DNA of 64,000 bases, from NCBI RefSeq assembly GCF_014196845.1, contig NZ_JACIEM010000005.1:124001-188000 (forward strand), written 5' to 3'. The translations under genes and the position numbers were made by a program. Source of the DNA: Aurantimonas endophytica. GTDB lineage: Bacteria; Pseudomonadota; Alphaproteobacteria; Rhizobiales; Rhizobiaceae. The notes beneath the pieces were generated by a model. The model saw only the letters and a list, made by a program, of their open reading frames with translations, did no database searches and was not told the origin of the DNA. Shown here in pieces: positions 1-64,000 of the stretch (positions are counted from its first letter, which is position 1; each line of letters begins with the position of its first letter).

Positions 1-2208
1 GAGTACGAGATCGTCTACGACACGACGCAGTTCGTGCGCGCCTCGATCGAGGCCGTGGTGCACACGCTGCTCGAGGCCGTTCTGCTCGTCGTGCTGGTCG
101 TCATCGTCTTCCTGCAGACCTGGCGCGCGTCGATCATCCCGCTGATTGCCGTGCCCGTCTCGATCATCGGCACCTTCGGCGCACTCTACGTCCTCGGCTT
201 CTCCATCAATGCGCTCAGCCTGTTCGGGCTGGTGCTGGCGATCGGCATCGTCGTCGACGACGCGATCGTCGTCGTCGAGAATGTCGAGCGCAACATCGAG
301 GAGGGGCTCGCGCCCCGCGAGGCAACCTACAAGGCGATGCGGGAGGTTTCCGGCCCGATCATCGCTATCGCCCTGGTGCTTGTCGCAGTCTTCGTGCCAC
401 TCGCGTTCATTTCGGGCCTCACGGGACAGTTCTATCGTCAGTTCGCCGTGACGATCGCGATCTCGACCGTCATCTCCGCAGTCAACTCGCTGACGCTGTC
501 GCCGGCGCTCGCGGCCCTCCTCCTGAGGGGCCACGACGCCCCGAAGGACCGCCTGACGCGAGGTATGGACTTCGTCTTCGGATGGTTCTTCCGGGGTTTC
601 AATCGCGCCTTCACCTCAAGCTCGCGCGCCTATGGCAACTCGGTCGGAAAGCTGTTCTCGCGGAAGACGATCGTCATGGGCGTCTATCTCGTCCTCGTCG
701 GAGCGACGGTCTTCATGTTCGGACAGGTGCCCGGCGGCTTCGTGCCGGCGCAGGACAAGGGCTACCTCGTCGGCTTCGCCCAGCTTCCCGATGGCGCCAG
801 TCTCGACCGGACCGAAGATGTCATCCGGCAGATGAGCGACATCGCGCTCGATGAGCCCGGCGCCAGCAGCACCGTCGCCTTTCCCGGCCTATCGATCAAC
901 GGCTTCACCAACAGCTCCAGCGCCGGCGTGGTCTTCGTCACCGAAGCTCCGTTCGAAGAACGCGAAGACCTCCCGGGCGGCGCCATCGCCGGCTCCCTCA
1001 ACCAGAAATACGCCGCCATCCGCGAGGCGACGATCGCCATGTTCCCGCCGCCGCCCGTCCAGGGCCTCGGCACGATCGGCGGCTTCAAGCTGCAGCTCCA
1101 GGACCGCGCCGGACTCGGCTACGAGGCGCTGAGCCAGGCGACCAACGATTTCCTGGCGAAGGCGCGCGCGGCGCCGGAGCTGGCCGGCATGTTCTCCAGC
1201 TATCGGATCAGTGTCCCGCAGCTCTTTGCCGATCTCGACCGCACCAAGGCGCATCAGCTGGGCGTCTCGGTCACCGACGTCTTCGACACCCTGCAGATCT
1301 ATCTCGGCTCGCTCTACGTCAACGACTTCAACGCCTTCGGCAGAACCTACTCGGTGCGGGTCCAGGCCGACGCCGCGGAGCGCAGCCAGCCCGACGACAT
1401 TGCCCGCCTGAAGGTGCGCTCGTCGAACGGCGCGATGGTGCCGCTGTCGGCGCTGATGACGGTGAAGCCTTCCGCCGGGCCGGAACTGGCGAGCCGCTAC
1501 AACGGGTTTCTCGCCGCGGACATCAACGGCGGACCCGCGCCCGGCTATTCCTCCGGCCAGGCACAGGCGGCGGTCGAGCGCGTCGCCGCCGAGACGCTTC
1601 CCAAGGGCGTCGGCTTCGAGTGGACGGACCTCACCTACCAGCAGATCATCGCCGGCAATTCCGGGCTGATCGTCTTCCCGCTGGCCGTTCTCCTGGTCTT
1701 CCTGGTGCTTGCGGCACAGTACGAGAGCCTCACCTTGCCCTTCGCGATCATCATGATCGTGCCGACGGGAATCCTGGCGGCGCTGGTCGGCGTCTGGCTG
1801 GACCAGGGCGACAACAACATCTTCACGCAGATCGGGTTCATCGTCCTAGTGGGGCTTTCCGCCAAGAACGCCATCCTGATCGTCGAGTTCGCGCGCGACC
1901 TGGAGATATCGGGCATGGCAACCCGCCAGGCGGCCGTGGAAGCGAGCCGGCTGCGGCTGCGCCCCATTCTGATGACGTCGATCGCCTTCATCATGGGCGT
2001 CGTGCCGCTGGTGCTTTCGACGGGGCCGGGCGCCGAGATGCGCGCGGCCATGGGCGTCGCCGTGTTCGCCGGCATGCTCGGCGTGACGGTCTTCGGAATT
2101 TTCCTGACGCCGGTGTTCTACGTGCTGGTGCGTGCACTGGCCGGGGGCCGGCCGCTGAAGCGGGTCCATGCGGCGAAGATCGAAGAGGCGGCCATGGGCC
2201 ATTCGTGA
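1..2208 (+). CDS. RND efflux transporter permease subunit (HAE1/AcrB type), 5' truncated by window edge
   Basis: This is the inner-membrane proton-driven pump of a tripartite RND efflux system, which exports hydrophobic or amphiphilic drugs with a periplasmic adaptor and an outer-membrane channel. The frame is open from base 1, so the gene starts upstream; about 735 residues of the usual 1040-1050 are present. The first visible segment (VRASIEAVVHTLLEAV followed by VFLQTWRASIIPL) is the TM2 region. The conserved TM4 motif VDDAIVVVENVER, whose two Asp residues carry protons, is intact. The large periplasmic pore/docking domain and the C-terminal TM bundle (GLSAKNAILIVEFARD, then MTSIAFIMGVVPLVLS) follow and end normally. 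The adaptor gene is presumably upstream. A TetR gene lies 117 bp downstream on the same strand. The substrate cannot be told from sequence. Confidence 0.95.
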   Translation, partial: EYEIVYDTTQFVRASIEAVVHTLLEAVLLVVLVVIVFLQTWRASIIPLIAVPVSIIGTFGALYVLGFSINALSLFGLVLAIGIVVDDAIVVVENVERNIEEGLAPREATYKAMREVSGPIIAIALVLVAVFVPLAFISGLTGQFYRQFAVTIAISTVISAVNSLTLSPALAALLLRGHDAPKDRLTRGMDFVFGWFFRGFNRAFTSSSRAYGNSVGKLFSRKTIVMGVYLVLVGATVFMFGQVPGGFVPAQDKGYLVGFAQLPDGASLDRTEDVIRQMSDIALDEPGASSTVAFPGLSINGFTNSSSAGVVFVTEAPFEEREDLPGGAIAGSLNQKYAAIREATIAMFPPPPVQGLGTIGGFKLQLQDRAGLGYEALSQATNDFLAKARAAPELAGMFSSYRISVPQLFADLDRTKAHQLGVSVTDVFDTLQIYLGSLYVNDFNAFGRTYSVRVQADAAERSQPDDIARLKVRSSNGAMVPLSALMTVKPSAGPELASRYNGFLAADINGGPAPGYSSGQAQAAVERVAAETLPKGVGFEWTDLTYQQIIAGNSGLIVFPLAVLLVFLVLAAQYESLTLPFAIIMIVPTGILAALVGVWLDQGDNNIFTQIGFIVLVGLSAKNAILIVEFARDLEISGMATRQAAVEASRLRLRPILMTSIAFIMGVVPLVLSTGPGAEMRAAMGVAVFAGMLGVTVFGIFLTPVFYVLVRALAGGRPLKRVHAAKIEEAAMGHS

Positions 2209-2325
2209 GAGCGCTTCATTGGCGCCCGGCAGCCCCCGCGGACGCCGCTACGCTTTGAAAAAAGCGACAAATTTCCTATATATCGCGGGAGAATAACGAA
2301 AATTCGATAATCGGGAGGAAACGAG

Positions 2326-2955
2326 ATGGCCAGGGGCCGCCCCAGAGAGTTCGATGTCGACGAGGCCCTCGACAAGGCGATACTCTTGTTCTGGCGACGG
2401 GGCTACGAGGGCACGTCGCTCGCCGACCTGATCGACGCCATGGGCATCACCAAGCCCAGCCTCTACGCGGCCTTCGGCAACAAGGAAGAGCTGTTCCGGA
2501 AGGCAGTCGACCGCTACGCCGAGCGGCGCATCGCCACGCTTGACGCGATCCTGGACCAGCCTTCCTCGAGATGCGCCATAGAAGGCTTCCTGATGATGTT
2601 CACGGGCGCGGAAGCACCCGACGGGACGCCGTGCGGCTGCCTGATGGTGCAGGGCGCGCTGGTCTGCAGCCCAGACGGTGAATCGGTCAAGGACGATCTG
2701 CTGTCGCGCCGGATGTCGAACCTCAAGCGCCTGTGCGAGCGGCTGGAGCGCTGGCGGGCCGATGGCGACCTGCCGGCCGATACCGACACCGAAAGCCTCG
2801 GCCGTTATGTCATAACCGTCGCCAATGGCCTCGTCGTACAGGCCAACGGAGGCGCCAAGCCCGAACAGCTTCAAAAGGTTGTCCGGCAGTTCATGCGGAC
2901 ATGGCCCGGCAAGCGGGACGAATCGCCGGCCGTTGCGGAAATCTGCGCAGCTTGA
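2326..2955 (+). CDS. TetR/AcrR family transcriptional regulator
   Basis: A 209-residue one-component repressor. The N-terminal helix-turn-helix (about residues 8-55: GRPREFDVDEALDKAILLFW, then GTSLADLIDAMGITKPSLYA and FGNKEELF) is a textbook TetR DNA-binding domain, and the rest is a helical ligand-binding domain with GCLMVQGAL. A good ribosome-binding site (GGGAGG, 2313-2318) fixes the ATG. It sits just downstream of the RND pump gene, so control of that pump is the natural inference, although such regulators are more often divergent. The 117-bp gap is AT-rich around 2258-2310 and probably holds its own promoter. Ligand unknown. Confidence 0.93.
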   Translation: MARGRPREFDVDEALDKAILLFWRRGYEGTSLADLIDAMGITKPSLYAAFGNKEELFRKAVDRYAERRIATLDAILDQPSSRCAIEGFLMMFTGAEAPDGTPCGCLMVQGALVCSPDGESVKDDLLSRRMSNLKRLCERLERWRADGDLPADTDTESLGRYVITVANGLVVQANGGAKPEQLQKVVRQFMRTWPGKRDESPAVAEICAA

Positions 2956-3527
2956 GCCAAGTGCGCCAGCAGTTTCGGCGCGGTCCATAAAGGTCACTGG
3001 AGGCCAGCCGAGGCAGCAAGTGCTCCGTGCTGGCTGCGCCGGCATCGTCCCGCATGCTTTCCGGTCGTCGCCCGATGAGACGTTGACCCCGTAATGCGGG
3101 GTTGGAAACACGATGTGGTCCGGCCATGCCTACCTACGCTGTGCAGCGGACCGAAGGCTTGCGCCGCAGTCGTGTACCTCGACTCTGTGCATCAGACCGG
3201 GCATCGGTGGCGCAAGGATTTCCAGCCAAGGGAACCCGGCAGCGAATCAATGAGGAGAAAGAATTGGCTGGGGAACCTGGATCCCCAGCCAGAGGGTGGT
3301 CAAGTCTCTGTAAACAATATTGGTTTCGGCTCCAGCCCCGCATTGGGCGTCACTTCTGTGCCCTGGTTGGGGGTTGACGTCAACGTGAGGCGAAACGCCG
3401 GGCGTCGATCCGATGCTGGCTGCCGGGAGATGGTTCCCCTCGTGGAGCACCGCGGACCACGCTTTTCGATCGCTGCTGCGGGGACATGTAATAGACATGG
3501 AGACGTCCACCACTGAAAGCCTCGAAA
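2956..3527. other. Intergenic stretch with no supported gene
   Basis: About 570 bp between the TetR gene and the first small ORF of the decayed region. Open frames here are short, overlap on both strands and show no recognisable domain. The only clear structure is the hairpin at 3265-3291, listed separately. Confidence 0.6.
3265..3291. repeat. Perfect 10-bp inverted repeat with 7-nt loop
   Basis: TGGCTGGGGA (3265-3274) pairs perfectly with TCCCCAGCCA (3282-3291) around the loop ACCTGGA. No T-run follows, so it is not a classic intrinsic terminator. The left arm plus loop resembles the complement of the T-arm and acceptor end of many alphaproteobacterial tRNA genes, which are frequent integration targets. 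This may therefore be a relic of a tRNA-type attachment site, but the resemblance is weak. Confidence 0.45.
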
Positions 3528-3706
3528 TTGGCTCAGGATCGCGCCGACAGCTACGTGGAAGTTCTGCGTGCGCTGATCCCCTTGGTTGCGGCGGAATACG
3601 CCGAGAGAGCTAGACGGCTATCCAGGGTTTTCTTGATAACAAAGGCTTTTGCGGCTGAGCTTGATCGCTCAACTCAGGCGCACGGGACAGGGAGCGAGCG
3701 CTGATG
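3528..3706 (+). CDS. Small hypothetical protein, possibly coupled to the next ORF
   Basis: A 58-codon frame with a possible TTG start (LAQDRADSYVEVLRALIPLV at the N-terminus), predicted helical, ending in a TGA that overlaps the ATG of the next ORF (TGATG). The overlap is the main reason to think it is translated. No good ribosome-binding site is seen and the frame is closed by TAG at 3492. It could be the tail of a degraded gene. Function unknown. Confidence 0.3.
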
Positions 3707-3964
3707 TCTGAGAAATCTGATCTGCGCAACCTGGGACTTACCCCGTCTCGCATCTTCCTAATGCGCCGCCTAAACGAGGGTCCGGAAGAGGACTGCGTAG
3801 GGCTCGAGATGAACGAGATGACCGGGCGGGAACTACAGGCCGCGGACTATCTGACGGGCGCGAAACTCGCCGAGGTCGTGCGGGGCTGGCAGATGTCCTT
3901 CTGGTATCGGCTCACGCCACGCGGCCGACAGATGCTACGGATGCTGTCCGCACTCGGGCTTTGA
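3704..3964 (+). CDS. Small hypothetical protein (86 aa)
   Basis: An 86-residue ORF starting at ATG directly on the stop of the preceding small frame, with an AGGGAG-like ribosome-binding site about 10 nt upstream. The protein begins MSEKSDLRNLGLTPSRIFLM and ends in a basic helix (TPRGRQMLRML). The text reads as plausible protein, perhaps a small winged-helix-like or toxin/antitoxin-sized protein, but no family is recognised. It lies in a degraded accessory region, so it may be a remnant. Confidence 0.4.
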   Translation: MSEKSDLRNLGLTPSRIFLMRRLNEGPEEDCVGLEMNEMTGRELQAADYLTGAKLAEVVRGWQMSFWYRLTPRGRQMLRMLSALGL

Positions 3965-4241
3965 GAGCATTGTGGGCTTGGAATCTTCGCTTGCTTCCTG
4001 CCCATCTCAATTGCGTGGGGATTAGTTTGGGTTTGAACGCTTCCACATGGATCCGCGACCGGTGCAGCCGTGAACTCGCCGTCACGCTATCGCGTCCGGT
4101 CGAACCGTGGGGCCGCGGCCAGCAGTTTGTTCGGCGGAGCGCTCCCGTCTGCTACGTTCGATACGGCAGTCGGAGCCTATCTGCCTGGATGCGCGGTAAC
4201 GTTCCCGACCCGCAGAAAGCTGGCGAGGGTTTGTTGCGCAT

Positions 4242-4511
4242 ATGATCCGCCGCCTACTCTCTCGTCTATTCAAACGCTCGCCCGAGATCCGACGGGAGGC
4301 GACAGTTCTCCTGACAATGCACGGGAGCCCGCAGCACGCCTGGCTCGCGGCGCGGGATCGGCGGAGAGCGGCGCAGAAGGATGCTCGTTGGTCAGAGGAC
4401 CGGGAGTTGCGTCGCCTCAGCCGCTATTGGAGCAGCGTCATGCGAGAGATTGAGCGCCAGTCCGGCTACAGCCACCAGTCGAACACCGCAACGCGATATC
4501 TCGACCTTTGA
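4242..4511 (+). CDS. Small basic hypothetical protein (89 aa)
   Basis: An 89-residue Arg-rich ORF (MIRRLLSRLFKRSPEIRREA at the start, a basic helical middle, and RYLDL at the end). There is no transmembrane segment or known motif. It ends about 100 bp before the transposase remnant. Its length and basic composition allow a small nucleic-acid-binding protein, but nothing more can be said. Confidence 0.35.
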   Translation: MIRRLLSRLFKRSPEIRREATVLLTMHGSPQHAWLAARDRRRAAQKDARWSEDRELRRLSRYWSSVMREIERQSGYSHQSNTATRYLDL

Positions 4512-4599
4512 GCTGCGGCCCGCACGTTGAGAGCTGCCACTAGCGCGCTTGGATCCGCCCCGGAGACCCGCGTGCCGCACCGGCTACGGCGCGAAGCGC

Positions 4600-4756
4600 C
4601 ACAGCGCTCTCCCTGAGGCTTGTAAGACCGTCAGCCATTCCGGACATGGATCGGCAGATACCGCGATCTTTAACAACCGAGGACGCCCGCATTCGAGCGT
4701 GAGCCGGAAAACTCCGGACCACGTCAAATTCATCCGGCCAGTTGTCGTGGCGACCT
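4600..4756 (+). pseudogene. IS3-family transposase (OrfB) C-terminal remnant
   Basis: The frame ending at 4756 reads FNNRGRPHSSVSRKTPDHVK followed by FIRP. This matches the hallmark C-terminus of IS3-family integrase-type transposases (YNxRRPHSSLxxxTPDxxYF), where the catalytic domain ends. The rest of the DDE domain and OrfA are missing, so this is only the last 40-50 codons. The sequence just after the stop (to about 4800) resembles the usual short tail before an IS right end, but no terminal inverted repeat can be paired. It marks past IS activity next to the truncated methyltransferase. Confidence 0.6.
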
Positions 4757-4825
4757 AAAATCCGGTGGACAATTCACCTATCAGGCCGAGCCTGTCAGAG
4801 AAATCGCGCCACCTCTTTTTGTCCG

Positions 4826-5458
4826 CTACTCCGCTGCGAAAGTGAACGCGTTCTCGTACTGTTCGAGATCGTCTTCGTCCTCACGCTGCGCGGCGGTCAG
4901 CTTCGCCAGTTCGGGAACGTCGATCTTCTGGAACAGCGGCGCCCTGAGCGCAGCGTGAAGATCGACTTCCTCCCCGGAGAGTGCCCGCTGGATGCAGAGT
5001 CCGACCATTCGCGCCATCCGCGGCGGAAAGGCGTTTGCGATCTGCCGGAACCGAGACTGCCTGTTCCCCGCGAAGGACCACTCGTCCGGGAAGTCCTGAA
5101 GCCTGGCACACATCTCGAGCGTCAGCCGGGGCGTTCCTTCAAAGTCGGGGCCGGGCGCATCCTTTTGGACGTACGAGGGATCGACGCCGAGCTCCAACCA
5201 GCGCTTCCGCGATTTCGGCTGAGCGAGATCAAGTCCATTCTTCTTCTTGCTACCGCCGATGAGCGTTGGTGCCATGCCGCGCGTGGCGTCAGCCCAGGCT
5301 TTGGCGCCTGCCCAGCCGCGCGCCGCCATCAAGTCGTAGAGGAGGGGACCTACATCCGTCGGACGAACACCTCGGACCTTTTGGAGTGCGGAAGCGGCGA
5401 ACGAGGAAGGATTTGGACATGCCTTCACTGCGGAACTTCGCGAGGTTCGCGTCAGCAC
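4826..5458 (-). pseudogene. DNA cytosine-5 methyltransferase, C-terminal fragment
   Basis: A 210-residue frame carrying only the C-terminal half of a Dcm-type C5 methyltransferase: the end of the target-recognition region, then motif IX/X text (RLTLEMCARLQDFPDEWSFA, then RFRQIANAFPPRMARM). The SAM-binding motif I and the catalytic PCQ motif IV are absent, and the first ~20 residues look like read-through of unrelated sequence, so the gene is truncated at about 5400. It cannot methylate alone. It is probably what remains of a restriction-modification or orphan methylase gene carried by a mobile element, next to an IS3 remnant. Confidence 0.8.
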
Positions 5459-5967
5459 GTCCAGAGGGGCGCCGTGAGCCCCTCGTTAACCATATCGGCG
5501 CCGAGTTCCGGCCGGCGCCTTGCGATCGGTGGCTGAAGGGCTCAGTTTCCGTTTTGTGCTCGGGATCACCCTGAGCGGACACGAGACGGCCCCCGCAGGT
5601 GCTGGTAACACCAGACGAGGGCCTGACCCGCAACCTGCTGAGAGGTCTTGGGCTATGACGAGCCATAACTGCTTCGTCCCTTCGAGGAAAGTTTCGGAAA
5701 CGGGGACCGCCGGGTTGATTCGCCCGAGCGGATCCTGCCGCGCGATGTCGCGGCTGTCGCAGGCAGATCGCGCTTAGGCAGCGCCGGACGCCAGCCGCTT
5801 TGTTTCCAATCGAGATGATCACCGACCGCTGACAGACTGGATGGGGCAACCGCCTCGTTCATGCCGTTGCTTGCCATCCGCCTGACGCCGGTTCGTCCGG
5901 CGCGACGGACGCTGACGGCTGCCGATGCGGCTCACGCCGATCATCTCCCTGTTCCAAGGGACTTTAC
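5459..5967. other. Intergenic/leader region upstream of the 5.97 kb gene
   Basis: About 500 bp with no supportable gene. It contains a GC-rich nested hairpin (5588-5623) that is listed separately and probably forms part of the leader or promoter region of the following gene. Frames on both strands here are shadows. Confidence 0.5.
5588..5623 (+). promoter_or_regulatory. Nested stem-loop in leader of the PD-(D/E)XK-like gene
   Basis: GGCCC (5588-5592) pairs with GGGCC (5619-5623), and inside it CTGGT (5602-5606) pairs with ACCAG (5610-5614) around an AAC loop. An alternative inner pairing GGTG/CACC is also possible. No T-run follows, so a terminator is unlikely. The position about 345-380 bp upstream of the start at 5968, and the two competing pairings, fit a structured leader or small RNA. 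The role is inferred only. Confidence 0.4.
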
Positions 5968-6987
5968 ATGTTTCGTTCTTCAAAGGGTGTCACCTCGGCT
6001 GTGGCCGAGCGCGCCCGCTATTCCTGCCGTATCCGATTCTCTGACATCGAGGCCGAACTCGACACGCTGATCGAGAGAGCCGTTGCCGCCATCGTCGCCA
6101 GCACTCCGGCGCCGGACGCGATTCTCGGCGACTATGTCGGCCTCGCCTCGCTGATCCGGTCGGTATCCTTCCACGAGGGCAAGCTGCTCGAGCAGGCGAT
6201 CATTGCCATCGGCCAGCACAACCCGGACCTGGTGGTGCTCTGGCAGTCGCTGCGGCTTCCGGTGACCCCGGCGGCGCTGGAGGCCATCGCCCTCAACCGC
6301 GGCGGCAGGCTGAAGGGGCTGAGCTTCGACGCCGACGCCAAAACACGCGCGAGTTACACGCCTGACCTCGTCGTGGTGAACCGCCGCTACCACAGCGCCA
6401 CCATCCTCGACGTCAAGCGCTCCATCGCCTCCTACCTCGATACGCACCGCCTGGCCGAGCTGAAGACAAGGATGCTGGCGGCATCGCTGATCCTGCCCGA
6501 CTGGCTCTACAAAGAGCACAAGCGGCTGATGGCCGACACGGTGGGGATCGCCATCATTGACGGGGCGAGTGGGCCCAGCGACCACGAAAGCGGCATCTGG
6601 GCGATGGCCGAGATCGACGATCTGCTGGAGATCGACGGCGCGGCGGAGGCGATGGCGGAACTGCGCCGCCGCTTCGGCGAGAAGATCCGCGCGCTGCTGG
6701 CTGGCGAAGCGCAGCGGCTGGTTGAGGCAGACGTCGAGCCGACCCGGCGTATGCAGCCGAGCTGCGCTGATGCTGGCGGTTCGTTGGCCGCCGCCTCCGG
6801 GCAGCCCGCGGCAGTGGCGTTTGCTACGGAGGCGCATGAAGACGACGCCGGCCCTGCCGCGCTCTTCGGCCTGAAGCCAGACGGCGCCATTCCGGCCAGC
6901 CGCACCGGGAATAATTTCCGATCCGCCGCGCCGCACATACCGCGGACCATCCGCGTCGGCTTTGCCCGGGCCCGGCTCGACGCCTGA
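5968..6987 (+). CDS. Hypothetical protein with PD-(D/E)XK nuclease-like core
   Basis: A 339-residue protein of no family I can name. Residues 60-152 hold an arrangement typical of the PD-(D/E)XK fold: an acidic helix (FHEGKLLEQAI, E70/E75), then TPDLVVVN with PD at 132-133, a beta hairpin, and ILDVK with D148-x-K150, followed by a long helix. That spacing of E, D and DxK is what restriction-type nucleases show. The region after residue 250 is low-complexity and probably disordered. It is the first gene of a same-strand block that continues with a small protein and an FtsH-like protease. There is no signal peptide, so it is probably cytosolic. A DNA-cleaving or decayed nuclease role is an inference from the motif. 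Confidence 0.7.
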   Translation: MFRSSKGVTSAVAERARYSCRIRFSDIEAELDTLIERAVAAIVASTPAPDAILGDYVGLASLIRSVSFHEGKLLEQAIIAIGQHNPDLVVLWQSLRLPVTPAALEAIALNRGGRLKGLSFDADAKTRASYTPDLVVVNRRYHSATILDVKRSIASYLDTHRLAELKTRMLAASLILPDWLYKEHKRLMADTVGIAIIDGASGPSDHESGIWAMAEIDDLLEIDGAAEAMAELRRRFGEKIRALLAGEAQRLVEADVEPTRRMQPSCADAGGSLAAASGQPAAVAFATEAHEDDAGPAALFGLKPDGAIPASRTGNNFRSAAPHIPRTIRVGFARARLDA

Positions 6988-7092
6988 TCCTGCCGCGGCC
7001 TGATCGCCGATCGATCCCGGGCCGCAGCCTCATCCATCCCTGATCAATCATCGCCGCAGCCGCCGAGAGCTGGCGCGGCGCACGGGAAAGCC

Positions 7093-7584
7093 ATGTCCAT
7101 GAACCAGACCACCCCAACCCCGCAGATTATCGCCCCGCACAGCGCGCCGAGGCGCCAGCCAATGCCGACGAAGCTCGCAGCCACCACCGCGTTGACGTCG
7201 TTCGCCGCCTTCGGCTCAACGTGGTCGATCCCGGCCGTCCAAGCCACCGATACGATCGCCTCCACCACCCCGGCGGCGGACGCCGCCACGCCGACGCCCG
7301 TGCGGGAGGTCTTCACTGCGACGGACGATCGCGAGGACACGGCCCTGCTGGTCGGTCTGAGTCTGTGGACCGCCCGCCAGCACGAGGGTTACCTTGCCCG
7401 GGCGGCGGCAACGGCGGTGGACGATGGCGTCGCTCTGCACCGCTACCCGACCGTTCTCACCGACACTCTGCGCCGTCACGCCGATGCCGGTGACCCCACC
7501 TGCCGTCTGGTGCTCGAGTGGCTCCTGGTCAAGGGCATTGCCGAGACTGGCGCCGGAAGCGCCTCGCGCGAGGGAGGCGTCTGA
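7093..7584 (+). CDS. Hypothetical protein (163 aa), coupled to the FtsH-like protease gene
   Basis: A 163-residue protein with a Pro/Thr/Ala-rich, probably disordered first 75 residues and a helical C-terminal part (LVGLSLWTARQHEGYLARAA, then TLRRHADAGDPTCRLVLEWL). Its stop overlaps the ATG of the FtsH-like gene (TGATG at 7582-7586), which implies translational coupling and a functional link with that protease, for example as adaptor or substrate. No known domain is recognised. An earlier or later start is possible because two ATGs lie close together (7093 and 7099). Confidence 0.6.
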   Translation: MSMNQTTPTPQIIAPHSAPRRQPMPTKLAATTALTSFAAFGSTWSIPAVQATDTIASTTPAADAATPTPVREVFTATDDREDTALLVGLSLWTARQHEGYLARAAATAVDDGVALHRYPTVLTDTLRRHADAGDPTCRLVLEWLLVKGIAETGAGSASREGGV

Positions 7585-10103
7585 TGGCTCTCCCCAAGCG
7601 CCCGCGCACCAAGCTCCGGCTGGACATCCAGCCGGCAGACACGGCACGCGCCACCAACGCCACCAGCGGCGAACACAAGGTGGCCGAGAGCGTCGCGACG
7701 CTGCTGCTCATCGAGCACGCTCTGCGGCAGAACGAGATGGATGTCGGGCACCTCGTCGACCGCTTCGACCGCCCCGGTTCGTTGGTGCTGCTGCGCGCTC
7801 GCGTCGAGGGCTTTGCCACCGCGGCGCTGCGGTTGCTCGAGGCGGGGTCGATCCTGCCCGGGCGCACGCAGACACTCGACGTCGACTACGTGAAGCCCGG
7901 CGGTTATGCCCGTTTTGCCGACGACGAGGACATTCGCTGGCGCATCGTCACCATGGTTGCCGGAGAGCACGACGGCGAGCCGGACATCGAGTCCGACGCT
8001 GCGCTACGCATGCGCATCACCCATGTTGCGCGCACGCCGTATCCGTTGCTGGTTATCGCCGAGGCGCCACCGATCCCGTCACTACTGGCGCTCGCCGCCG
8101 ACGTCGTTCTCGACGGCGGCAGTCTCGACGCCCACATCATCGCGGAAACGGCGGCGCGCGTCGTTGGCCATGAGCACGGTGCAGCTCTCCGGACGGCCCT
8201 GGCAGCCGCACCGCTCGATCCGCGGCGCCTGTCGGTGGCCGACCTCTCAGTCGCAATCCGCCCGGGCGTGCCGGTCGACCGTATGATCGCCATGCTGAGC
8301 CACCTGGCGTCGCGTCCCGACGACGATGATCAAGACGACGGGGATGGCGCATCGTCTTCGGCGCCGGGTTCGTCGTCGCCATGGGCGGCGTATCGGACAC
8401 GGTCATCCCAGAGCGACAGCGACTGGGACAAGCGCGTCGAGAGCCTGCCTGCTGACGCCAAGGGTCGCCACCATCGGAAGTCCGGCTCCGGGTCTCGGCG
8501 GCCCGGCCAGTCGGGCAAAAAGGACACCGCCTCGACCAGCGGGTCGGAGGTCATCCTGCCGGAAGCATCGAGCGATCCCTTCCGGCTGAGCGTCGAGACC
8601 CTGGCGGGCTTCGGCGAGGCGCGCGGCTGGGGGCTCGACCTCAAGGCCGATTTGGCGCTGTGGCGGGCAGGCACGCTGCCATGGGACCAGCTCAGCTCGC
8701 GGCTGCTGCTGTCGGGTCCGCCCGGCACGGGCAAGACCACCTATGCCAAGGCGCTCTGCAACAGCCTCGACCTGCCCCTTCACGTCTCCTCGGTGTCGAC
8801 CTGGCTGGAGGCAAGCTATCTCGGCAACGTCATCTCGCGGATGAATGCCGCCTTCGCGGAAGCCAGCCAGAATGCTCCGTCGATCCTGTTCATCGACGAG
8901 TGCGACGGCATCGGCAAGCGCCAGCCGCAGGACCGGGACTATGCCGACTACTGGAACGCGTTGGTCAACAAGTTGCTCGAGTTGCTCGACGGTGCGGCCA
9001 AGGCGGAAGGCGTGATCATCGTCGGCGCGACGAACCGACCGGAGGCGATGGACGAGGCGCTGAAGCGCTCCGGCCGGTGGGAGAACCAGATCACCATCCC
9101 GATGCCGGATCGCGAGGCGCTCAAGGGAATCCTGGCGCATCACGTCGGGCCCGAACTCGCTGGCCTCGTCGCGGCCGCACATCCCGACGCGCCGATGCCG
9201 CACCACCGGGAGCCGGTCGACGTCGTGCTGACGCAGCTTGCCCGGCAGGCGGACGGGCGAAGCGGCGCCGATATCGAGCGGCTGGTGCGCGAGGCGCGCG
9301 GCAAGGCCCGTCGCGAGGGACGCGGCCTCACCCATGCCGATCTGACGGCGCGTCTTGCCAGTGGCCGCCCGGCCCGGCCGCATGACCTGCGCTACCGCAT
9401 GGCTGTCCACGAAGCGGGTCACGCCGTGGTCCGCCGGGCGCTGAATGTCGGCAGCGAACTGAGCCTGTCGATCGAGGCAGCCGAGGGCGGCTATGCGGAA
9501 TCGATGCTCGACCTGAATGTCGTGCAGTCCGAGGCGTGGGTAATGGCGATCATCGCCGCCTATCTTGCCGGGCGAGCCGCCGAGACGATGGTGTTCGGCA
9601 ACGTTACCGTCGGCTCGGGCGGCGAACGCTCGAGCGACCTCGCCAGCGCCACGAGGCTGGCGCTGTCGCTGGAGATCGAGCTCGGCTTTGGCGAACGGCC
9701 CCTGCTGCACCGCCCGATGCAGCACGCCGAACTCCTGCTGCTGCGGGACGATCCGCTGAGCCATGCCGTTCATGCCCGGCTGGAGACGGCGCTGGCGCTG
9801 GCGACGCGGACGCTCGAGGCCAACCGGGCCATGCTGTTGCGGTTGGCCGACGCGCTATGCGCGGCGGGCAGCATGGATACGGCGGAAGTCGAAGCTGTGT
9901 TCGCAGCCGGTGGCACAGAGGCTTCGACGGCTGTCGAGGCAGACGCCGCCACCGAGCCGAAGGCGAAGGGCGCCGAAGCGGGGATGTCGAAGGCGGACCG
10001 TCCGACGGCATCTGCCGGAAGCACGATGCCGAACCGCGCCGCGGCCGATCGCACGCTCGCCAACGAGCCGTCCCAGCCTAAGCCGCCCGAGCCGCCGAGC
10101 TGA
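7584..10103 (+). CDS. Soluble FtsH-like AAA+ ATPase with M41 zinc-metalloprotease domain
   Basis: An 839-residue protein starting at the ATG that overlaps the previous stop. An uncharacterised N-terminal domain (1-245) is followed by an acidic Ser-rich linker (about 245-323). The AAA+ module has Walker A GPPGTGKT (378-385), Walker B ILFIDECD (434-441) and the second region of homology from 481 (GATNRPEAMDEALKRSGRW). A peptidase-M41 domain then carries HEAGH (609-613) and a probable third zinc ligand Asp685 in SSDLASATRLA. The zinc ligands and catalytic Glu are present, so proteolysis is plausible. Unlike true FtsH it has no N-terminal membrane helices and carries a large extra N-terminal domain, so it should act on cytosolic substrates. 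The C-terminal 60 residues are low-complexity. Its natural partners are the two upstream genes. Confidence 0.85.
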   Translation: MALPKRPRTKLRLDIQPADTARATNATSGEHKVAESVATLLLIEHALRQNEMDVGHLVDRFDRPGSLVLLRARVEGFATAALRLLEAGSILPGRTQTLDVDYVKPGGYARFADDEDIRWRIVTMVAGEHDGEPDIESDAALRMRITHVARTPYPLLVIAEAPPIPSLLALAADVVLDGGSLDAHIIAETAARVVGHEHGAALRTALAAAPLDPRRLSVADLSVAIRPGVPVDRMIAMLSHLASRPDDDDQDDGDGASSSAPGSSSPWAAYRTRSSQSDSDWDKRVESLPADAKGRHHRKSGSGSRRPGQSGKKDTASTSGSEVILPEASSDPFRLSVETLAGFGEARGWGLDLKADLALWRAGTLPWDQLSSRLLLSGPPGTGKTTYAKALCNSLDLPLHVSSVSTWLEASYLGNVISRMNAAFAEASQNAPSILFIDECDGIGKRQPQDRDYADYWNALVNKLLELLDGAAKAEGVIIVGATNRPEAMDEALKRSGRWENQITIPMPDREALKGILAHHVGPELAGLVAAAHPDAPMPHHREPVDVVLTQLARQADGRSGADIERLVREARGKARREGRGLTHADLTARLASGRPARPHDLRYRMAVHEAGHAVVRRALNVGSELSLSIEAAEGGYAESMLDLNVVQSEAWVMAIIAAYLAGRAAETMVFGNVTVGSGGERSSDLASATRLALSLEIELGFGERPLLHRPMQHAELLLLRDDPLSHAVHARLETALALATRTLEANRAMLLRLADALCAAGSMDTAEVEAVFAAGGTEASTAVEADAATEPKAKGAEAGMSKADRPTASAGSTMPNRAAADRTLANEPSQPKPPEPPS

Positions 10104-10201
10104 CGTCAGCGCCGACTGGCGTCCACCGATATGCACCACCTGCCGAGACCCCATCCCACCCGACGCGGCCACCTGAGCCGTGAACGAAGGACCATGCCCG
10201 C

Positions 10202-10528
10202 ATGAGCATCATCATCCTGCCGAACGGCACCGCCTTGCACATGGACAAGGAGCTGCACCTGCTGACGGAGCTTCAACGCGACATCGCCCGCATCGATGAC
10301 GGCTGGCACCCCAGCGAGAGGGATCTGGCCGACGCGCCGATCCTCGAACACTGGTCGCTCGGCATGCGCATGCAGCCCTGCCTGACGGGCGAAGTGTACG
10401 GCCACCCGAAGCTGCGCAGCGGCGGGAGGTCCATCACCTCGCAGCTCCACCTGTTCGCGCCGCATTACGGCTACGCCCGCACCCTCAGCCGCTTCTACCG
10501 CCTCGGCCCCCCGGCAACCGACGGCTGA
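10202..10528 (+). CDS. DUF6634-like small protein
   Basis: A 108-residue protein with the pattern of an alphaproteobacterial family I recall as DUF6634: a helical start (HLLTELQRDIARIDDGWHPS), then DLADAPILEHWSL, PCLTGEVYGHPKL, an ITSQL strand, and the terminal signature YGYARTLSRFYRLG. Function is unknown. It lies about 100 bp after the FtsH-like gene on the same strand and probably belongs to the same element. Members are commonly found on plasmids and islands, but that statement is from memory. Confidence 0.6.
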   Translation: MSIIILPNGTALHMDKELHLLTELQRDIARIDDGWHPSERDLADAPILEHWSLGMRMQPCLTGEVYGHPKLRSGGRSITSQLHLFAPHYGYARTLSRFYRLGPPATDG

Positions 10529-10782
10529 GAGCGGATGCCGCCGGGCCGACGGTATCGGTGGCCTCGGCGACAGCGACGTCACGACGGTGGGTGCCGAGGT
10601 AATCGCGCGGGATCAGACGGCGGCACCATCTGAGCGCGCTGGATCCTGTGCACCCGTCGATCGCGTTGTCGCGCTGCATCGCGCCCTCGGAGCCGCTGGA
10701 GGAACCGCTCCAGCGGTGGTGATCTCGATCGAAGTGCCCGTAACCGGTCGCACGTCCCCGGCAACGCATTTCAGGTCAGCTC

Positions 10783-10860
10783 AAATTGCGCATTCCTTTT
10801 GCGGAGCTCTGGGTCCTCGTTGCGAACCTCACGGCCAGCGTTGCGAATGTCTGGACGTCC
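10783..10860. repeat. 21-bp direct repeats, cluster A (3 units)
   Basis: Units begin at 10797, 10818 and 10839, exactly 21 bp apart, and follow the pattern cGTTGCGaAcctCtgGgtc with substitutions. The left flank (aaattgcgcatt) is also found at the left of cluster B, so the two clusters are duplicates. Read on the minus strand the repeats would encode heptads, but no supported gene covers them. Confidence 0.7.
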
Positions 10861-10959
10861 GATTCAGCACTGCCGATGCCGCCTGGGCCGTGGGCAGCCG
10901 AACGCGTTTCCTCCTCGATTCAAAGCCCCTACACGTCAGGGCGACCTGAGATGAAGTAA

Positions 10960-11081
10960 GATAAGTTACGCATTGCCGTTGCGACGCTCTGGACCAGCGT
11001 TGCAAGGCTCCAGTCGCGCGTTGGGAACGTCTGGATAGGCGTGTCGAACGTGGGGGCTATCGTTGCAAAGCTCAACATGGG
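10960..11081. repeat. 21-bp direct repeats, cluster B (5 units)
   Basis: Units begin at 10977, 10998, 11019, 11040 and 11061, each exactly 21 bp from the next and starting CGTTGC(G/A)A or a close variant. The array is flanked on the left by aagttacgcatt, homologous to the left flank of cluster A. The exact two-turn spacing fits protein-binding iterons. A repeat that encodes 7-residue units on the minus strand is the alternative. Confidence 0.72.
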
Positions 11082-11562
11082 GGATTCGCGGACAAGCGCC
11101 GTTTGCACGCGCCTGTGCGGGCACGCGCCGCCAGCCTGTCTGGCGCCGACGTAGACCAAAAAACATTTTGAGCGGGCCAGTTGCGGCGGCCGCGCCAATG
11201 CATGGCGACGACTTTACTGGGCTGATCGCCGACCGAGGACGACTTCCAGCGGCGGCGCACGGCTCGCACCTGCCTGTCGTGGACCTCGCGTCAAGGGTGG
11301 CGGGCAGACCACGACGACCATCGGCTCTTGTTGAGCTCGGCGTAAATAAATCTCCGGCAAGTAAAACCTGACCCCTATCATGCGACCTCAGAATAAATCG
11401 GTCCATCGGCCGGAATGCGTCTGAGTTAACTCACTGTAAAAACAAGTATTTTTAACAATGGATCTGAGACCGTCAAAGGCAATCTGCTGGATTATGACAT
11501 AAAAACTGTGCTAATGGTGGCGTGTTGCTGCCAATCATGGCTGCGCAACATCAGGAGAGACC

Positions 11563-13053
11563 ATGGCGACCAACGACGACATGCCGGAGAACTTCCGCGA
11601 CGGCGAGGCGCCCGACGAGAACCCCGTCCCCGCGAGTGTGCCCTCGCGCGCGGGCGATGCGGACGACGCGGGCGGCGCGCCCGCACAGGAGAAGAAGCCG
11701 CGGGGCAAGCCGAAGGCGGCCAAGACCGCCAAGGCCAGGAAGGCGGCGGAGACCGGAAAGGCGACCGTGGCGGCGAAGGCCGAGAGGGTGCGCAGGGAGC
11801 CGAAGGAGAAGAAGGAGAGCGGCCGGAGGCAGGCGAAGGAGATGTTCGACATCACCTCGCTCCCGACCGAGCAGCAGGAGAAGGTGATGAAGGGCATCGA
11901 GCGGGTGAACGTGCTCGGCCGCAAGACCACCGAGAACGTGTTCGACCTCGGCGAGACGTTCGACGACATCGCCGTGGAGGTCGACAACCCCAGCCACTGG
12001 CGGGACATCATCGAGGTCAACACCAGCTACGACGTCAAGACCGCCGACAACTGGGCGAAGGTGCACCGCAAGTTCGTGTCCCGGCGGGCCGAGATCATCA
12101 GCAACAACGTGACGCCCACCGTCCTCATCGCCCTGCTCCCGGCGACCGACGAGCAGGTCGACACGGTGCTGGCGTCCTTCAACGCGGGCAAGCGCCTCAA
12201 GGTGCGCGAGGTCAACGCCCTCGTCCGCGCCGGGTTGGAGAGCGTCGCCACCACGACCGCCCACGGCGGGGCGAAGGGTCTGCGCAACCTCGGCTCCGCC
12301 AGGCTGGGGCGCCAGCAGAAGACCGTCACGGCCGCGCTGAAGGCGATCCGGCAGATGGTGGCCTCGGCGCTCGAGGGCGCCGGGTCGAAGCGGCTGGAGA
12401 AGGGCAAGCTCGTCAAGGACGTCCTGCCGCTCGCCAGGGTGGCCCACGCCGAGCTGACCGCGATGGTCTGCGACATCGATCCGCGTTCGCTGTCGGGCAG
12501 CGCGTCGCTGCGGCACCTGCCGGTGGCGGACGAAGCCTGGGCGGAAGTCCTGGCGCTCATCGAGACCATGACGACCGCCGAGGACTGGCCGGGAGCCACC
12601 GAGCTGAAGGCCTGGCTTAGCGGCAAGGTCATGGGCTTGCTGGCCTTCGCGCTCGACGGCGTCGAGAGCGGAGCGGCCGCCGACGAGGCGATGGTGGAGA
12701 TCACCGAGGCCGAAGCGGCGGCTGAGGGGGCTTCGACCGACGCGACCAAGGTTGCCGTGGCCACGGACATCGTGACGACGGCCGTTGGCGCGTCGACCGA
12801 CACGCCGACGGGGGAGGAGCCGACGTCGGATGTCGCCGAAGGCTCGACCAACGTCGCCACCCTCACGTCGGCCGACAGGACCGGGGCGCTGAAAGCCATG
12901 CAGCCGAACCCGGCCGCAGGAAACGCCGCGTCGGCGCCCGCGACGATCCACGCGTTCCGCGGCAAGCGACCCGGCGCGATCATGCCGGGCTTTCTCGCAG
13001 CCGAGACGCCGAAGCCGGGCGGCGTCTCCGGCAAGCCCGACAACGCGGGCTGA
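11563..13053 (+). CDS. Hypothetical protein with histone-H1-like Lys/Ala-rich N-terminus
   Basis: A 496-residue protein preceded by a GGAGA ribosome-binding site. Residues 1-45 are acidic and Pro-rich; 46-90 are Lys/Ala-rich like bacterial H1-type tails and probably bind DNA. Residues 93-340 form a mostly helical domain (FDITSLPTEQQEKVMKGIER, NVFDLGETFDDIAVEV, RAEIISNNVTPTVLIALLPA); the last 140 residues are low-complexity. No family was recognised with certainty; the central part faintly resembles plasmid partition or replication accessory proteins. It lies directly after the iteron-like repeats, so it may bind them. That is an inference from position. Confidence 0.65.
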   Translation: MATNDDMPENFRDGEAPDENPVPASVPSRAGDADDAGGAPAQEKKPRGKPKAAKTAKARKAAETGKATVAAKAERVRREPKEKKESGRRQAKEMFDITSLPTEQQEKVMKGIERVNVLGRKTTENVFDLGETFDDIAVEVDNPSHWRDIIEVNTSYDVKTADNWAKVHRKFVSRRAEIISNNVTPTVLIALLPATDEQVDTVLASFNAGKRLKVREVNALVRAGLESVATTTAHGGAKGLRNLGSARLGRQQKTVTAALKAIRQMVASALEGAGSKRLEKGKLVKDVLPLARVAHAELTAMVCDIDPRSLSGSASLRHLPVADEAWAEVLALIETMTTAEDWPGATELKAWLSGKVMGLLAFALDGVESGAAADEAMVEITEAEAAAEGASTDATKVAVATDIVTTAVGASTDTPTGEEPTSDVAEGSTNVATLTSADRTGALKAMQPNPAAGNAASAPATIHAFRGKRPGAIMPGFLAAETPKPGGVSGKPDNAG

Positions 13054-13139
13054 TCGTCGTCCTCTGCCCATCGGGCCTCGCCGTCGCTGCACGGCGGGGC
13101 CCCAAACCCTTCACCGTTCCAAACTGGCGAGGCAGCCCC

Positions 13140-13538
13140 ATGCCCGAACCGACATCGACGCAATCCCTGAAGCCAAAGCAGCCGAAGCGCGCCAAAGCCG
13201 ACAGCGTGCCGCCGACCCGGCGTGAGCTACGGCTTCTACGCCAGGCCGAGTACCAGCGGGCCTATCGCGCCGAGCAGAAGCGCAGGCGGATCCCCTCGCG
13301 CGACGACGCGGCCAGGGTTGCCCTCCACTGGTTCGTTACCCTCATGTCCGACAAGGGCGACGAGGTCGGGCTTGCCAACATCCATCGCGAGATCGTCCGG
13401 CGCCTGGTCGAGCTGGGCTTCGACGAGAACGGCGCCGATCGCCGGGTCAGTGATCTGTTCGAGCGCTACGAGGATGGCTGGACCTTCCAGGCGAAGCCGC
13501 ATCTACGCTCGGTGCCCAAGCCGGACCCGCTGTCCTGA
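13140..13538 (+). CDS. Small basic hypothetical protein (132 aa)
   Basis: A 132-residue protein with a basic, Gln/Arg-rich N-terminal half (RRELRLLRQAEYQRAYRAEQ) that should form a charged helix, and a compact C-terminal half (ALHWFVTLMSDKGDEVGLAN, then RRLVELGFDENGADRRVSDL). No family is recognised. It is 86 bp downstream of the 496-aa gene on the same strand and closes the island-like block. A nucleic-acid-binding role is possible from its charge only. Confidence 0.6.
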   Translation: MPEPTSTQSLKPKQPKRAKADSVPPTRRELRLLRQAEYQRAYRAEQKRRRIPSRDDAARVALHWFVTLMSDKGDEVGLANIHREIVRRLVELGFDENGADRRVSDLFERYEDGWTFQAKPHLRSVPKPDPLS

Positions 13539-13979
13539 CCGGGCTCGACAGCCACTTCGAAACGGCATCAGCCGCCTGTGGGCCATCACCCGGTTCAGGC
13601 GCTACATCACGAGGTCAAGCTGTCCATGCATGGCAGTTGCCGAACAACCCCGGATGCCCAGAGGGGCAAACGCCCCCATGACTTCAGCAAACGCCGTTTG
13701 CCGGTGCAACGATCATCCAGAAGCCGTAGCCGCCGCTCATTCGGCATTGGCCGGATTGCAGAAATCATTTCTAGGGCCTGCCGTAAGGCTCGAAGGCAAC
13801 CCGGAATTATGCCGGCGCCGTCGCGACAACACCTGCTCGGTGGGAACGTCTCGATTGCTCGGGCGCTTTCATTGAATCTAGAAAAGCAGCCTTCCCGAGC
13901 GTTCCGATGTGAAGTTTGGAGGGCAGGGCCTGTAGCGTGTTCCTGATTCCGCTTGGCCTAATCCAAAGAAAGATCCCCT
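13539..13979. other. Intergenic boundary between the island-like block and the ABC operon
   Basis: About 440 bp without a supported gene. It holds two short hairpins: GGGGC-AAAC-GCCCC at 13663-13676, a possible weak terminator without a T-run, and GCAAACG-C-CGTTTGC at 13687-13701. An AT-rich patch near 13955-13975 (CCAAAGAAAGATC) precedes the ABC operon. Confidence 0.45.
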
Positions 13980-14666
13980 TTGAACCATACGCCCGCGACT
14001 TTGACCGTCCGCGCCCTCGCCAAGTCGGTGCCGGGCGAGCGGCGCCTGTTCGCCGATCTTGACCTTGCCGTCGCGGCGGGAGAGCTAGTAGCGATCGTGG
14101 GCGAGTCCGGCGTCGGAAAGTCGACGCTGCTGAACATCCTCGCCGGACTGGACAGCAGCGACGCGGGCGCGGTTTCCATCGAGGGCGTGGCGTTGGGCGC
14201 CCTCGACGAGACGCAGCGGACGCGGTTGCGGCGCGAGCGCATCGGCTTCGTCTTCCAGGCCTTCCATATCCTGCCCTATCTGACGCTGCGCCAGAACGTC
14301 GCCCTGCCGCTCGCCCTCGTTTCCGCCGACGCCGCGACGATCGACGCGCGCGCCGACGCGATGCTCGACGCGGTCGGCCTCGGCTCGCGCGGCGACGACT
14401 ATGCGCGCGACCTTTCCGGCGGGGAGATGCAACGGGTCGCGATTGCGCGCGCGCTCGTGCATCGGCCGGCGCTGATCCTGGCCGACGAGCCGACCGGCAA
14501 TCTCGATCCCCACACGGCCGGCAAGGTGCTCGCGCTCTTCGCGGACGCCGTGCGGCAGGGCGATGCGGCTGGGGTCGTCGTCACCCATTCCCGGACCACC
14601 GCCCGGATCGCCGACCGCGTCCTGACACTGACCGCCGAAGGGCTCAAGGAACGCCATGACGACTAG
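13980..14666 (+). CDS. ABC transporter ATP-binding protein, LolD/MacB type
   Basis: A 228-residue nucleotide-binding subunit with Walker [10 protein letters not shown] (about 41-49), Q-loop [20 protein letters not shown], signature [15 protein letters not shown], Walker [13 protein letters not shown] and switch His in VVVTHS. The FQAF(H)xLP Q-loop is typical of the lipoprotein-export/FtsX (MacB, LolD) family. The only suitable upstream start is a TTG at 13980. Its end overlaps the permease start by 11 bp, so the two subunits form one operon and complex. With the following CrtC-like gene the set resembles the agrobacterial attE-attFG-attH arrangement. Confidence 0.92.
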
Positions 14667-17184
14667 GACGGACCTCGTCTTCGCCCGACTGGCGCTGAGA
14701 TGGCTGATCCTCGGCGACGCACGCGCCGATCCGGCGCGCTTCCTTGGCACGATGATCGCCATCGCCGTCGGGGTCGCGCTCGGGTTCGCGATCCATCTGA
14801 TCAACGGCTCGGCGCTTGCCTCCTTCGACGGCGCGGTGCGCAGCGTCAACGGCGCGGCCGACCTCCAGGTGCGCGCGGCAAGCCCGCTCGGCTTCGACGA
14901 GTTGCTGTATCCGCGTATCATCGATACGCCCGGTGTCGGAGATGCCAGCCCCGTCGTCGCCCTTGATGCGCAGGCGGGCGAGGCGCGCTTCACGCTGCTC
15001 GGGCTCGACATTCTCCGCGCCGCTAACGTGACGCCAAGCCTCGTCGGCGAGCAAATGAGCGGACCCGACACCGGCAGCGCCAATGTCTTCGACGAGAGCG
15101 CCCTGTTCGTCTCGCGCGCCGTGCTCGATGCGACGGGCGGCACGGTCGGGGAGACGCGGGCCGTCAGCGCCAACGGCCGCTCGGTGGAATTGGTCATCGC
15201 GGGGATCCTGCCCGCCGTCGCGGACGGGCAGGCGATTGCCGTTATGGACATCGCCGCCGCACAATGGCGCTTCGACCGGCTCGGTCGCCTCGACCGCGTC
15301 GATCTCAGCCTCGCCGACCGGGGGGCTGCGGAGCGGTCCCTTTCGCAATGGCTGCCGGGCGATGTCGTTCTGGGAAGCGACGAGAGCGAACTCGCGCAGG
15401 GAAGCGCCCTGTCGCGGGCCTATCGCCTCAATCTCGACATGCTGGCGCTGGTGGCGCTCGTCACCGGCGGTTTCCTCGTCTTCTCGGCGCAATCGCTGTC
15501 GGTGGCGCGGCGGCTTCGCGCCTTCGCGCTGGTGCGCACGCTCGGCCTGCCCCGCCGCGGCATCGTCGCGGTGGTGGCGCTGGAGGGCCTTGCGATCGGG
15601 ATCGTCGGCGCCCTGCTGGGCCTTGCCCTCGGGGCAGCGCTCGCCACCTTCGCGCTGCGCTGGTTTGGCGGCGATCTCGGCGCGGGCTACTTCCGGGGCG
15701 GCGATGTGCGGATCGTCTTCCAGCCGCTCGCCGCCGCCGTGTTCTTCGCGCTCGGCATTGCCGCCGCCATGCTCGGCAGCGTGCTGCCCGCCCGCGCCGC
15801 CTCGCAGGCCGCGCCCGCCGCAGCATTGAAGAACAGCGGCGACATGCTCGACCCGCGCTCCGCCGTGCCATTGCTGCCGGCGCTCGTCCTCATCGCTGCC
15901 GGTTCGCTTGCTGCGCTGCTTCCGCCGGTCGGTGGCCTGCCGGTGTTCGGCTTCGTCGGCATGGCGCTGCTTCTGGCAGGCGGTGTGGCGGGCGTGCCCT
16001 GGCTGGCGCGCCGGCTGCTGGCGCCTCTGGCCGTGCGCCGCACCACCAGCGTGCCGGGCCTGCTCGCAGTCCGCCATGTGCACGGCGCCCCGGCCGAGGC
16101 GGCGACGGCGCTATGCGGCATCGTCGCCAGCACCGCGCTGGTGATCGCGATGGCAACGATGGTGACGAGCTTCCGTGGCGCGGTCGACGAATGGCTGGTG
16201 GAGGTCCTCTCGTCCGATCTTTATCTGCGCGCCGAGGGCAGTGCCGGCTTCGATCCCTCGCTTCAGGCCCGGCTGGCAGGCGTTCCCGGCGTCGCCGGCC
16301 TTTCCTTCAGCCGCCAGATCCCGCTGACGCTCATCCCCGATCGGCCGCCCGTCGCCCTGATCGCCCGTTCGCTCGACGGGCAGAACCCGGAGGCTTCGCT
16401 CGTCCTGATCGAGGAAGCCGCGGCGCAGGTGGGGTCGATCCCGGTGTGGGTGTCCGAGCCGGCGGCCCGGCTATACGGTTGGAGCGTCGGCGATGCCGTC
16501 GACCTGCCGATCGGCGCGGGAGAAGCGTTCACGGTCTCGGGGATCTGGCGCGACTATTCCCGCCAGCAGGGCGCGCTGGTGATCCGTGACAAGGATTACA
16601 CTCGCCTCACCGGCGACGCGGAGCGCGACGAGGCGGCCGTGACGATCGATCCCGGAGCCGATCCGGACGCCGTTGGCCGCACGCTCCTCGAAGCGCTTCC
16701 CGCCGAGCTTCGATCCTCGGTCTCGATCGCCCAGCCCGCGACGCTACGCCGCTTCGCGCTGGAGCTATTCGACCGCAGCTTCGCCGTCACCTATGTGCTC
16801 CAGGCGGTGGCGATCCTTGTCGGCCTCGCGGGCGTGGCCGCGACGATGTCCTCCCAGACCATTGCGCGGGTTCGCGAGTTCGGCATGCTCGCGCATCTCG
16901 GCGTGGAGAAACGGCAGATCATGGCGATGCTCGGCATTGAAGGCGCGTTGCTCGGCACCATTGGTGGCGTCGCCGGCGTGCTGCTCGGGGGCGCGCTCAG
17001 CCAGATCCTGATCCACGTCATCAACCCGCAATCGTTCAACTGGACGATGGCGACGATCGTGCCGGTCGGCACGATCGCGGCCGTGTTCGCCGCACTCGTC
17101 TTCGCCGCGTCCGTCACCGCCATGCTGGCGGGGCGGCGGGCAACAGCGACGAACGCGGCGCTCGCCGTCCGGGAGGACTGGTGA
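14656..17184 (+). CDS. ABC transporter permease, FtsX/MacB-like, double-length
   Basis: An 842-residue membrane protein with two FtsX modules. TM1 is near residues 32-52 ([20 protein letters not shown]), a periplasmic MacB-type domain follows, then three TMs around 260-380 (including [20 protein letters not shown]). A second set begins with further TMs at about 390-440 and a TM near 485-505 ([20 protein letters not shown]), a second periplasmic domain, and three C-terminal TMs ([18 protein letters not shown] onward). Such fused permeases (YbbP/AttFG-like) dimerise the two halves in one chain and move substrates from the inner leaflet or periplasm. The start overlaps the ATPase gene and the stop overlaps the next gene. 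Confidence 0.9.
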
Positions 17185-18251
17185 TGCGCTGGCTCGCCGC
17201 GATCCTCGCGCTCTTCCTCGGCGCCACGGTGGCGGTCCAGGCCGACAGCCACTTTGCCCGTGTGCAGCCAGGCGTCGCGCTTGCCTTCCCGGGCGACCAC
17301 GGCGCGCATCCGGATTTCCGCCTCGAATGGTGGTACGTCACCGGCTGGCTTACCACCGAAGATGGAAGCGAGCTCGGCTTCCAGGTGACGTTCTTCCGCA
17401 GCCGGCCGGCGGTCGATCCCGCCAATCCCAGCCGCTTCGCGCCCGCCCAGGTGCTGTTCGCCCATGCCGCCCTGTCGGACCCCGATGTCGGCCGCCTGCT
17501 GCACGGGGAGCGGGCCGCGCGCGCCGGCTTCGGCATTGCCGAGGCACCGACCGGCGATGCCGCCGTCGTCCTTGGCGACTGGAGCTTCAAGCGCGAACCG
17601 GACGGACGCTTCACCACCGAGGTCTCGACGCCCGAATTCGCGCTCGCGCTGACGCTCGCCCCGACCCAGGAGATTTTCCTGCAAGGGGAGGCGGGCTTCA
17701 GCCGCAAGGGTCCGGGACCGGGCGATGCCAGCCACTATTATTCCATGCCGCATCTGGAAGTCGCCGGAACGTTGATGCGCGACGGGACGGCATCGAGCGT
17801 CACCGGCACGGCGTGGCTCGATCGCGAATGGTCCTCCAACTTCCTTTCGCCCGGCGCGGTCGGCTGGGAGTGGGTCGGCCTCAATCTCGACGACGGCGGC
17901 GCGCTGGTCGCCTTCCGCATCCGCGATCGCGACGATCGCACGGTCTGGGCCGGCGGCTCGCTGCGCCGTCCGGACGGCACAGTCACCCGCTTCTCGCCCG
18001 GCGACGTCACCTTCACCGCCGTCCGGCGCTGGCGCTCGTCCCGCACGGATGCGCTCTATCCCGTCGAACAGGTGCTGACACTGCGCCTGCCGGAGGGCGA
18101 ACGCAGCTTTCCGTTGTCGCCTCTGTTCGAGGATCAGGAACTCGACGGCCGCGCCACCGGTCTGCCGGTCTATTGGGAGGGAGCGGTCCGCACGCCCGGC
18201 GGGAAAGGCTATCTCGAGCTCACCGGATACGCCTCGCCGCTGTCGTTGTAG
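17181..18251 (+). CDS. Secreted AttH/CrtC-like lipocalin-domain protein
   Basis: A 356-residue protein with a signal peptide ([20 protein letters not shown], cleaved near residue 22). The mature part carries the CrtC/AttH signature FRLEWWYVTGWLTTEDG, then YYSMPHLEVAGT and GTAWLDREWSSNFL, typical of predicted secreted hydrolases (COG5621) with tandem lipocalin-like barrels. The family includes carotenoid hydratase CrtC and the Agrobacterium attachment protein AttH. It overlaps the permease stop by 4 bp and so belongs to that exporter operon. The likely role is handling a lipid or apolar substrate in the periplasm together with the ABC exporter. The exact reaction is unknown. Confidence 0.88.
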   Translation: MMRWLAAILALFLGATVAVQADSHFARVQPGVALAFPGDHGAHPDFRLEWWYVTGWLTTEDGSELGFQVTFFRSRPAVDPANPSRFAPAQVLFAHAALSDPDVGRLLHGERAARAGFGIAEAPTGDAAVVLGDWSFKREPDGRFTTEVSTPEFALALTLAPTQEIFLQGEAGFSRKGPGPGDASHYYSMPHLEVAGTLMRDGTASSVTGTAWLDREWSSNFLSPGAVGWEWVGLNLDDGGALVAFRIRDRDDRTVWAGGSLRRPDGTVTRFSPGDVTFTAVRRWRSSRTDALYPVEQVLTLRLPEGERSFPLSPLFEDQELDGRATGLPVYWEGAVRTPGGKGYLELTGYASPLSL

Positions 18252-18590
18252 GCGGCAAACACCGGCTATATGCGATTGGTTGGCGGCTCTGCGCCCGTTG
18301 CCGTCTTAAAGACCGCTGGGCATCGCCCCGAAACCAGACATTCCTGGAAGGCTCAATGCCACATAGCCGAAAGTTGCCCTGGTTGATAACGGCGCTAGCG
18401 CCACCGCAGGCTTCCTTCCCAATTCCCGACGGCTTGGTTCTGGGGGCGGCAGATGCGACGGGCTTCGCGGAAGCCGCAGGCATCGAGCTTTTTCATGTGC
18501 ACGATAGTCTCGGACGAGCATCTTCGATCGCATGTGGTCGGGCACTGCAAGGCTGCGCTCCGCAGCCGGCTGTCTGGCGACCAGCACCTC
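18252..18590. other. Convergent intergenic region, no gene seen
   Basis: About 340 bp between the AttH-like gene and the converging GGDEF-EAL gene. Short frames exist on both strands but none has a domain or a convincing start. No T-tract terminator was found. Confidence 0.5.
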
Positions 18591-20831
18591 TCACAGTGAG
18601 CTACTGTCTAGCCGTGTCCCGATCCCGAGATCTGCCTTGAGCGACCCGGCGCGCAGTAACCGCTCGATCTCTCTAGCGGGCAGCGGTCGGGAAAGCAGGA
18701 AGCCCTGTAGCTGATCGCAACCCATGGCGGCTAAGAGATCGCGTTGCCCGGAGGTCTCAACGCCCTCGGCAGTGGTCGTCATGCCGACAGCCTGCGCCAG
18801 GTCGACAATGGCCTGCACGATCGCCTCATCCCCTTTGTCACTTCCAAACCCCGCCACGAAGCTTCGGTCGATCTTCAGCCGCTCGGCGTGGAGATTGTGA
18901 AGGCGCCCCAGCGACGAGAAGCCCGTGCCGAAGTCGTCGAGCGCGAACCTGACGCCAAGCCCGCGCAGATGCGTGATGTTCTTCTCGCAGTCTGTCGCTC
19001 TCTCGCAAAAGGCGCTCTCGGTGATCTCCAACTCAAGGCGTTGCGGAGCCATCCCGTTTGCCGAAAGGATCTGCGCGACCCGGGAGGCGTAGTGCTCGTC
19101 GTGCAGTTCGACGATCGAGGCGTTAACCGCGACGGTATCGACGAGCCAGGCCCGAGTGTCGGTGCAGACCTGCTGGAGGACCCATGCACCCAGCCGCAGA
19201 ATGAGACCCGTCTCCTCGGCCACTGGTATGAACACCGCCGGCGCGATCGATCCTTGAACCGGGTGATGCCACCGCAGCAGGGCTTCGAACCCGGAGATCG
19301 TGCCATCGGTCGCGCGGATCAGCGGCTGATAGTACACCTCTAGCTCACCCGGGCGCTCCAACGCGGTTCGTAGATCTCGCTCCATATTTCGGCGGAGTGT
19401 GGTCGCTTGGTCCAGTTGGGGGTCGTAGAGTGTATAGCTGCTGCGGCCCGACCGTTTGGAATGATAGAGGGCGACGTCGGCTCTACGGGACAGCTCCTCA
19501 CGATCGTCCGACGGATTGGACGCCCGGGCGGCTCCGACGCTTGCGCCGACAAACACTTGCGTGCCTTCAAGATCGAAGGGCCGTCTGGTCGTCTCGATCA
19601 GGGTCGCGCAATACTCCGCGACCGCTTGTGTCGATGATAGTGAGCGCGTCAGGACAACAAACTCGTCGCCGCCGACGCGGGCAACCGTATCGGCCTCGGT
19701 GGTCATCCGACGAAGGCGATCGGCAAACTCCCGCAGGAGTTCGTCGCCGGCAGGATGACCCAGCGTGTCATTCACTTCCTTGAAGTGATCGAGGTCCAGG
19801 AAAATCAGCGTAAGGCTCCCGCCCGTCCAGCGGTCGAGAAGCGCTGCATCGAAGCGCTTGGCGAGTTGGGCGCGATTGGCGAGCCCAGTCAGGAGATCGT
19901 GGTGGGCGAGATGCCGCACCTCCGCTTCGCTCAGGGATAGATTGATCGAGCGCCGACGCAGCGCCATAAGCAGGATGGCCAGGACGATCAGGCTGGCGAT
20001 CGCGAGGCCGAGCATGACGGGGCCAACCCGCCATAACACCGTGGACCCGGGACTGAACGGCGTCCACACGAGGTACCCGAGCGGGTGCCCATCGTCCTTG
20101 AGAAGAGCGGCCCTTGCCGAGCCCGGGGACGCCTCGGCCTCCCAGGAGAATTTCAGATTATCGAGGAGATAATCTCGTTCCAACAAAGCCGCGAAGGCGC
20201 CATCGAGATAGCGCACGGCGACATGCATGTATTCCTCGCCTGGGGCCTGCACGAGGTCACCGGTATCGGAGACGATTGGCTTGATGCTCAGGATGGCCGG
20301 GCGACCGTCGATGGTCACGAGGTCTGATGCCCCTAGCGTGAGTGTCCGATCGGATATGCCGTGGGTATCTCCGGCCGCCAAGCGAGACCGCAAGTCGTGT
20401 GCAAGGGGCAGGGTCTGCGACTGAACGGCTGCGAAAGCCGACGGATCCTTCTGGACGCCATCGGCAAAAGCATAGATCGGCTGATCTACGGCATTGAGGA
20501 CGTAGGCGTGGTCGTGCCCGAAATAGCTCGCCATCCAGGAACCCAGATTGGCGTCGATCCACTCCGCACCCCCCGGGTTCTGGACCTCCGTGACGGCGTC
20601 GTCCCATACCGTCACGCTTTCCTGGTCATGAGCGATCTTCGATCGGATATCGGCGACCACAACGTCGACCAACATGTGCTGCCGATCGATCGAGACACGA
20701 TCTGATTCCGAGGCCGACCACCATAGCAGCGACGCCGCAATGCCATTCAGGAGCAACGCCGTAGCCACCGCTGGCAGCATAATCTTCAGGAAGAACAGGC
20801 GCCGGCTGGGCTGCGCGAACTTGTCGATCAT
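18591..20831 (-). CDS. CHASE4-GGDEF-EAL c-di-GMP turnover protein
   Basis: A 746-residue membrane protein. One N-terminal TM (about 16-36, IMLPAVATALLLNGIAASLL) leads to a periplasmic CHASE4-type sensor (ESVTVWDDAVTEVQ is diagnostic), a second TM (PVMLGLAIASLIVLAILLMA), then GGDEF and EAL domains. The cyclase motif GGDEF is intact (ARVGGDEFVVL) and the phosphodiesterase motif is intact (GFEALLRW, with later LELEITE and DDFGTGFSS). Net activity, synthesis or hydrolysis, cannot be read from sequence. The chosen ATG at 20831 overlaps the stop of the upstream GGDEF-EAL gene (ATGA), so the two are translationally coupled. A start 17 codons upstream is less likely. Confidence 0.93.
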   Translation of the reverse strand: MIDKFAQPSRRLFFLKIMLPAVATALLLNGIAASLLWWSASESDRVSIDRQHMLVDVVVADIRSKIAHDQESVTVWDDAVTEVQNPGGAEWIDANLGSWMASYFGHDHAYVLNAVDQPIYAFADGVQKDPSAFAAVQSQTLPLAHDLRSRLAAGDTHGISDRTLTLGASDLVTIDGRPAILSIKPIVSDTGDLVQAPGEEYMHVAVRYLDGAFAALLERDYLLDNLKFSWEAEASPGSARAALLKDDGHPLGYLVWTPFSPGSTVLWRVGPVMLGLAIASLIVLAILLMALRRRSINLSLSEAEVRHLAHHDLLTGLANRAQLAKRFDAALLDRWTGGSLTLIFLDLDHFKEVNDTLGHPAGDELLREFADRLRRMTTEADTVARVGGDEFVVLTRSLSSTQAVAEYCATLIETTRRPFDLEGTQVFVGASVGAARASNPSDDREELSRRADVALYHSKRSGRSSYTLYDPQLDQATTLRRNMERDLRTALERPGELEVYYQPLIRATDGTISGFEALLRWHHPVQGSIAPAVFIPVAEETGLILRLGAWVLQQVCTDTRAWLVDTVAVNASIVELHDEHYASRVAQILSANGMAPQRLELEITESAFCERATDCEKNITHLRGLGVRFALDDFGTGFSSLGRLHNLHAERLKIDRSFVAGFGSDKGDEAIVQAIVDLAQAVGMTTTAEGVETSGQRDLLAAMGCDQLQGFLLSRPLPAREIERLLRAGSLKADLGIGTRLDSSSL

Positions 20832-23704
20832 GGGGTCGTCACGAGGTAGTTGGGGTAACCGGTCGTTGCCGAGGCCGCGCACAATGCCGGAACCCGATCC
20901 GCTGGTGATGGTCGACCGAACAGGTAGCCCTGCGCAATGTCGCAGCCCCTGGCGCGCAAGTATTCAGCCTGGGAAAGCGTTTCAACACCTTCTGCAACGG
21001 TTTCGATCCGCAGGCTGCGTGCCATCTGAAGTACGGCGTTGACCACGACGGCGCCGGACTCGGCATCGGCGAGGATCGGCGAGACGAATGATTTGTCGAT
21101 CTTCAAGACGTCCACAGGGAACTGTTGGAGGTGGGTCAGGGAGGCGTAACCGGTCCCGAAGTCGTCCAGAGCGATCGTCATCCCTTCGCTACGCAGCGTC
21201 TCAAGCGTCCGGACAACCCTCTCCGTGCTGCGTCCGATGAACACCGACTCCGTCACCTCCAGTTCGAACAGGGCCGCCGACAGATCTTCCGACGAGATGC
21301 TGCGAAGAACCCGGTCGGCAAAGTCGCTCCGACGAAAATCCGCAGCCGATGCATTGAAGGCCACGCGGCCAAATTCGACTCCCTCACCACGCCAGCGGAC
21401 GCAGTCCCGAATTATGCGCTGGAGCATGCAGTCCGTAATACGGGTCGAAAGCTCGACGTCCTCGAAGGCTGCAAAGATGCTGGCGGGGGGCCGGATGTCG
21501 CCTGTGTTGTCTTGCCAGCGAAGCAGTGCCTCGAAGCCGACAATCATCCCGGTCCGCAGATTCAATTTGGGCTGATAGAACGGAATGATGCGCTCATCCT
21601 CCAGGGCGAGCCGGGCGTTCGAGAGCATTGTGGCGCGAATTTCGGATGCCTGTCGCATCTCGGGATTGAACCCGCGTATGGCACCAGGGTGTTCGCTCTT
21701 GGCCGCGTAGAGCGCGAGATCAGCACACTTCAACAGATCACCTGCGGTGTCAGCGTCCCGAGGCCATATTGCGGCGCCGGCACAAACGCTGACGACCATG
21801 CGCAAACCGTCAATCAGCATCGTCACCTCAAGTCCTGCGAGTACGTCGCGAACCGTCTCTTCCCGCGCATCCGCCAGTGTTAGTCCAGGCAGAATGATCG
21901 CGAACTCGTCGCCGCCCAGACGAGCGACTGTAGCGCCTCGGGGTGCGGAGGCCCTCAGACGATCAGCTACTTCGCACAGTACCGCGTCGCCCGCTGCGTG
22001 ACCGAGACTGTCGTTGAGCGACTTGAAGTTGTTGAGGTCGATAACCACCAGCCCGACGCAACTTTTGTCTATATTGGCGCGATCGATCGCCTCGTCGATC
22101 CGAAGAGCGTATAGCCGGCGATTGGCAAGCTTGGTCAGATTGTCTTCGTGAGCTGCCCGGTGCAGTTCGTTCTCGATGCGTCTCTGTTCGGAGACGTTGA
22201 GCATCGATCCTACCAGTCGGACGGGAACGCCATTATCGTCGCGCACGATAAGGCAGCGCGACACCATGCTGAGATATTCGCCGTCATTGCGCCGAAAGCG
22301 GTACTCGAGGCTCCATTGGTCGCCGCCACTCTGCAACACGGCCGCCTGGAGCCGTAGGACCCGATCCCGATCGTCCGGATGGATACGTTCGATCCACCAC
22401 TCCTCAGTTTGCCCGTCCCTTGCCTCGGGGTATCCGAGCACTTCTTCGATCGCGCCGGCCCAAGTGGTTCGACGCCTCTCATACGACCAATCCCAGATTA
22501 CGTCATTCGTCGCTCGGAAGGCCAGGCGATAGCGTTCCTCGCTTCGTCTCAGCTCCAGTTCTGCGCGCACCTGTTCATCGATGTCCTCGAGCGTGCCGTA
22601 CCAGGCGATGATTTCTCCGGATGCCGCCCTGCGCGGGCGAGCTCGGGCCCGGAACCAACGATAGCACCCGTCTAGAAGCAGCACCCGGTAACGCGTATCG
22701 GCTATCCCGCCGTTCCCTGTCTCCACTGCCCTCCGCCAGAGCGCAACGACATCAGGTAAGTCATCGGGATGGACGGGCGTCCGCCACCCATCGCCGTGAG
22801 CTTGCTCAACAGGAATGCCAACCAGTTCCGCCCAGCGGGGGGATATCTCCGAAATCCCGCCGTTGATGTCGGCCAGCCAAGCTATCTGCGGGTTCAGTTC
22901 GATCGAGGCACGATGATGGGCCTCGCTCGCCTGAAGATCGGCAAGCGCCTTCAGCAGGCGTTTGCGGTCCTCAGTGGCGACGCGTGCCCGGTTCTGGCTT
23001 TGGTAGGCCAGAAACAATGCGACGGCGATGATCAGGATGCTGGTGAAGACGACGATGGACCCGACGGTGCCCAGATCCACGCCGTATAATACTGCCGACG
23101 CATTGCCCCGGACAATGGTCATACTGGCCATTGCGATGAAGTGAAGGCAGAGGATGCCGGACCCCAGCGCCACCGCCGACGGCCAAGCCAGTGGCAAACT
23201 GGTGGAACGCTTAAGGAGCAAGCCCGCCCCGGCGCAAAGTGTGACGCCTCCCGCCAGCGAGGCGACGACGAAGATGGCGTCGTACTGGACTACGCCGGGA
23301 ACCTGCAACGCGGCCATGTCCATGTAATGCGCGCACGCCAGCGCGACGCCGACGACTGCCCCGCCCAGCATTCTACGCAAACGCGAATCTTCCGACCAAA
23401 TGAACCAGCCGAGCACCGACAGCGCCATCGCGGAGACCGCTGATACGAGTGCCACTACTACATTAATGCGCAGGTCGAGTTCCTGCGCGTACCCGATCAT
23501 TGCTGTGAAGTGGGTGGTCCAGATGCTAATGCCAGTGACGATTCCCGCCAAGATCACCCAGCTACGGCGCTGCACATCCCCGGTTGTCGCTGCCCGTTGA
23601 AGCAGCGCCGCACTCGTGAAGCTGCCGAGCACGCACACGACGATGGCGATCGCGACGAAGCGAAGGTCATGCTCGTAAACCAGACATGAATAGACGCGCC
23701 ACAT
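20828..23704 (-). CDS. MHYT-PAS-PAS-GGDEF-EAL c-di-GMP turnover protein
   Basis: A 958-residue protein. Residues 10-225 form a seven-helix MHYT sensor with the three characteristic His-Met motifs (WTTHFTAMIGY, ACAHYMDMAAL, LCLHFIAMASM), thought to bind copper and sense O2, CO or NO. Two PAS/PAC domains follow (ending TLEDIDEQVRAELELRRSEE and MLNVSEQRRIENEL), then GGDEF (ARLGGDEFAIILPG, intact) and EAL (GFEALLRWQD, later LFELEVTES and DDFGTGYAS). It is the first gene of a two-gene minus-strand operon with the CHASE4 protein. Together with three other GGDEF genes it frames the cellulose operon, which it may regulate through the BcsA PilZ domain. Confidence 0.93.
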   Translation of the reverse strand: MWRVYSCLVYEHDLRFVAIAIVVCVLGSFTSAALLQRAATTGDVQRRSWVILAGIVTGISIWTTHFTAMIGYAQELDLRINVVVALVSAVSAMALSVLGWFIWSEDSRLRRMLGGAVVGVALACAHYMDMAALQVPGVVQYDAIFVVASLAGGVTLCAGAGLLLKRSTSLPLAWPSAVALGSGILCLHFIAMASMTIVRGNASAVLYGVDLGTVGSIVVFTSILIIAVALFLAYQSQNRARVATEDRKRLLKALADLQASEAHHRASIELNPQIAWLADINGGISEISPRWAELVGIPVEQAHGDGWRTPVHPDDLPDVVALWRRAVETGNGGIADTRYRVLLLDGCYRWFRARARPRRAASGEIIAWYGTLEDIDEQVRAELELRRSEERYRLAFRATNDVIWDWSYERRRTTWAGAIEEVLGYPEARDGQTEEWWIERIHPDDRDRVLRLQAAVLQSGGDQWSLEYRFRRNDGEYLSMVSRCLIVRDDNGVPVRLVGSMLNVSEQRRIENELHRAAHEDNLTKLANRRLYALRIDEAIDRANIDKSCVGLVVIDLNNFKSLNDSLGHAAGDAVLCEVADRLRASAPRGATVARLGGDEFAIILPGLTLADAREETVRDVLAGLEVTMLIDGLRMVVSVCAGAAIWPRDADTAGDLLKCADLALYAAKSEHPGAIRGFNPEMRQASEIRATMLSNARLALEDERIIPFYQPKLNLRTGMIVGFEALLRWQDNTGDIRPPASIFAAFEDVELSTRITDCMLQRIIRDCVRWRGEGVEFGRVAFNASAADFRRSDFADRVLRSISSEDLSAALFELEVTESVFIGRSTERVVRTLETLRSEGMTIALDDFGTGYASLTHLQQFPVDVLKIDKSFVSPILADAESGAVVVNAVLQMARSLRIETVAEGVETLSQAEYLRARGCDIAQGYLFGRPSPADRVPALCAASATTGYPNYLVTTP

Positions 23705-24330
23705 GAATTGAGCACCGTAAGAGGACCGTCCCGGCGGCTGAATTCATTGCGTCGAGAATCTGTAAACCGAGGGTAATGATCGGCTCTGAGATCATCATTT
23801 TCGGAATGATGGACGTATCGTTCCAGATCGATCTGAAGCCAGAGAAAGAGGTCATTCAATGAACACTTAGACTATTATAGATGATCCAATGCAAGTAGTC
23901 GATTGCCGCTAGTTATTTCTCGTAACGCGTTGAACATTCTCGCTGCGTCGGAGCGCGAAAGCCGTGCGGTAGAAGCCGGCGTGATCAGGGGACCATTGTT
24001 GGCCCGTTGGGGGGTCGTGTGGAAGATGCCCACCGGCTCCCAGCAAACCGAAAAGTCAGAGCTGGTTACGTCCTACACCGCGCCGACAAATCGAACTTGA
24101 TGTCGGGATATTCCGGCAGAATGCGTTGAAGAGCAGGCGAGAGGATCGCGTCGCTCGCGTGCTCGCGGTGATCCGGATGGATCCCGCCGGCCTTCGCGAT
24201 ACGGGCCGAAGGTGTTCCAGCAATAATTCCTTCGAACAGCGACCCACGGTCGCAGGCCGCCGGGAAACGTCCTGAGACGGGGCGATCAGTAACGCCGTCG
24301 GTGGCTTGTCATCCACTCTGACCGTCGCCG
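23705..24330. other. Intergenic region with regulator remnant
   Basis: About 625 bp upstream of the MHYT gene. The first 200 bp are AT-richer and are the likely promoter region of the c-di-GMP operon. The stretch 24066-24240 holds a LysR gene fragment, listed separately. Nothing else is supported. Confidence 0.5.
24066..24240 (-). pseudogene. LysR-type regulator fragment, frameshifted
   Basis: On the minus strand one frame gives RRPAGSIRITAS and the adjacent frame gives EHASDAILSPALQRILPEYP then DIKFDL. Joined, this reads as the start of a LysR effector-binding domain (PAGxxRITAxEHAxDxxLxPxLxxxLPxYPDIKxxL). No helix-turn-helix and no downstream domain remain, and a TAA ends the second frame. 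It is a short dead relic. Confidence 0.5.
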
Positions 24331-24597
24331 CTAGGGTGTATGCGCTTGGCGGCTGCGCAGCCACAGCACCGCGCCGGCGATACCGACGAGGAATCCGGCG
24401 CCTGTCCCACTCATGGCTGCAATGCCAATGAACACGAACGGCCCACCGCGTGCGTCACCTCCTGCGAGTTCGAGGGCTGCCACTGCGGCGGCCAATCCGA
24501 GAGCCGTGCCGAGGGTTACGCAGCCGATGACGATCAGGAAGAACCCGACATAGTGGACTATGACAGGCGATCGGACAGTCCTGCGCGGCGCGCCCAT
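24331..24597 (-). CDS. Small membrane protein (88 aa), hypothetical
   Basis: An 88-residue ORF with two clear hydrophobic helices: residues 13-43 (IVHYVGFFLIVIGCVTLGTA and onward) and 53-80 (FVFIGIAAMSGTGAGFLVGI and onward), ending in a short basic tail (RSRQAHTP). It would sit in the inner membrane as a hairpin. No family is recognised and it stands alone between the relic LysR and the TPR gene. The ATG lacks a strong ribosome-binding site. Confidence 0.5.
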   Translation of the reverse strand: MGAPRRTVRSPVIVHYVGFFLIVIGCVTLGTALGLAAAVAALELAGGDARGGPFVFIGIAAMSGTGAGFLVGIAGAVLWLRSRQAHTP

Positions 24598-24787
24598 TCA
24601 GCAACGACGCCCAATCCTCGGCATTGCTTGCTCGGCCAGCCTCACGGAACGTCCTCTAGACGATGTCGCAGTCCGGTTCGAAGCCGGCAGCTCGACAGCC
24701 TCGTTGCATTCGTTGAGCGCGCTGGCGCACGTCCTCGCCACGCGTTTACCGCCATTGAAGCAGGCGCATGATGAGTATCTTCACTCA

Positions 24788-27166
24788 TCAGTCGGAAGAC
24801 ACAAAAACGCCGGTAGCCGTCTTCAATGCATTGAGGCCGCGGGCAGCCTCGCGGCTACCGGCCTTTGCAGCTGCGGTGAACACCTGTTCTGCGTCGGCGA
24901 AGCGACGCAGTTCCAGATAGGCGTAACCTTGCAAGACCATCAGATCGAGCTGGTCGGGGGCGATCCGTGAGCGCTGGTCGAGCGCGATCAAGGCTTCCAC
25001 GGGGCGCTTGGCCCCAAATGAATCCAGCGCCTGTGCACTGAGGAGCGCCGTCTCCAGCTCGATGCGGCGCTCGCGCGGCTGTGGCTCCCGTGCTGCCGCG
25101 ACAGCTGCCTTGTCGGCGAGCCCGACCCGCAGATAGGCCAGGGCCTGGCCGTATGCGGCATCGCGCCGCGTCTGGGCGGAACCGGCAAGCAGGGCAATGC
25201 CGAAGGACGGCGCCGCCTCGATCGGTCGGTTCAGTTCCATCAGACACCAGCCGCGGTCGAGCGCCGCCTGCGCCGACAGCGTGCGGGGATCGGTGGACGC
25301 GCTGCAGCCGCGCGGCGAATTGCGCTGCCGCGGCTGTGCATACTGCGGCGCCGACCGGACGGCGGGTTGCTGCATCGGAGCGGCGGCGTCGGGTGCGGCG
25401 GCGGCAGAAGCAGCCGCAGCAGGTGCCGACGAAGCGGTCGGTGCCGCCGGTTGCACAAAGGCCAAGGGCGCCGGAGCGGCTGAGGGAGACGAAGCCTGCA
25501 TCGCCGCCGCGGTCGCCGCGAGAGCGCCTGATGCGGTCTGCGGCAGCGTCGCGCCGGCCTGGCCGATCTCGGCGATCCGCGGCGAGCGGCCCTGCCAGGC
25601 CGCCTTGAGGCGGGCGAGTTCGCCGGCGTCGCCGAGCCGCTGGCTGACAAGCGCCAGGCCGAAGGCGGCCAGCTCGCTGTTGGGCTGCCAGTCGAGCGAC
25701 TGGGCAAACCACTGCGCCGCCGTCGGCAACTGGTTCAGCCCGTAGGCATACCAGCCGAGCTGCTGGGCGCCGTTGGCATCCTCTGCCTTGGCGACCGCGG
25801 CGACGATGGTGCCGAGAACTTCCGGCGACTGGACGATCGGCGGCTCGATGGCGAGGAGGTTAGCCGCCGCCGCGACATAGACGGTGCGGGCCGCATCGGA
25901 CTCGTCGGCGAACGGGCGGATCACCGCCTCGGCTTCGACCGGCTGCGAGAGCGCCAGCAACGCCAGCGCCAGGCCCTGCGAGGCCTCGGACGTGTCCGCT
26001 GCCGCCCGGGCAAGGCGGAACCATGCCTCCGCAGCGGTGGCTTCGTTCCGTCGCAGATAGTACCAGCCGAGCAGTAGCCGGTCGCCCACCGCGCCATCCG
26101 CCTCGGCCAGCCGGCGAACGGTTTCGAGGTCGGCCTGGCTGGCCGTTGCGTTCGGGTCGGCGTTGCCGGCATCGACGGCCTGGCGGCTCAGATCGTTGCG
26201 GATGGCGGCGAACTCGTCGATTCCGTCCTCGTTCGGCCGCTGCAGCGCGAGCAGGCTGTCCATCGCCGGCCGGTCGAGCCGTTGGATCGCCATCTGCATC
26301 GTCGCGAGCCGCTCGCCGGGATTGTCGCAATTGGTGAGGATGTAGCGATAGGCGTCGAGCGCCCGGCCCGGACGCTCGGTCTCCGCGAAGGCCTCGGCCA
26401 GCCGCCACAGCACGTCGACCTCGCTGCAGGTCAGGAGGCTGGGCGTGTCCCCAGCGACGCGAACGACGGTGTCGTATTGCTGCAGGTTCGAGGCGTTGAC
26501 CAGCCTGACGCGCGATTCCGCGACCGCCAGCCGGTCGAGGAGATCGGCCGGCGGCTCCCAGCCCGCTTCGTCCTCCTGCCGTGCCGCGATCGCGGCGCGG
26601 ACTTCGGCGTATTTATCTCCTGCGTAAAGCTGCCACATGGCGTCGAGCGACGGGTCGCCGAGGTCCGGGACGGACAACGGATCCTCCGGCGGCGTCCAGT
26701 CGGGATAGAGCGCCTGCAGGCGGGCGATCTCGGCTTCCAGCCGACGGGAATCGCCGGAGCGGGCAAAATAGCGAAGTGCCGTCTCGTCGACCTGCGGCGG
26801 CGTCGTCGGGGCGTCGGCACCCGGCTCTGCCTCTGCCACCAGCGGCGCATCGGCAGCGAACGGAGTCCTGGCGGTCCTGCCACGCGGTAGAACGGGCTCG
26901 TCCCCCGAAGCCGCCGCGGCTGGGGCAGCATCCGGCACCGTCTCGCTCGCCTGCGCGCCGGCCTCGGAGACCATCGACCACTGCTCATCGCCGGCGAAGG
27001 TCCGCCGGTCATCGCCATCCGACACTGCGCCGGATAGGACATCGGCGCCGACCGGCAGGCGCGAGCGGTCCTCGGCCATGTCGATCCACTGGCTCAGCGC
27101 TACCCCGGCAACGAGACCCGCCACCAGCAGCGACAGGCTGCGCCGAGAGGCCGGGGCAGAGCTCAT
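24788..27166 (-). CDS. TPR protein of cellulose biosynthesis (BcsK/BcsC-like, no outer-membrane barrel)
   Basis: A 792-residue protein with an N-terminal TM anchor (SLSLLVAGLVAGVALSQW), an acidic/Ala-rich stretch, then many TPR-like helical pairs (AYRYILTNCDNPGERLATMQ, GWYYLRRNEATAAEAWF, GWYAYGLNQLPTAAQWFAQS, GYAYLELRRFADAEQVFTAA), broken by an Ala/Pro-rich linker at about 560-620. The C-terminal beta-barrel of BcsC is absent, as in the class III rhizobial operons where BcsK replaces BcsC. It should be a periplasmic scaffold guiding cellulose or contacting peptidoglycan. The ATG at 27166 overlaps the cellulase stop (ATGA). The longer open frame upstream is a shadow of the cellulase gene. Confidence 0.82.
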   Translation of the reverse strand: MSSAPASRRSLSLLVAGLVAGVALSQWIDMAEDRSRLPVGADVLSGAVSDGDDRRTFAGDEQWSMVSEAGAQASETVPDAAPAAAASGDEPVLPRGRTARTPFAADAPLVAEAEPGADAPTTPPQVDETALRYFARSGDSRRLEAEIARLQALYPDWTPPEDPLSVPDLGDPSLDAMWQLYAGDKYAEVRAAIAARQEDEAGWEPPADLLDRLAVAESRVRLVNASNLQQYDTVVRVAGDTPSLLTCSEVDVLWRLAEAFAETERPGRALDAYRYILTNCDNPGERLATMQMAIQRLDRPAMDSLLALQRPNEDGIDEFAAIRNDLSRQAVDAGNADPNATASQADLETVRRLAEADGAVGDRLLLGWYYLRRNEATAAEAWFRLARAAADTSEASQGLALALLALSQPVEAEAVIRPFADESDAARTVYVAAAANLLAIEPPIVQSPEVLGTIVAAVAKAEDANGAQQLGWYAYGLNQLPTAAQWFAQSLDWQPNSELAAFGLALVSQRLGDAGELARLKAAWQGRSPRIAEIGQAGATLPQTASGALAATAAAMQASSPSAAPAPLAFVQPAAPTASSAPAAAASAAAAPDAAAPMQQPAVRSAPQYAQPRQRNSPRGCSASTDPRTLSAQAALDRGWCLMELNRPIEAAPSFGIALLAGSAQTRRDAAYGQALAYLRVGLADKAAVAAAREPQPRERRIELETALLSAQALDSFGAKRPVEALIALDQRSRIAPDQLDLMVLQGYAYLELRRFADAEQVFTAAAKAGSREAARGLNALKTATGVFVSSD

Positions 27167-28218
27167 TCGAGGCATTCCGGGTGCGCCTGCGTCGCGTAGG
27201 ACAAGGACAGGAGATGCAGCGTCGAGGGATAATAGAGGGTCGGCTCGAAGCGCTGCAGCGCCCGTGGGATCGGCGTCGCCTCGAGGACGCAGCCGACGAG
27301 CGCCGGGATGATCGCGTAGCCGGGATCGGCGAGCGCGGTCTTGACGTTGCCCGTTGCGATATCGACGATCGCAACCTCGCCCGTCTCGGTGCTCATCCCG
27401 TCTGCCAAAGTGCGCAGCAGCGCGTCGTCGGTCACGCCGGCCCGCAGTAGATAGAGCGGTATGCGAAGGGCATTGTAGCCGAACTCTTCCGGGAACCCGT
27501 CTGCCGACCGCGGGCGGGTCTGCAGCGACAGCCATTCCGGCGGCAGTCGCCGGGGGCCCAAGAGGGACTGCTGGAGCAGCGCGATCCCGTCGTTCGACAC
27601 GGCTTGCCAGTCGGTATCCGGGGCGATCTCGGCGAACACCGGGAAGGCCTCGAAGATCCAGTAGGACAGATTGACCACCGGCCCGTCCGGCCGGTCGTCG
27701 GTGCCATAACCGACGGCGCCGGGCATGATCACGGTCCGGCCCTGTTGGGTACCGATGAGGCCGGCGATGGCTTCGGCCATCGTGCTGCTCGAGGCCAGCA
27801 GTTCGGGCCGCTGCCATTGCCGGCCGGCCAGCGCCAGGGCGTAGGCGATCAGGATGTCGCCGTCGGTGGCGTTGTTCGGGTCGGTGACATGGGGCGTCGC
27901 CGCCGGATCCCATTTCCACACCGACAGGCCGTCGTCGCGCAGCAGCAATTCCGTCCGCGTGAACGACCAGATCAAGTCGAATCCTGCCATGTCGTTTGCA
28001 AGATAGGCGAGCAGCAGCCCATAGCCTTGGCTCTCGCTGTGGGAGATGTCGCCATTGCCGTCGTCGATGACCCGACCGTCCGGCGCGACGAAGCTCTGCT
28101 GGTATGCGGCCCAGTCGGTGGGCCGGATCGAGGCTTGGGCGTCGGCCATCGTCGTAGTCGCGATCAACGCCGCGAAGGCGGCGGCGAGCGACGCGCCCCG
28201 GCATGCGGCGTGCATCAC
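27163..28218 (-). CDS. bcsZ: Periplasmic endo-1,4-beta-glucanase BcsZ (GH8)
   Basis: A 351-residue secreted cellulase of glycoside hydrolase family 8. A signal peptide ends near ADAQA (residue 29). The catalytic acid Glu62 sits in SHSESQGYGLLLA and a family Asp in NNATDGDILIAYAL (about 119-121). In cellulose operons this enzyme trims or edits glucan chains during export. It follows bcsB with overlapping stop/start (GTG at 28218 or ATG at 28215, both in frame; ATG in TGATG is equally good) and precedes the TPR gene with an ATGA overlap. Length matches BcsZ. Confidence 0.92.
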   Translation of the reverse strand: MMHAACRGASLAAAFAALIATTTMADAQASIRPTDWAAYQQSFVAPDGRVIDDGNGDISHSESQGYGLLLAYLANDMAGFDLIWSFTRTELLLRDDGLSVWKWDPAATPHVTDPNNATDGDILIAYALALAGRQWQRPELLASSSTMAEAIAGLIGTQQGRTVIMPGAVGYGTDDRPDGPVVNLSYWIFEAFPVFAEIAPDTDWQAVSNDGIALLQQSLLGPRRLPPEWLSLQTRPRSADGFPEEFGYNALRIPLYLLRAGVTDDALLRTLADGMSTETGEVAIVDIATGNVKTALADPGYAIIPALVGCVLEATPIPRALQRFEPTLYYPSTLHLLSLSYATQAHPECLE

Positions 28219-30614
28219 TTTCGTCTCCCGAGTTGCGAAACAAAGGCCGTTGTTACGAGCCCCAGCAGAAGGGCGACGATCGCCAGCAGGCCGGCGTAGG
28301 AGAGCACGTTCTCCGACAGCCAGTTCGCCGTGACCAGACGCAGGTTCGAGAAGGAGATAGGCTGGGATTGGACCAGGGTAGGGGCCGCTCCGTGAATCTG
28401 GGTGAAGGTCTGCGTCGCCGCATCGTAGGTGGTGATGCTGTCGCCGACCTGCCCCCAGCCTTCATGAGCGGTCACTGCCTCGATGCCGGCCGTCAGGTCG
28501 GCCGCCGTCGGGGCATTGAACGCGGTCCACACCTTGTCGCCGGAGGGGCTCATACCCTGGGCGATCATCAGCGTTGCCGAGGGCGGCGGCATAAACTCCG
28601 CCTCGCCGACCGGGCGCAGCCGGATCTGTTCCGGGATGATGTCGAACTTGGCGGTCATCCAGTCCTGTAATTCGCTCAGCCGCTGGCGCCAGCGCCCCGC
28701 CCCGACCTCGCCCTGCCAGCGGGCGGCGATCGCGGCTTCCTCCGCCGACCCTGGGTCCGCTTCAAGGTTGCCCCAGTCGGTCTTGACCGCTTCCGAGACG
28801 CTCAGCCGCGGCAGCACGCCAGCCGGCATCTGATCGGCTGTCCCGATGAACAGCGCATCTCGCGCCGCGGCTGCGGCCGCTGACGATTGTATAACAAAGG
28901 GCACCGGACGTCCGGCGACGACCGAAAGCCGGCCGAGCAGCGTCGCGGCGGCTGAAATAATAGCCTCGCCGTTTCTGCCACCCCGTTCTATTAGTAGGGG
29001 AAATGGGTCGGCCTGGCGGTTGTAAGGCGAACCTACCCCCCGCGTCGGCGAAAGATCCGGGATGCTGCTGATGCGGGCGAAATCCGGAATCTGCAGTTCC
29101 GACGTCTCGAAGAGGGCGAAGCGGCTCTTTTCGTCGCCATTTGCGACAGGGCTGCAGGCCGCGTCGTCGGGGGTCATGAGGATCGCTTCGACAACGATCT
29201 CGTTGATCCCCGGCTTCAGGTGCCGCATCGTGAAGTCGACGGGGAAGCGATCGAGGACTGCACCCCCGGCGGATCCGAGCGGCAGCGTCGTTGCGATGTT
29301 GCCGTTTACATAGATGTCGAAGTGGCTTCCGGCGACGACGTTTCCGGCATATGCCGCATCGAGCAGGATCGTCGCATTGCCATAAGCCTTTGCGTAGAAG
29401 TCCGACGGCATACCGACCGTGAAGTCAGCGCGAAAACGCCGTCCGGCGAACTCCTGCGTGTTGATGCCGAGCTCCTGGAACGTCACATTCCGCCCACGGA
29501 GGAACAGCGGGCTGTCCGGCGTTCGCCAGGATCGATCCGCGAGAGCGCTCCGGCTGACGGAAATCGGCCGATCAATCGGCGCAAGTATGCGCTGGATTGC
29601 GGAGTCGACGTCGCTCCAGGCCGGGCCAGTCACGACGAGTACCGTCACCGACGGATCCTGTCGCAGCGTCACGAAGCCATAGGTCGGCTGAGTCGCGGCG
29701 GTGACGGGGATGGTGGTGACGAGGCTGTCGAGATCCGCCGCAGGACCGACCAGCACGGTCATCTCGCCATCACCCGGGATCGGTACATCTCCCCGCACCA
29801 CCTCCATCGTCTGGTTCGGCATGCTCGCCAGCAGCGCCAGACCCTCCGAAAGCCGGATGATCGTATCGGCGACCGGGCTGATGTCGCCGGAGGGCACGTA
29901 GATATGGAAGCGGGTTTTGCCCAGCGCATTGGCGCCTACCGCGCCGATATCCTCCGCTCGCCTGAGCTGCCTGGCGTCCTCGGCGGCAAACTCCAGATAG
30001 CTTTGCGCTGGGTCTATGTCGGTCCAAATCTCGTAGGTCGAGGAGATTGTGCAGTCGGTGCGATGTCGGAGCGAGGTGGCGAAACGGATGTCGTTGTCGC
30101 CAGGCCGCAGCACGCCGGGCGGAATGACGGCCCTAAGCTGCTTGACGCCTTCGGGAGAGCTGACGGCTTCCTCGATGACCTCCGTGCCGTTGATGGTGAT
30201 GACGAGTCGCGAAGCCTCAGGGGCGACGAAGATCGCACTTTGATAGCCGACGGCGAGTTCTACCGGCGAAGCGGCTTGCTCAGCAGTCAGAAAGATCGAC
30301 CAGCTTCGCGCCGCAATCTCCCCCGCCAGCACGAAATTATCCATGGGCAGGATGTGGCGGCGGAATGGACCGGCCGTCTCGGCTCCCGCGTCGTCGTCCA
30401 CGGTATCCCGAGAGGTTCGAGGGGCGTCAGCGCTCGCTGGCGCCGGCGAGCGTGGCGCAACCGATTCGGAGGGCGTGGCCGGGCGAACGACCGGTGGGCT
30501 CGGAGCGGTGGTGTCGGCCGGCCGCTCCGGACTCATGTCGAACGGCGCCGGCTGCGCCTGTAGGGGCATGGTCGCGAGGACCAAAAAGGCAGCGGCACTG
30601 AAAAGGCACTTCAT
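28215..30614 (-). CDS. bcsB: Cellulose synthase periplasmic subunit BcsB
   Basis: A 799-residue BcsB. A signal peptide (MKCLFSAAAFLVLATMPLQA) is followed by a Pro-rich linker, two carbohydrate-binding/flavodoxin-like repeats (for example FVAPEASRLVITINGTEVIE and FDIYVNGNIATTLPL) and a single C-terminal TM anchor (YAGLLAIVALLLGLVTTAF). BcsB caps the BcsA channel in the periplasm and is essential for synthase activity. The start at 30614 overlaps the bcsA stop (ATGA), so an upstream extension of the frame is rejected. The predicted signal peptide begins exactly at this Met. Confidence 0.94.
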   Translation of the reverse strand: MKCLFSAAAFLVLATMPLQAQPAPFDMSPERPADTTAPSPPVVRPATPSESVAPRSPAPASADAPRTSRDTVDDDAGAETAGPFRRHILPMDNFVLAGEIAARSWSIFLTAEQAASPVELAVGYQSAIFVAPEASRLVITINGTEVIEEAVSSPEGVKQLRAVIPPGVLRPGDNDIRFATSLRHRTDCTISSTYEIWTDIDPAQSYLEFAAEDARQLRRAEDIGAVGANALGKTRFHIYVPSGDISPVADTIIRLSEGLALLASMPNQTMEVVRGDVPIPGDGEMTVLVGPAADLDSLVTTIPVTAATQPTYGFVTLRQDPSVTVLVVTGPAWSDVDSAIQRILAPIDRPISVSRSALADRSWRTPDSPLFLRGRNVTFQELGINTQEFAGRRFRADFTVGMPSDFYAKAYGNATILLDAAYAGNVVAGSHFDIYVNGNIATTLPLGSAGGAVLDRFPVDFTMRHLKPGINEIVVEAILMTPDDAACSPVANGDEKSRFALFETSELQIPDFARISSIPDLSPTRGVGSPYNRQADPFPLLIERGGRNGEAIISAAATLLGRLSVVAGRPVPFVIQSSAAAAAARDALFIGTADQMPAGVLPRLSVSEAVKTDWGNLEADPGSAEEAAIAARWQGEVGAGRWRQRLSELQDWMTAKFDIIPEQIRLRPVGEAEFMPPPSATLMIAQGMSPSGDKVWTAFNAPTAADLTAGIEAVTAHEGWGQVGDSITTYDAATQTFTQIHGAAPTLVQSQPISFSNLRLVTANWLSENVLSYAGLLAIVALLLGLVTTAFVSQLGRRK

Positions 30615-32809
30615 GGCGCGCCCACTGTTCTCTGCGTTGGCTTGGCCGACTTCTTCGGACCCATCGCGCCGCGCGCCAGGTAGCTGAGCCCCCGCGACGT
30701 TTGGTAGAAGCAAAGCCCGATGAACCATCCTGTTCCCCGTAACAGACCCGGATTACGGCGTCGGCTCAACTGGAACGAACGCCACTGCTCGGAATTAGCG
30801 AAGATCAGGTCGGCGATGAGAAAGTGATCGGTGGCGTCGTTGACGACGTAGCTGCATCCGATGGATGCGCCGTCGCTCTCCTTCTGTGCGTTGCGGATCT
30901 GCAAGCCGAGGGCCGCGGTCTCGCTGGACGAATGCGGCCGGAATCGCAGTGTGCCCGGTCCATTCTTGAAGGTTTGCAGCGGCGCGTCCCCGAACACCTG
31001 GATGCGGGCGCCGCCGACGGATACGTCGTTGATGGTCGCCGGGAAGACCTGGTCGCCGACCAGCATTTCGCAACGCCTTGCGACACCGATCCGCCGGGAC
31101 GCACTGCGAGCGCCGCGTTCGGAGACCACGCCCAACGCACAGCCGGCAATCAACAGGTTCAAGACGTTCCAGCCGCCGACGACGAGTGTCAGATCGGCCT
31201 GGGCCGGCTCGGTGACGACACGCCAGGCGGTCGCGGCAACGCCAAGCAGCAGCACGAAGAAGATGACGAAGAACGGCAGGCTGATCTCCGACAGCCGGCT
31301 CGTCAGGATGGATTCATCCTTGGCGGTGACGTTGAAGGTCGGCTTGCGCGGATTGATGAGGACCGAGATCACCGCCGGCAGGAGATGCACCGTCTGGACG
31401 TATTCGTAGAGTTCCGAAATCCACGGCCAGCGGAACGACCCATAGAGATAGTTCTGCATCATCAGGTTCACGATGATGTAGGTCGACGTATAGGCGAGGA
31501 ACTCGCCGCCCGAGGCATTGAAGATCTCAAGCCCGAAAAACAGGTAGAACAGTGGCGCCACCAGGAACATCGCGCGGGGAAATGGAAAGAGCCAGAATAG
31601 CGTCGACGACATGTAGCAAAGCCGCTGCGGAAACGAGAGGCCTCGCTTGAACAGCGGAAAGCGAAACAGCATGATCTGCATCATGCCCTGCGCCCAACGG
31701 CTGCGCTGCTGGATGAAGCTGGCGAAGGTCGCGGGCTGCAGCCCAGCGATCAGCGGTATGTCGACGTAAAGGCTGTTCCAGCCGCGCGAATGCAGGTCGA
31801 GCGCAGTCTCGCAGTCCTCGGTGATGCTGACCCCGCTAAAACCGCCGGCTTCGTCGAGCGCCTCCCGCCGCAGAACGGCTGCCGAGCCGCAGAAGAACGC
31901 CGCGTTCCACTTGTCCAGTCCGCGCTGGATGATGCCGTAGAACATCTCGTTTTCCGACGGCATCTTCTCGAAGGTGCGCAGGTTGCGCTCGACCGGATCG
32001 GGATTGATAAAGAAATGAGGTGTTTGCACCAGGAACAGGCGCGGATCCTGCTCGAAATAGTTCACCGTCTGGAGCAGAAAGTCGCGCGCCGGAGCATGGT
32101 CGGCATCGAAGACGGCGATGAGTTCCGCGTCCGAGTGCAACATCCCGTTGTTGAGATTGCCGGCCTTAGCGTGCTCGTTGCGCTCGCGGGTCAGATAGAT
32201 GGCACCGAGATCGGCGCAGAGCTGTTTCAAGCTGGTGTTGCGCTTTTCCGCAGCTTGCGAGGTACCGGCGTGCTCCGCGAACCGCTTCTGGTTGGTGCCG
32301 CCGTCATCCAGCAGCCAGACCTTCATGCGGTCCGACGGGTAGTCCATCTTCAGGGCGGCTGCGAGGGTGTTGGCAAGCAGCGTGTAGTCTTCGTTGTAGC
32401 TCGGCACGAAGACGTCCACCGACGGGAACCGGTCCGAATTGGGCGTGTCCCTCCCGCTCCGCGGCGGAAGCGGCGCCGCCACGACGAACAGGCTCAGCGC
32501 CAGCATGAAGACGCTGTACATTTCGGCGAGATACAGCAGGAAGCCCGGAATGAAGTTCTCGAGCTGGTTCACCGGCGGCAGCGTGCTGGTGGTGCGCCAG
32601 TAGACGTAACGCAGGACGATCGTGGTGCCGAGCGCGAGCGCGATGAGCCGCCATGTCCCGCCGAGCTTCAGCACCTTCAGCAGCATCATGACACCGAGCA
32701 CGAGCGTCACGGCGACGAGCTGTGCCTGGAGGCTGATCGGCAGCGTGATCACAAAGAGGGCCAGCGCAGCAGCCAGGATCCAGGCAAATGAGAGGAGGAT
32801 CTTCAGCAT
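30611..32809 (-). CDS. bcsA: Cellulose synthase catalytic subunit BcsA (UDP-forming, c-di-GMP activated)
   Basis: A 732-residue GT2 synthase that polymerises UDP-glucose and threads the glucan through its own channel. N-terminal TMs are followed by the GT domain with DDG (168-170), DAD in VFDADHAP (235-237), TED (330-332, catalytic base) and QQRSRW (367-372, acceptor binding), then further TMs. A C-terminal PilZ domain has RSASR (568-572, RxxxR) and DVSVGG (595-600, DxSxxG), the two c-di-GMP contacts. A GGAGG site upstream supports the ATG at 32809, which overlaps bcsN by 7 bp. All active-site residues are present, so the enzyme should be functional and allosterically controlled by the neighbouring c-di-GMP enzymes. 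Confidence 0.97.
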   Translation of the reverse strand: MLKILLSFAWILAAALALFVITLPISLQAQLVAVTLVLGVMMLLKVLKLGGTWRLIALALGTTIVLRYVYWRTTSTLPPVNQLENFIPGFLLYLAEMYSVFMLALSLFVVAAPLPPRSGRDTPNSDRFPSVDVFVPSYNEDYTLLANTLAAALKMDYPSDRMKVWLLDDGGTNQKRFAEHAGTSQAAEKRNTSLKQLCADLGAIYLTRERNEHAKAGNLNNGMLHSDAELIAVFDADHAPARDFLLQTVNYFEQDPRLFLVQTPHFFINPDPVERNLRTFEKMPSENEMFYGIIQRGLDKWNAAFFCGSAAVLRREALDEAGGFSGVSITEDCETALDLHSRGWNSLYVDIPLIAGLQPATFASFIQQRSRWAQGMMQIMLFRFPLFKRGLSFPQRLCYMSSTLFWLFPFPRAMFLVAPLFYLFFGLEIFNASGGEFLAYTSTYIIVNLMMQNYLYGSFRWPWISELYEYVQTVHLLPAVISVLINPRKPTFNVTAKDESILTSRLSEISLPFFVIFFVLLLGVAATAWRVVTEPAQADLTLVVGGWNVLNLLIAGCALGVVSERGARSASRRIGVARRCEMLVGDQVFPATINDVSVGGARIQVFGDAPLQTFKNGPGTLRFRPHSSSETAALGLQIRNAQKESDGASIGCSYVVNDATDHFLIADLIFANSEQWRSFQLSRRRNPGLLRGTGWFIGLCFYQTSRGLSYLARGAMGPKKSAKPTQRTVGAP

Positions 32810-33918
32810 GCGCCCGCCGCCTCCTGCGCGGCTGAGCAAGCTGGGCGTGACGGCATCAGCGGTGCGGGACCCGAGGCAGGTGTCGGTGTGGCTGCGGGCG
32901 TCGCCGGCGCAGCATCATCGGTGGTGGAGGCGTTTGTCGGCGGACTCGGAACGGCGGTGGCCGCCGGTGCTTCAGGTGCCGCGCCTGTCGCCGAGGGCGG
33001 TGGCGGAATGGGCGGACCGACAGGTGCCGGAAGCGGCTCGGCCGGCACGGCGACGGGCGCCGGCGCCGGACTGGCTGCGCGGCGCACCGGTCGGGTCCGC
33101 GCCGGCTGCGCAGGGCGTGCCGGCGTATCCGCAAGCAGAGGTTGGTAGCCGCCGGCACCGGTAGGATAGATCGGCGCGCCGAGTTGGCCGATTGCGGCAT
33201 CCGGCGACGGCGGGGTGCCATAGGGGTTCCAGGCCCCGCTGGCGAAGAAGGCACGAATCCGCACGCCATACATCACCGACAGCAGGGCTGCCTCGCTGGT
33301 GCCACCATCGCACAGGCGCAACCGAAGCTCGATGGCGCCGTTCGAGCGGAAGATCATCGGCGGCCGCGGCGTGCCCGCGATCCGCTGCCAGGCATAGACG
33401 CAGGTGTCGCCAGACGCCGCTCGCCCAATCGCGTAACCGAACGGACCATACTCGTTCTGCACGAAGATCGCGGAGCGGGCCATCGTCACGCCGGGAAACG
33501 CCGCTCGCATCTCGGCGCCGACGTTGGTCACAGCGAGCGGGCGGTTGCGTAGGTCATCGCGGCCGCGCCCGGTCGCCCCGACAGGGCCGAAGAACTGGAC
33601 GAGCAAATAGTTTTCCCCGGCACTGCGGCCGTTGGCGCGCAGGACGATTTTCTGTTCGGTCGCGTTTGGGTAGCGTTGTTCAACAACCGCAATGACGGCT
33701 GGCCCCCCCACGGGCGGTAAGGCAAATGCCTGCTGCGCATCGACCATCGCTGTTCGAGAAGCCGTTTCAGGCTGACCGACCGAACCGCAGCCCGCCACGA
33801 GCCACACGGCGGCGATCGCCGCCAAAGCGCGAGTTCGCCGAACGACGCAACACGTTGTCCAGCCGACGAAAGGCCAGAAGGTGGTTCCTCGCAGACCATG
33901 CGTCTCGATGGCACACAT
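32803..33918 (-). CDS. bcsN: Cellulose biosynthesis protein BcsN, probable lipoprotein
   Basis: A 371-residue protein that heads the cellulose operon. A hydrophobic signal with lipobox (AAVWLVAGC) at about residues 33-44 predicts a lipoprotein. The conserved core (ATEQKIVLRANGRSAGENYL, FGPFGYAIGRA-like text, and CVYAWQRI) matches the BcsN family, which is specific to rhizobial class III bcs operons and has no established biochemistry. The C-terminal 130 residues are Pro/Ala-rich and disordered. The ATG at 33918 has its GGAG only a few bases away, so a shorter start closer to the lipobox is possible. Confidence 0.85.
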   Translation of the reverse strand: MCAIETHGLRGTTFWPFVGWTTCCVVRRTRALAAIAAVWLVAGCGSVGQPETASRTAMVDAQQAFALPPVGGPAVIAVVEQRYPNATEQKIVLRANGRSAGENYLLVQFFGPVGATGRGRDDLRNRPLAVTNVGAEMRAAFPGVTMARSAIFVQNEYGPFGYAIGRAASGDTCVYAWQRIAGTPRPPMIFRSNGAIELRLRLCDGGTSEAALLSVMYGVRIRAFFASGAWNPYGTPPSPDAAIGQLGAPIYPTGAGGYQPLLADTPARPAQPARTRPVRRAASPAPAPVAVPAEPLPAPVGPPIPPPPSATGAAPEAPAATAVPSPPTNASTTDDAAPATPAATPTPASGPAPLMPSRPACSAAQEAAGAC

Positions 33919-34978
33919 CTCCTATGCGATCTGGCTCGACGCTTTTGCGCAGGATCGAAGCTTGCCGTGCCGACTCAGGCACGACGAGGACATTAGCCAT
34001 AGCGGCGTCTGTGAGGTGGCGCGAGCTAAAGCTCCGCAATAGTTGTAATGATAGCCAAGCACCCAACCCTATGTGCCTGTCATGCAACATTGTTCACAAG
34101 GCGCTGCCGGACGGAGGCGCAGCGATCGGTACATCTTTGGAAGGCAGCAACCCCTGCGCCCAATAGAAGTCGTTGGTACCTGCCTCGGCCAGAGCCGGTA
34201 CGAAGGCATCAGATCATGCCGTACTCTGTGAAGACGCACACAGTGGTGGTCGCCGCGAGCTTCTCGGGCCTTGGAAGGTCGAGCCCCGGCGCACGCCAAG
34301 CAGAGCAGGACGTCGCCGGATCCTGCATCAGCTCGCTAAAAAATTACCCCGGCTGCGTAGTTTAATATTGTGCGCCACAACCTCAGAATCCGCGCTCTGT
34401 TTAATAGCCGTCGGCAACTGGGGGGCGTCCACCTTATGAGGGTGCCGTTCTCGGACGACTGCGTCTAGGATTTCCCGGGCTCCATCCCGCAGGGGCTCCG
34501 GTCATTCGTTGCAGCAACAATGACTTCAGAGAGGGTCACGAGCCGAACGGCGGCTTTCGCGGTTAGCATGTCCAGAATCGGACAGACCGCTTTCGCTCCC
34601 CAGGAGGCGATGAAAAGCAACTCCAGCTCGGGTGGGGAGCGGCCTGTCCTCTACCGAACTAGCATCTCAATCCAGCGCTCCGCCGCGTTCGTCGAAAAGA
34701 CCTGTATCACAGGGGAGCTCTCTGCCTTCAATCCTTTCTCCTGCCTCGCTAGAAAGGACGCTTCATGCGGGCGGTGGCGGCCTGCACCCGTTCCGGCGGC
34801 CGTTCTGATCGGGTTGAACGGCTTCCTTGTGCTAGTGACTCTAGCCGCATTTGGCTTTGCGTCACACCATGAGCAGGAAATGCGACAGGACCCCGTAAAG
34901 CTAAACATCGGAAAATCTGCTACCCGTAGAGGCATCGTCGTGCCGCGGTTGGCACCTCATCTGTGAAATCGAGACCTC
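33919..34978. other. One-kilobase intergenic region between bcs operon and cyclase gene
   Basis: No convincing gene. It should contain the bcs promoter (minus strand, near 33920-34000). It also holds a copy of the dispersed repeat (34541-34602) and a 27-bp segment (34702-34730) that is also found upstream of the paralogous cyclase at 54.5 kb. A frame at 34520-34966 overlaps these repeats and is not supported. Confidence 0.5.
34541..34602. repeat. Dispersed degenerate repeat, copy 1
   Basis: Shows the two-part pattern GAACGGCGGCTTTC then, about 20 nt on, TCGGACAGACCGCTTTCG. The same two blocks recur in at least six other intergenic places in this window. Confidence 0.6.
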
Positions 34979-36994
34979 TTGAAACTGCCCACCATCGGCT
35001 CGATCGGCATGCGCAGCAGGCTGATCGCGCTCGTTGCGTTCGCCATGGTTCCGCTGACCATCGCGTTCGTCTGCTATCTTTGGGTCGATCACAACCAGAC
35101 GATCGCCGCGGCGAAGAACGACGTATACGCCGCCGCGACGCTGGCGGCTGCGACCGAGTCTCGCGTGTTCGACGAAACCAGGACGCTGCTGGAGGCGCTG
35201 GCGTTGGTTCCCGCCGTCGTCCCGACCGGAGGAGAGGCATGCTCTTCGTTGATCCGGCGGATAAAGACGGCCAATCCGCTCTACAACACGGTAGGCGTCG
35301 TTGACGCCGCCGGGACGATCACCTGCCATAACTCGCTGACGGTGCGCCAGGCTCTGAGCGATGTCGATCTGCGGGACAGGATGATGGCGCCGGAGGCAGC
35401 TCAATTTGTCGTCGGGAACTTCGTCATTGGGAAAGTGAGCGGGAAACCAACAGTGATCACTGCGAGCGGATTCCCCCGCGTTCGGGGCGGCTTCGCAGGC
35501 GCCGTCTTCGCCAGCTTGAACCTCGACCGCATGACTGCGGAAATAGAGGCGGTCTCTGACGGCGGAAAAAGGACGGTTCTGCTATTGGAACCAGATTCAG
35601 GTCGCATCATCGTCCATTATCCGCCGCTGCTCGGCGTCCCCTTTGGCGCGCCTTTCCCGGGACACCCACTGACGGCCGCAGTCCGAAATATGCCTGGCGG
35701 CGGAACGGCCGAAGTGGCGGGGATTGATGGCGCGGACAAGGTATTCGGCTTCGCTCCTCTCTCGAGCGCAGGGAACATCGTTCTTGCGGTCGGCGAGGAC
35801 AGGAGCTCGGTGATGGCACCGGTCCGCCATCGGCTAATGCTGTCTTCTGTCGGACTTCTGACGTTGCTGCTCGTTGCAACCTCGGCTGTGTGGTGGATCA
35901 GCGAGCGGATGCAATTGCGCCCGCTTCGACGCCTCATGGACGCGGCGACGGGGATCGGTTCTGGGGATTTCGCCGCTACGGCAGATCTCGAGCCTTGGCA
36001 GGCTCCGGAGCTCCGGAAGCTCGGCCGCGTCCTTGACGCGATGTCGAGGAAGCTCTCGATCGGGCGGGAGGCCGAACTGGTCGTGGCTGCTAGCGAAGCT
36101 CGGTTCCGTGCGCTCGCGGAGAACACTGCCGACCTTATCACGTGGACGGATACTACCGGACGACGCGTCTACGTCTCTCCCGCCAGCCGCGACGTCCTCG
36201 GATGCGAACCGGTAGAGCTGATCAATATGCGACCGCGTGATCTTGCGCACCCGGACGACGTCGGGATCGTCGATGCGATGATGGCCGAGGTGCTGGCGGG
36301 CCGAGCGGTGGCGGGGGTCCAATATCGCGTCGCCCATCGGGGCGGAGGTTTCCGCTGGGTGGAGGTGGCTGGCAAGCCTCTGGAGGCTGGTGCAGGGACG
36401 GTCTTCGTCATGCGAGACTTCACGTCCCGCAAGATGATGGAGAGCCAGCTTGCGGAAGCGAACCTGAAGCTGGAGAAGCTGGCATCCACCGATGGCCTGA
36501 CCGGCCTCGCCAATCGGCGGGCCCTCGACAAGCAGTTGGACACCGAGTTCGCTCGCGCGGTCCGCGCCAAGACCGACCTCAGCTTTCTCCTGATCGACGT
36601 CGACAGCTTCAAGGCCTTCAACGACACGTACGGGCACCCAGCCGGAGACGAATGTCTTCGCCGGATCGCCGAGGCGCTTGAGGGAAATCTGCGACGTCCG
36701 GGGGACTTTACGGCGCGCTATGGCGGAGAGGAGCTTGCGGCGGTGATGCCCGCCACCAGCGCGGCCGGAGCCTTCGAGCGCGCAGAGGTCGTGCGTCAGG
36801 CAGTCCGGGAACTGGCGATTCCGCATTCCGGCAGCAGCCACGGCGTCGTGACGATCAGCGCGGGCGTTGCGACGTTGACGGCAGGGGCGGGAGCGGAACT
36901 GCGGGATCTCGCCGGGTTGATCCAATCGGCGGACGTGGCTCTTTACGGGGCCAAGGCAAAAGGTCGCGATAATGTCGTAGCGGCGGCGGCTTAG
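34979..36994 (+). CDS. Membrane diguanylate cyclase: Cache-HAMP-PAS-GGDEF
   Basis: A 671-residue c-di-GMP synthase. TM1 is at about 13-35; a periplasmic Cache-like sensor reaches about 285; TM2 (SSVGLLTLLLVATSAVWWIS) is followed by HAMP, a PAS domain (RALAENTADLITWTDTTGRR) with PAC, a short coiled linker (AEANLKLEKLAS) and GGDEF with intact A-site GGEEL (582-586). No EAL domain is present, so it should only synthesise c-di-GMP. The frame opens at a TTG (34979); an ATG at 35009 (MRSRL) is a reasonable alternative. It is paralogous to the broken gene at 54.5 kb. Lying beside the bcs operon, it is a candidate activator of BcsA. Confidence 0.9.
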   Translation: MKLPTIGSIGMRSRLIALVAFAMVPLTIAFVCYLWVDHNQTIAAAKNDVYAAATLAAATESRVFDETRTLLEALALVPAVVPTGGEACSSLIRRIKTANPLYNTVGVVDAAGTITCHNSLTVRQALSDVDLRDRMMAPEAAQFVVGNFVIGKVSGKPTVITASGFPRVRGGFAGAVFASLNLDRMTAEIEAVSDGGKRTVLLLEPDSGRIIVHYPPLLGVPFGAPFPGHPLTAAVRNMPGGGTAEVAGIDGADKVFGFAPLSSAGNIVLAVGEDRSSVMAPVRHRLMLSSVGLLTLLLVATSAVWWISERMQLRPLRRLMDAATGIGSGDFAATADLEPWQAPELRKLGRVLDAMSRKLSIGREAELVVAASEARFRALAENTADLITWTDTTGRRVYVSPASRDVLGCEPVELINMRPRDLAHPDDVGIVDAMMAEVLAGRAVAGVQYRVAHRGGGFRWVEVAGKPLEAGAGTVFVMRDFTSRKMMESQLAEANLKLEKLASTDGLTGLANRRALDKQLDTEFARAVRAKTDLSFLLIDVDSFKAFNDTYGHPAGDECLRRIAEALEGNLRRPGDFTARYGGEELAAVMPATSAAGAFERAEVVRQAVRELAIPHSGSSHGVVTISAGVATLTAGAGAELRDLAGLIQSADVALYGAKAKGRDNVVAAAA

Positions 36995-37049
36995 TAGGGG
37001 CCGTGAAGAGCGCTCGTCGGTACTAGCGACCGGACGGGGTGGATTGCGG

Positions 37050-37092
37050 ACAGGCAGCTTTCTGGCGTCGACGAGTGAAAAGCGGCCGCATG
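37050..37092. repeat. Dispersed degenerate repeat, copy 2 (partial)
   Basis: Contains GGACAGGCAGCTTTCTGGCG and then AAAAGCGGCCGC, matching the first block and part of the second block of the dispersed repeat. It lies just after the cyclase gene. Confidence 0.45.
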
Positions 37093-37110
37093 TTGAGCTT
37101 CTAAGCCGTT

Positions 37111-37514
37111 TCAGATCAAACCCTCTGCGAGATGCCAGAGGGCTCCCGCACCTGCGACTCCCAAGAGAGTCGGCAGGATACCGATGTGGAATCGGACTAA
37201 GCCGAGAGCGGCTGCGGCAAACAGCAGGAGGGCGACGGGGTCGACGCTCGAAGGGATTGGAACATCAAGCGAAAGCAGACCCGCTTGGACTTCATCAACC
37301 TTTCGGAAGAGGACGTGCATCCCAAACCAGACGCCTAGGTTCAGGATCACCCGACCACCGCCGCCGTGATCGCCGCGAGAGCGCCGGAGACCGCCCGGTT
37401 GCCGCGCATGCGCTCGATGAACGGCGCGCCGAGAAAGATCCACAGGAAGCAAGGCGTGAACGTCACCCAGGTCGTGAGCAACCCGCCGAGGGTGCCGGCG
37501 AGATAGCTGATGGC
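37111..37514 (-). pseudogene. chrA: Chromate transporter ChrA, C-terminal fragment, frameshifted
   Basis: On the minus strand one frame gives TFTPCFLWIFLGAPFIERMR followed by ALAAITAAVVG and then a TGA; the neighbouring frame continues VILNLGVWFGMHVLF and a last TM (RFHIGILPTLLGVAGAGALW). Joined, this is the end of a CHR-family (ChrA) chromate/proton antiporter. The shift at about 37353 is explained by one missing base in GGNGTG. The N-terminal three quarters of the protein are absent and are replaced at 37510 by an unrelated ABC ATPase tail. Not functional. Confidence 0.75.
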
Positions 37515-37668
37515 GACCCACGACCTCCGTCTCGCCGAGAGGATCGCCCATCAAGTCGCATTCCTCGAGGACGGCGAAATCGTCGAGCAGGGGCCGCCCG
37601 ACCGGATGTTCCGCCATCCTTCGGATCCCAGGACGGTGCGCTTTGTCAGGACTCTTACGGGCACCTGA
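37510..37668 (+). pseudogene. Polar amino acid ABC transporter ATPase, C-terminal fragment
   Basis: Fifty-two codons on the plus strand read THDLRLAERIAHQVAFLEDG, then EIVEQGPPDRMF and HPSDPRTVRFV. This is the switch-His region and C-terminal tail of GlnQ/HisP-type ATP-binding subunits (VTHDMxFAxxVADRVxFMxxG.IVExGPPxxxF). Walker A, signature and Walker B are all missing. It abuts the ChrA fragment, so the junction records a deletion or recombination event. Confidence 0.7.
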
Positions 37669-37696
37669 AGCGGACCATCCGCAAACCCTGACGGGA

Positions 37697-38178
37697 TTAA
37701 CCGACCGCTGTCCCGGATAAGCTAAGGTCGAGCCGCTTGCGCATGAACACGCGGCGAAAGCCGTCCTGTTCTGCGCGATCGTACTCCTCCCATCCCAGTC
37801 TCTCGTAAATCCTAAGGTTCTCGTACATCAACTCGTTGGTGTAGAGGCGCAGCTCGTCGTAGCCGCCTTGGCGAGCATACGCTTCAGCATGGTCAGGAGC
37901 CTTCTTCCGAAACCCCGGCCCTGATGTGCACGCCCGACCGCGACATTGCTGACTAGAACATGGTCGGCTTCCCGTCGCAGAACGATAAGACCTCCGACCT
38001 CCTCGTCCATCACCAGAACCCACACGCAACCGCTGCCGACAAGCCGCCCGTAGTCGTCGCTCATCGGTGCGGGCTCACGCCCCATGCGCTCCACATAACA
38101 GCCGTAGGCATCGTCCACTAAGGCTGTAATGGCTTGAACGTCTGAGTTGGTGGCGGAACGGATATGCGGTCGGGGCAC
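37697..38178 (-). pseudogene. GNAT N-acetyltransferase, single-base frameshift
   Basis: The first frame (from 38178) holds the GNAT start and the acetyl-CoA loop (VSNVAVGRAHQGRGFGRRLL). The second frame continues HAEAYARQGGYDELRLYTNE and YERLGWEEYDRAEQDGFRRV to the stop at 37697. The two join at about 37897, where CTGAC would need one more G to keep frame. With that base restored this is a complete, ordinary GNAT of about 160 residues. It is either a sequencing indel or a recent pseudogene. Substrate unknown. Confidence 0.8.
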
Positions 38179-38449
38179 GGTTTCATCCTGCCTTCGAAAA
38201 GTCTCCGCATACTTTGATCAGCACGCGGACGAAGGCAATGATGCGACTGTGGTCGAGGGCGCCGATGCAATGCCCGCTTGCGGCTGCCCTGTATTGGAGG
38301 CGTTGCCGCGACTTGGCTCCAGCGCTAGACGGCAGATTTTTCTGTCCGTGGCCCTGGAAGGAGACGGTCTCCTTTTGACAGCAAGCGCCGGGTGCAAGTC
38401 TGTCGCCGTGGCAAAGATGTCCGGCACCAGCAGGAGATTGCAGCTCAGC

Positions 38450-38980
38450 TTAATCGTCGTCCTGCCACCTGCGAAGATCAGTCTGGGCATGATACGCCAT
38501 TTGGTCAGGCGTCGTGATGAATTCGATTGTCGTTCCCCAGGGCATACGACAGTAGCAGACTTTGTTCCCGGGTCCCTTTTCAGTCGCGTAGGGGATTGCT
38601 CGCGGAGCGGTAAGCGCGGTGCCGCCGGCTTTTTCGAAGCGCTCGACAGCCGTGTCGATATCGTCGGTGTAGACGCCGAAATGGGTGATGCCGAAGTCAC
38701 TCGCCCGGACGGGTTGCGCCTGTTCGGGTCCGTGCATCTCAAATAGTTCGATGTCCGGCCCGGTCCCGATCTTCACCATCGCCTGTCCACGGACTACCGT
38801 TCCCGGGAAGGCTCCCACCGCCCGCTCAAACTCGTGTCCCTGGCGCGGCGGATCGTTCGGGCCGAAGGACTGATAGATCAGTTGTCCCCCAAACGCCTCG
38901 ATAATGAATGCCGTTGCAGCTTCGATATCTGGCACGGTGATGCCGATATGATTGACGCCGCGTATCGTCGATGCGGTCAT
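38450..38980 (-). CDS. VOC (glyoxalase/dioxygenase fold) family protein
   Basis: A 176-residue protein of two beta-alpha-beta-beta-beta modules. Metal-binding positions fit VOC members: His in GVNHIGITVPD, Glu in PDIELFEMHG, His in ITHFGVYTDDID and Glu in WGTTIEFITTP. The ATG at 38980 has a strong AAGGAG site; the 30-codon upstream extension is spurious. It is the last gene of a minus-strand set (dehydrogenase, SDR, hydrolase, VOC), which suggests a small catabolic pathway. The reaction is not predictable. Confidence 0.85.
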   Translation of the reverse strand: MTASTIRGVNHIGITVPDIEAATAFIIEAFGGQLIYQSFGPNDPPRQGHEFERAVGAFPGTVVRGQAMVKIGTGPDIELFEMHGPEQAQPVRASDFGITHFGVYTDDIDTAVERFEKAGGTALTAPRAIPYATEKGPGNKVCYCRMPWGTTIEFITTPDQMAYHAQTDLRRWQDDD

Positions 38981-39094
38981 GACGGTCTCCTTTTTCTGGA
39001 CAGGTTTGTTGCTGCGGACGGCCGGCTCTGAACCTGGCATCGTCCGATGTGCCCGGGCGGATCGCGCCATTGCGCGTCCGCCGGCATGGTGCTC

Positions 39095-39943
39095 TCAATG
39101 GGCGGAAAGAAACGCGATCAGGGCCGAGGCAACCTCGTTCGGTCGCTCGTCCGGGACATAGTGGCTGCACCGTTCTATCGCGCCGCCGGTCACGTTGGTT
39201 GCGAACTCCTCGAGCATCGGCACCATGCGCGAGCCGAACCGCTGGTCGCCGCCGAGCGCCAGAACCGGCACATCCAGTGGTTGCCTCTTATATTCCAGCG
39301 CGGCCGCATGATCGGCATCGAAGCTGCGGTACCATTCCATGCCGCCGCGGGTGCGCCCGGGAAGGGCCAGAGCCCTGGCATAGATGTCGATGTCGGCCGG
39401 ATCATAGCTGTTGTGGTCGTAGATCCGCTCCGCGATGAAAGCAGATACATAATCATACTCGCGGCCGTAGATCAGACGCTCCGCCAGGTCCCGGTTCATA
39501 TGAAACGCGAAGTGCCAAAGCTTCGCGGCGGTCGCTTCCCATTCGCTCCAGCCCGGAAGCGGCACGTCGAGTATCGCCAGATGGGAGACCGCGTCCCGGT
39601 GCGTTGCCGCCAGCGCCAGCGCGACCATACCGCCGATGTCATGCCCACATACCGCGTAGCGCTCATGCCCCAGCGCGCTCATGACCTCATGGACGTCACG
39701 CGCAAGCGTCGCCTTGTCGTAACCATCCAGCGGGCACTCCGAAAAGCCTGCACCGCGGAGGTCCACGGCGACCACGCTGAACCGCGCGGCCAGCAACGGC
39801 ATGACACGGTGCCACTCCCACCATGTCTGCGGGAAGCCGTGGATCAGAACGATCGGCGGACCCTCACCGCCGGTGACCGTGTTCATCTTGACGCCGTTCG
39901 CCGCGATGATCTGCTGGGTGAATCCGTTCAAAGCTGCAATCAT
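39095..39943 (-). CDS. Alpha/beta hydrolase, haloacetate dehalogenase/epoxide hydrolase-like
   Basis: A 282-residue cytosolic hydrolase. The oxyanion motif HGFPQTWWEW and the nucleophile elbow GHDIGG with Asp102 (rather than Ser) place it with haloacetate dehalogenases and soluble epoxide hydrolases. The catalytic His is in CSHYVPDERP near the C-terminus. A GGAGC site precedes the ATG. It lies between the SDR and VOC genes of the same strand, so a shared degradative route is likely. The substrate cannot be given. Confidence 0.87.
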   Translation of the reverse strand: MIAALNGFTQQIIAANGVKMNTVTGGEGPPIVLIHGFPQTWWEWHRVMPLLAARFSVVAVDLRGAGFSECPLDGYDKATLARDVHEVMSALGHERYAVCGHDIGGMVALALAATHRDAVSHLAILDVPLPGWSEWEATAAKLWHFAFHMNRDLAERLIYGREYDYVSAFIAERIYDHNSYDPADIDIYARALALPGRTRGGMEWYRSFDADHAAALEYKRQPLDVPVLALGGDQRFGSRMVPMLEEFATNVTGGAIERCSHYVPDERPNEVASALIAFLSAH

Positions 39944-39985
39944 GATTTTGCTCCGGAACAGGAAAATACGGGCGAAGGTCCGCCT

Positions 39986-40816
39986 TCAAGCCCGATCAAA
40001 ATCCGTGTGGATCGCGATATCGCGCCACGCATCCATGTCAGCCTTGAACGCCCTCAGCTTTCGTTCGGCGATCGCGTAAGCCACCGGGCCAAGCGGGAGG
40101 TGTAGCGGCGGCTCTTCGGCGTCGACCGCTTGCAGGATCACGGCTACCGCCTTGTCGGGATCGCCGGCCTGGTTGCCATCGTTCGTCTCGCGGTACCGTC
40201 GGCGCTTGCCGGAGCTCGCGGCATATTCGGGCATCTGCCTCGCCGCCATGGTGGTCGACCGGCCGAGGAATTCGGTGCGGAAAGGGCCGGGTTCGACGAT
40301 GATCACGCGGATGCCGAACGGTTGGAGCTCGTCCGCAAGGGCTTCCGACACGCCTTCGACCGCGAATTTCGCCGCGTTGTAATAACCGCTACCACCGCCG
40401 CCGGCGATGCCTGCGCCAGAGGAGAAGTTGACGATCGTCCCGCCACGGCTTCGCAGAGCGGGGAGGGCGGCCTTGGCCGTTTCGATCAGGCCGAAAACGT
40501 TCACGTCGAACATCGGGCGATACTCGTCGGACGCCCCTTCCTCGATAGCGCCATACAGGCCATAGCCGGCGTTGTTGACGAGGATGTCCAACCCGCCGAA
40601 CGACGCCTCGGCGCCCGCGACGGCCGACACCGCAGACGCGGCATCGGTCACGTCCAGCGGCAGCGCGATCATGCGGCCGCCATAGGCAGCGGCCATGTCC
40701 TCGATCGACCGCGGATCGCGCGCCGTCGCGACAACCTGGTCGCCACGGTCCGCGGCGGCGATCGCCAGGCGCTGGCCGAAGCCGCTCGAACAGCCGGTGA
40801 TGAGCCAGGTCTTCAT
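39986..40816 (-). CDS. Short-chain dehydrogenase/reductase
   Basis: A 276-residue classical SDR: cofactor motif TGCSSGFG (8-15), VNNAGYG, catalytic Ser in NFSSGAG and YxxxK as YYNAAKFA. Thr/Gly-rich NAD(P) binding with ARDPR at the end of beta-2 suggests NADP preference. The ATG overlaps the stop of the upstream dehydrogenase gene (4 bp), so they are co-translated. It resembles oxidoreductases of unknown substrate that often sit next to LysR or TetR genes. Confidence 0.9.
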   Translation of the reverse strand: MKTWLITGCSSGFGQRLAIAAADRGDQVVATARDPRSIEDMAAAYGGRMIALPLDVTDAASAVSAVAGAEASFGGLDILVNNAGYGLYGAIEEGASDEYRPMFDVNVFGLIETAKAALPALRSRGGTIVNFSSGAGIAGGGGSGYYNAAKFAVEGVSEALADELQPFGIRVIIVEPGPFRTEFLGRSTTMAARQMPEYAASSGKRRRYRETNDGNQAGDPDKAVAVILQAVDAEEPPLHLPLGPVAYAIAERKLRAFKADMDAWRDIAIHTDFDRA

Positions 40817-41712
40817 GGGTGCTTCTCCTTTGCGGCCGCGGATATCGTCGAACGGTTGCCCCCGCGCAGGGTGACGTCGGCCATGATCGACCAGTCCCGC
40901 TCGCCAAGCCCAGCCGAGACGGCGTCACTCAATCGCTCCCGCACCGCGTCGAGCATCGGCAGGCTGCGTCCTGTCGCGCTGCCTGCCTCGGTCGCCAGTC
41001 GCAGGTCCTTGAGGCCAAGCTTGGCTTGGAAGCCTGGCTTGAACGCCCCTTCGGTGATCTGCGCGCTGTAGCTTTCATAGGCCCGCCCGGCGAAGAGCGT
41101 CCCCAGGATCAATTCGAAGAAGCGCGCGCGTTCTAGGCCGACGCTCTCGGTCAGCGCGACGCCTTCCGCCATGGCCTCGATCGCCATGGCGATCATCATG
41201 TTGGCGGCGATTTTGGCCGCATTGGCCTGAGCCGGGATCTCGCCAAGCTGCCAGACCTTCTTGCTGAGCACGGCGAGCAACGGCTTGATGGCGGTGATAG
41301 CGTCCACCTTGCCGCCGACCAGCATGTTTAGCTCGCCCCTGGCGGCAACATCCGGCCGCCCCAGGACCGGCGCCGACACAAAGCCGACGCCAGCCTCTTC
41401 ATGCCGTGCCGCGAGCTCTTCTGCGAAGGCGATAGAGATGGTGGAGGTTACCACGTGGATCAGCTCGGCGCGTGCGCCATCGAGGAGCGCGCCCTCGAGC
41501 ACCACCCCCCGGATCGCAGCGTCGTCCGACAGCATGGTGAAGACCACTTCCGCCTGAAAGGCTTCTTCGGGCCCGTCGACGGTCGTAATCCCATGTGCTG
41601 CCTCCGGCTTCAACGCCGTGCGGTTCCACGCGCTGACATCGTGGCCGGCCTTGATGAGATTGCGGGCCATGGCCCTTCCCATGCTGCCAAGCCCGATGAA
41701 ACCGATGTGCAT
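40813..41712 (-). CDS. NAD(P)-dependent oxidoreductase, beta-hydroxyacid dehydrogenase family
   Basis: A 299-residue protein of the 3-hydroxyisobutyrate/6-phosphogluconate dehydrogenase superfamily: Rossmann motif GFIGLGSMGRAMARNL (4-19), substrate-binding region VSAPVLGRP, and the catalytic-lysine helix NAAKIAANMMIA (Lys about 170). A GGAGAAG site precedes the start. It is the first gene of the set that runs to 38450. Family members act on beta-hydroxyacids or imines; a specific substrate is not evident. Confidence 0.9.
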   Translation of the reverse strand: MHIGFIGLGSMGRAMARNLIKAGHDVSAWNRTALKPEAAHGITTVDGPEEAFQAEVVFTMLSDDAAIRGVVLEGALLDGARAELIHVVTSTISIAFAEELAARHEEAGVGFVSAPVLGRPDVAARGELNMLVGGKVDAITAIKPLLAVLSKKVWQLGEIPAQANAAKIAANMMIAMAIEAMAEGVALTESVGLERARFFELILGTLFAGRAYESYSAQITEGAFKPGFQAKLGLKDLRLATEAGSATGRSLPMLDAVRERLSDAVSAGLGERDWSIMADVTLRGGNRSTISAAAKEKHP

Positions 41713-42028
41713 CTTCTTCTCCGATCGTTTGAACGCCGAGGATCATTCGATACGGCAAAGTAGGCGTACATTTTCGTTGCGAGTACTGACGATTCCGCAC
41801 ATCACGCGGTCAGATCTGTTCGGACCTTGACGACGTCTGGGAAAAGCTTTTCGCGCGTGACGGCGAAGGAGTCCTACATCCATTGGCCATCACCTCAGAC
41901 CCAGCTTGCCTTCAGCGTGGACGAACCCGTTGCCATCGCCGTGGTCTCGGAAGCTGTGACGTCCGGCGCCCGGAACCAGGCGCCGAGCCAGGGACCGGGA
42001 ATGGATCAGGGCGGTCTCCCAGACAGAG
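41713..42028. other. Intergenic region, no gene seen
   Basis: About 315 bp between the dehydrogenase start and the end of the LysR gene. It should contain the promoter of the four-gene set (AT-richer at 41740-41825). A frame on the plus strand (41827-42069) is not supported by any domain. Confidence 0.45.
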
Positions 42029-42889
42029 TCAGGCTTGCATACGAGAGATGTGGTCCGTCACGGTCGTGATGAAGGCTCGCAAGCGCTGGAGGTGCTTCAG
42101 ATCCCGATGGTAGCCCATCCAGATATCGCGGCCCGGCGGCTTCTCGGGCAGTTCAAGTCGGCGCAGCCCGATGATCTGATCGCCGACGACCTGCGGCAGG
42201 ACGGCAATGCCGATGCCTTGCTTGGACATATGCCCTTGCACGTTGCGATTGTTCGACCGCATCAGCGGCTGGGCGTTCGGGAAGGCTTCCATGAGCCAGT
42301 CGATGTCGGGGAACTGCCCGGTCGAGGTGTCGTGGGTGATGAGGCGAAACCCAGCTCCATCCCGGTAGATCGGGTCCGCGGCGCCCAAAGCGACGTACAC
42401 GCCATAGTCCAGGTGGACGAGCTTTCGCTGCACGACGTCCGCATTGTTGAAGGGCACGATCCGGAAGGCGATGTCGGCCTCGCGGTGCGCCAGGCTGAAC
42501 AGGCGCGTTCCCGTCAGGACTTCGATGTCCACGCTCGGATAGGCTCTGGTGTAGTCGGCCACGATCGGCGGCAGGAAATAGGCGCCGAACCAATCGGCGG
42601 AGGAGATGCGCAAGCTCCCCTGTAGGTTCTGTTCCTGCCCGGCCAGCCGCCGCTCCATGGCCAGCGCGCTTTCCTCCATCTGCTCGGCGAGCGCTAGAAT
42701 AGCATTCCCCTCTTCCGTCAGGACGAAACCATCGGCAGTTCGCTGGAACAGGGTCTGACCAGTCGCATCTTCCAGTGCCCGTACGCGTCTGCCGATCGTT
42801 GGATGGCTTAACCGTAGCGCCCGGGCCGCGGCCCCAAGCGTTCCCGTCCGCGCCACGGCGAGAAATATCCGGACGTCGCTCCAATCCAT
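42029..42889 (-). CDS. LysR-family transcriptional regulator
   Basis: A 286-residue regulator. The winged helix-turn-helix (MDWSDVRIFLAVARTGTLG, then AARALRLSHPTIGRRVRALE) is followed by a periplasmic-binding-like effector domain (LRISSADWFGAYFLPPIVAD). The ATG at 42889 is backed by a GGAG site and by the family start MDWxDxRxFLAV; the upstream 33 codons are rejected. It is divergent from the EthD/SDR/hydrolase genes and upstream of the dehydrogenase set, so it may control either. Confidence 0.92.
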   Translation of the reverse strand: MDWSDVRIFLAVARTGTLGAAARALRLSHPTIGRRVRALEDATGQTLFQRTADGFVLTEEGNAILALAEQMEESALAMERRLAGQEQNLQGSLRISSADWFGAYFLPPIVADYTRAYPSVDIEVLTGTRLFSLAHREADIAFRIVPFNNADVVQRKLVHLDYGVYVALGAADPIYRDGAGFRLITHDTSTGQFPDIDWLMEAFPNAQPLMRSNNRNVQGHMSKQGIGIAVLPQVVGDQIIGLRRLELPEKPPGRDIWMGYHRDLKHLQRLRAFITTVTDHISRMQA

Positions 42890-42925
42890 CGCTCCACCAT
42901 CCAATACTGACATAACTGAACAAGC

Positions 42926-42935
42926 AACGTACGTT
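42926..42935. promoter_or_regulatory. Palindrome AACGTACGTT in the LysR/EthD divergent promoter
   Basis: A perfect 10-bp palindrome centred between the LysR start (42889) and the divergent EthD start (42980), inside an AT-rich stretch. The position fits a regulator-binding site. Assignment to the LysR protein is by location only. Confidence 0.4.
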
Positions 42936-42979
42936 TCTGTAAGTTTACTATCAACGCTGAACCGACCAAATGCTGGTCC

Positions 42980-43278
42980 ATGACACACACAACACTAATA
43001 GTGACATGCAGCGGCGGCACCTATTTCGACCGCGACCACTATGTCGACGTTCATCTACCGCTGGCGCTCGCGTGCTGGCAGCGGCATGGACTGGAAAGCG
43101 CTGCCGCCTTCTTTCCCGCGACGCCGACGCGGTGGATGTCTCTGTGGGGATCTACCGGTTTCGCGACGAGGCCGCCCTTCACGCGGCGCTCGCATCCGCC
43201 GAAACGGAGGCGGTGATGGCAGATGTTCCCCGCTTCACCGACGCCACCGTGTCGCGCAGCATCGCTACCCCTCTCTGA
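42980..43278 (+). pseudogene. EthD-family protein, single-base frameshift
   Basis: The first frame begins MTHTTLIVTCSGGTYFDRDH, then YVDVHLPLALACWQRHGL, the typical EthD N-terminus. The adjacent frame then gives DADAVDVSVGIYRFRDEAAL and VMADVPRFTD, its C-terminus. They join at about 43116, where GCGAC would need one extra G. With that base the protein would be an ordinary ~100-residue EthD dimeric alpha/beta-barrel protein. It leads the plus-strand set with the SDR and hydrolase. Confidence 0.75.
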
Positions 43279-43360
43279 CGGGGCCGGACGCCCCCGGCCG
43301 GTGGGGCACCCGCAGACGACCGTCGACAGGCGCAATCCCTTCCGCATTCAAAGGACAAGC

Positions 43361-44074
43361 ATGATGAAGTTTTCTGATCGAAAGGTCTTCGTCGTCGGCG
43401 GCAGTCGCGGTATGGGTGCCGCGATAGTGCGGCGCTTTTCCGCAGCCGGGGCGACCGTTGTGTTCACATACGTCGCTTCTGCCGAAGCGGCCAACCAACT
43501 CGCCGCCGAAACAGGCGCACAGGCCGTCCGGGCGGATGCCGGCGAACGCGAGGTGCTCATCGCGTCGATCCGTGACGCCGGGCCGATCGACATATTCGTC
43601 TATAACGCTGGTCTGTTGGTGTTCGGCGATCCGCTGACGCTGGTCGCCGACGACGTCGACCGGATGATCGACGTCAACGTGCGAGGCGCCTATTTCGGAA
43701 GTGTCGAGGCGTCGCGGATGATGCCCAATGGCGGTCGCATCCTCGTCATCGGATCGAACACCGCTGACAACATGCCGTGGCCCGGGCTTGCCGCCTACGT
43801 GATGACCAAAGCTGCGATGCAGGGCATGGCGCGCGGTCTGACACGCGACGTGGGCTCGCGCGACATCACGGTCAACGTGATCCCGCCCGGCCCTACCGAT
43901 ACGGACATGAACCCGGCCGAGGGTCCTCGGGCAGCTTCCATGCTCGCGCCGATGGCCATAAAGCGCTACGGCACCCCGGACGAAGTGGCAGACCTGGCGC
44001 TCTACCTCGCCGGCACGCAGGCGCGTGGGATCACGGGTTCCTTGCACACGATCGACGGCGGCTTTGCCGCCTGA
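43361..44074 (+). CDS. Short-chain dehydrogenase/reductase
   Basis: A 237-residue SDR: GGSRGMGAA cofactor motif (14-22), VYNAG in place of NNAG, IGSNTADN, and the active-site Tyr-Lys as YVMTKAAM. It ends with TGSLHTIDGGFAA, as in FabG-like enzymes. The start is ATG 43361 (or 43364), preceded by AAAGGAC; the upstream extension of the frame is the broken EthD gene. It lies on the same strand as the EthD gene and the hydrolase. Confidence 0.9.
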   Translation: MMKFSDRKVFVVGGSRGMGAAIVRRFSAAGATVVFTYVASAEAANQLAAETGAQAVRADAGEREVLIASIRDAGPIDIFVYNAGLLVFGDPLTLVADDVDRMIDVNVRGAYFGSVEASRMMPNGGRILVIGSNTADNMPWPGLAAYVMTKAAMQGMARGLTRDVGSRDITVNVIPPGPTDTDMNPAEGPRAASMLAPMAIKRYGTPDEVADLALYLAGTQARGITGSLHTIDGGFAA

Positions 44075-44193
44075 ACCGTGCACGCGAGCGCAAAGCCGCA
44101 GTCGGCTCGACCGGAGCGGAAGCGGCGGAGGCACCAAACGGTTCCGCCGAGTTCTGCGCATTCGAATTCACTTGGATTCAGGAGCATTGAAAC

Positions 44194-44973
44194 ATGGAAA
44201 TCGATCGCCGGACCGTCGTGACCGCGCTGGCGGCTGCGTTGGCAGCCCCTCTCGTCCCCGCGCTTTCATTCGCGGCCCAACCTCACCCCGGGAGGGCCCG
44301 CAACGTCGTCCTCGTTCACGGGCTGTTTGTTGACGGCTCATCGTGGGCTGACGTGATCGGCCCCCTGCAAAGTCGCGGGCTCAACGTGACATCGGTCCAA
44401 AACCCGCTCACGACGTTACCCGAGGCGGTGGACGCGTGTCGCCGGGTCCTCGCCCGTCAGGAGGGACCGACCGTGCTCGTCGGACATTCGTTCTCGGGCA
44501 TGATCGTCACCGAGGCGGGGACCGCCCCGAATGTATCGGCGCTGGTATACGTCGCCGCCCGGGCTCCTGACGCCGGCGAGGACTACACTGCGCTTGCCAA
44601 GCGGTTTCCTGCGGCGCCCGCAGCGGCGGGCATCGTGTTTGACGGTGAAGAGGGGCGACTGACCGAGGAAGCCTTTCTGCATGATTTCGCACCCGACTTA
44701 CCGCCGGAGAAGGCCAGGGTACTTTACGCGGTGCAGTGGCCCTTTCGCAAAGAGCTGACGATGGGCAAAGTCAGCCAGGCCGCGTGGCGGACCAAACCCT
44801 CTTTCTACGCAGTGTCTGCCGACGATCGGGTGATCGATCCCAGGCCGCAACGCTTCATGGCGAAGCGGATGGGCGCTTCGACGGTCGAGCTGGCATCAAG
44901 CCACGTTTCGCCGATTTCCCATCCCGACGAGGTGGCGAAGTTGATCCTGCGAGCGGCAGGACACGATGCCTGA
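44194..44973 (+). CDS. Exported alpha/beta hydrolase
   Basis: A 259-residue hydrolase with an N-terminal Tat-like signal (DRRTVVTALAAALAAPLVPA, cut near AAQP). The mature protein has VLVHGLFVDGSSW, nucleophile elbow GHSFSG (Ser99) and a C-terminal ASSHVSPISHP that supplies the His. Proteins of this type (EstC/RsbQ-like) are esterases of broad or unknown substrate. It sits about 120 bp after the SDR and is followed by a hairpin at 44985-45013. Confidence 0.85.
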   Translation: MEIDRRTVVTALAAALAAPLVPALSFAAQPHPGRARNVVLVHGLFVDGSSWADVIGPLQSRGLNVTSVQNPLTTLPEAVDACRRVLARQEGPTVLVGHSFSGMIVTEAGTAPNVSALVYVAARAPDAGEDYTALAKRFPAAPAAAGIVFDGEEGRLTEEAFLHDFAPDLPPEKARVLYAVQWPFRKELTMGKVSQAAWRTKPSFYAVSADDRVIDPRPQRFMAKRMGASTVELASSHVSPISHPDEVAKLILRAAGHDA

Positions 44974-44984
44974 CCAAACGAGAA

Positions 44985-45013
44985 CGGCTCGATCCGGGTC
45001 GCAGGTCGAGCCG
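44985..45013 (+). terminator. Hairpin 12 bp after the hydrolase stop
   Basis: CGGCTCGA (44985-44992) pairs with TCGAGCCG (45006-45013) around a 13-nt loop. It lies right after the hydrolase stop codon. There is no T-run, so termination efficiency is uncertain. Confidence 0.45.
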
Positions 45014-45189
45014 GTGCGGGGATCGGCATTCCGCTCTTTCGCGGGTAGCGCGGGAGGGCAGCGAGGATCGCTGAATGGCCGTGGGGTCGAGGTGAACCAT
45101 GGCTTCTAACTCCGGCGCCCTTATCCGACGGTCTGAAACGTCCCGTTGTGGGTGGCGCAAATCTCCATGCGCCCGAAAGCGCAAAGGGC

Positions 45190-45810
45190 TCACGGATGAC
45201 AGTCGGCGCCGGGGTTTGCGAGGCCCCGCAGCAAGGTTTCGGCGACCTCTCGTGCCTGCATGGCGAGCGCGTCGTCCGGCAATTCGCCAGCCGTCCAGAA
45301 GGACAGCACGCCTCGGAAGCCGAACGCGAGTTGCCCCGGCAGGAACCGCAACGTCCGCTCTCTGTAGGCTTCGGGTAGGCCGTCCCCGTCGCCCAGCGCC
45401 ATTGCCCACAAGGCTTTCGACTGCGCGAGAATGTTTCCGGGGGCGGGCCCGGAGGTCCCGATCCACCCCATAACCACGCGGTTGACCTCCGGCTTCTCGA
45501 GGATGCCGGCGATGGCAATGTCGATGGCCAGCAACACGCGGTCGGCCGCCAGCGGGGGCAGTCGGCGCTCGGCAAAACGCTTCACCACCGTCTCGATCCG
45601 CCGGGCTGCAAGTGCGTGCATGAGCGCAGCCTTGTTGCCGAACTGATTGAATGGCGTCGCAAAGCTGACGCCCGCCTCGGCCGCCAAATCGCGCATCGAG
45701 AAGTTGGCCTTGCCCTCCTGGAGCAGCCGTTCCGCGGCATCGAGCACGTTCTGACGCAGCGGCTCGCCTCTGACATTGGTGGCGGTCGAGCGAGTCTTGT
45801 CACGGGTCAT
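45190..45810 (-). CDS. TetR-family transcriptional regulator
   Basis: A 206-residue repressor. The helix-turn-helix is at about 18-63 (LRQNVLDAAERLLQEGKANF, then SMRDLAAEAGVSFATPFNQF and GNKAALMHAL); the C-terminal domain is helical. It is divergent from an SDR gene with a 16-bp perfect palindrome between the two starts, the usual arrangement for a TetR repressor controlling itself and its neighbour. Confidence 0.93.
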   Translation of the reverse strand: MTRDKTRSTATNVRGEPLRQNVLDAAERLLQEGKANFSMRDLAAEAGVSFATPFNQFGNKAALMHALAARRIETVVKRFAERRLPPLAADRVLLAIDIAIAGILEKPEVNRVVMGWIGTSGPAPGNILAQSKALWAMALGDGDGLPEAYRERTLRFLPGQLAFGFRGVLSFWTAGELPDDALAMQAREVAETLLRGLANPGADCHP

Positions 45811-45818
45811 GTTGGTAT

Positions 45819-45834
45819 CTATATCATGATATAG
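45819..45834. promoter_or_regulatory. 16-bp perfect palindrome, probable TetR operator
   Basis: CTATATCATGATATAG, a perfect inverted repeat in the 50-bp divergent intergenic region between the TetR start (45810) and the SDR start (45861). Its size and symmetry fit a TetR-family dimer site overlapping both promoters. Confidence 0.75.
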
Positions 45835-45860
45835 TTATTGCCATCGCTTGGAGTTAGACC

Positions 45861-46736
45861 ATGGCAAATGCCGATCGCAAAACCTTTCTGATCACCGGCG
45901 TCAGTTCTGGCCTCGGGCGCGCCTTCGCCGCGGGGGCACTGGCGGCAGGCCACCGCGTTGTCGGCACGGTGCGGCGGGAAACCGACGCTGGGGATTTCGC
46001 CGCCGTCGCGCCGGAGCGCGCCCACCCGATCCTGCTCGACGTCACCGATCTCAACGCTGCTCCTGCGGCCGTTGCCGAGGCCGAGCAGATGGCCGGTCCG
46101 ATCGACGTGCTGGTGAACAATGCCGGCTATGGCCAAGAGGGTGTGTTGGAGGAATCCTCCATGGACGACCTCCAGAGACAGTTCGCCGCCAACGTCTTCG
46201 GCCCGGTGGCGATGATGAAGGCTGTGCTGCCTGGAATGCGCCAGCGGCGGCGCGGCCACATCGTCAACGTCACGTCCATGGGCGGCTTCATCACGCTGCC
46301 TGGTATCGCCTTCTACTGCGGCAGCAAGTTCGCTCTGGAGGGTATCTCCGAGGCCCTCGGCAAGGAGGTGTCGGGTTTCGGGATCCGCGTGACCGCCCTT
46401 GCTCCCGGCCAGTTCCGTACCGAATGGGCCGGGCGATCCATGGATCGCGCCGTCCGCAGCATCGTCGACTACGACGCGGTCATGGATCCGATCCGCGCCG
46501 CCCGGCAGGCAAAGAACGGCAATCAACCGGGCGATCCGACCAGGGCCGCCCAGGCGCTGCTGACCTTGATCGATTCCCCGGAGCCGCCGGTGCGGCTCTT
46601 CCTGGGCGACGATGCCTTGCTTCTGGTCGAGCAGAAGCTGGAGAGCATGAAGGCTGAAATAGCCGCCTGGGACGCCCTCTCGCGCTCGACGAGCTTCAAC
46701 TCACACGAGCCACTGACAGCGACCGCCATTCAGTAG
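45861..46736 (+). CDS. Short-chain dehydrogenase/reductase (TetR-controlled)
   Basis: A 291-residue SDR: TGVSSGLGRAFA (13-24), VNNAGYGQEG, NVTSMGG with the catalytic Ser and FYCGSKFALEG with Tyr/Lys. It resembles the SDR at 40 kb in length and C-terminal pattern (NQPGDPTRAAQALLTLID), so the two belong to one subfamily. The start follows the TetR operator, implying ligand-induced expression. Substrate unknown. Confidence 0.92.
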   Translation: MANADRKTFLITGVSSGLGRAFAAGALAAGHRVVGTVRRETDAGDFAAVAPERAHPILLDVTDLNAAPAAVAEAEQMAGPIDVLVNNAGYGQEGVLEESSMDDLQRQFAANVFGPVAMMKAVLPGMRQRRRGHIVNVTSMGGFITLPGIAFYCGSKFALEGISEALGKEVSGFGIRVTALAPGQFRTEWAGRSMDRAVRSIVDYDAVMDPIRAARQAKNGNQPGDPTRAAQALLTLIDSPEPPVRLFLGDDALLLVEQKLESMKAEIAAWDALSRSTSFNSHEPLTATAIQ

Positions 46737-46835
46737 GCGCCGACGGCTTCGCTTTGGCTTTCATGTGGGGCGCGCACGAAAGCCATCCCTCCCGCGCCCA
46801 CCAACGACCTACGATTAGGCAACAAGGAGAACGTC

Positions 46836-47459
46836 ATGTTTCGGAAATCTGTGCCGGCTATCCTGGCAACCGCCATGCTAACGCTACCGCTTGGTCTGCC
46901 AGCCTTCGTGCAGAGCGCTGCCGCAGAGACGGTGCGCGTACGCGGCGCTGTCGTCGATGCGGACAGCAAAGCCTTGACGGTGAAGACGCGTGAAGGCGAG
47001 ACCGTCACCATCGCCCTCGCGCAGGGATGGATGCTCTCGAGCGTCGCGCAGGCGGCCATCGACGACATCAAGCCCGGCGATTATGTGGGCATCGCCTCGC
47101 TTCCGACGAACGATGGCGGCGATGGGGCGCTCGAGGTTCTGATCTTCCCGTCGGCGTTGAAGGGCACCGGGGAGGGCAGCTTCGGGTGGGATCTGAAGCC
47201 CGACAGCACGATGACCAACGCCACCGTTGCGGACGCCGTCAAGGACGTTGACGGCCGGACCGTGACCGTCTCCTACCACGGCAAGGAGAAGAAGATCGCG
47301 GTTCCTGATGGCACGCCCGTCGTCACCCTGGCACCGGCCACGGAAGCTGACCTGAAACCGGGCGCGGCCGTCTTCGTTTCCGGCGACAAGGATGCGGGCG
47401 GCGCGATCGCGGCGCAGCAGGTCGTCGTCGGCGCAAACGGCGTCGTCCCGCCGATGTGA
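46836..47459 (+). CDS. Secreted protein with repeated DUF5666-like beta segments
   Basis: A 207-residue exported protein: signal peptide to about residue 31 (LPAFVQSAAA), then two similar beta-rich segments (VRVRGAVVDADSKALTVKTR and VDGRTVTVSYHGKEKKIAVP), each followed by LKPGAAVFV- or IKPGDYVGI-like text. This resembles DUF5666 OB-like repeats; binding partner unknown. A good AAGGAG site precedes the start. It is directly upstream of cytochrome b561 and molybdopterin genes and is probably part of the same operon. Confidence 0.75.
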   Translation: MFRKSVPAILATAMLTLPLGLPAFVQSAAAETVRVRGAVVDADSKALTVKTREGETVTIALAQGWMLSSVAQAAIDDIKPGDYVGIASLPTNDGGDGALEVLIFPSALKGTGEGSFGWDLKPDSTMTNATVADAVKDVDGRTVTVSYHGKEKKIAVPDGTPVVTLAPATEADLKPGAAVFVSGDKDAGGAIAAQQVVVGANGVVPPM

Positions 47460-47554
47460 GCCGAGCGTCCCCCGGCCTGGCCGACATCGCCCGGCCGGTG
47501 GACGCGACAGCCATTCCCTTCCGATCAACCAAGAGCACCATGGGGACCAATCCG

Positions 47555-48412
47555 ATGACCACGGATACGCCGCATGCACCGTCAGCGCCGCGCGAGAGAA
47601 CCGTCCTCATCCGGCGCCACGCCATCGTCACGCGGCTGACGCACTGGCTGAACGTGCTGTGCCTCAGCTTCCTGCTCCTGAGCGGGCTTCAGATCTTCAA
47701 CGCCTATCCGCGGCTTCACTGGGGCCAGTACGGTGCCGACGCCGATCCGGCCTTCGTCACGATCGGCGCGCGTGAGCAGAACGGCGAGCCGCAGGGCTTC
47801 GTGGAGATCGGGGATGTCTCGCTGCCCACGACGGGGGTCCTCGGCCTGTCGAAGTTGGACGGCGAACCGACCCCGCGAGCGTTTCCAGGGTGGCTGACGC
47901 TTCCGTCCTACCAGGACCTGGCCGCCGGCCGGCGCTGGCACTTCTTCTTCGCCTGGGCCTTCGTCATCAACGGCCTCGTCTATCTCGCGTACGGGCTTTG
48001 GAGCCATCATTTCCGCCGTGACCTGGCGCCGGATCCCCACGAACTCACGCCGCGCCATCTCTGGCGGGAAGTCGTCGACCATGCGCGCCTGCGCTTCCCG
48101 TCAGGCGACGATGCTCGGCACTACAACGCACTGCAAAAGCTTTCCTACATCGCCGTTATCGCCGTCCTGCTGCCCCTGATGCTCCTGACGGGCCTGACAA
48201 TGTCGCCCGGCATGGACGCCGCCGTCCCGTTCCTTCTCGACATCCTCGGCGGGCGCCAGTCGGCGCGGACGCTTCATTTCATCACCGCATCGCTGCTCGT
48301 CCTGTTCGTCATCGTCCATGTCGCCATGGTCATCCTCTCGGGGCCCTGGAACAACATGCGTTCGATGATCACTGGCCGCTATGCCATCCGCAAGGAAGGA
48401 CCCGACGCATGA
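47555..48412 (+). CDS. Cytochrome b561-type membrane subunit
   Basis: A 285-residue integral membrane cytochrome b. TM helices carry paired His ligands: HAIVTRLTHWLNVLCLSFLL (first helix), RRWHFFFAWAFVINGLVYLA, then ALQKLSYIAVIAVLLPLMLL and TLHFITASLLVLFVIVHVAM. Such proteins pass electrons from quinol to a periplasmic partner, here the molybdopterin oxidoreductase whose start overlaps this stop by 4 bp. The frame reaches back to 47456, but ATG 47555 (with GGGGA upstream) or 47540 is the likely start. Confidence 0.87.
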   Translation: MTTDTPHAPSAPRERTVLIRRHAIVTRLTHWLNVLCLSFLLLSGLQIFNAYPRLHWGQYGADADPAFVTIGAREQNGEPQGFVEIGDVSLPTTGVLGLSKLDGEPTPRAFPGWLTLPSYQDLAAGRRWHFFFAWAFVINGLVYLAYGLWSHHFRRDLAPDPHELTPRHLWREVVDHARLRFPSGDDARHYNALQKLSYIAVIAVLLPLMLLTGLTMSPGMDAAVPFLLDILGGRQSARTLHFITASLLVLFVIVHVAMVILSGPWNNMRSMITGRYAIRKEGPDA

Positions 48413-49185
48413 CCGGTTTTCTCACACGCCGCCGCTTCCTCGTCGGCGGTACGCTCGGCGCGGGCGTGCTCGCGCTCGGCGGCTGCGACGCCCTGGAGCA
48501 GAACGAAGATGTCGACGCCGTGCTGCGGTCGGCCGAGAAACTGACGATGGAGGCGCAGCGCCTCCTGCTCGGGCAGGGGACCTTGGCACGCGAATTCTCG
48601 CCGGCGGACATCTCGCCTACGTTCCGGGTCAACGGAACGCAGAGCCCCGACAGCGAGGAATACGCCGCGCTCCACGAGAACGGATTTGCCAACTGGCGAC
48701 TGAAGGTCGACGGCTTGGTGAACCGGCCGATGGAATTCTCGCTGGCCGACCTCCGGAAGCTCCCGTCGCGCACCCAGATCACCCGCCACGACTGCGTCGA
48801 AGGCTGGAGCGCGATCGGCCAGTGGACCGGCACCCCGCTCGGACTCATTCTGCAAGCCGCGGAGATGAAAACGGAGGCCCGCTTCGTGGTTTTCCACTGC
48901 GCCGACGAACTGGAAAAGACGCTCGACGGCAGCGGCGTCTACTACGAGAGCATTGATCTGGTCGACGCGTTCCATCCCCAGACGATCCTCGCCTACGCGA
49001 TGAACGGCGAGGACCTCACGGTCGGGCACGGCGCCCCGCTTCGCCTGCGGGTGGAGAGGCAGCTTGGCTACAAGCATGCCAAATACGTCATGCACATCGA
49101 GATCGTCGACAGCTTCAGCGGCCTGTGGGGCGGCAGAGGCGGTTTCTGGGAGGATCGCGGCTACCAATGGTATGCCGGGATCTGA
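48409..49185 (+). CDS. Periplasmic molybdopterin-dependent oxidoreductase (sulfite oxidase fold)
   Basis: A 258-residue enzyme with a Tat signal (TRRRFLVGGTLGAGVLALGG) that ends in a lipobox-like Cys26. The Mo-pterin domain carries the Cys129 molybdenum ligand in RHDCVEGWSAIGQW and later RVERQLGYKHAKY, as in MsrP/YedY and related sulfite-oxidase-family enzymes. Electrons are expected from the cytochrome b561 encoded just upstream (4-bp overlap). MsrP-like repair of oxidised Met is possible, but other substrates fit as well. Confidence 0.9.
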   Translation: MTGFLTRRRFLVGGTLGAGVLALGGCDALEQNEDVDAVLRSAEKLTMEAQRLLLGQGTLAREFSPADISPTFRVNGTQSPDSEEYAALHENGFANWRLKVDGLVNRPMEFSLADLRKLPSRTQITRHDCVEGWSAIGQWTGTPLGLILQAAEMKTEARFVVFHCADELEKTLDGSGVYYESIDLVDAFHPQTILAYAMNGEDLTVGHGAPLRLRVERQLGYKHAKYVMHIEIVDSFSGLWGGRGGFWEDRGYQWYAGI

Positions 49186-49231
49186 GTGCCCTGGAGGTGG
49201 TTGGATCCTCGATCCCCCGACGGAGAATGAC

Positions 49232-50035
49232 GTGTCGCAGAAAATCATCGGCCTCATCGGTGGGATGAGCTGGGAGAGCTCGGCCGAGTATTACCGGATC
49301 ATCAACCAGACCGTCCGGGTACGGCTGGGCGGCCTGCGCTCGGCCCGCTGCCTCATGTGGTCGTTCGACTTCGGCGAAATCGAGGCGTTGCAGCACGCCG
49401 GGCGCTGGGACGAAGCCGCTGCCGAGATGGTCGCGGCGGCGCAACGTCTGGAGCGCGGGGGCGCGGACTTCGTGGTGATCTGCACCAACACGATGCACCG
49501 CATGGCCGACCAGGTCGAGGCGGCCATCGGGTTGCCGTTGCTGCACATCGCCGACCCGACGGCGGAGCGGATCAAGGCCGCCGGCTTCAGAAATGTCGGC
49601 CTTCTCGGTACCGCCTTCACCATGGAACAGGACTTCTACAAGGGACGTCTCGCCGACCGGCACGGGCTCGAGGTCCTGGTGCCGGAGGACGACGACCGGG
49701 CGCTGGTGCACCGGGTGATTTACGAGGAACTGGTGCAGGGCCGGGTCGAACCCTCCTCGCGCCAGGCCTATCGCGGTGTGATCGCCCGCCTGGTGGAGCG
49801 CGGGGCAGAGGCCGTGATCCTTGGCTGCACGGAGATCATGCTGCTCGTCCGTCCAGAGTACAGCGTGGTGCCGCTGTTCGACACCACGGCCATCCACGCC
49901 GAGGCAGCCGTGGATCTGGCCCTCGCGGAAGACAACGTAACGGCGAGCGCGCCGCGCCGCGCCGAATGCGAGGCTTGCCCATGTCCGGTTTCGGCAAGAG
50001 CAATAGCCCGACGGAACGTCTTGGAAGGGTCGTGA
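49232..50035 (+). CDS. Aspartate/glutamate racemase family protein
   Basis: A 267-residue PLP-independent racemase. The two catalytic cysteines are present: Cys84 in ICTNTMH and Cys199 in LGCTEI, with the family start IGLIGGMSWESSAEYY. A GGAGA site precedes the GTG at 49232; the longer open frame overlaps the oxidoreductase gene. The fold interconverts L- and D-Asp (or Glu). It stands alone between the oxidoreductase and a TetR gene. Confidence 0.9.
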   Translation: MSQKIIGLIGGMSWESSAEYYRIINQTVRVRLGGLRSARCLMWSFDFGEIEALQHAGRWDEAAAEMVAAAQRLERGGADFVVICTNTMHRMADQVEAAIGLPLLHIADPTAERIKAAGFRNVGLLGTAFTMEQDFYKGRLADRHGLEVLVPEDDDRALVHRVIYEELVQGRVEPSSRQAYRGVIARLVERGAEAVILGCTEIMLLVRPEYSVVPLFDTTAIHAEAAVDLALAEDNVTASAPRRAECEACPCPVSARAIARRNVLEGS

Positions 50036-50100
50036 GCGGAACGGCAGCTTCCCGGCGTCTTCGTCTGAAACCTGCCGGTCCGCTTTCGGCCCGAAGCGCC
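50034..50100. repeat. Dispersed degenerate repeat, copy 3
   Basis: Shows GGAACGGCAGCTTCCCGGCG, then CCTGCCGGTCCGCTTTCGGC about 20 nt on. It overlaps the last two bases of the racemase stop region and lies in the following spacer. Confidence 0.6.
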
Positions 50101-50202
50101 GCCGGAAATCATTTGTGACGAGGGTGGCTTGCGGGCTTCTTTTACTGAGACGTGGTCGTCAAAGGCGGAATGCCCGATAGCTCCCGACAAGGCCGGCCTT
50201 GT

Positions 50203-50865
50203 TCAAGGGCTAACCGGAACCGTTCGTGCGTCCCACCCGAGCATGGCAGTCTCAGCAACGGACCGCAGCTCCTCCCTGCTGGCCCCGTCGCGAGCCAGGA
50301 TCGACATGCCGCTCTGAACGGTCTGCACGAAGCGCCCTAGCGCATGAATGTCGGTCGATGCCGGGATCTCACCGCTTTCGATCCCCTCGACCAGGCGTGT
50401 CTTGATGCGCTCGAGCGAGACGCTCCGCTCCGCTCGAACCAGGGCGCCGAGCTTGGCATGTCCCTCGCACCCGACGGAGGACAAGGTGACCATGCAGCCT
50501 CGGGGGCTGTCGTAGAGCGATCCTGTCAGCGCATCCGCCAGAGCCAGAAGATAGGCCTCGACGGCCTCTCGAGCCGTGCTCGCTGAATGGAAGCAGGTCC
50601 AGGCGTGGTGCTCGTAGCTGTCGACGTAGTGTCGTACCGCCTCGGCGTAGAGCGCCTCCTTGGAACCGAAGGCAGCATAAAGGCTCGGCGACCCGATCCC
50701 CATCGCCTCCGTCAACTCGGCCATCGAAGTCGCCTCGAAACCCTTCTGCCAGAACAGGCGCATTGCTGCGCCGAGCGCCGTCTCGCGGTCAAACGCACGG
50801 GGGCGCCCGCGAGCGCGTGGTCTGGGTTCACAGGGCTTCGTAATGCGACTTCCATCATATTGCAT
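50203..50865 (-). CDS. TetR-family transcriptional regulator
   Basis: A 220-residue repressor. The helix-turn-helix (RGRPRAFDRETALGAAMRLF, then ATSMAELTEAMGIGSPSLYA, FGSKEALY) is followed by a ligand domain with GCMVTLSSV. It closely resembles the TetR protein at 2.3 kb in layout. The Met at 50865 is the likely start; a longer frame reaches 50928. It is divergent from an SDR gene, and a 13-bp motif lies beside each of the two starts, so it probably represses both. Confidence 0.92.
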   Translation of the reverse strand: MQYDGSRITKPCEPRPRARGRPRAFDRETALGAAMRLFWQKGFEATSMAELTEAMGIGSPSLYAAFGSKEALYAEAVRHYVDSYEHHAWTCFHSASTAREAVEAYLLALADALTGSLYDSPRGCMVTLSSVGCEGHAKLGALVRAERSVSLERIKTRLVEGIESGEIPASTDIHALGRFVQTVQSGMSILARDGASREELRSVAETAMLGWDARTVPVSP

Positions 50866-50929
50866 CGATTGACACATAATTGGATTGACCGCCGCCAACA
50901 AGGACCCTACTTCTGTATCGATCAACACA
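50864..50929. promoter_or_regulatory. Pair of 13-bp direct repeats flanking the TetR/SDR divergent promoters
   Basis: ATCGATTGACACA (50864-50876) and ATCGATCAACACA (50917-50929) match at 11 of 13 positions and are 53 bp apart, five helical turns. One lies at the TetR start and one just before the SDR ribosome-binding site. They are candidate operators for the TetR protein. Confidence 0.6.
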
Positions 50930-50943
50930 GAAAGGGGATGATC

Positions 50944-51684
50944 ATGCAGGAATTGGTAGGCAAGCGCGCTTTGGTGACGGGCGCCTCACGTGGAATAGGC
51001 GCGGCAATCGCCGTGGCGTTGGCAGAGAAGGGCGCCGATGTCGCGATCACCTATTCCGGTTCGGCGGACCGGGCGGCCGAGGTCGTCCGGACGATCGAGG
51101 GGAAGGGCCGCAAGGCGCTGGCCATTCAGGCCGACAGCAGCGATCCAGATTCTATCAAGCGGTCGGTGGAGGAGACGGTCGCAGTGCTGAGCGGTCTCGA
51201 CATCCTCGTCAACAACGCGGGGATCGCGCACTACAGCACGATCGCCGAGTTCGGCGTAGACGAAATCGACGCGCTGCTCCGTGTGAACGTGCGCTCCCCT
51301 ATCCTCGCCGCGCAGGCCGCTATCCCTCATCTGAAAACAGGTGGGCGCATTGTCTCGATCGGCTCGGCGGGCGCCGAGCGCATCGTCGGCGATCCGGGAA
51401 CCGTGTACTACATGACGAAGTCGGCGCTTCAGTCTTTCACGCGCGGCTTAGCGCGGGAACTGGGCCCACGTGACGTCACCGTGAACCTCGTCCAGCCGGG
51501 CTCGACCAACACCGACATGAACCCGGCCGACGGCGAGTTCTCCGACTGGCAGCGTTCGCTGATGCCGCTCGGTCGCTACGGCGATCCGCAGGACGTCGCT
51601 GCGGCAGTCGCGTTCCTTGCAAGTCCGGCAGCCAAGCATATCACCGGTGCGATCTTGAATGTCGACGGCGGCCTGAACACCTAA
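50944..51684 (+). CDS. Short-chain dehydrogenase/reductase, FabG-like (TetR-controlled)
   Basis: A 246-residue classical SDR: TGASRGIGAAIA cofactor motif (11-22), NNAGIAHYS, SIGSAGAE with the catalytic Ser, YYMTKSAL with Tyr/Lys, and the family end ITGAILNVDGGLNT. ATG 50944 has GGGG six bases upstream; ATG 50938 is possible. It is similar to the SDR at 43 kb (shared NTDMNPA/DTDMNPAEG segment). The divergent TetR gene implies regulation by a small molecule. Confidence 0.92.
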   Translation: MQELVGKRALVTGASRGIGAAIAVALAEKGADVAITYSGSADRAAEVVRTIEGKGRKALAIQADSSDPDSIKRSVEETVAVLSGLDILVNNAGIAHYSTIAEFGVDEIDALLRVNVRSPILAAQAAIPHLKTGGRIVSIGSAGAERIVGDPGTVYYMTKSALQSFTRGLARELGPRDVTVNLVQPGSTNTDMNPADGEFSDWQRSLMPLGRYGDPQDVAAAVAFLASPAAKHITGAILNVDGGLNT

Positions 51685-51885
51685 GCCGCACGCCCCTGTG
51701 CCGTCCCACCTGTCGGCACGGGGGCTGGTCACCCGGGGAAGGTCAGTTCAAAATCGTTCGCGATCCAACCGATCGTGACCATAGCGTCGACGGGCGGCGC
51801 AGCCGTAGAGCGGATGCCCGACCCGCCTCGAACGGCTGCTTCCGAGGATCGACCATCAGCCCGGCGAGTGTCTGAGAAGGATCGA

Positions 51886-51950
51886 GAGCCGAATGGCAAC
51901 TTTCGCCGTCAGCATGGCCGGAAGCGGACAGACCGCTTTCGCCCCTAGAG
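51886..51950. repeat. Dispersed degenerate repeat, copy 4
   Basis: GAATGGCAACTTTCGCC followed about 20 nt later by GGAAGCGGACAGACCGCTTT. The second block is nearly identical to that of copy 1 (GGACAGACCGCTTTCGC). Confidence 0.65.
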
Positions 51951-51982
51951 CGCCGGAATCCGCGCTAGAGGTTTCCGGAACG

Positions 51983-52021
51983 CCCGTTTCCAGCCGGATC
52001 GGGAACCCCCGCCGAAACGGG
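51983..52021 (-). terminator. Inverted repeat downstream of the cold-shock gene
   Basis: CCCGTTTC (51983-51990) pairs with GAAACGGG (52014-52021), and a nested GGGAACC/GGAGTTCCC pairing is also possible. It lies about 30 bp beyond the cold-shock stop on the minus strand. No long T-run is present. Confidence 0.4.
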
Positions 52022-52049
52022 AGTTCCCGCTCTGTGCCTGCTATGCCGC

Positions 52050-52259
52050 TTACAGGGACTGTAAATTGACGGCCTTGTCGCCCTTGCCGCGGGTGTCAGG
52101 CTCGGTGTCGAACGAAACTTTCTGGTTCTCGCTCAAGGAAGACATGCCTGATCGCTCCAGAGCGGAGACGTGGACGAAAACATCCTTCCCGCCGTCATCT
52201 GGTGTGATGAACCCGAAGCCCTTATCTACATTGAAGAATTTTACGGTACCAGTTGCCAT
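52050..52259 (-). CDS. Cold-shock protein, CspA family
   Basis: A 69-residue single-domain OB-fold RNA chaperone: [20 protein letters not shown] (RNP1 KGFGFI) and [12 protein letters not shown] (RNP2). The length is that of CspA proteins. The Met at 52259 is the family start; the longer upstream frame is untranslated leader, probably the long structured leader common to csp genes. The stop codon lies inside a small perfect hairpin (TTACAG-GGA-CTGTAA, 52050-52064). Confidence 0.95.
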
Positions 52260-52317
52260 GAAAGCCTGTCGCAATGAGATCATGGGCGACGTTGCCCAGG
52301 CGAGCATGGGCCATGCA

Positions 52318-52539
52318 CTACCGATTGGCAAACTCAGAGCCGTCGCGACTTTCGCTTGAACCCTCGACTTCTTTGCCATCAGGAATATCGACAGGCTCCG
52401 TAACAATCAGAAGGCGGTCGAGACGCAGCATGGGCGCCGCCTCATCCTTGGAGAAGTCTGCTTCGAGGGCTATGCGGACGTCGTTTGATTGATGAAGACA
52501 AACTCGGAGTCGCAAACGACCTGCTTGCATCAGAAGCAT
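52318..52539 (-). CDS. Small hypothetical protein (73 aa)
   Basis: A 73-residue ORF upstream of the cold-shock gene on the same strand. The sequence ([20 protein letters not shown], then [20 protein letters not shown]) alternates hydrophobic and charged residues like a small folded protein, but no family was recognised and the start has no strong ribosome-binding site. It could instead lie in the cold-shock leader. Confidence 0.35.
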
Positions 52540-52673
52540 CTGGTTCGTTGTGTACAGGGTCCGTTCATGACGACATCTTTTGCGCGATCGCTGAGGACAT
52601 CCATCAATGAAACGGTTTGTAGATCGGGCTGTCTAGTTGCGGCAGGACAGGAACGGCGATGCATAGAGGGTCG

Positions 52674-52931
52674 TCATAACGACTTTTGGGCAGCTATCTC
52701 GTCTTCGATGCGAGCATGCGCTGCGGCGACATCCTCATGCTCGTGGCGCGTCAGGACTTGCCATTCCGTTTCACCCGCCTGCGTGGAAAATCCGGCTCTG
52801 AATTCTTGCATCCAGATGCACCACGCGCCGCAATCTTCCCAGAGCGTGGTGAGGCGAGCCTCGTCAAGATCACTAAGCGATCGGCGATCTGGAAAATCAA
52901 CCGCAGCCGGAAGCGTGTCCTTGGAGGACAT
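52674..52931 (-). CDS. Small hypothetical protein (85 aa)
   Basis: An 85-residue ORF (MSSKDTLPAAVDFPDRRSLS, then ARLTTLWEDCGAWCIWMQEF and HEHEDVAAAHARIEDEIAAQ). Two Cys and three Trp in the middle and an acidic C-terminal helix give it the look of a genuine small cytosolic protein. A frame extension of eight codons upstream exists. No family recognised. Confidence 0.5.
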   Translation of the reverse strand: MSSKDTLPAAVDFPDRRSLSDLDEARLTTLWEDCGAWCIWMQEFRAGFSTQAGETEWQVLTRHEHEDVAAAHARIEDEIAAQKSL

Positions 52932-53193
52932 GGAATAGCCTAACAATAGGAACAAGGGGTGATGCCCTTAGTATTCAGCAACCTCCGCTGTCAGGCTCGG
53001 TTCCGCCTCATTATCCGACATGCGCGCGGCGGCGCACGTTTGAGCCCCGCGGATGAGTGGTTGTGCACGACGATTGGGGGCCTAATGGGCTTAGCGCTGT
53101 GAGACAACGGGTTGCCGCGGGACTCATGGTTGGCAGCCGGATGCTGACCGGAAATCGTGTTGCATCGCACCGACTTACGGCAGACAAGAGTGA

Positions 53194-53727
53194 ATGGCCT
53201 GGCTCACTGACCTTTTGTTTTTCTCTCGCGTTGGTCGGTTCGTCCGGAAGGTCCTCGACGGCACGGAAAAGGCAAGCATCGCCGACGCGGAGTTCGAAGT
53301 GGTCGCTTCGCCCGCCGATCTCCCTCCCCGCGTCGAAGACGGAACCCGTCCCTATGCGACTATCCTGCACTGGGGACGCCGATTGCCCGCGACGATCGAA
53401 GACGTGCACGAACTTTTTGGACCGGCGGAGAAAGATCTCGGCAAATGCCGGAGTGCCGGTCTGCGGCTTTCGTGGGCTGCCGGAAAAGCGCTCAGAGCAG
53501 GCAGGGTGGAGCACGCCCTGATCAGCGAGGCAGTAATTGCTTTGGAGCAGGCCGGAGCTGCGGCTGCGCTAGCTGCCAGCATTTTAGAAAGGCTCGCTTT
53601 CGAACATGAGTATGCCAGTCGGCAATGGCTCTCGTTCGTCGAGAAGTTCTACGACGCCGAGGCCGAGATCGCGGACGCGCTAATGGCGATGCGTTTCGTA
53701 CTCAACGACCCGCTTGATCCTTACTAG
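53194..53727 (+). CDS. Hypothetical protein (177 aa)
   Basis: A 177-residue, mainly helical protein. It starts with a hydrophobic/basic helix (MAWLTDLLFFSRVGRFVRKV), which is too short and too charged to be a clear TM, followed by an acidic segment and a long helical C-terminal half (HALISEAVIALEQAGAAAAL, then EYASRQWLSFVEKFYDAEAE). No signal peptide, no known domain. It stands alone among small orphan genes. Confidence 0.5.
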   Translation: MAWLTDLLFFSRVGRFVRKVLDGTEKASIADAEFEVVASPADLPPRVEDGTRPYATILHWGRRLPATIEDVHELFGPAEKDLGKCRSAGLRLSWAAGKALRAGRVEHALISEAVIALEQAGAAAALAASILERLAFEHEYASRQWLSFVEKFYDAEAEIADALMAMRFVLNDPLDPY

Positions 53728-54057
53728 CGGCTGACCGTCGCATTCGATGCTGCAAGCGCTAGGCGGAAAATGAAGCGGCGTGGTATCGAGTGTTCCATGC
53801 TAGATCAGGAATGGCAGAGTTTTTATCCCATCGACTGCTTGCTCCAGCGGGCAGTCGTAGCGCCGCCGAGCACTACTTCGGCGGTAGTGCCGGGCGCCAG
53901 GTCCTCAAGTTGGTGCCTGTAGCGCCTCGTCATCGGGAGGTGGCGGGGCGCTTTCTTGTTGCTGCCGCGGCTCATGCGCCCGCATCGCCGCGCCCGCCGA
54001 GCATGGAAGTCAATATTGCCTCCATGCTCGAACAATTTCGGAAATGAGAGCTCGCAG
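53728..54057. other. Intergenic region, no supported gene
   Basis: About 330 bp with open frames on both strands (for example 53790-54047 plus and 53823-54035 minus). They overlap each other and have neither a motif nor a good start. Left unannotated. Confidence 0.4.
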
Positions 54058-54237
54058 CTACTTCGCTTCGCGGGCGCCTTCGACGTCCCTCGCCAATCGC
54101 GCGGCCTTGAGGCGAGCGGACTTGTCGCTGTCAGTCTTCATGCGCTCTTGATTGATCCGCTTTGAAGCCGTGGTTGTCTTCGCATCTCGCACCGTTTTGA
54201 AGTGGGCGTCAGCCTGGGATCTCGCGCTCATGTCCAT
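54058..54237 (-). CDS. Small basic hypothetical protein (59 aa)
   Basis: A 59-residue ORF, Lys/Arg-rich and helical: MDMSARSQADAHFKTVRDAK, then RINQERMKTDSDKSARLKAA and a last acidic/basic stretch ending REAK. A GGAG lies 12 nt before the first ATG; ATG 54231 is a second choice. The mixed-charge helical composition resembles small conserved proteins seen in alphaproteobacteria that are thought to bind nucleic acid. Function unknown. Confidence 0.55.
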   Translation of the reverse strand: MDMSARSQADAHFKTVRDAKTTTASKRINQERMKTDSDKSARLKAARLARDVEGAREAK

Positions 54238-54475
54238 GGTCGATCGTAGCTCCTAAGGGGCGTTACGAACGGACCGTATCACAGCGCGAGCTCTCTGCTT
54301 CGACCCATGCGAATGTCGCTTCTGACTTGGCCCGCATCGATCCTAGCCCGCCCGCCGCCATGGACCTCGATCTGCAGGTTTGGGGAACCGCGGCGAAATA
54401 TTCCCTCGGGAGTGAGGCTTTCCCCTATAGCGAACATCAACGCCGGCGCGCCGGAGGCCGGAAGGAAAGTCCACA

Positions 54476-56571
54476 TTGCTCCAGCCTCGTAAGCCAACCT
54501 CACCGGAAGGTGTCCAGCCAACGCTCTCGGCAGCCGCCATTGCCGATTGGGCTACGGGAATGCTCGCGTCACTGGTCCAATGCGTTGGTATCCGGCCCCG
54601 CCTGCTCGCCGTTATACTCGTCGCCGTCACCCCGTTCGTCGTGCTGATCGCCCTCGAAATCCGGTCCGACTTTCGCGAGACGCTCGCCGCCGCCCGGGCA
54701 GAGGTTCGGACTGCGGCTGAACTTGCCGTCAGCAACCAGTCGCGGGCTTTCCTGGAGAGCCGCGTGTTCCTTGAAACCTTGCAATATACGTCCGCGACGA
54801 TGCTCGCGGGCGGCCCCGGATGCGATCCCACCCAGGAGCTTCTGCTCGAGGCCAACCCTCAGTTCGTAAGAATTGGCATCGTCGACCAGGCCCGGACATC
54901 GATCTGCGATCGTTCGACTGTCGCGTCTGGGTTGCTCGGCGAAACCGTGCTTTTCGAGCGAATGGCTGAGGCTGGCTACGACGGATTCGCTGTAGGCGAT
55001 CTTACGACGGGCCACGCGGCAACGCGGCCGACCCTGACTCTGGCGATCCGAGACTCATCAAACACCGGCTTTGTGTTCGTCGGGTACGACCTCGAGTACC
55101 TGCTCGCGATCGGCGATCAAGACAGACTGACGGCCGGTGCGACCACATCGATGCTGGACAGCCGAAGCGGGCGCTTCGTTGCGGTCGACAAAGCAGGAGA
55201 CGTGCGTCTGACGGACCCCGTTCCCGGCGGTGCGCTGGCGCTTGCCATTGGCGAAGGCCCCCGATCTGGCGTCGCTGATGCGGTAGGCCTCGACGGTGTG
55301 GAGCGTATCCTTGGTTTCGCCGCGCTTCCGGGATCGGAGGGTACAGGATTCATCGCGTCGGTCGGCGTCTCGAAGGCGGAAACGCTTGCCCCGGTTTACG
55401 CCCGTTCGATGAAGGCGGCTGCGACGGCACTCCTTGTCTGCCTTCTCGCCTGTCTGGCGACCTGGTGGCTCGGGACGAGAACCCATGTCGTACCGATCGT
55501 CCGGCTGACCAGGATGGCGAAAAGGATCGGCATCGGCGATCTCGAAACGAGGGCCGAAATCGCCCCTTGGCAGGCTCCGGAATTCCGTCGCCTGGGTACA
55601 AAGCACAACATGATGACTGAGCGCCTGCAGGCGGCCCGGGCGGCGGAGCAAGCTGCCGCCGCACGGGATGCGATCTACAGACTGCTCGCCGAGAATACAG
55701 CCGACGTGGTGGTAAGGATTGATGCTGATGGGACGTGCACCTTCGTGTCGCCGGCTGCGCGCGAAGTGTTGGGCACCGACCCCTTCGACATGCTCGGCTC
55801 CGATCCGACCACAATCAGCATCCCGGAGGATCGCGGCGTCGTGGAGGAGATGATCGCAACGCTCCGAAGCGGCGATCGGGTTTCTGACGTCCGCTTCCGT
55901 GTCCGCCATCCGGTAACCGCTGCGAAATGGGTGGAGGTCACTGCACGGCCGCTGGCCGGCGGCGGCGCGGTTTTGGTCGTGCGCGATATCACCAGGCGGG
56001 TGACGATGGAGGAGGAACTCAAGGTAGCCAACCGTCGCCTTGAGGTTCTCGCGTTTGAGGACGCTCTCACCGGCCTGACCAACCGTCGCGCCTTCGATGT
56101 GCGGTTCGATGTCGAGTTCAAGCGAGCGGTCCGCGACAAGACCGATCTCAGCCTCATCATCCTCGACATCGATCGCTTCAAGAACTTCAACGATACCTAC
56201 GGTCATCCCGCAGGTGATGAGTGCCTGCGCCTCGTCGCCACCGCTTTCCGACACAGTCTCAACCGACCGGGCGACGTGGGCGCTCGATACGGGGGGAGGA
56301 GTTCGCCGCGATCCTCCCCGGAACGCCCTTGGAGGGCGCTGCCGACAGGGCGCAGGCCATCCGCTCCGCCATCCGTTTGTTGAGCCATGAACACGCCGGA
56401 TCCGAGTTCAAGATCGTCACGGCGAGCATCGGCGTGGCGACGCTCGCCGCCGGCTCGGGCTATATCGACGCCGCGGGGATGGTGGAGGGAGCGGATCGCA
56501 GACTCTACGAGGCCAAGGCGGGCGGTTGGGACACGATCCGGGCGGACGCTCGACCCCCAACAGGAACCTAA
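54476..56571 (+). pseudogene. Cache-HAMP-PAS-GGDEF diguanylate cyclase, frameshifted in the active-site motif
   Basis: A paralogue of the cyclase at 35 kb with the same layout: TM1 (LLAVILVAVTPFVVLIALEI), periplasmic sensor, TM2 (AATALLVCLLACLATWWLG), HAMP, PAS (LLAENTADVVVRIDADGTCT), GGDEF. The first frame runs to 56383, but the reading becomes nonsense after DVGARYGG. The true C-terminus (GEEFAAILPGTPLEGAADRA, then IVTASIGVATLAAG) continues in the next frame to 56571. The break is a run of six G (56291-56296) where seven would give YGGEEF, so a single-base loss kills the A-site. The TTG start at 54476 has GGAAGGAAAG upstream. If phase-variable or a sequencing slip, the restored protein would be about 698 residues. 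Confidence 0.88.
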
Positions 56572-56650
56572 TCAGGCATCGAGGCCAAGGCTGCGATCAG
56601 GATCGCACACTTGGCTGCGCTCAGGCGGAGCCATGAACATTTGGTTGAAT

Positions 56651-56712
56651 AGCCGAACGGCGGCTTTCGACGGCCGACGGCCCGGAAGCGGACAGGCGGG
56701 TTTCGGCCCCTT
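56651..56712. repeat. Dispersed degenerate repeat, copy 5
   Basis: GCCGAACGGCGGCTTTCGAC followed by GGAAGCGGACAGGCGGGTTT and CGGCCCC. One of the best-preserved copies; located between the broken cyclase and the GNAT gene. Confidence 0.7.
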
Positions 56713-56758
56713 TCTGCAATCAGGCACCAACCCTGAACAGAGGGCATAGCCAAGATGT

Positions 56759-57217
56759 TCAGAGGAAAAGCTTGTAGCCAATGTGAGTGGGTTTGAAGCC
56801 CAGCCTGTCATAGAAGCGGTGAGCATTCGGGCGTGCTTTGTCCGTGGTAAGTTGGACCAAAGAACAGCCACGCGAGCGACACTCTTCCAAGGCCCAAGCG
56901 AACAGGGACTCGCCGATCCTCTCGCCGCGGCGATCACCTACAATCCGCACGGCTTCGATCTGTCCGCGCTTCGATCCATTCCTCGCGAGCCCCGGGATAA
57001 ACGTCAGCTGCAACGTGCCGACGATCTCCATGCTGTCTTGCACTACGCAAAGAAATTGGTTCGGATCGGCGTCGACCTCGCTGAATGCATCGAAATAGTG
57101 CTGGGGAGTCTCCTCTGTGGCTGTCTCGCGCTGCGAACCGAGGTCGTCATCTGCCAGCATCGAGACGATTGCCGGGATATCCGCCAGCGTAGCCCGTCGA
57201 AATGTCAGCTTCACCAT
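56759..57217 (-). CDS. GNAT-family N-acetyltransferase
   Basis: A 152-residue acetyltransferase: MVKLTFRRATLADIPAIVSM start, the beta-4 strand, the acetyl-CoA loop in VRIVGDRRGERIGESLFAWA and the terminal FYDRLGFKPTHIGYKLFL. A GGAGAT site precedes the ATG at 57217; the much longer open frame upstream is a shadow. Family members acetylate amines of small molecules or proteins; target unknown. Intact, unlike the GNAT at 37.9 kb. Confidence 0.92.
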   Translation of the reverse strand: MVKLTFRRATLADIPAIVSMLADDDLGSQRETATEETPQHYFDAFSEVDADPNQFLCVVQDSMEIVGTLQLTFIPGLARNGSKRGQIEAVRIVGDRRGERIGESLFAWALEECRSRGCSLVQLTTDKARPNAHRFYDRLGFKPTHIGYKLFL

Positions 57218-57493
57218 GTGATCTCCTTCCGCGGAGGCTAGCAAGGCCGATGCATCTGCGGCAATTGCTCGGCACGCCGAGAGCCAGCCACCCGTCTGAG
57301 AACGTTCGCGCGACGCGGGGGCCCCGCACACCCTGGTTCTGCCTTGCACCGCGTCGCCGACGAATATTGAAATATCTGGGATCCGCGGACGCTGGTAGGA
57401 TGGCATTCCAGTTCCTGGCGAAGATATCGCTATAGCTTGCCGCTGGCCGCGATTTCGCCTTAGGTGCCGCCATCGAAAGTGGAAGGATTGAAA

Positions 57494-58537
57494 ATGGGAT
57501 CGCTCAAGAACTCGGGTTGGTTGGCCGCACTGGTCATGTGCGCGAGCGTCGCGACAGTGCCGACGAATGCACAGGAGATGAGCTTCTTCCGCATCGGGAC
57601 AGGCGGCACGGCCGGCACTTATTTCCCAATCGGTGGTCTTCTCGCCAACGCCATTTCCAATCCTCCGGGCTCGCGCGCCTGTGACGAGGGCGGCTCCTGC
57701 GGCGTGCCGGGCCTCGTCGCCACCGCCGTCGCGTCGAACGGCTCCGTCGCCAACATCAACGCCATCGCCGGTGGTTCGCTTGAATCGGCGTTCTCGCAGT
57801 CGGATGTCGCCTACTGGGCCTACACGGGCACCGGCGTGTTCGAGGGCCAGCCGGCGGTCGAGAGCGTGCGCGCCATCGCTAATCTGTATCCCGAGAGCAT
57901 CCACCTTGTCGCGCGGGCCGATGCCGGCATCGAGAGCGTTGCGGACCTCGCCGGCAAGAAGGTCTCGATGGACGAACCCGGCTCGGGTACGCTGGTCGAC
58001 GCTCGCCTGATCCTCGAGGCGTACGGGCTAAGCGAGGCCGACATCGAGCCGGAATTCCTCAAGCCCAACCAGGCCGCCGATCTGATGCGCGACGGCAATA
58101 TGGACGCGTTCTTCTTCGTCGGTGGGTTCCCGGCGGGCGCCATCGCGGAACTTGCCACCAGCCTCGACATCTCGCTCGTACCGATCGCTGGGCCGGAGGC
58201 GGATGCGATCGCCGACGAATACGGCTTCTTCTCGGCCAATACGGTGCCGGCCGGCACCTACGAGGGCGTCGACGCCGACGTCCAGACACTGGCGGTTGGT
58301 GCGCAGTGGGTGACGAGCGCCGATCAGCCCGAAGAACTCGTTTACGAGATCACCAAGGCGGTGTGGAACGAGGGCTCGCGGGCGCTGCTCGACGCCGGCC
58401 ATGCCAAGGGCAAGGAGATCCGTATGGAGACTGCACTTCAAGGCGTCGGCATCCCACTGCATCCAGGCGCCGAGCGGTTCTATCGCGAGGCCGGCCTAGA
58501 GATCCCCGCGGCCGCGAAAGCACCGGCCGCACAGTAA
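57494..58537 (+). CDS. TAXI-family TRAP transporter solute-binding protein
   Basis: A 347-residue periplasmic receptor. A signal peptide (LAALVMCASVATVPTNAQ) precedes the TAXI signature FFRIGTGGTAGTYFPIGGLL; the residues after (GSCGVPGLVATAVASNGSVA and QSDVAYWAYTG) match the binding lobe. TAXI proteins bind dicarboxylates, amino acids or similar anions. ATG 57494 is preceded by GGAAGGA. It is followed by the fused permease gene; the two form a transporter. Confidence 0.93.
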   Translation: MGSLKNSGWLAALVMCASVATVPTNAQEMSFFRIGTGGTAGTYFPIGGLLANAISNPPGSRACDEGGSCGVPGLVATAVASNGSVANINAIAGGSLESAFSQSDVAYWAYTGTGVFEGQPAVESVRAIANLYPESIHLVARADAGIESVADLAGKKVSMDEPGSGTLVDARLILEAYGLSEADIEPEFLKPNQAADLMRDGNMDAFFFVGGFPAGAIAELATSLDISLVPIAGPEADAIADEYGFFSANTVPAGTYEGVDADVQTLAVGAQWVTSADQPEELVYEITKAVWNEGSRALLDAGHAKGKEIRMETALQGVGIPLHPGAERFYREAGLEIPAAAKAPAAQ

Positions 58538-58559
58538 GCGTCCAGAGGCGACAGATGCT

Positions 58560-58587
58560 GCGGGATCGGCTCTTGGGCCGGTCCCGC
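58560..58587 (+). terminator. Intercistronic hairpin between TRAP receptor and permease genes
   Basis: GCGGGATCGGC (58560-58570) pairs with GCCGGTCCCGC (58577-58587) around a 6-nt loop, with one G-T pair. It sits 20 bp after the receptor stop and 30 bp before the permease. There is no T-run, so it is more likely an attenuator or mRNA-stability element that favours the abundant receptor. Confidence 0.5.
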
Positions 58588-58619
58588 TTGGCTTGTGAGC
58601 CTAGGCAGGGGACCAGACG

Positions 58620-60650
58620 ATGACGGCGCCGGAGACCACTTTCGACGAAGCCAAAGCCCGCGAGCTTGAGGAAAAGTTCGATCCGGAGGTGCGTTTCCGC
58701 CCGCTCGGACCGGTGGCCGCCTGGATCGCCGCGCTGGCGCTCTTCTCCCTGTCGCTCTTCCACTATTACACCGCCGGCTTCGGCCTGCTGCGCGAGGTCA
58801 CCCATCGTGGCGTGCACATGGCCTTCGTGCTGTCGCTGATTTTCCTGGTCTTCTCCGGCAAGCGCGGCGACGACAAGCTCTATTCCGGCACTCTCTGGCG
58901 GCCGGCCGGCATTCCGGCCATTGACTGGGTGCTGATGGCGCTCGCTGTGGTCTCGACGCTCTACGTGCCGTGGGTCTTCCACGACCTGGCGTTCCGTGTC
59001 GGCAACCCGCTGCCGATCGACGTCATCATGGGCTCGATCCTCATCGTCGTGCTGCTCGAGGCGACGCGCCGTTCGATGGGCTGGCCGCTGCCGGTGATCG
59101 CCATCATCATCATGGCCTACGGCATGTTCGGCCGCTACGCGCCCGGACTCCTCGTCCACCCCGGCGCCTCGTGGTCGACGCTGGTCAACCACCTCTATCT
59201 GACCAGCCAGGGCATCTACGGCCTGCCGGTCGGGGTCGTGGCGACCTACGTCTTCCACTTCGTCCTGTTCGGCGTGCTGGCGACCCGCATGGGGCTCGGC
59301 CAGCTCTTCATCGACGCGGCCACCTCCATCGCCGGGCGGTTTTCCGGCGGCCCGGCCAAGGTTTCGGTGGTCGCCTCGGCACTGATGGGCTCGATCTCGG
59401 GCTCGTCGATCGCTAATGCCGTGACCACCGGCTCGCTCACCATCCCGGCGATGGTGCGCATCGGCTATCCACGCCATTTCGCCGCCGCCGTGGAAGCGGC
59501 CGCCTCGACCGGCGGGCAGATCACGCCGCCGATCATGGGGGCGGCCGCCTTCCTGATGATCGAGTTCCTGGCGATCCCCTATACGCACGTGATGATCGCG
59601 GCGCTGGTGCCGGCCTTCATGCATTTCTTCGGCGTCCTGATGCAGGTGCATTTTGAGGCCAAGCGTCGCGGCCTGCGCGGACTGACGCGAGAGGAGATGC
59701 CGCAGATCTGGCGCGTCCTGAAGCGGGACTGGCCGACGCTCATCCCGCTCTTCGTCCTCGTCGCGATCCTGATGAACGGCTTCACGCCGTATCTGGCGGC
59801 CTTCTGGGGCATCACCGCCTGCATCGTCATCGGGCTGCTCAACCCACGACACCGGCTAACGCCGGTGGACGTTTTCGACGCCTTTGTGACGGGGGCAAAA
59901 TATGCGCTGGCGGTCGGCGCGGCCGCGGCGACGGTGGGCATCGTCATCGGCGTTGTCACGCTGACCGGCGTCTCGTTCAAGGTCGCCTACATCGTCACTT
60001 CTACGGCAACGTCATGGGCTGCCGCGGCGGAAGCGATGATCCCCTTCGGCCTGATGGGCACGGCGACGCTGACACTGCTGATGACGCTGATCCTCACAGG
60101 CGTCGTCTGCATCGTCATGGGCACCGGAGTGCCGACCACCGCCAACTACCTGATCATGGTGACGGTGGCGGCGCCGATCCTGGCGCTGCTCGGCGTCGAG
60201 CCGCTGGTCGCGCATTTTTTCGTCTTCTATTACGGCATTCTCGCCGACATCACCCCGCCGGTGGCGCTCTGCGCCTATGCGACGGCCGGCATCGCCGGGG
60301 CGAATCCGTTCACCGCCGGCAACACGGCCTTCCGACTCGGCATGGGGAAGGCGCTGGTGCCCTTCGTCTTCGTGTTCTCCCCGTCGCTCCTGATCATGGT
60401 GCAGGATTTCAGCCTGCAGGAGTTCGCGCTGGCGACCGTCGGCTGCGTCCTCGGGATCACCGCGCTCTCCGCGGCCTTCTCCGATTATCTGCTGGACCGG
60501 CTTTGGTGGTGGGAGCGCTTACTGCTCGGCTTTGCGGCGATTCTGCTGGTGGCGCCAGAATTGACGACGACGATCATTGGCACGGCGATCTTCATACCGA
60601 TTGCAGCGCGCCCGCTGTTCTGGAAACGAGAGGGCGCTTTGCCGGCGTGA
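58620..60650 (+). CDS. TRAP transporter permease, fused 4TM/12TM (DctQM) type
   Basis: A 676-residue inner-membrane protein in which the small (DctQ-like) and large (DctM-like) TRAP subunits are fused, as is usual with TAXI receptors. Signature text includes GPAKVSVVASALMGSISGSS, then IANAVTTGSLTIPAMVRIGY and AASTGGQITPPIMGAAAFLM, the ion-binding hairpins of the large subunit. Later IVMGTGVPTTANYLIMV supplies the second hairpin. It imports the substrate with a Na+ or H+ gradient. It starts at ATG 58620 after GCAGGGGACC. Confidence 0.95.
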   Translation: MTAPETTFDEAKARELEEKFDPEVRFRPLGPVAAWIAALALFSLSLFHYYTAGFGLLREVTHRGVHMAFVLSLIFLVFSGKRGDDKLYSGTLWRPAGIPAIDWVLMALAVVSTLYVPWVFHDLAFRVGNPLPIDVIMGSILIVVLLEATRRSMGWPLPVIAIIIMAYGMFGRYAPGLLVHPGASWSTLVNHLYLTSQGIYGLPVGVVATYVFHFVLFGVLATRMGLGQLFIDAATSIAGRFSGGPAKVSVVASALMGSISGSSIANAVTTGSLTIPAMVRIGYPRHFAAAVEAAASTGGQITPPIMGAAAFLMIEFLAIPYTHVMIAALVPAFMHFFGVLMQVHFEAKRRGLRGLTREEMPQIWRVLKRDWPTLIPLFVLVAILMNGFTPYLAAFWGITACIVIGLLNPRHRLTPVDVFDAFVTGAKYALAVGAAAATVGIVIGVVTLTGVSFKVAYIVTSTATSWAAAAEAMIPFGLMGTATLTLLMTLILTGVVCIVMGTGVPTTANYLIMVTVAAPILALLGVEPLVAHFFVFYYGILADITPPVALCAYATAGIAGANPFTAGNTAFRLGMGKALVPFVFVFSPSLLIMVQDFSLQEFALATVGCVLGITALSAAFSDYLLDRLWWWERLLLGFAAILLVAPELTTTIIGTAIFIPIAARPLFWKREGALPA

Positions 60651-60744
60651 GCGAAGCATCCGAGCCGGATGCATCAATGCATCGACAAGCTCACATCGCG
60701 ATGGGGAGCTTCAGCTCGCATCGACCACGGCATCTTCACGTTGA

Positions 60745-60800
60745 GACGGCCGCTTTTCCAGATCCGCCACCTGAAGCGGACTGTCTCCATTCGGCCCCAA
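60745..60800. repeat. Dispersed degenerate repeat, copy 6
   Basis: GACGGCCGCTTTTCCAG followed by GAAGCGGACTGTCTCCATTC and GGCCCC; a divergent copy of the family. Confidence 0.5.
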
Positions 60801-60839
60801 GTTCGAGCGCTCTGTGGCGTTCGAACAGCAGCACACTCC

Positions 60840-61274
60840 CTACCGGCCATCCTGGCCGTAGGAGAACGACAATGGGACATTCGCCATTCGATCCGCTCGC
60901 CAGCGTACGCAGGGCATGGAATGCCGGACGCAACCGTTGGTGCCAAACGGGCACTGAAGCCGCAGCAGGTTTGGGCCATCCGCTTCTGGCTCGACCACGA
61001 GGGTAGGCTGCGGGACCGAGCCCTCTTCGATCTGGCGAAACGTATCGATGGCGCCCTGGAGGATGATGCCGATGCCGCCGGCTCCAACGAGGCCCAGCAC
61101 GGTAGATTCACGCAGGTTCAAGTCCTTCTGGTAGAAGTTCTGGAGGAGGAAGCCGTCGTCGCCGTGAGCCATCACGGTAATCCTGTCGGTGGCGAAGCGA
61201 GCGACAAAGCCAAGTGCCTCGTAGAAACGCCGCGATTGGTCATAGTCCTTGGCAGGCACAAATGGTCGAATCAT
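60840..61274 (-). pseudogene. Chimeric frame: VOC N-terminus joined to a PhnE permease fragment
   Basis: The frame begins as a VOC protein (MIRPFVPAKDYDQSRRFYEA, then ITVMAHGDDGFLLQNFY). After about 46 residues it switches to LNLRESTVLGLVGAGGIGII then LQGAIDTFRQIEEG, which matches the C-terminal signature of phosphonate ABC permease PhnE. A third stretch (LLRLQCPFGTNGCVRHSMPC) matches nothing known to me. This is a recombination scar that happens to stay open, not a designed fusion, because neither half is complete. Confidence 0.6.
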
Positions 61275-61373
61275 GAGACCTCGCTCAGTTCGGCGTGGTG
61301 GCATATGTGGCTCTGGGATGCGGTGGCTTCCGAGGAAGGATCGATAGCTGCCGCAGCAGAAGGAAGCCCTTAT

Positions 61374-61609
61374 TCAGCGATCTGACTGTTGAGACGCGAG
61401 TACGTGCGCGACCAAGGCATTGGCGTGACCGTGACCCATGCCGTGGTCATTTCTCAGAATGGCGACCAGTCCATATGCTTTGCCGGAAGATGCTGGCGCA
61501 CAAGATCTTGCCATTCCGCGATCGGGCGCCCGTATCTCTTCTCGATCGATCGGAAGTAGGAGGCTGGTCCCACAACCGGATTGTCGGTCACCGCTGCTGC
61601 TCCGCGCAT
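61374..61609 (-). pseudogene. DUF4287-type protein, single-base frameshift
   Basis: The first frame reads MRGAAAVTDNPVVGPASYFR, then SIEKRYGRPIAEWQDLVRQ and LPAKHMD. The second, from about 61470 down, reads LVAILRNDHGMGHGHANALV and ends at 61374. Together they make the complete DUF4287 pattern (YFxSIEKxYGRPxxxW...H.xLVxxLxxxHGMGHGHANALV). One base missing in GGACTGG explains the break. Members are small proteins of unknown function. Confidence 0.75.
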
Positions 61610-61708
61610 CGTGCTGTCGACCTCATCCTCAACCCTCATTAGCAACATCGCAAGGGCAGGTTTCGAGCAAGCAGATATCGGTGATGAACGGCTTGGTAGG
61701 GTCGGGAC

Positions 61709-61780
61709 CCGAATCGCAGCTTTCGCCGGGAGGCACCCGGAAGCTGCCGGTCTCCTTCCGGCCCGGCGAAGCCGAAGCTA
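61709..61780. repeat. Dispersed degenerate repeat, copy 7
   Basis: CCGAATCGCAGCTTTCGCCG, then CCCGGAAGCTGCCGGTCTCC and TTCCGGCCCGGCG; the second half is more diverged. Confidence 0.5.
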
Positions 61781-61988
61781 TTACTGCTTCGCGCCGCTTC
61801 TCGACCTAAAAGGAGCCGCAACAGTACGCGCGGGTGCCGAAGGCGAACACCGTTAGCGCGCGATGCCGATCAGGGCAATTCCTTGGCGACAGGTAGCCAC
61901 CCTGCTAATCCAGTGATTTTGCACAACCGCTCTTAACGTAAGTGCAGGACCTGGAGGCAATGATCGGCCGCTCAACCTCCGGTGTAAA

Positions 61989-63422
61989 ATGAAAAGAATA
62001 CTCTTCCTCTCAGGTCTTCTGCTTTTGGCCGGCGCCCAGGCCGGGCATGCCGCCAATTGGCTCGTCGAGCGGGTGTCCGGCGCCGCCTGGGCGCTCGCGC
62101 AAGGGCAGGGAAAGGTACGGCTTCAGCCGAGAATGATCGTCCCCGAAGGGGTGACGATCGCGACCGGAGCGAGCGGCCGTGTCCGTCTCGTCAGCGACGG
62201 TAACGCGATGATGGTGTCGCCGAACACGCGAACCGTCGTCGTGCCGGGCTCCAGACCCCGCGAAACCTTCGTCGTGCAGCAGGCGGGACAGGTCGAGTTC
62301 GACGTCCAGAAGCGAGGGCGACCGCACTTTTCCATACAAACTCCTTACCTGGCAGCTGTGGTCAAGGGGACGCGGTTCGCCGTCAGCGTCACAGGCGTGG
62401 CCTCCGCGGTAGACGTGCGGCACGGTCTCGTTTCTGTTCGGGATCTCCGGAGTGGCCAGACGGCCAATGTTGGGGCCAATCAGCGGGCGAGCGCAGGTGC
62501 GAGCTTTACGGGCTTGCAGACGGCCGGAGCCGTTGCCCCGGGGGTCTTCCAAGGGACGCCGACACCCCCGGCGGTTGCCCCGGTGGGCCGCGATCACGGG
62601 AGCTTCCGATCCGATCGGGCGCCCGACCCGGCGAGCTCTTCCGCGGATGCCGCGGGCATGGGGAGCAGCGCACCCAATGGCAGATCCGATGGCGCGAATC
62701 GCTCCGGCGGGCTCGGAGGTCGCAGTGACGGCGGAAGCGGGGGCAATGGTCTCGGCAGGGACGCCGGCGATGCTGCCGCCCGCGGCGACAGGGGGCGCCG
62801 CAGCGCGGACGGCAACTCCCGTGGCAGCCAACGCGCCATGGACGGTCTCGTCGGGCGGGGCAATGGCAAAGGACGCGGCAACGCGTCCGGCGCAGATGGG
62901 AGCGACGCCGCCAGCCGTGACCGTGACAAAGCCCGATCCGACAGGGGACGCGGGAACGCGGAAGCCGCCTCTCGCGGGGGTCGAGGGGGCAGCCTTGGCG
63001 GACGCGGAAACGGCAACGCCGCTAGCGGGAACGGGAACAGCGGTAACGGAAATGGCGGCGCTAACGGAAGAGCCGACGGCAACGGTAACGGACACGGGAA
63101 CGGCGGCGCCAACGGAAACGCAGGCAGCAACGCTAGCAACACCGGCGGCAACGGCAACGCCGGTGGCGGCAACGGGAACAACGGCAACGGAAATGGCGGC
63201 GCCAACGCAAGTGCAGGCGGCAACGCCAGCAATACCGGCGGGAACGGCAACGCCGGTGGCGGCAACGGGAACAATGGCAACGGAAATGGCGGCGTCGACG
63301 CCAGTGCAGGCGGCAGCGCCAGCAATACCGGCGGAAGCCATAACACCGGTGGCGGGAATGCGAGCGAGAACGGCAACGCCGGCAACGGCAAGGCCGGCGG
63401 CAAGGCGAACGGCAGGGGCTGA
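61989..63422 (+). CDS. FecR-domain exported protein with Gly/Asn-rich repeat tail
   Basis: A 477-residue secreted protein: signal peptide (MKRILFLSGLLLLAGAQAGH, cut near HAA), then a FecR-type beta domain (about 30-150) with VPEGVTIATGASGRVRLVSD and TPYLAAVVKGTRFAVSV. From about residue 190 the chain is Gly/Arg/Asp-rich, and from about 330 it is nearly pure Gly/Asn/Ala with a 31-residue tandem repeat. The FecR fold may bind a ligand or interact with a partner membrane protein; the tail could be adhesive or matrix-binding. The following gene is a CHASE2-type sensor, the usual partner of such FecR proteins. Confidence 0.85.
   Translation: MKRILFLSGLLLLAGAQAGHAANWLVERVSGAAWALAQGQGKVRLQPRMIVPEGVTIATGASGRVRLVSDGNAMMVSPNTRTVVVPGSRPRETFVVQQAGQVEFDVQKRGRPHFSIQTPYLAAVVKGTRFAVSVTGVASAVDVRHGLVSVRDLRSGQTANVGANQRASAGASFTGLQTAGAVAPGVFQGTPTPPAVAPVGRDHGSFRSDRAPDPASSSADAAGMGSSAPNGRSDGANRSGGLGGRSDGGSGGNGLGRDAGDAAARGDRGRRSADGNSRGSQRAMDGLVGRGNGKGRGNASGADGSDAASRDRDKARSDRGRGNAEAASRGGRGGSLGGRGNGNAASGNGNSGNGNGGANGRADGNGNGHGNGGANGNAGSNASNTGGNGNAGGGNGNNGNGNGGANASAGGNASNTGGNGNAGGGNGNNGNGNGGVDASAGGSASNTGGSHNTGGGNASENGNAGNGKAGGKANGRG
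63138..63370. repeat. 93-bp tandem repeat in the FecR-protein tail
   Basis: Units begin AA(C/T)ACCGGCGG at 63138, 63231 and 63324, exactly 93 bp apart; the first two are nearly identical and the third decays after 30-40 bp. Each encodes 31 residues rich in Gly and Asn. Tandem identity at the DNA level implies recent slippage or recombination. Confidence 0.85.
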
Positions 63423-63472
63423 TGCGATCGGTCTGACAACGGCATAGTTCCCCTTCAGCAACAGGATTCCAC

Positions 63473-64000
63473 GTGGCCCAAGCGCGCTACTCTCGACTGC
63501 TGCGTAGAGGGCTGGTTCTGCTGGCGATCGGCGTGGGCGTCGTGTCCCTGCAGCAGGTCGGCCTGACGCACGCGCTCGACAACGAACTCACCGATCTGCG
63601 GTTTCGGGCCACGAGTCGTTCGCCGTCCGGCGAGATCGTCCTCGTCGACATCGACGCCAGGAGCCTGGCCGAGATCGGGGTGTGGCCATGGCCGAGAAAC
63701 CTGCACGGGGAACTCGTTCTCGCGGCGGCAGAGGCGGGGGCTGCCCGGATCGCCTTCGACGTGGACTTCAGCACCTTTTCGACGCCCGAAGCCGACTCGG
63801 CGTTCGCGGCTGCGCTCTCGCAGGCCGGCATCGAGACTTTCTTGGCCGCCTTCGTTCAGGAAAGCGCTGCCGGCAGCGGGCTGATGCTCCCGTCGCTGCC
63901 GATCGATCTTCTCCTGCAGCACTCCTGGCCGGCGATCGTCAACGTCCCGCTCGATCCGGACGGACTGGTGCGGCGCGCAGCCTTTCCGGTCGAGATCGGC
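63473..64000 (+). CDS. CHASE2-domain sensor protein, 3' truncated by window edge
   Basis: A frame from GTG 63473 stays open to the end of the window (176 codons visible). After an N-terminal TM (LLRRGLVLLAIGVGVVSLQQ) comes the CHASE2 signature: NELTDLRFRATSRSPSGEIV, then LVDIDARSLAEIGVWPWPR and GAARIAFDVDFSTF. CHASE2 is a periplasmic sensor usually joined to an adenylate cyclase, EAL or kinase module, which would lie beyond the window. GTG is chosen because no ATG precedes the TM; the ribosome-binding site (ACAGGA) is moderate. It forms an operon with the FecR protein. Confidence 0.85.
   Translation, partial: MAQARYSRLLRRGLVLLAIGVGVVSLQQVGLTHALDNELTDLRFRATSRSPSGEIVLVDIDARSLAEIGVWPWPRNLHGELVLAAAEAGAARIAFDVDFSTFSTPEADSAFAAALSQAGIETFLAAFVQESAAGSGLMLPSLPIDLLLQHSWPAIVNVPLDPDGLVRRAAFPVEIG

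Follow-up and report, generated by a model that had tools for sequence, protein, structure and literature searches.

A diguanylate cyclase gene split at its active-site motif

We analyzed a 64,000-nucleotide stretch of Aurantimonas endophytica DNA (the window), which is part of a contig of 603,531 bases in a genome of 5.04 Mb on nine contigs. Positions 56285–56300 of the window read CGATACGGGGGGAGGA. A run of six G residues at 56291–56296 coincides with the Gly-Gly codons of the RYGGEEF motif in a gene encoding HAMP, PAS and GGDEF domains. The features are as follows.

54560..56290, + strand: 5' portion of the cyclase coding sequence, beginning at either ATG 54560 or TTG 54476 (uncertain); from Pfam and the reading frame
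about 55475–55633, + strand: HAMP domain, within the 5' part, after the sensor region
about 55676–56002, + strand: PAS domain, within the 5' part
from about 56054, + strand: N-terminal half of the GGDEF domain, including RPGD, within the 5' part
56291..56296, + strand: six-G run at the Gly-Gly codons of RYGGEEF, with the frame lost behind it; from the sequence
56297..56383, + strand: out-of-frame tail of 28 residues and the stop codon of the long frame; from translation
56296..56571, + strand: remaining, C-terminal half of GGDEF (EEFAAILPG...), encoded in the other frame by 91 codons followed by a TAA at 56569–56571; from Pfam and translation

The long frame has TTG at 54476 as its listed start and ATG at 54560 as its first ATG, and its stop codon ends at 56383. 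At the tract it encodes RYGG, followed by the tail of unrelated residues. The break is located directly behind the Gly-Gly codons; therefore, both Gly residues are still encoded, and the frameshift deprives the active site of its E-E-F. RPGD, which precedes the break, matches the RxxD inhibitory site. The Pfam GGDEF profile (PF00990) matched in two parts, at profile positions 2–81 (E 1.8e-24) and 80–158 (E 1.3e-10), and a whole-genome GGDEF search likewise returned two abutting pieces at this gene. Both pieces exceeded the Pfam cut-off and an ortholog is 79% identical, indicating descent from the GGDEF family; the pieces are in different frames, and the gene does not encode a GGDEF domain with GG(D/E)EF in one frame. 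The original prediction stated that the frame is lost at a six-G tract inside the GGEEF active site, and the sequence, the translations and the split Pfam match bear this out. Its arithmetic was also correct; that is, the frames are one base apart and about 90 codons follow.

Downstream of the cyclase are genes for a GNAT acetyltransferase, an NMT1_3 binding protein and a DctM transporter. The genome contains about 28 GGDEF domains, and the broken cyclase is the only one of the 28 that is split. A paralog at 34982–36988 (+) of the window encodes HAMP, PAS and GGDEF with GGEEL and is 39% identical to the broken cyclase; its match in Aurantimonas aggregata (L168) has an open frame of 328 codons compared with 675 here and may be truncated. 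Window positions 36513–36994, 50016–51875 and 54419–56552 correspond to blocks of 93%, 93% and 82% identity in A. aggregata (G001:C2:146104–153728), where their order is changed. In the comparison with A. aggregata C2:85000–153851, the neighborhood is apparently rearranged between the two species.

Relatives are in frame at the motif

The ortholog in A. aggregata KCTC 52919 (79% amino acid identity over 575 residues) has a single open frame of 711 codons. Its motif codons are CGT TAC GGC GGT GAG GAG TTA without a G tract, which excludes a conserved contingency tract for this species pair. Among the copies found outside the genus, the nearest (56% identical) is carried by the 131,777-base plasmid pSA4125 of Aureimonas sp. 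SA4125; the plasmid name follows the accessible part of the source. The A. aggregata ortholog and 13 of 13 further relatives aligned were in frame through RYGGEE or RFGGEE; these 13 include two paralogs from the same genome as the window and one from A. aggregata. That is, the frame is broken where 14 relatives are intact at the motif, as in a frameshift pseudogene. The comparison among isolates covered one genome per species.

G runs at GGDEF motifs

The codon after Gly-Gly in GG(D/E)EF begins with G, and a seven-G run (GGG GGG GAn) therefore arises whenever both Gly codons are GGG. In seven ORFs of the window, GGG accounted for 83 of 419 Gly codons. GGG GGG occurred at the motif in one of 79 loci (L043–L121), and other cyclases of the genome contain GGG GGC or GGC GGG pairs (L008, L013 and L020).

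We scanned 385 genomes of the class and, in an overlapping sample, 398 genomes of the phylum, both sets including the genome of the window, for Arg-Tyr codons ahead of a run of six to eight G and a fitting continuation with Phe; other motif forms and lengths were outside the reach of this pattern. The class scan yielded seven matches, namely the window and six in-frame seven-G motifs. The phylum scan yielded 39 rows from 28 genomes. Besides the window, 36 were seven-G motifs in frame (35 RYGGEEF and one RYGGDEF), and two rows were dropped: one (G885) translates to RYGGYDF, which is not a GGDEF motif, and for the other (G714:C42) inspection by eye of all three frames on the matched strand revealed no GGDEF domain. 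One seven-G motif was common to both scans, giving 41 distinct in-frame motifs, against which the only off-length motif was that of the window. In the 13 of these 41 whose DNA we examined, the motif was always in frame. The frame was open for at least 85 codons from the Arg in 12 of these; in the other (L147) a stop follows after 27 codons. In L147 (G643:C235) the seven-G GGDEF motif is intact, and homologous sequence resumes in the same frame beyond the stop.

The window contains 11 G or C runs of six or more. GGGGGG matched 12 times on both strands compared with a mean of 52.4 (sd 9.4) in dinucleotide shuffles and is thus about fourfold rarer. The six-G tract in itself is nothing unusual. 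It could derive from a GGG GGG G run by shortening, or from two shorter G runs by loss of the single non-G base between them. In the latter case, the deletion would have produced the homopolymer rather than been caused by it.

Selection and possible decay around the break

Compared with A. aggregata, dN/dS was 0.237 upstream of the break (575 codons) and 0.51 downstream (89 codons). The upstream part has no stops, and its dN/dS is as in a working gene. As a control, we set the remaining GGDEF domains of the genome against their A. aggregata partners in 21 reciprocal pairs, after dropping the 6 of 27 that had no reciprocal partner; in one control pair (L024) the motif was not recognized and the halves were split at residue 80. 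The C-half dN/dS of the broken cyclase (0.482, 77 codons) was the highest of the 22 pairs, with a control maximum of 0.412, and its C/N ratio of dN (3.09) ranked only fourth of 22.

We then assigned the 13 changed C-half residues to lineages. Polarized by the pSA4125 copy, five fell to the lineage of the window, one to A. aggregata and seven were undecided; polarized by the other 12 relatives, the lean was opposite, at three to five. In the K..GR motif behind the C-half stretch, the broken cyclase has Trp compared with Arg in 14 of 14 relatives aligned. Across the two Aurantimonas genomes, this position was Arg in 38 of 43 domains and otherwise Gly or Lys; it was not located in 11 of 54 domains. 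Taken as signs of decay, these differences would lean weakly toward a real and fairly recent pseudogene.

Other lesions in c-di-GMP genes

A GGDEF-EAL gene (L016, G000:C1 about 200080–201310, −) is also frameshifted, inside its EAL domain (profile 3–85 and 83–236), and is the one split among 14 EAL domains of the genome. Its A. aggregata counterpart (L166) keeps a single frame across GGDEF and EAL; relative to it, L016 carries one additional base at a TT pair near C1:200547, which is not a long homopolymer. A. aggregata in turn contains an orphan, decayed GGDEF fragment (L177/L178, G001:C22:3051–3520, −), in which roughly ten bases are missing over RYGG. On this alignment, it is apparently a second GGDEF gene in the genus broken at the motif, by a different lesion. 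These c-di-GMP genes lost nearby in evolution (L016 and L177/L178) count for a reading of gene loss.

Probable loss of function or possible sequencing error

We consider it probable that the frameshift in the window is real and lineage-specific, an ordinary loss of function affecting one gene of a large, redundant diguanylate cyclase family. The product would be missing E-E-F and the second half of the GGDEF domain and would presumably make no c-di-GMP. The loss is probably recent, and the other 27 GGDEF domains would buffer it. This simple pseudogene, which the original prediction named as one of its own refuting cases, is the most likely outcome.

The next explanation, also raised by the original prediction, is an error at the G run in the reads or the assembly, with the gene intact in the organism. 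We regard this as possible but rather unlikely. Homopolymers are the usual place of sequencing errors. The remainder of the gene is open, the upstream part is constrained (dN/dS 0.237), and the same assembly has a second single-base frameshift in another c-di-GMP gene, the GGDEF-EAL gene on C1. However, the extra base in that gene is in a TT pair, and the weak signs of decay downstream of the break (the C-half dN/dS and Trp for Arg) also argue against an error. We used domain families as probes for general frameshift errors in the genome. Frameshift-split domains were found in 0 of 68 SDR and 0 of 50 LysR matches, with all candidates scored, and in 0 of 150 ABC domains, where 150 of 240 candidates were scored and broken pieces may be missed. 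In addition, 8 of the 10 other G or C runs of at least six in the window are inside ORFs of at least 120 amino acids, and five are in ORFs of at least 750 amino acids, these ORFs being mostly predicted. Thus, there is no sign of a general homopolymer-error problem in the assembly; a single error is possible. One match to SDR (short-chain dehydrogenase) at G000:C1:1215589–1216128 (+) contains an in-frame TAA.

Improbable alternatives: phase variation, recoding and a retained fragment

The original prediction also proposed an on/off switch. In such a switch the tract would gain and lose a G, with the OFF state present in the window. The position of the tract would be ideal because a change in length restores or breaks the active site. 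In Vibrio without mutS, nine-base homopolymers in putative diguanylate cyclases are mutagenic, as are some seven-C tracts in other genes, according to the accessible part of the study (PMC5854121). The proposal was not borne out, and we consider such a switch very improbable here. The A. aggregata ortholog, with GGC GGT, is without the tract. Six G is short of the cut-off of seven or more G used for Campylobacter poly-G tracts, and switching was demonstrated there with at least eight (PMC6321876, in the part available). The mutS and mutL genes have open frames of 915 and 622 codons. GGGGGG is depleted in the window relative to shuffles, and all 41 other seven-G motifs are in frame; that is, no varied tract length was observed. 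In hypermutators of Pseudomonas aeruginosa, as far as the excerpted text goes, indels were mostly in homopolymers, with fewer coding-region indels in fitter lines, and the same study noted changes in c-di-GMP pathways (PMC8115180). Among the papers listed in our literature search, mostly outside subscription, none described a homopolymer within the GGDEF motif that switches a cyclase. A broader form of the idea, in which the Gly-Gly-(Asp/Glu) codons are a mutational weak point, lineages toggle single cyclases by active-site slippage and the window is OFF, is in our judgment fainter still.

Recoding on the G run, through either −1 slipping of the ribosome or slippage of RNA polymerase, would yield some full-length enzyme, and a one-base backward slip would rejoin both frames; we give it hardly any credence. 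Over the 80 bases downstream, predicted folding did not exceed that of shuffles (z 0.17), no AGGAG-like stimulator was seen by eye just upstream of the run, and the break is not conserved because the relatives are in frame. Thus, neither feature of a programmed −1 frameshift site, a downstream structure or upstream stimulator on the one hand and a conserved break on the other, was found at the six-G tract. Transcriptional slippage as recorded in the accessible part of PMC1088944, where it rescues 'pseudo pseudogenes', involves nine-base A or T runs, which differ from the tract here.

It is scarcely credible that the truncated protein persists as a non-enzymatic sensor or partner by means of its half GGDEF domain and RxxD site. 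In favor of this reading, no interruption occurs in the upstream frame (dN/dS 0.237), and Shigella cyclases with stop codons before GGDEF still raise c-di-GMP (excerpt of PMC11327459). However, a recent break would also leave a low upstream dN/dS, and in Shigella an internal start gives a whole GGDEF domain, whereas here the domain itself is broken.

Significance and comparison with known systems

The case matters mainly as a caution, in that the homopolymer in the catalytic motif is a by-product of codon use and alone is no indication of a switch. The cyclase and one GGDEF-EAL gene of the genome deserve marking as frameshifted. If a switch were true, it would be a direct means of varying c-di-GMP between cells. 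In that case, it would resemble the phosphodiesterase PdcB of Clostridioides difficile, through which c-di-GMP is varied between cells; PdcB is a phosphodiesterase governed by an invertible promoter, unlike the cyclase tract of the window (PMC9286219, from the part available).

The tract shares with the poly-G genes of Campylobacter its location within a reading frame. In the excerpt of PMC6321876, however, those tracts have at least seven G and vary in length between isolates, whereas the tract here has six. It likewise resembles the hypermutable tracts of Vibrio, where homopolymers are in the coding region of putative cyclases, but the Vibrio tracts are of nine C or nine T in mutS-deficient lines, as described in the accessible text of PMC5854121, whereas the tract here has six G, no length variation was seen and mutS is open.

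The degenerate cyclases of Shigella flexneri, as portrayed in the available portion of PMC11327459, are similar in that members of a redundant family are broken in a single lineage, whereas relatives retain them intact. They are broken by stops, deletions or frameshifts. In S. flexneri, stops precede the GGDEF domain and some of these cyclases still make c-di-GMP, whereas in the window the break is in the active-site motif itself.
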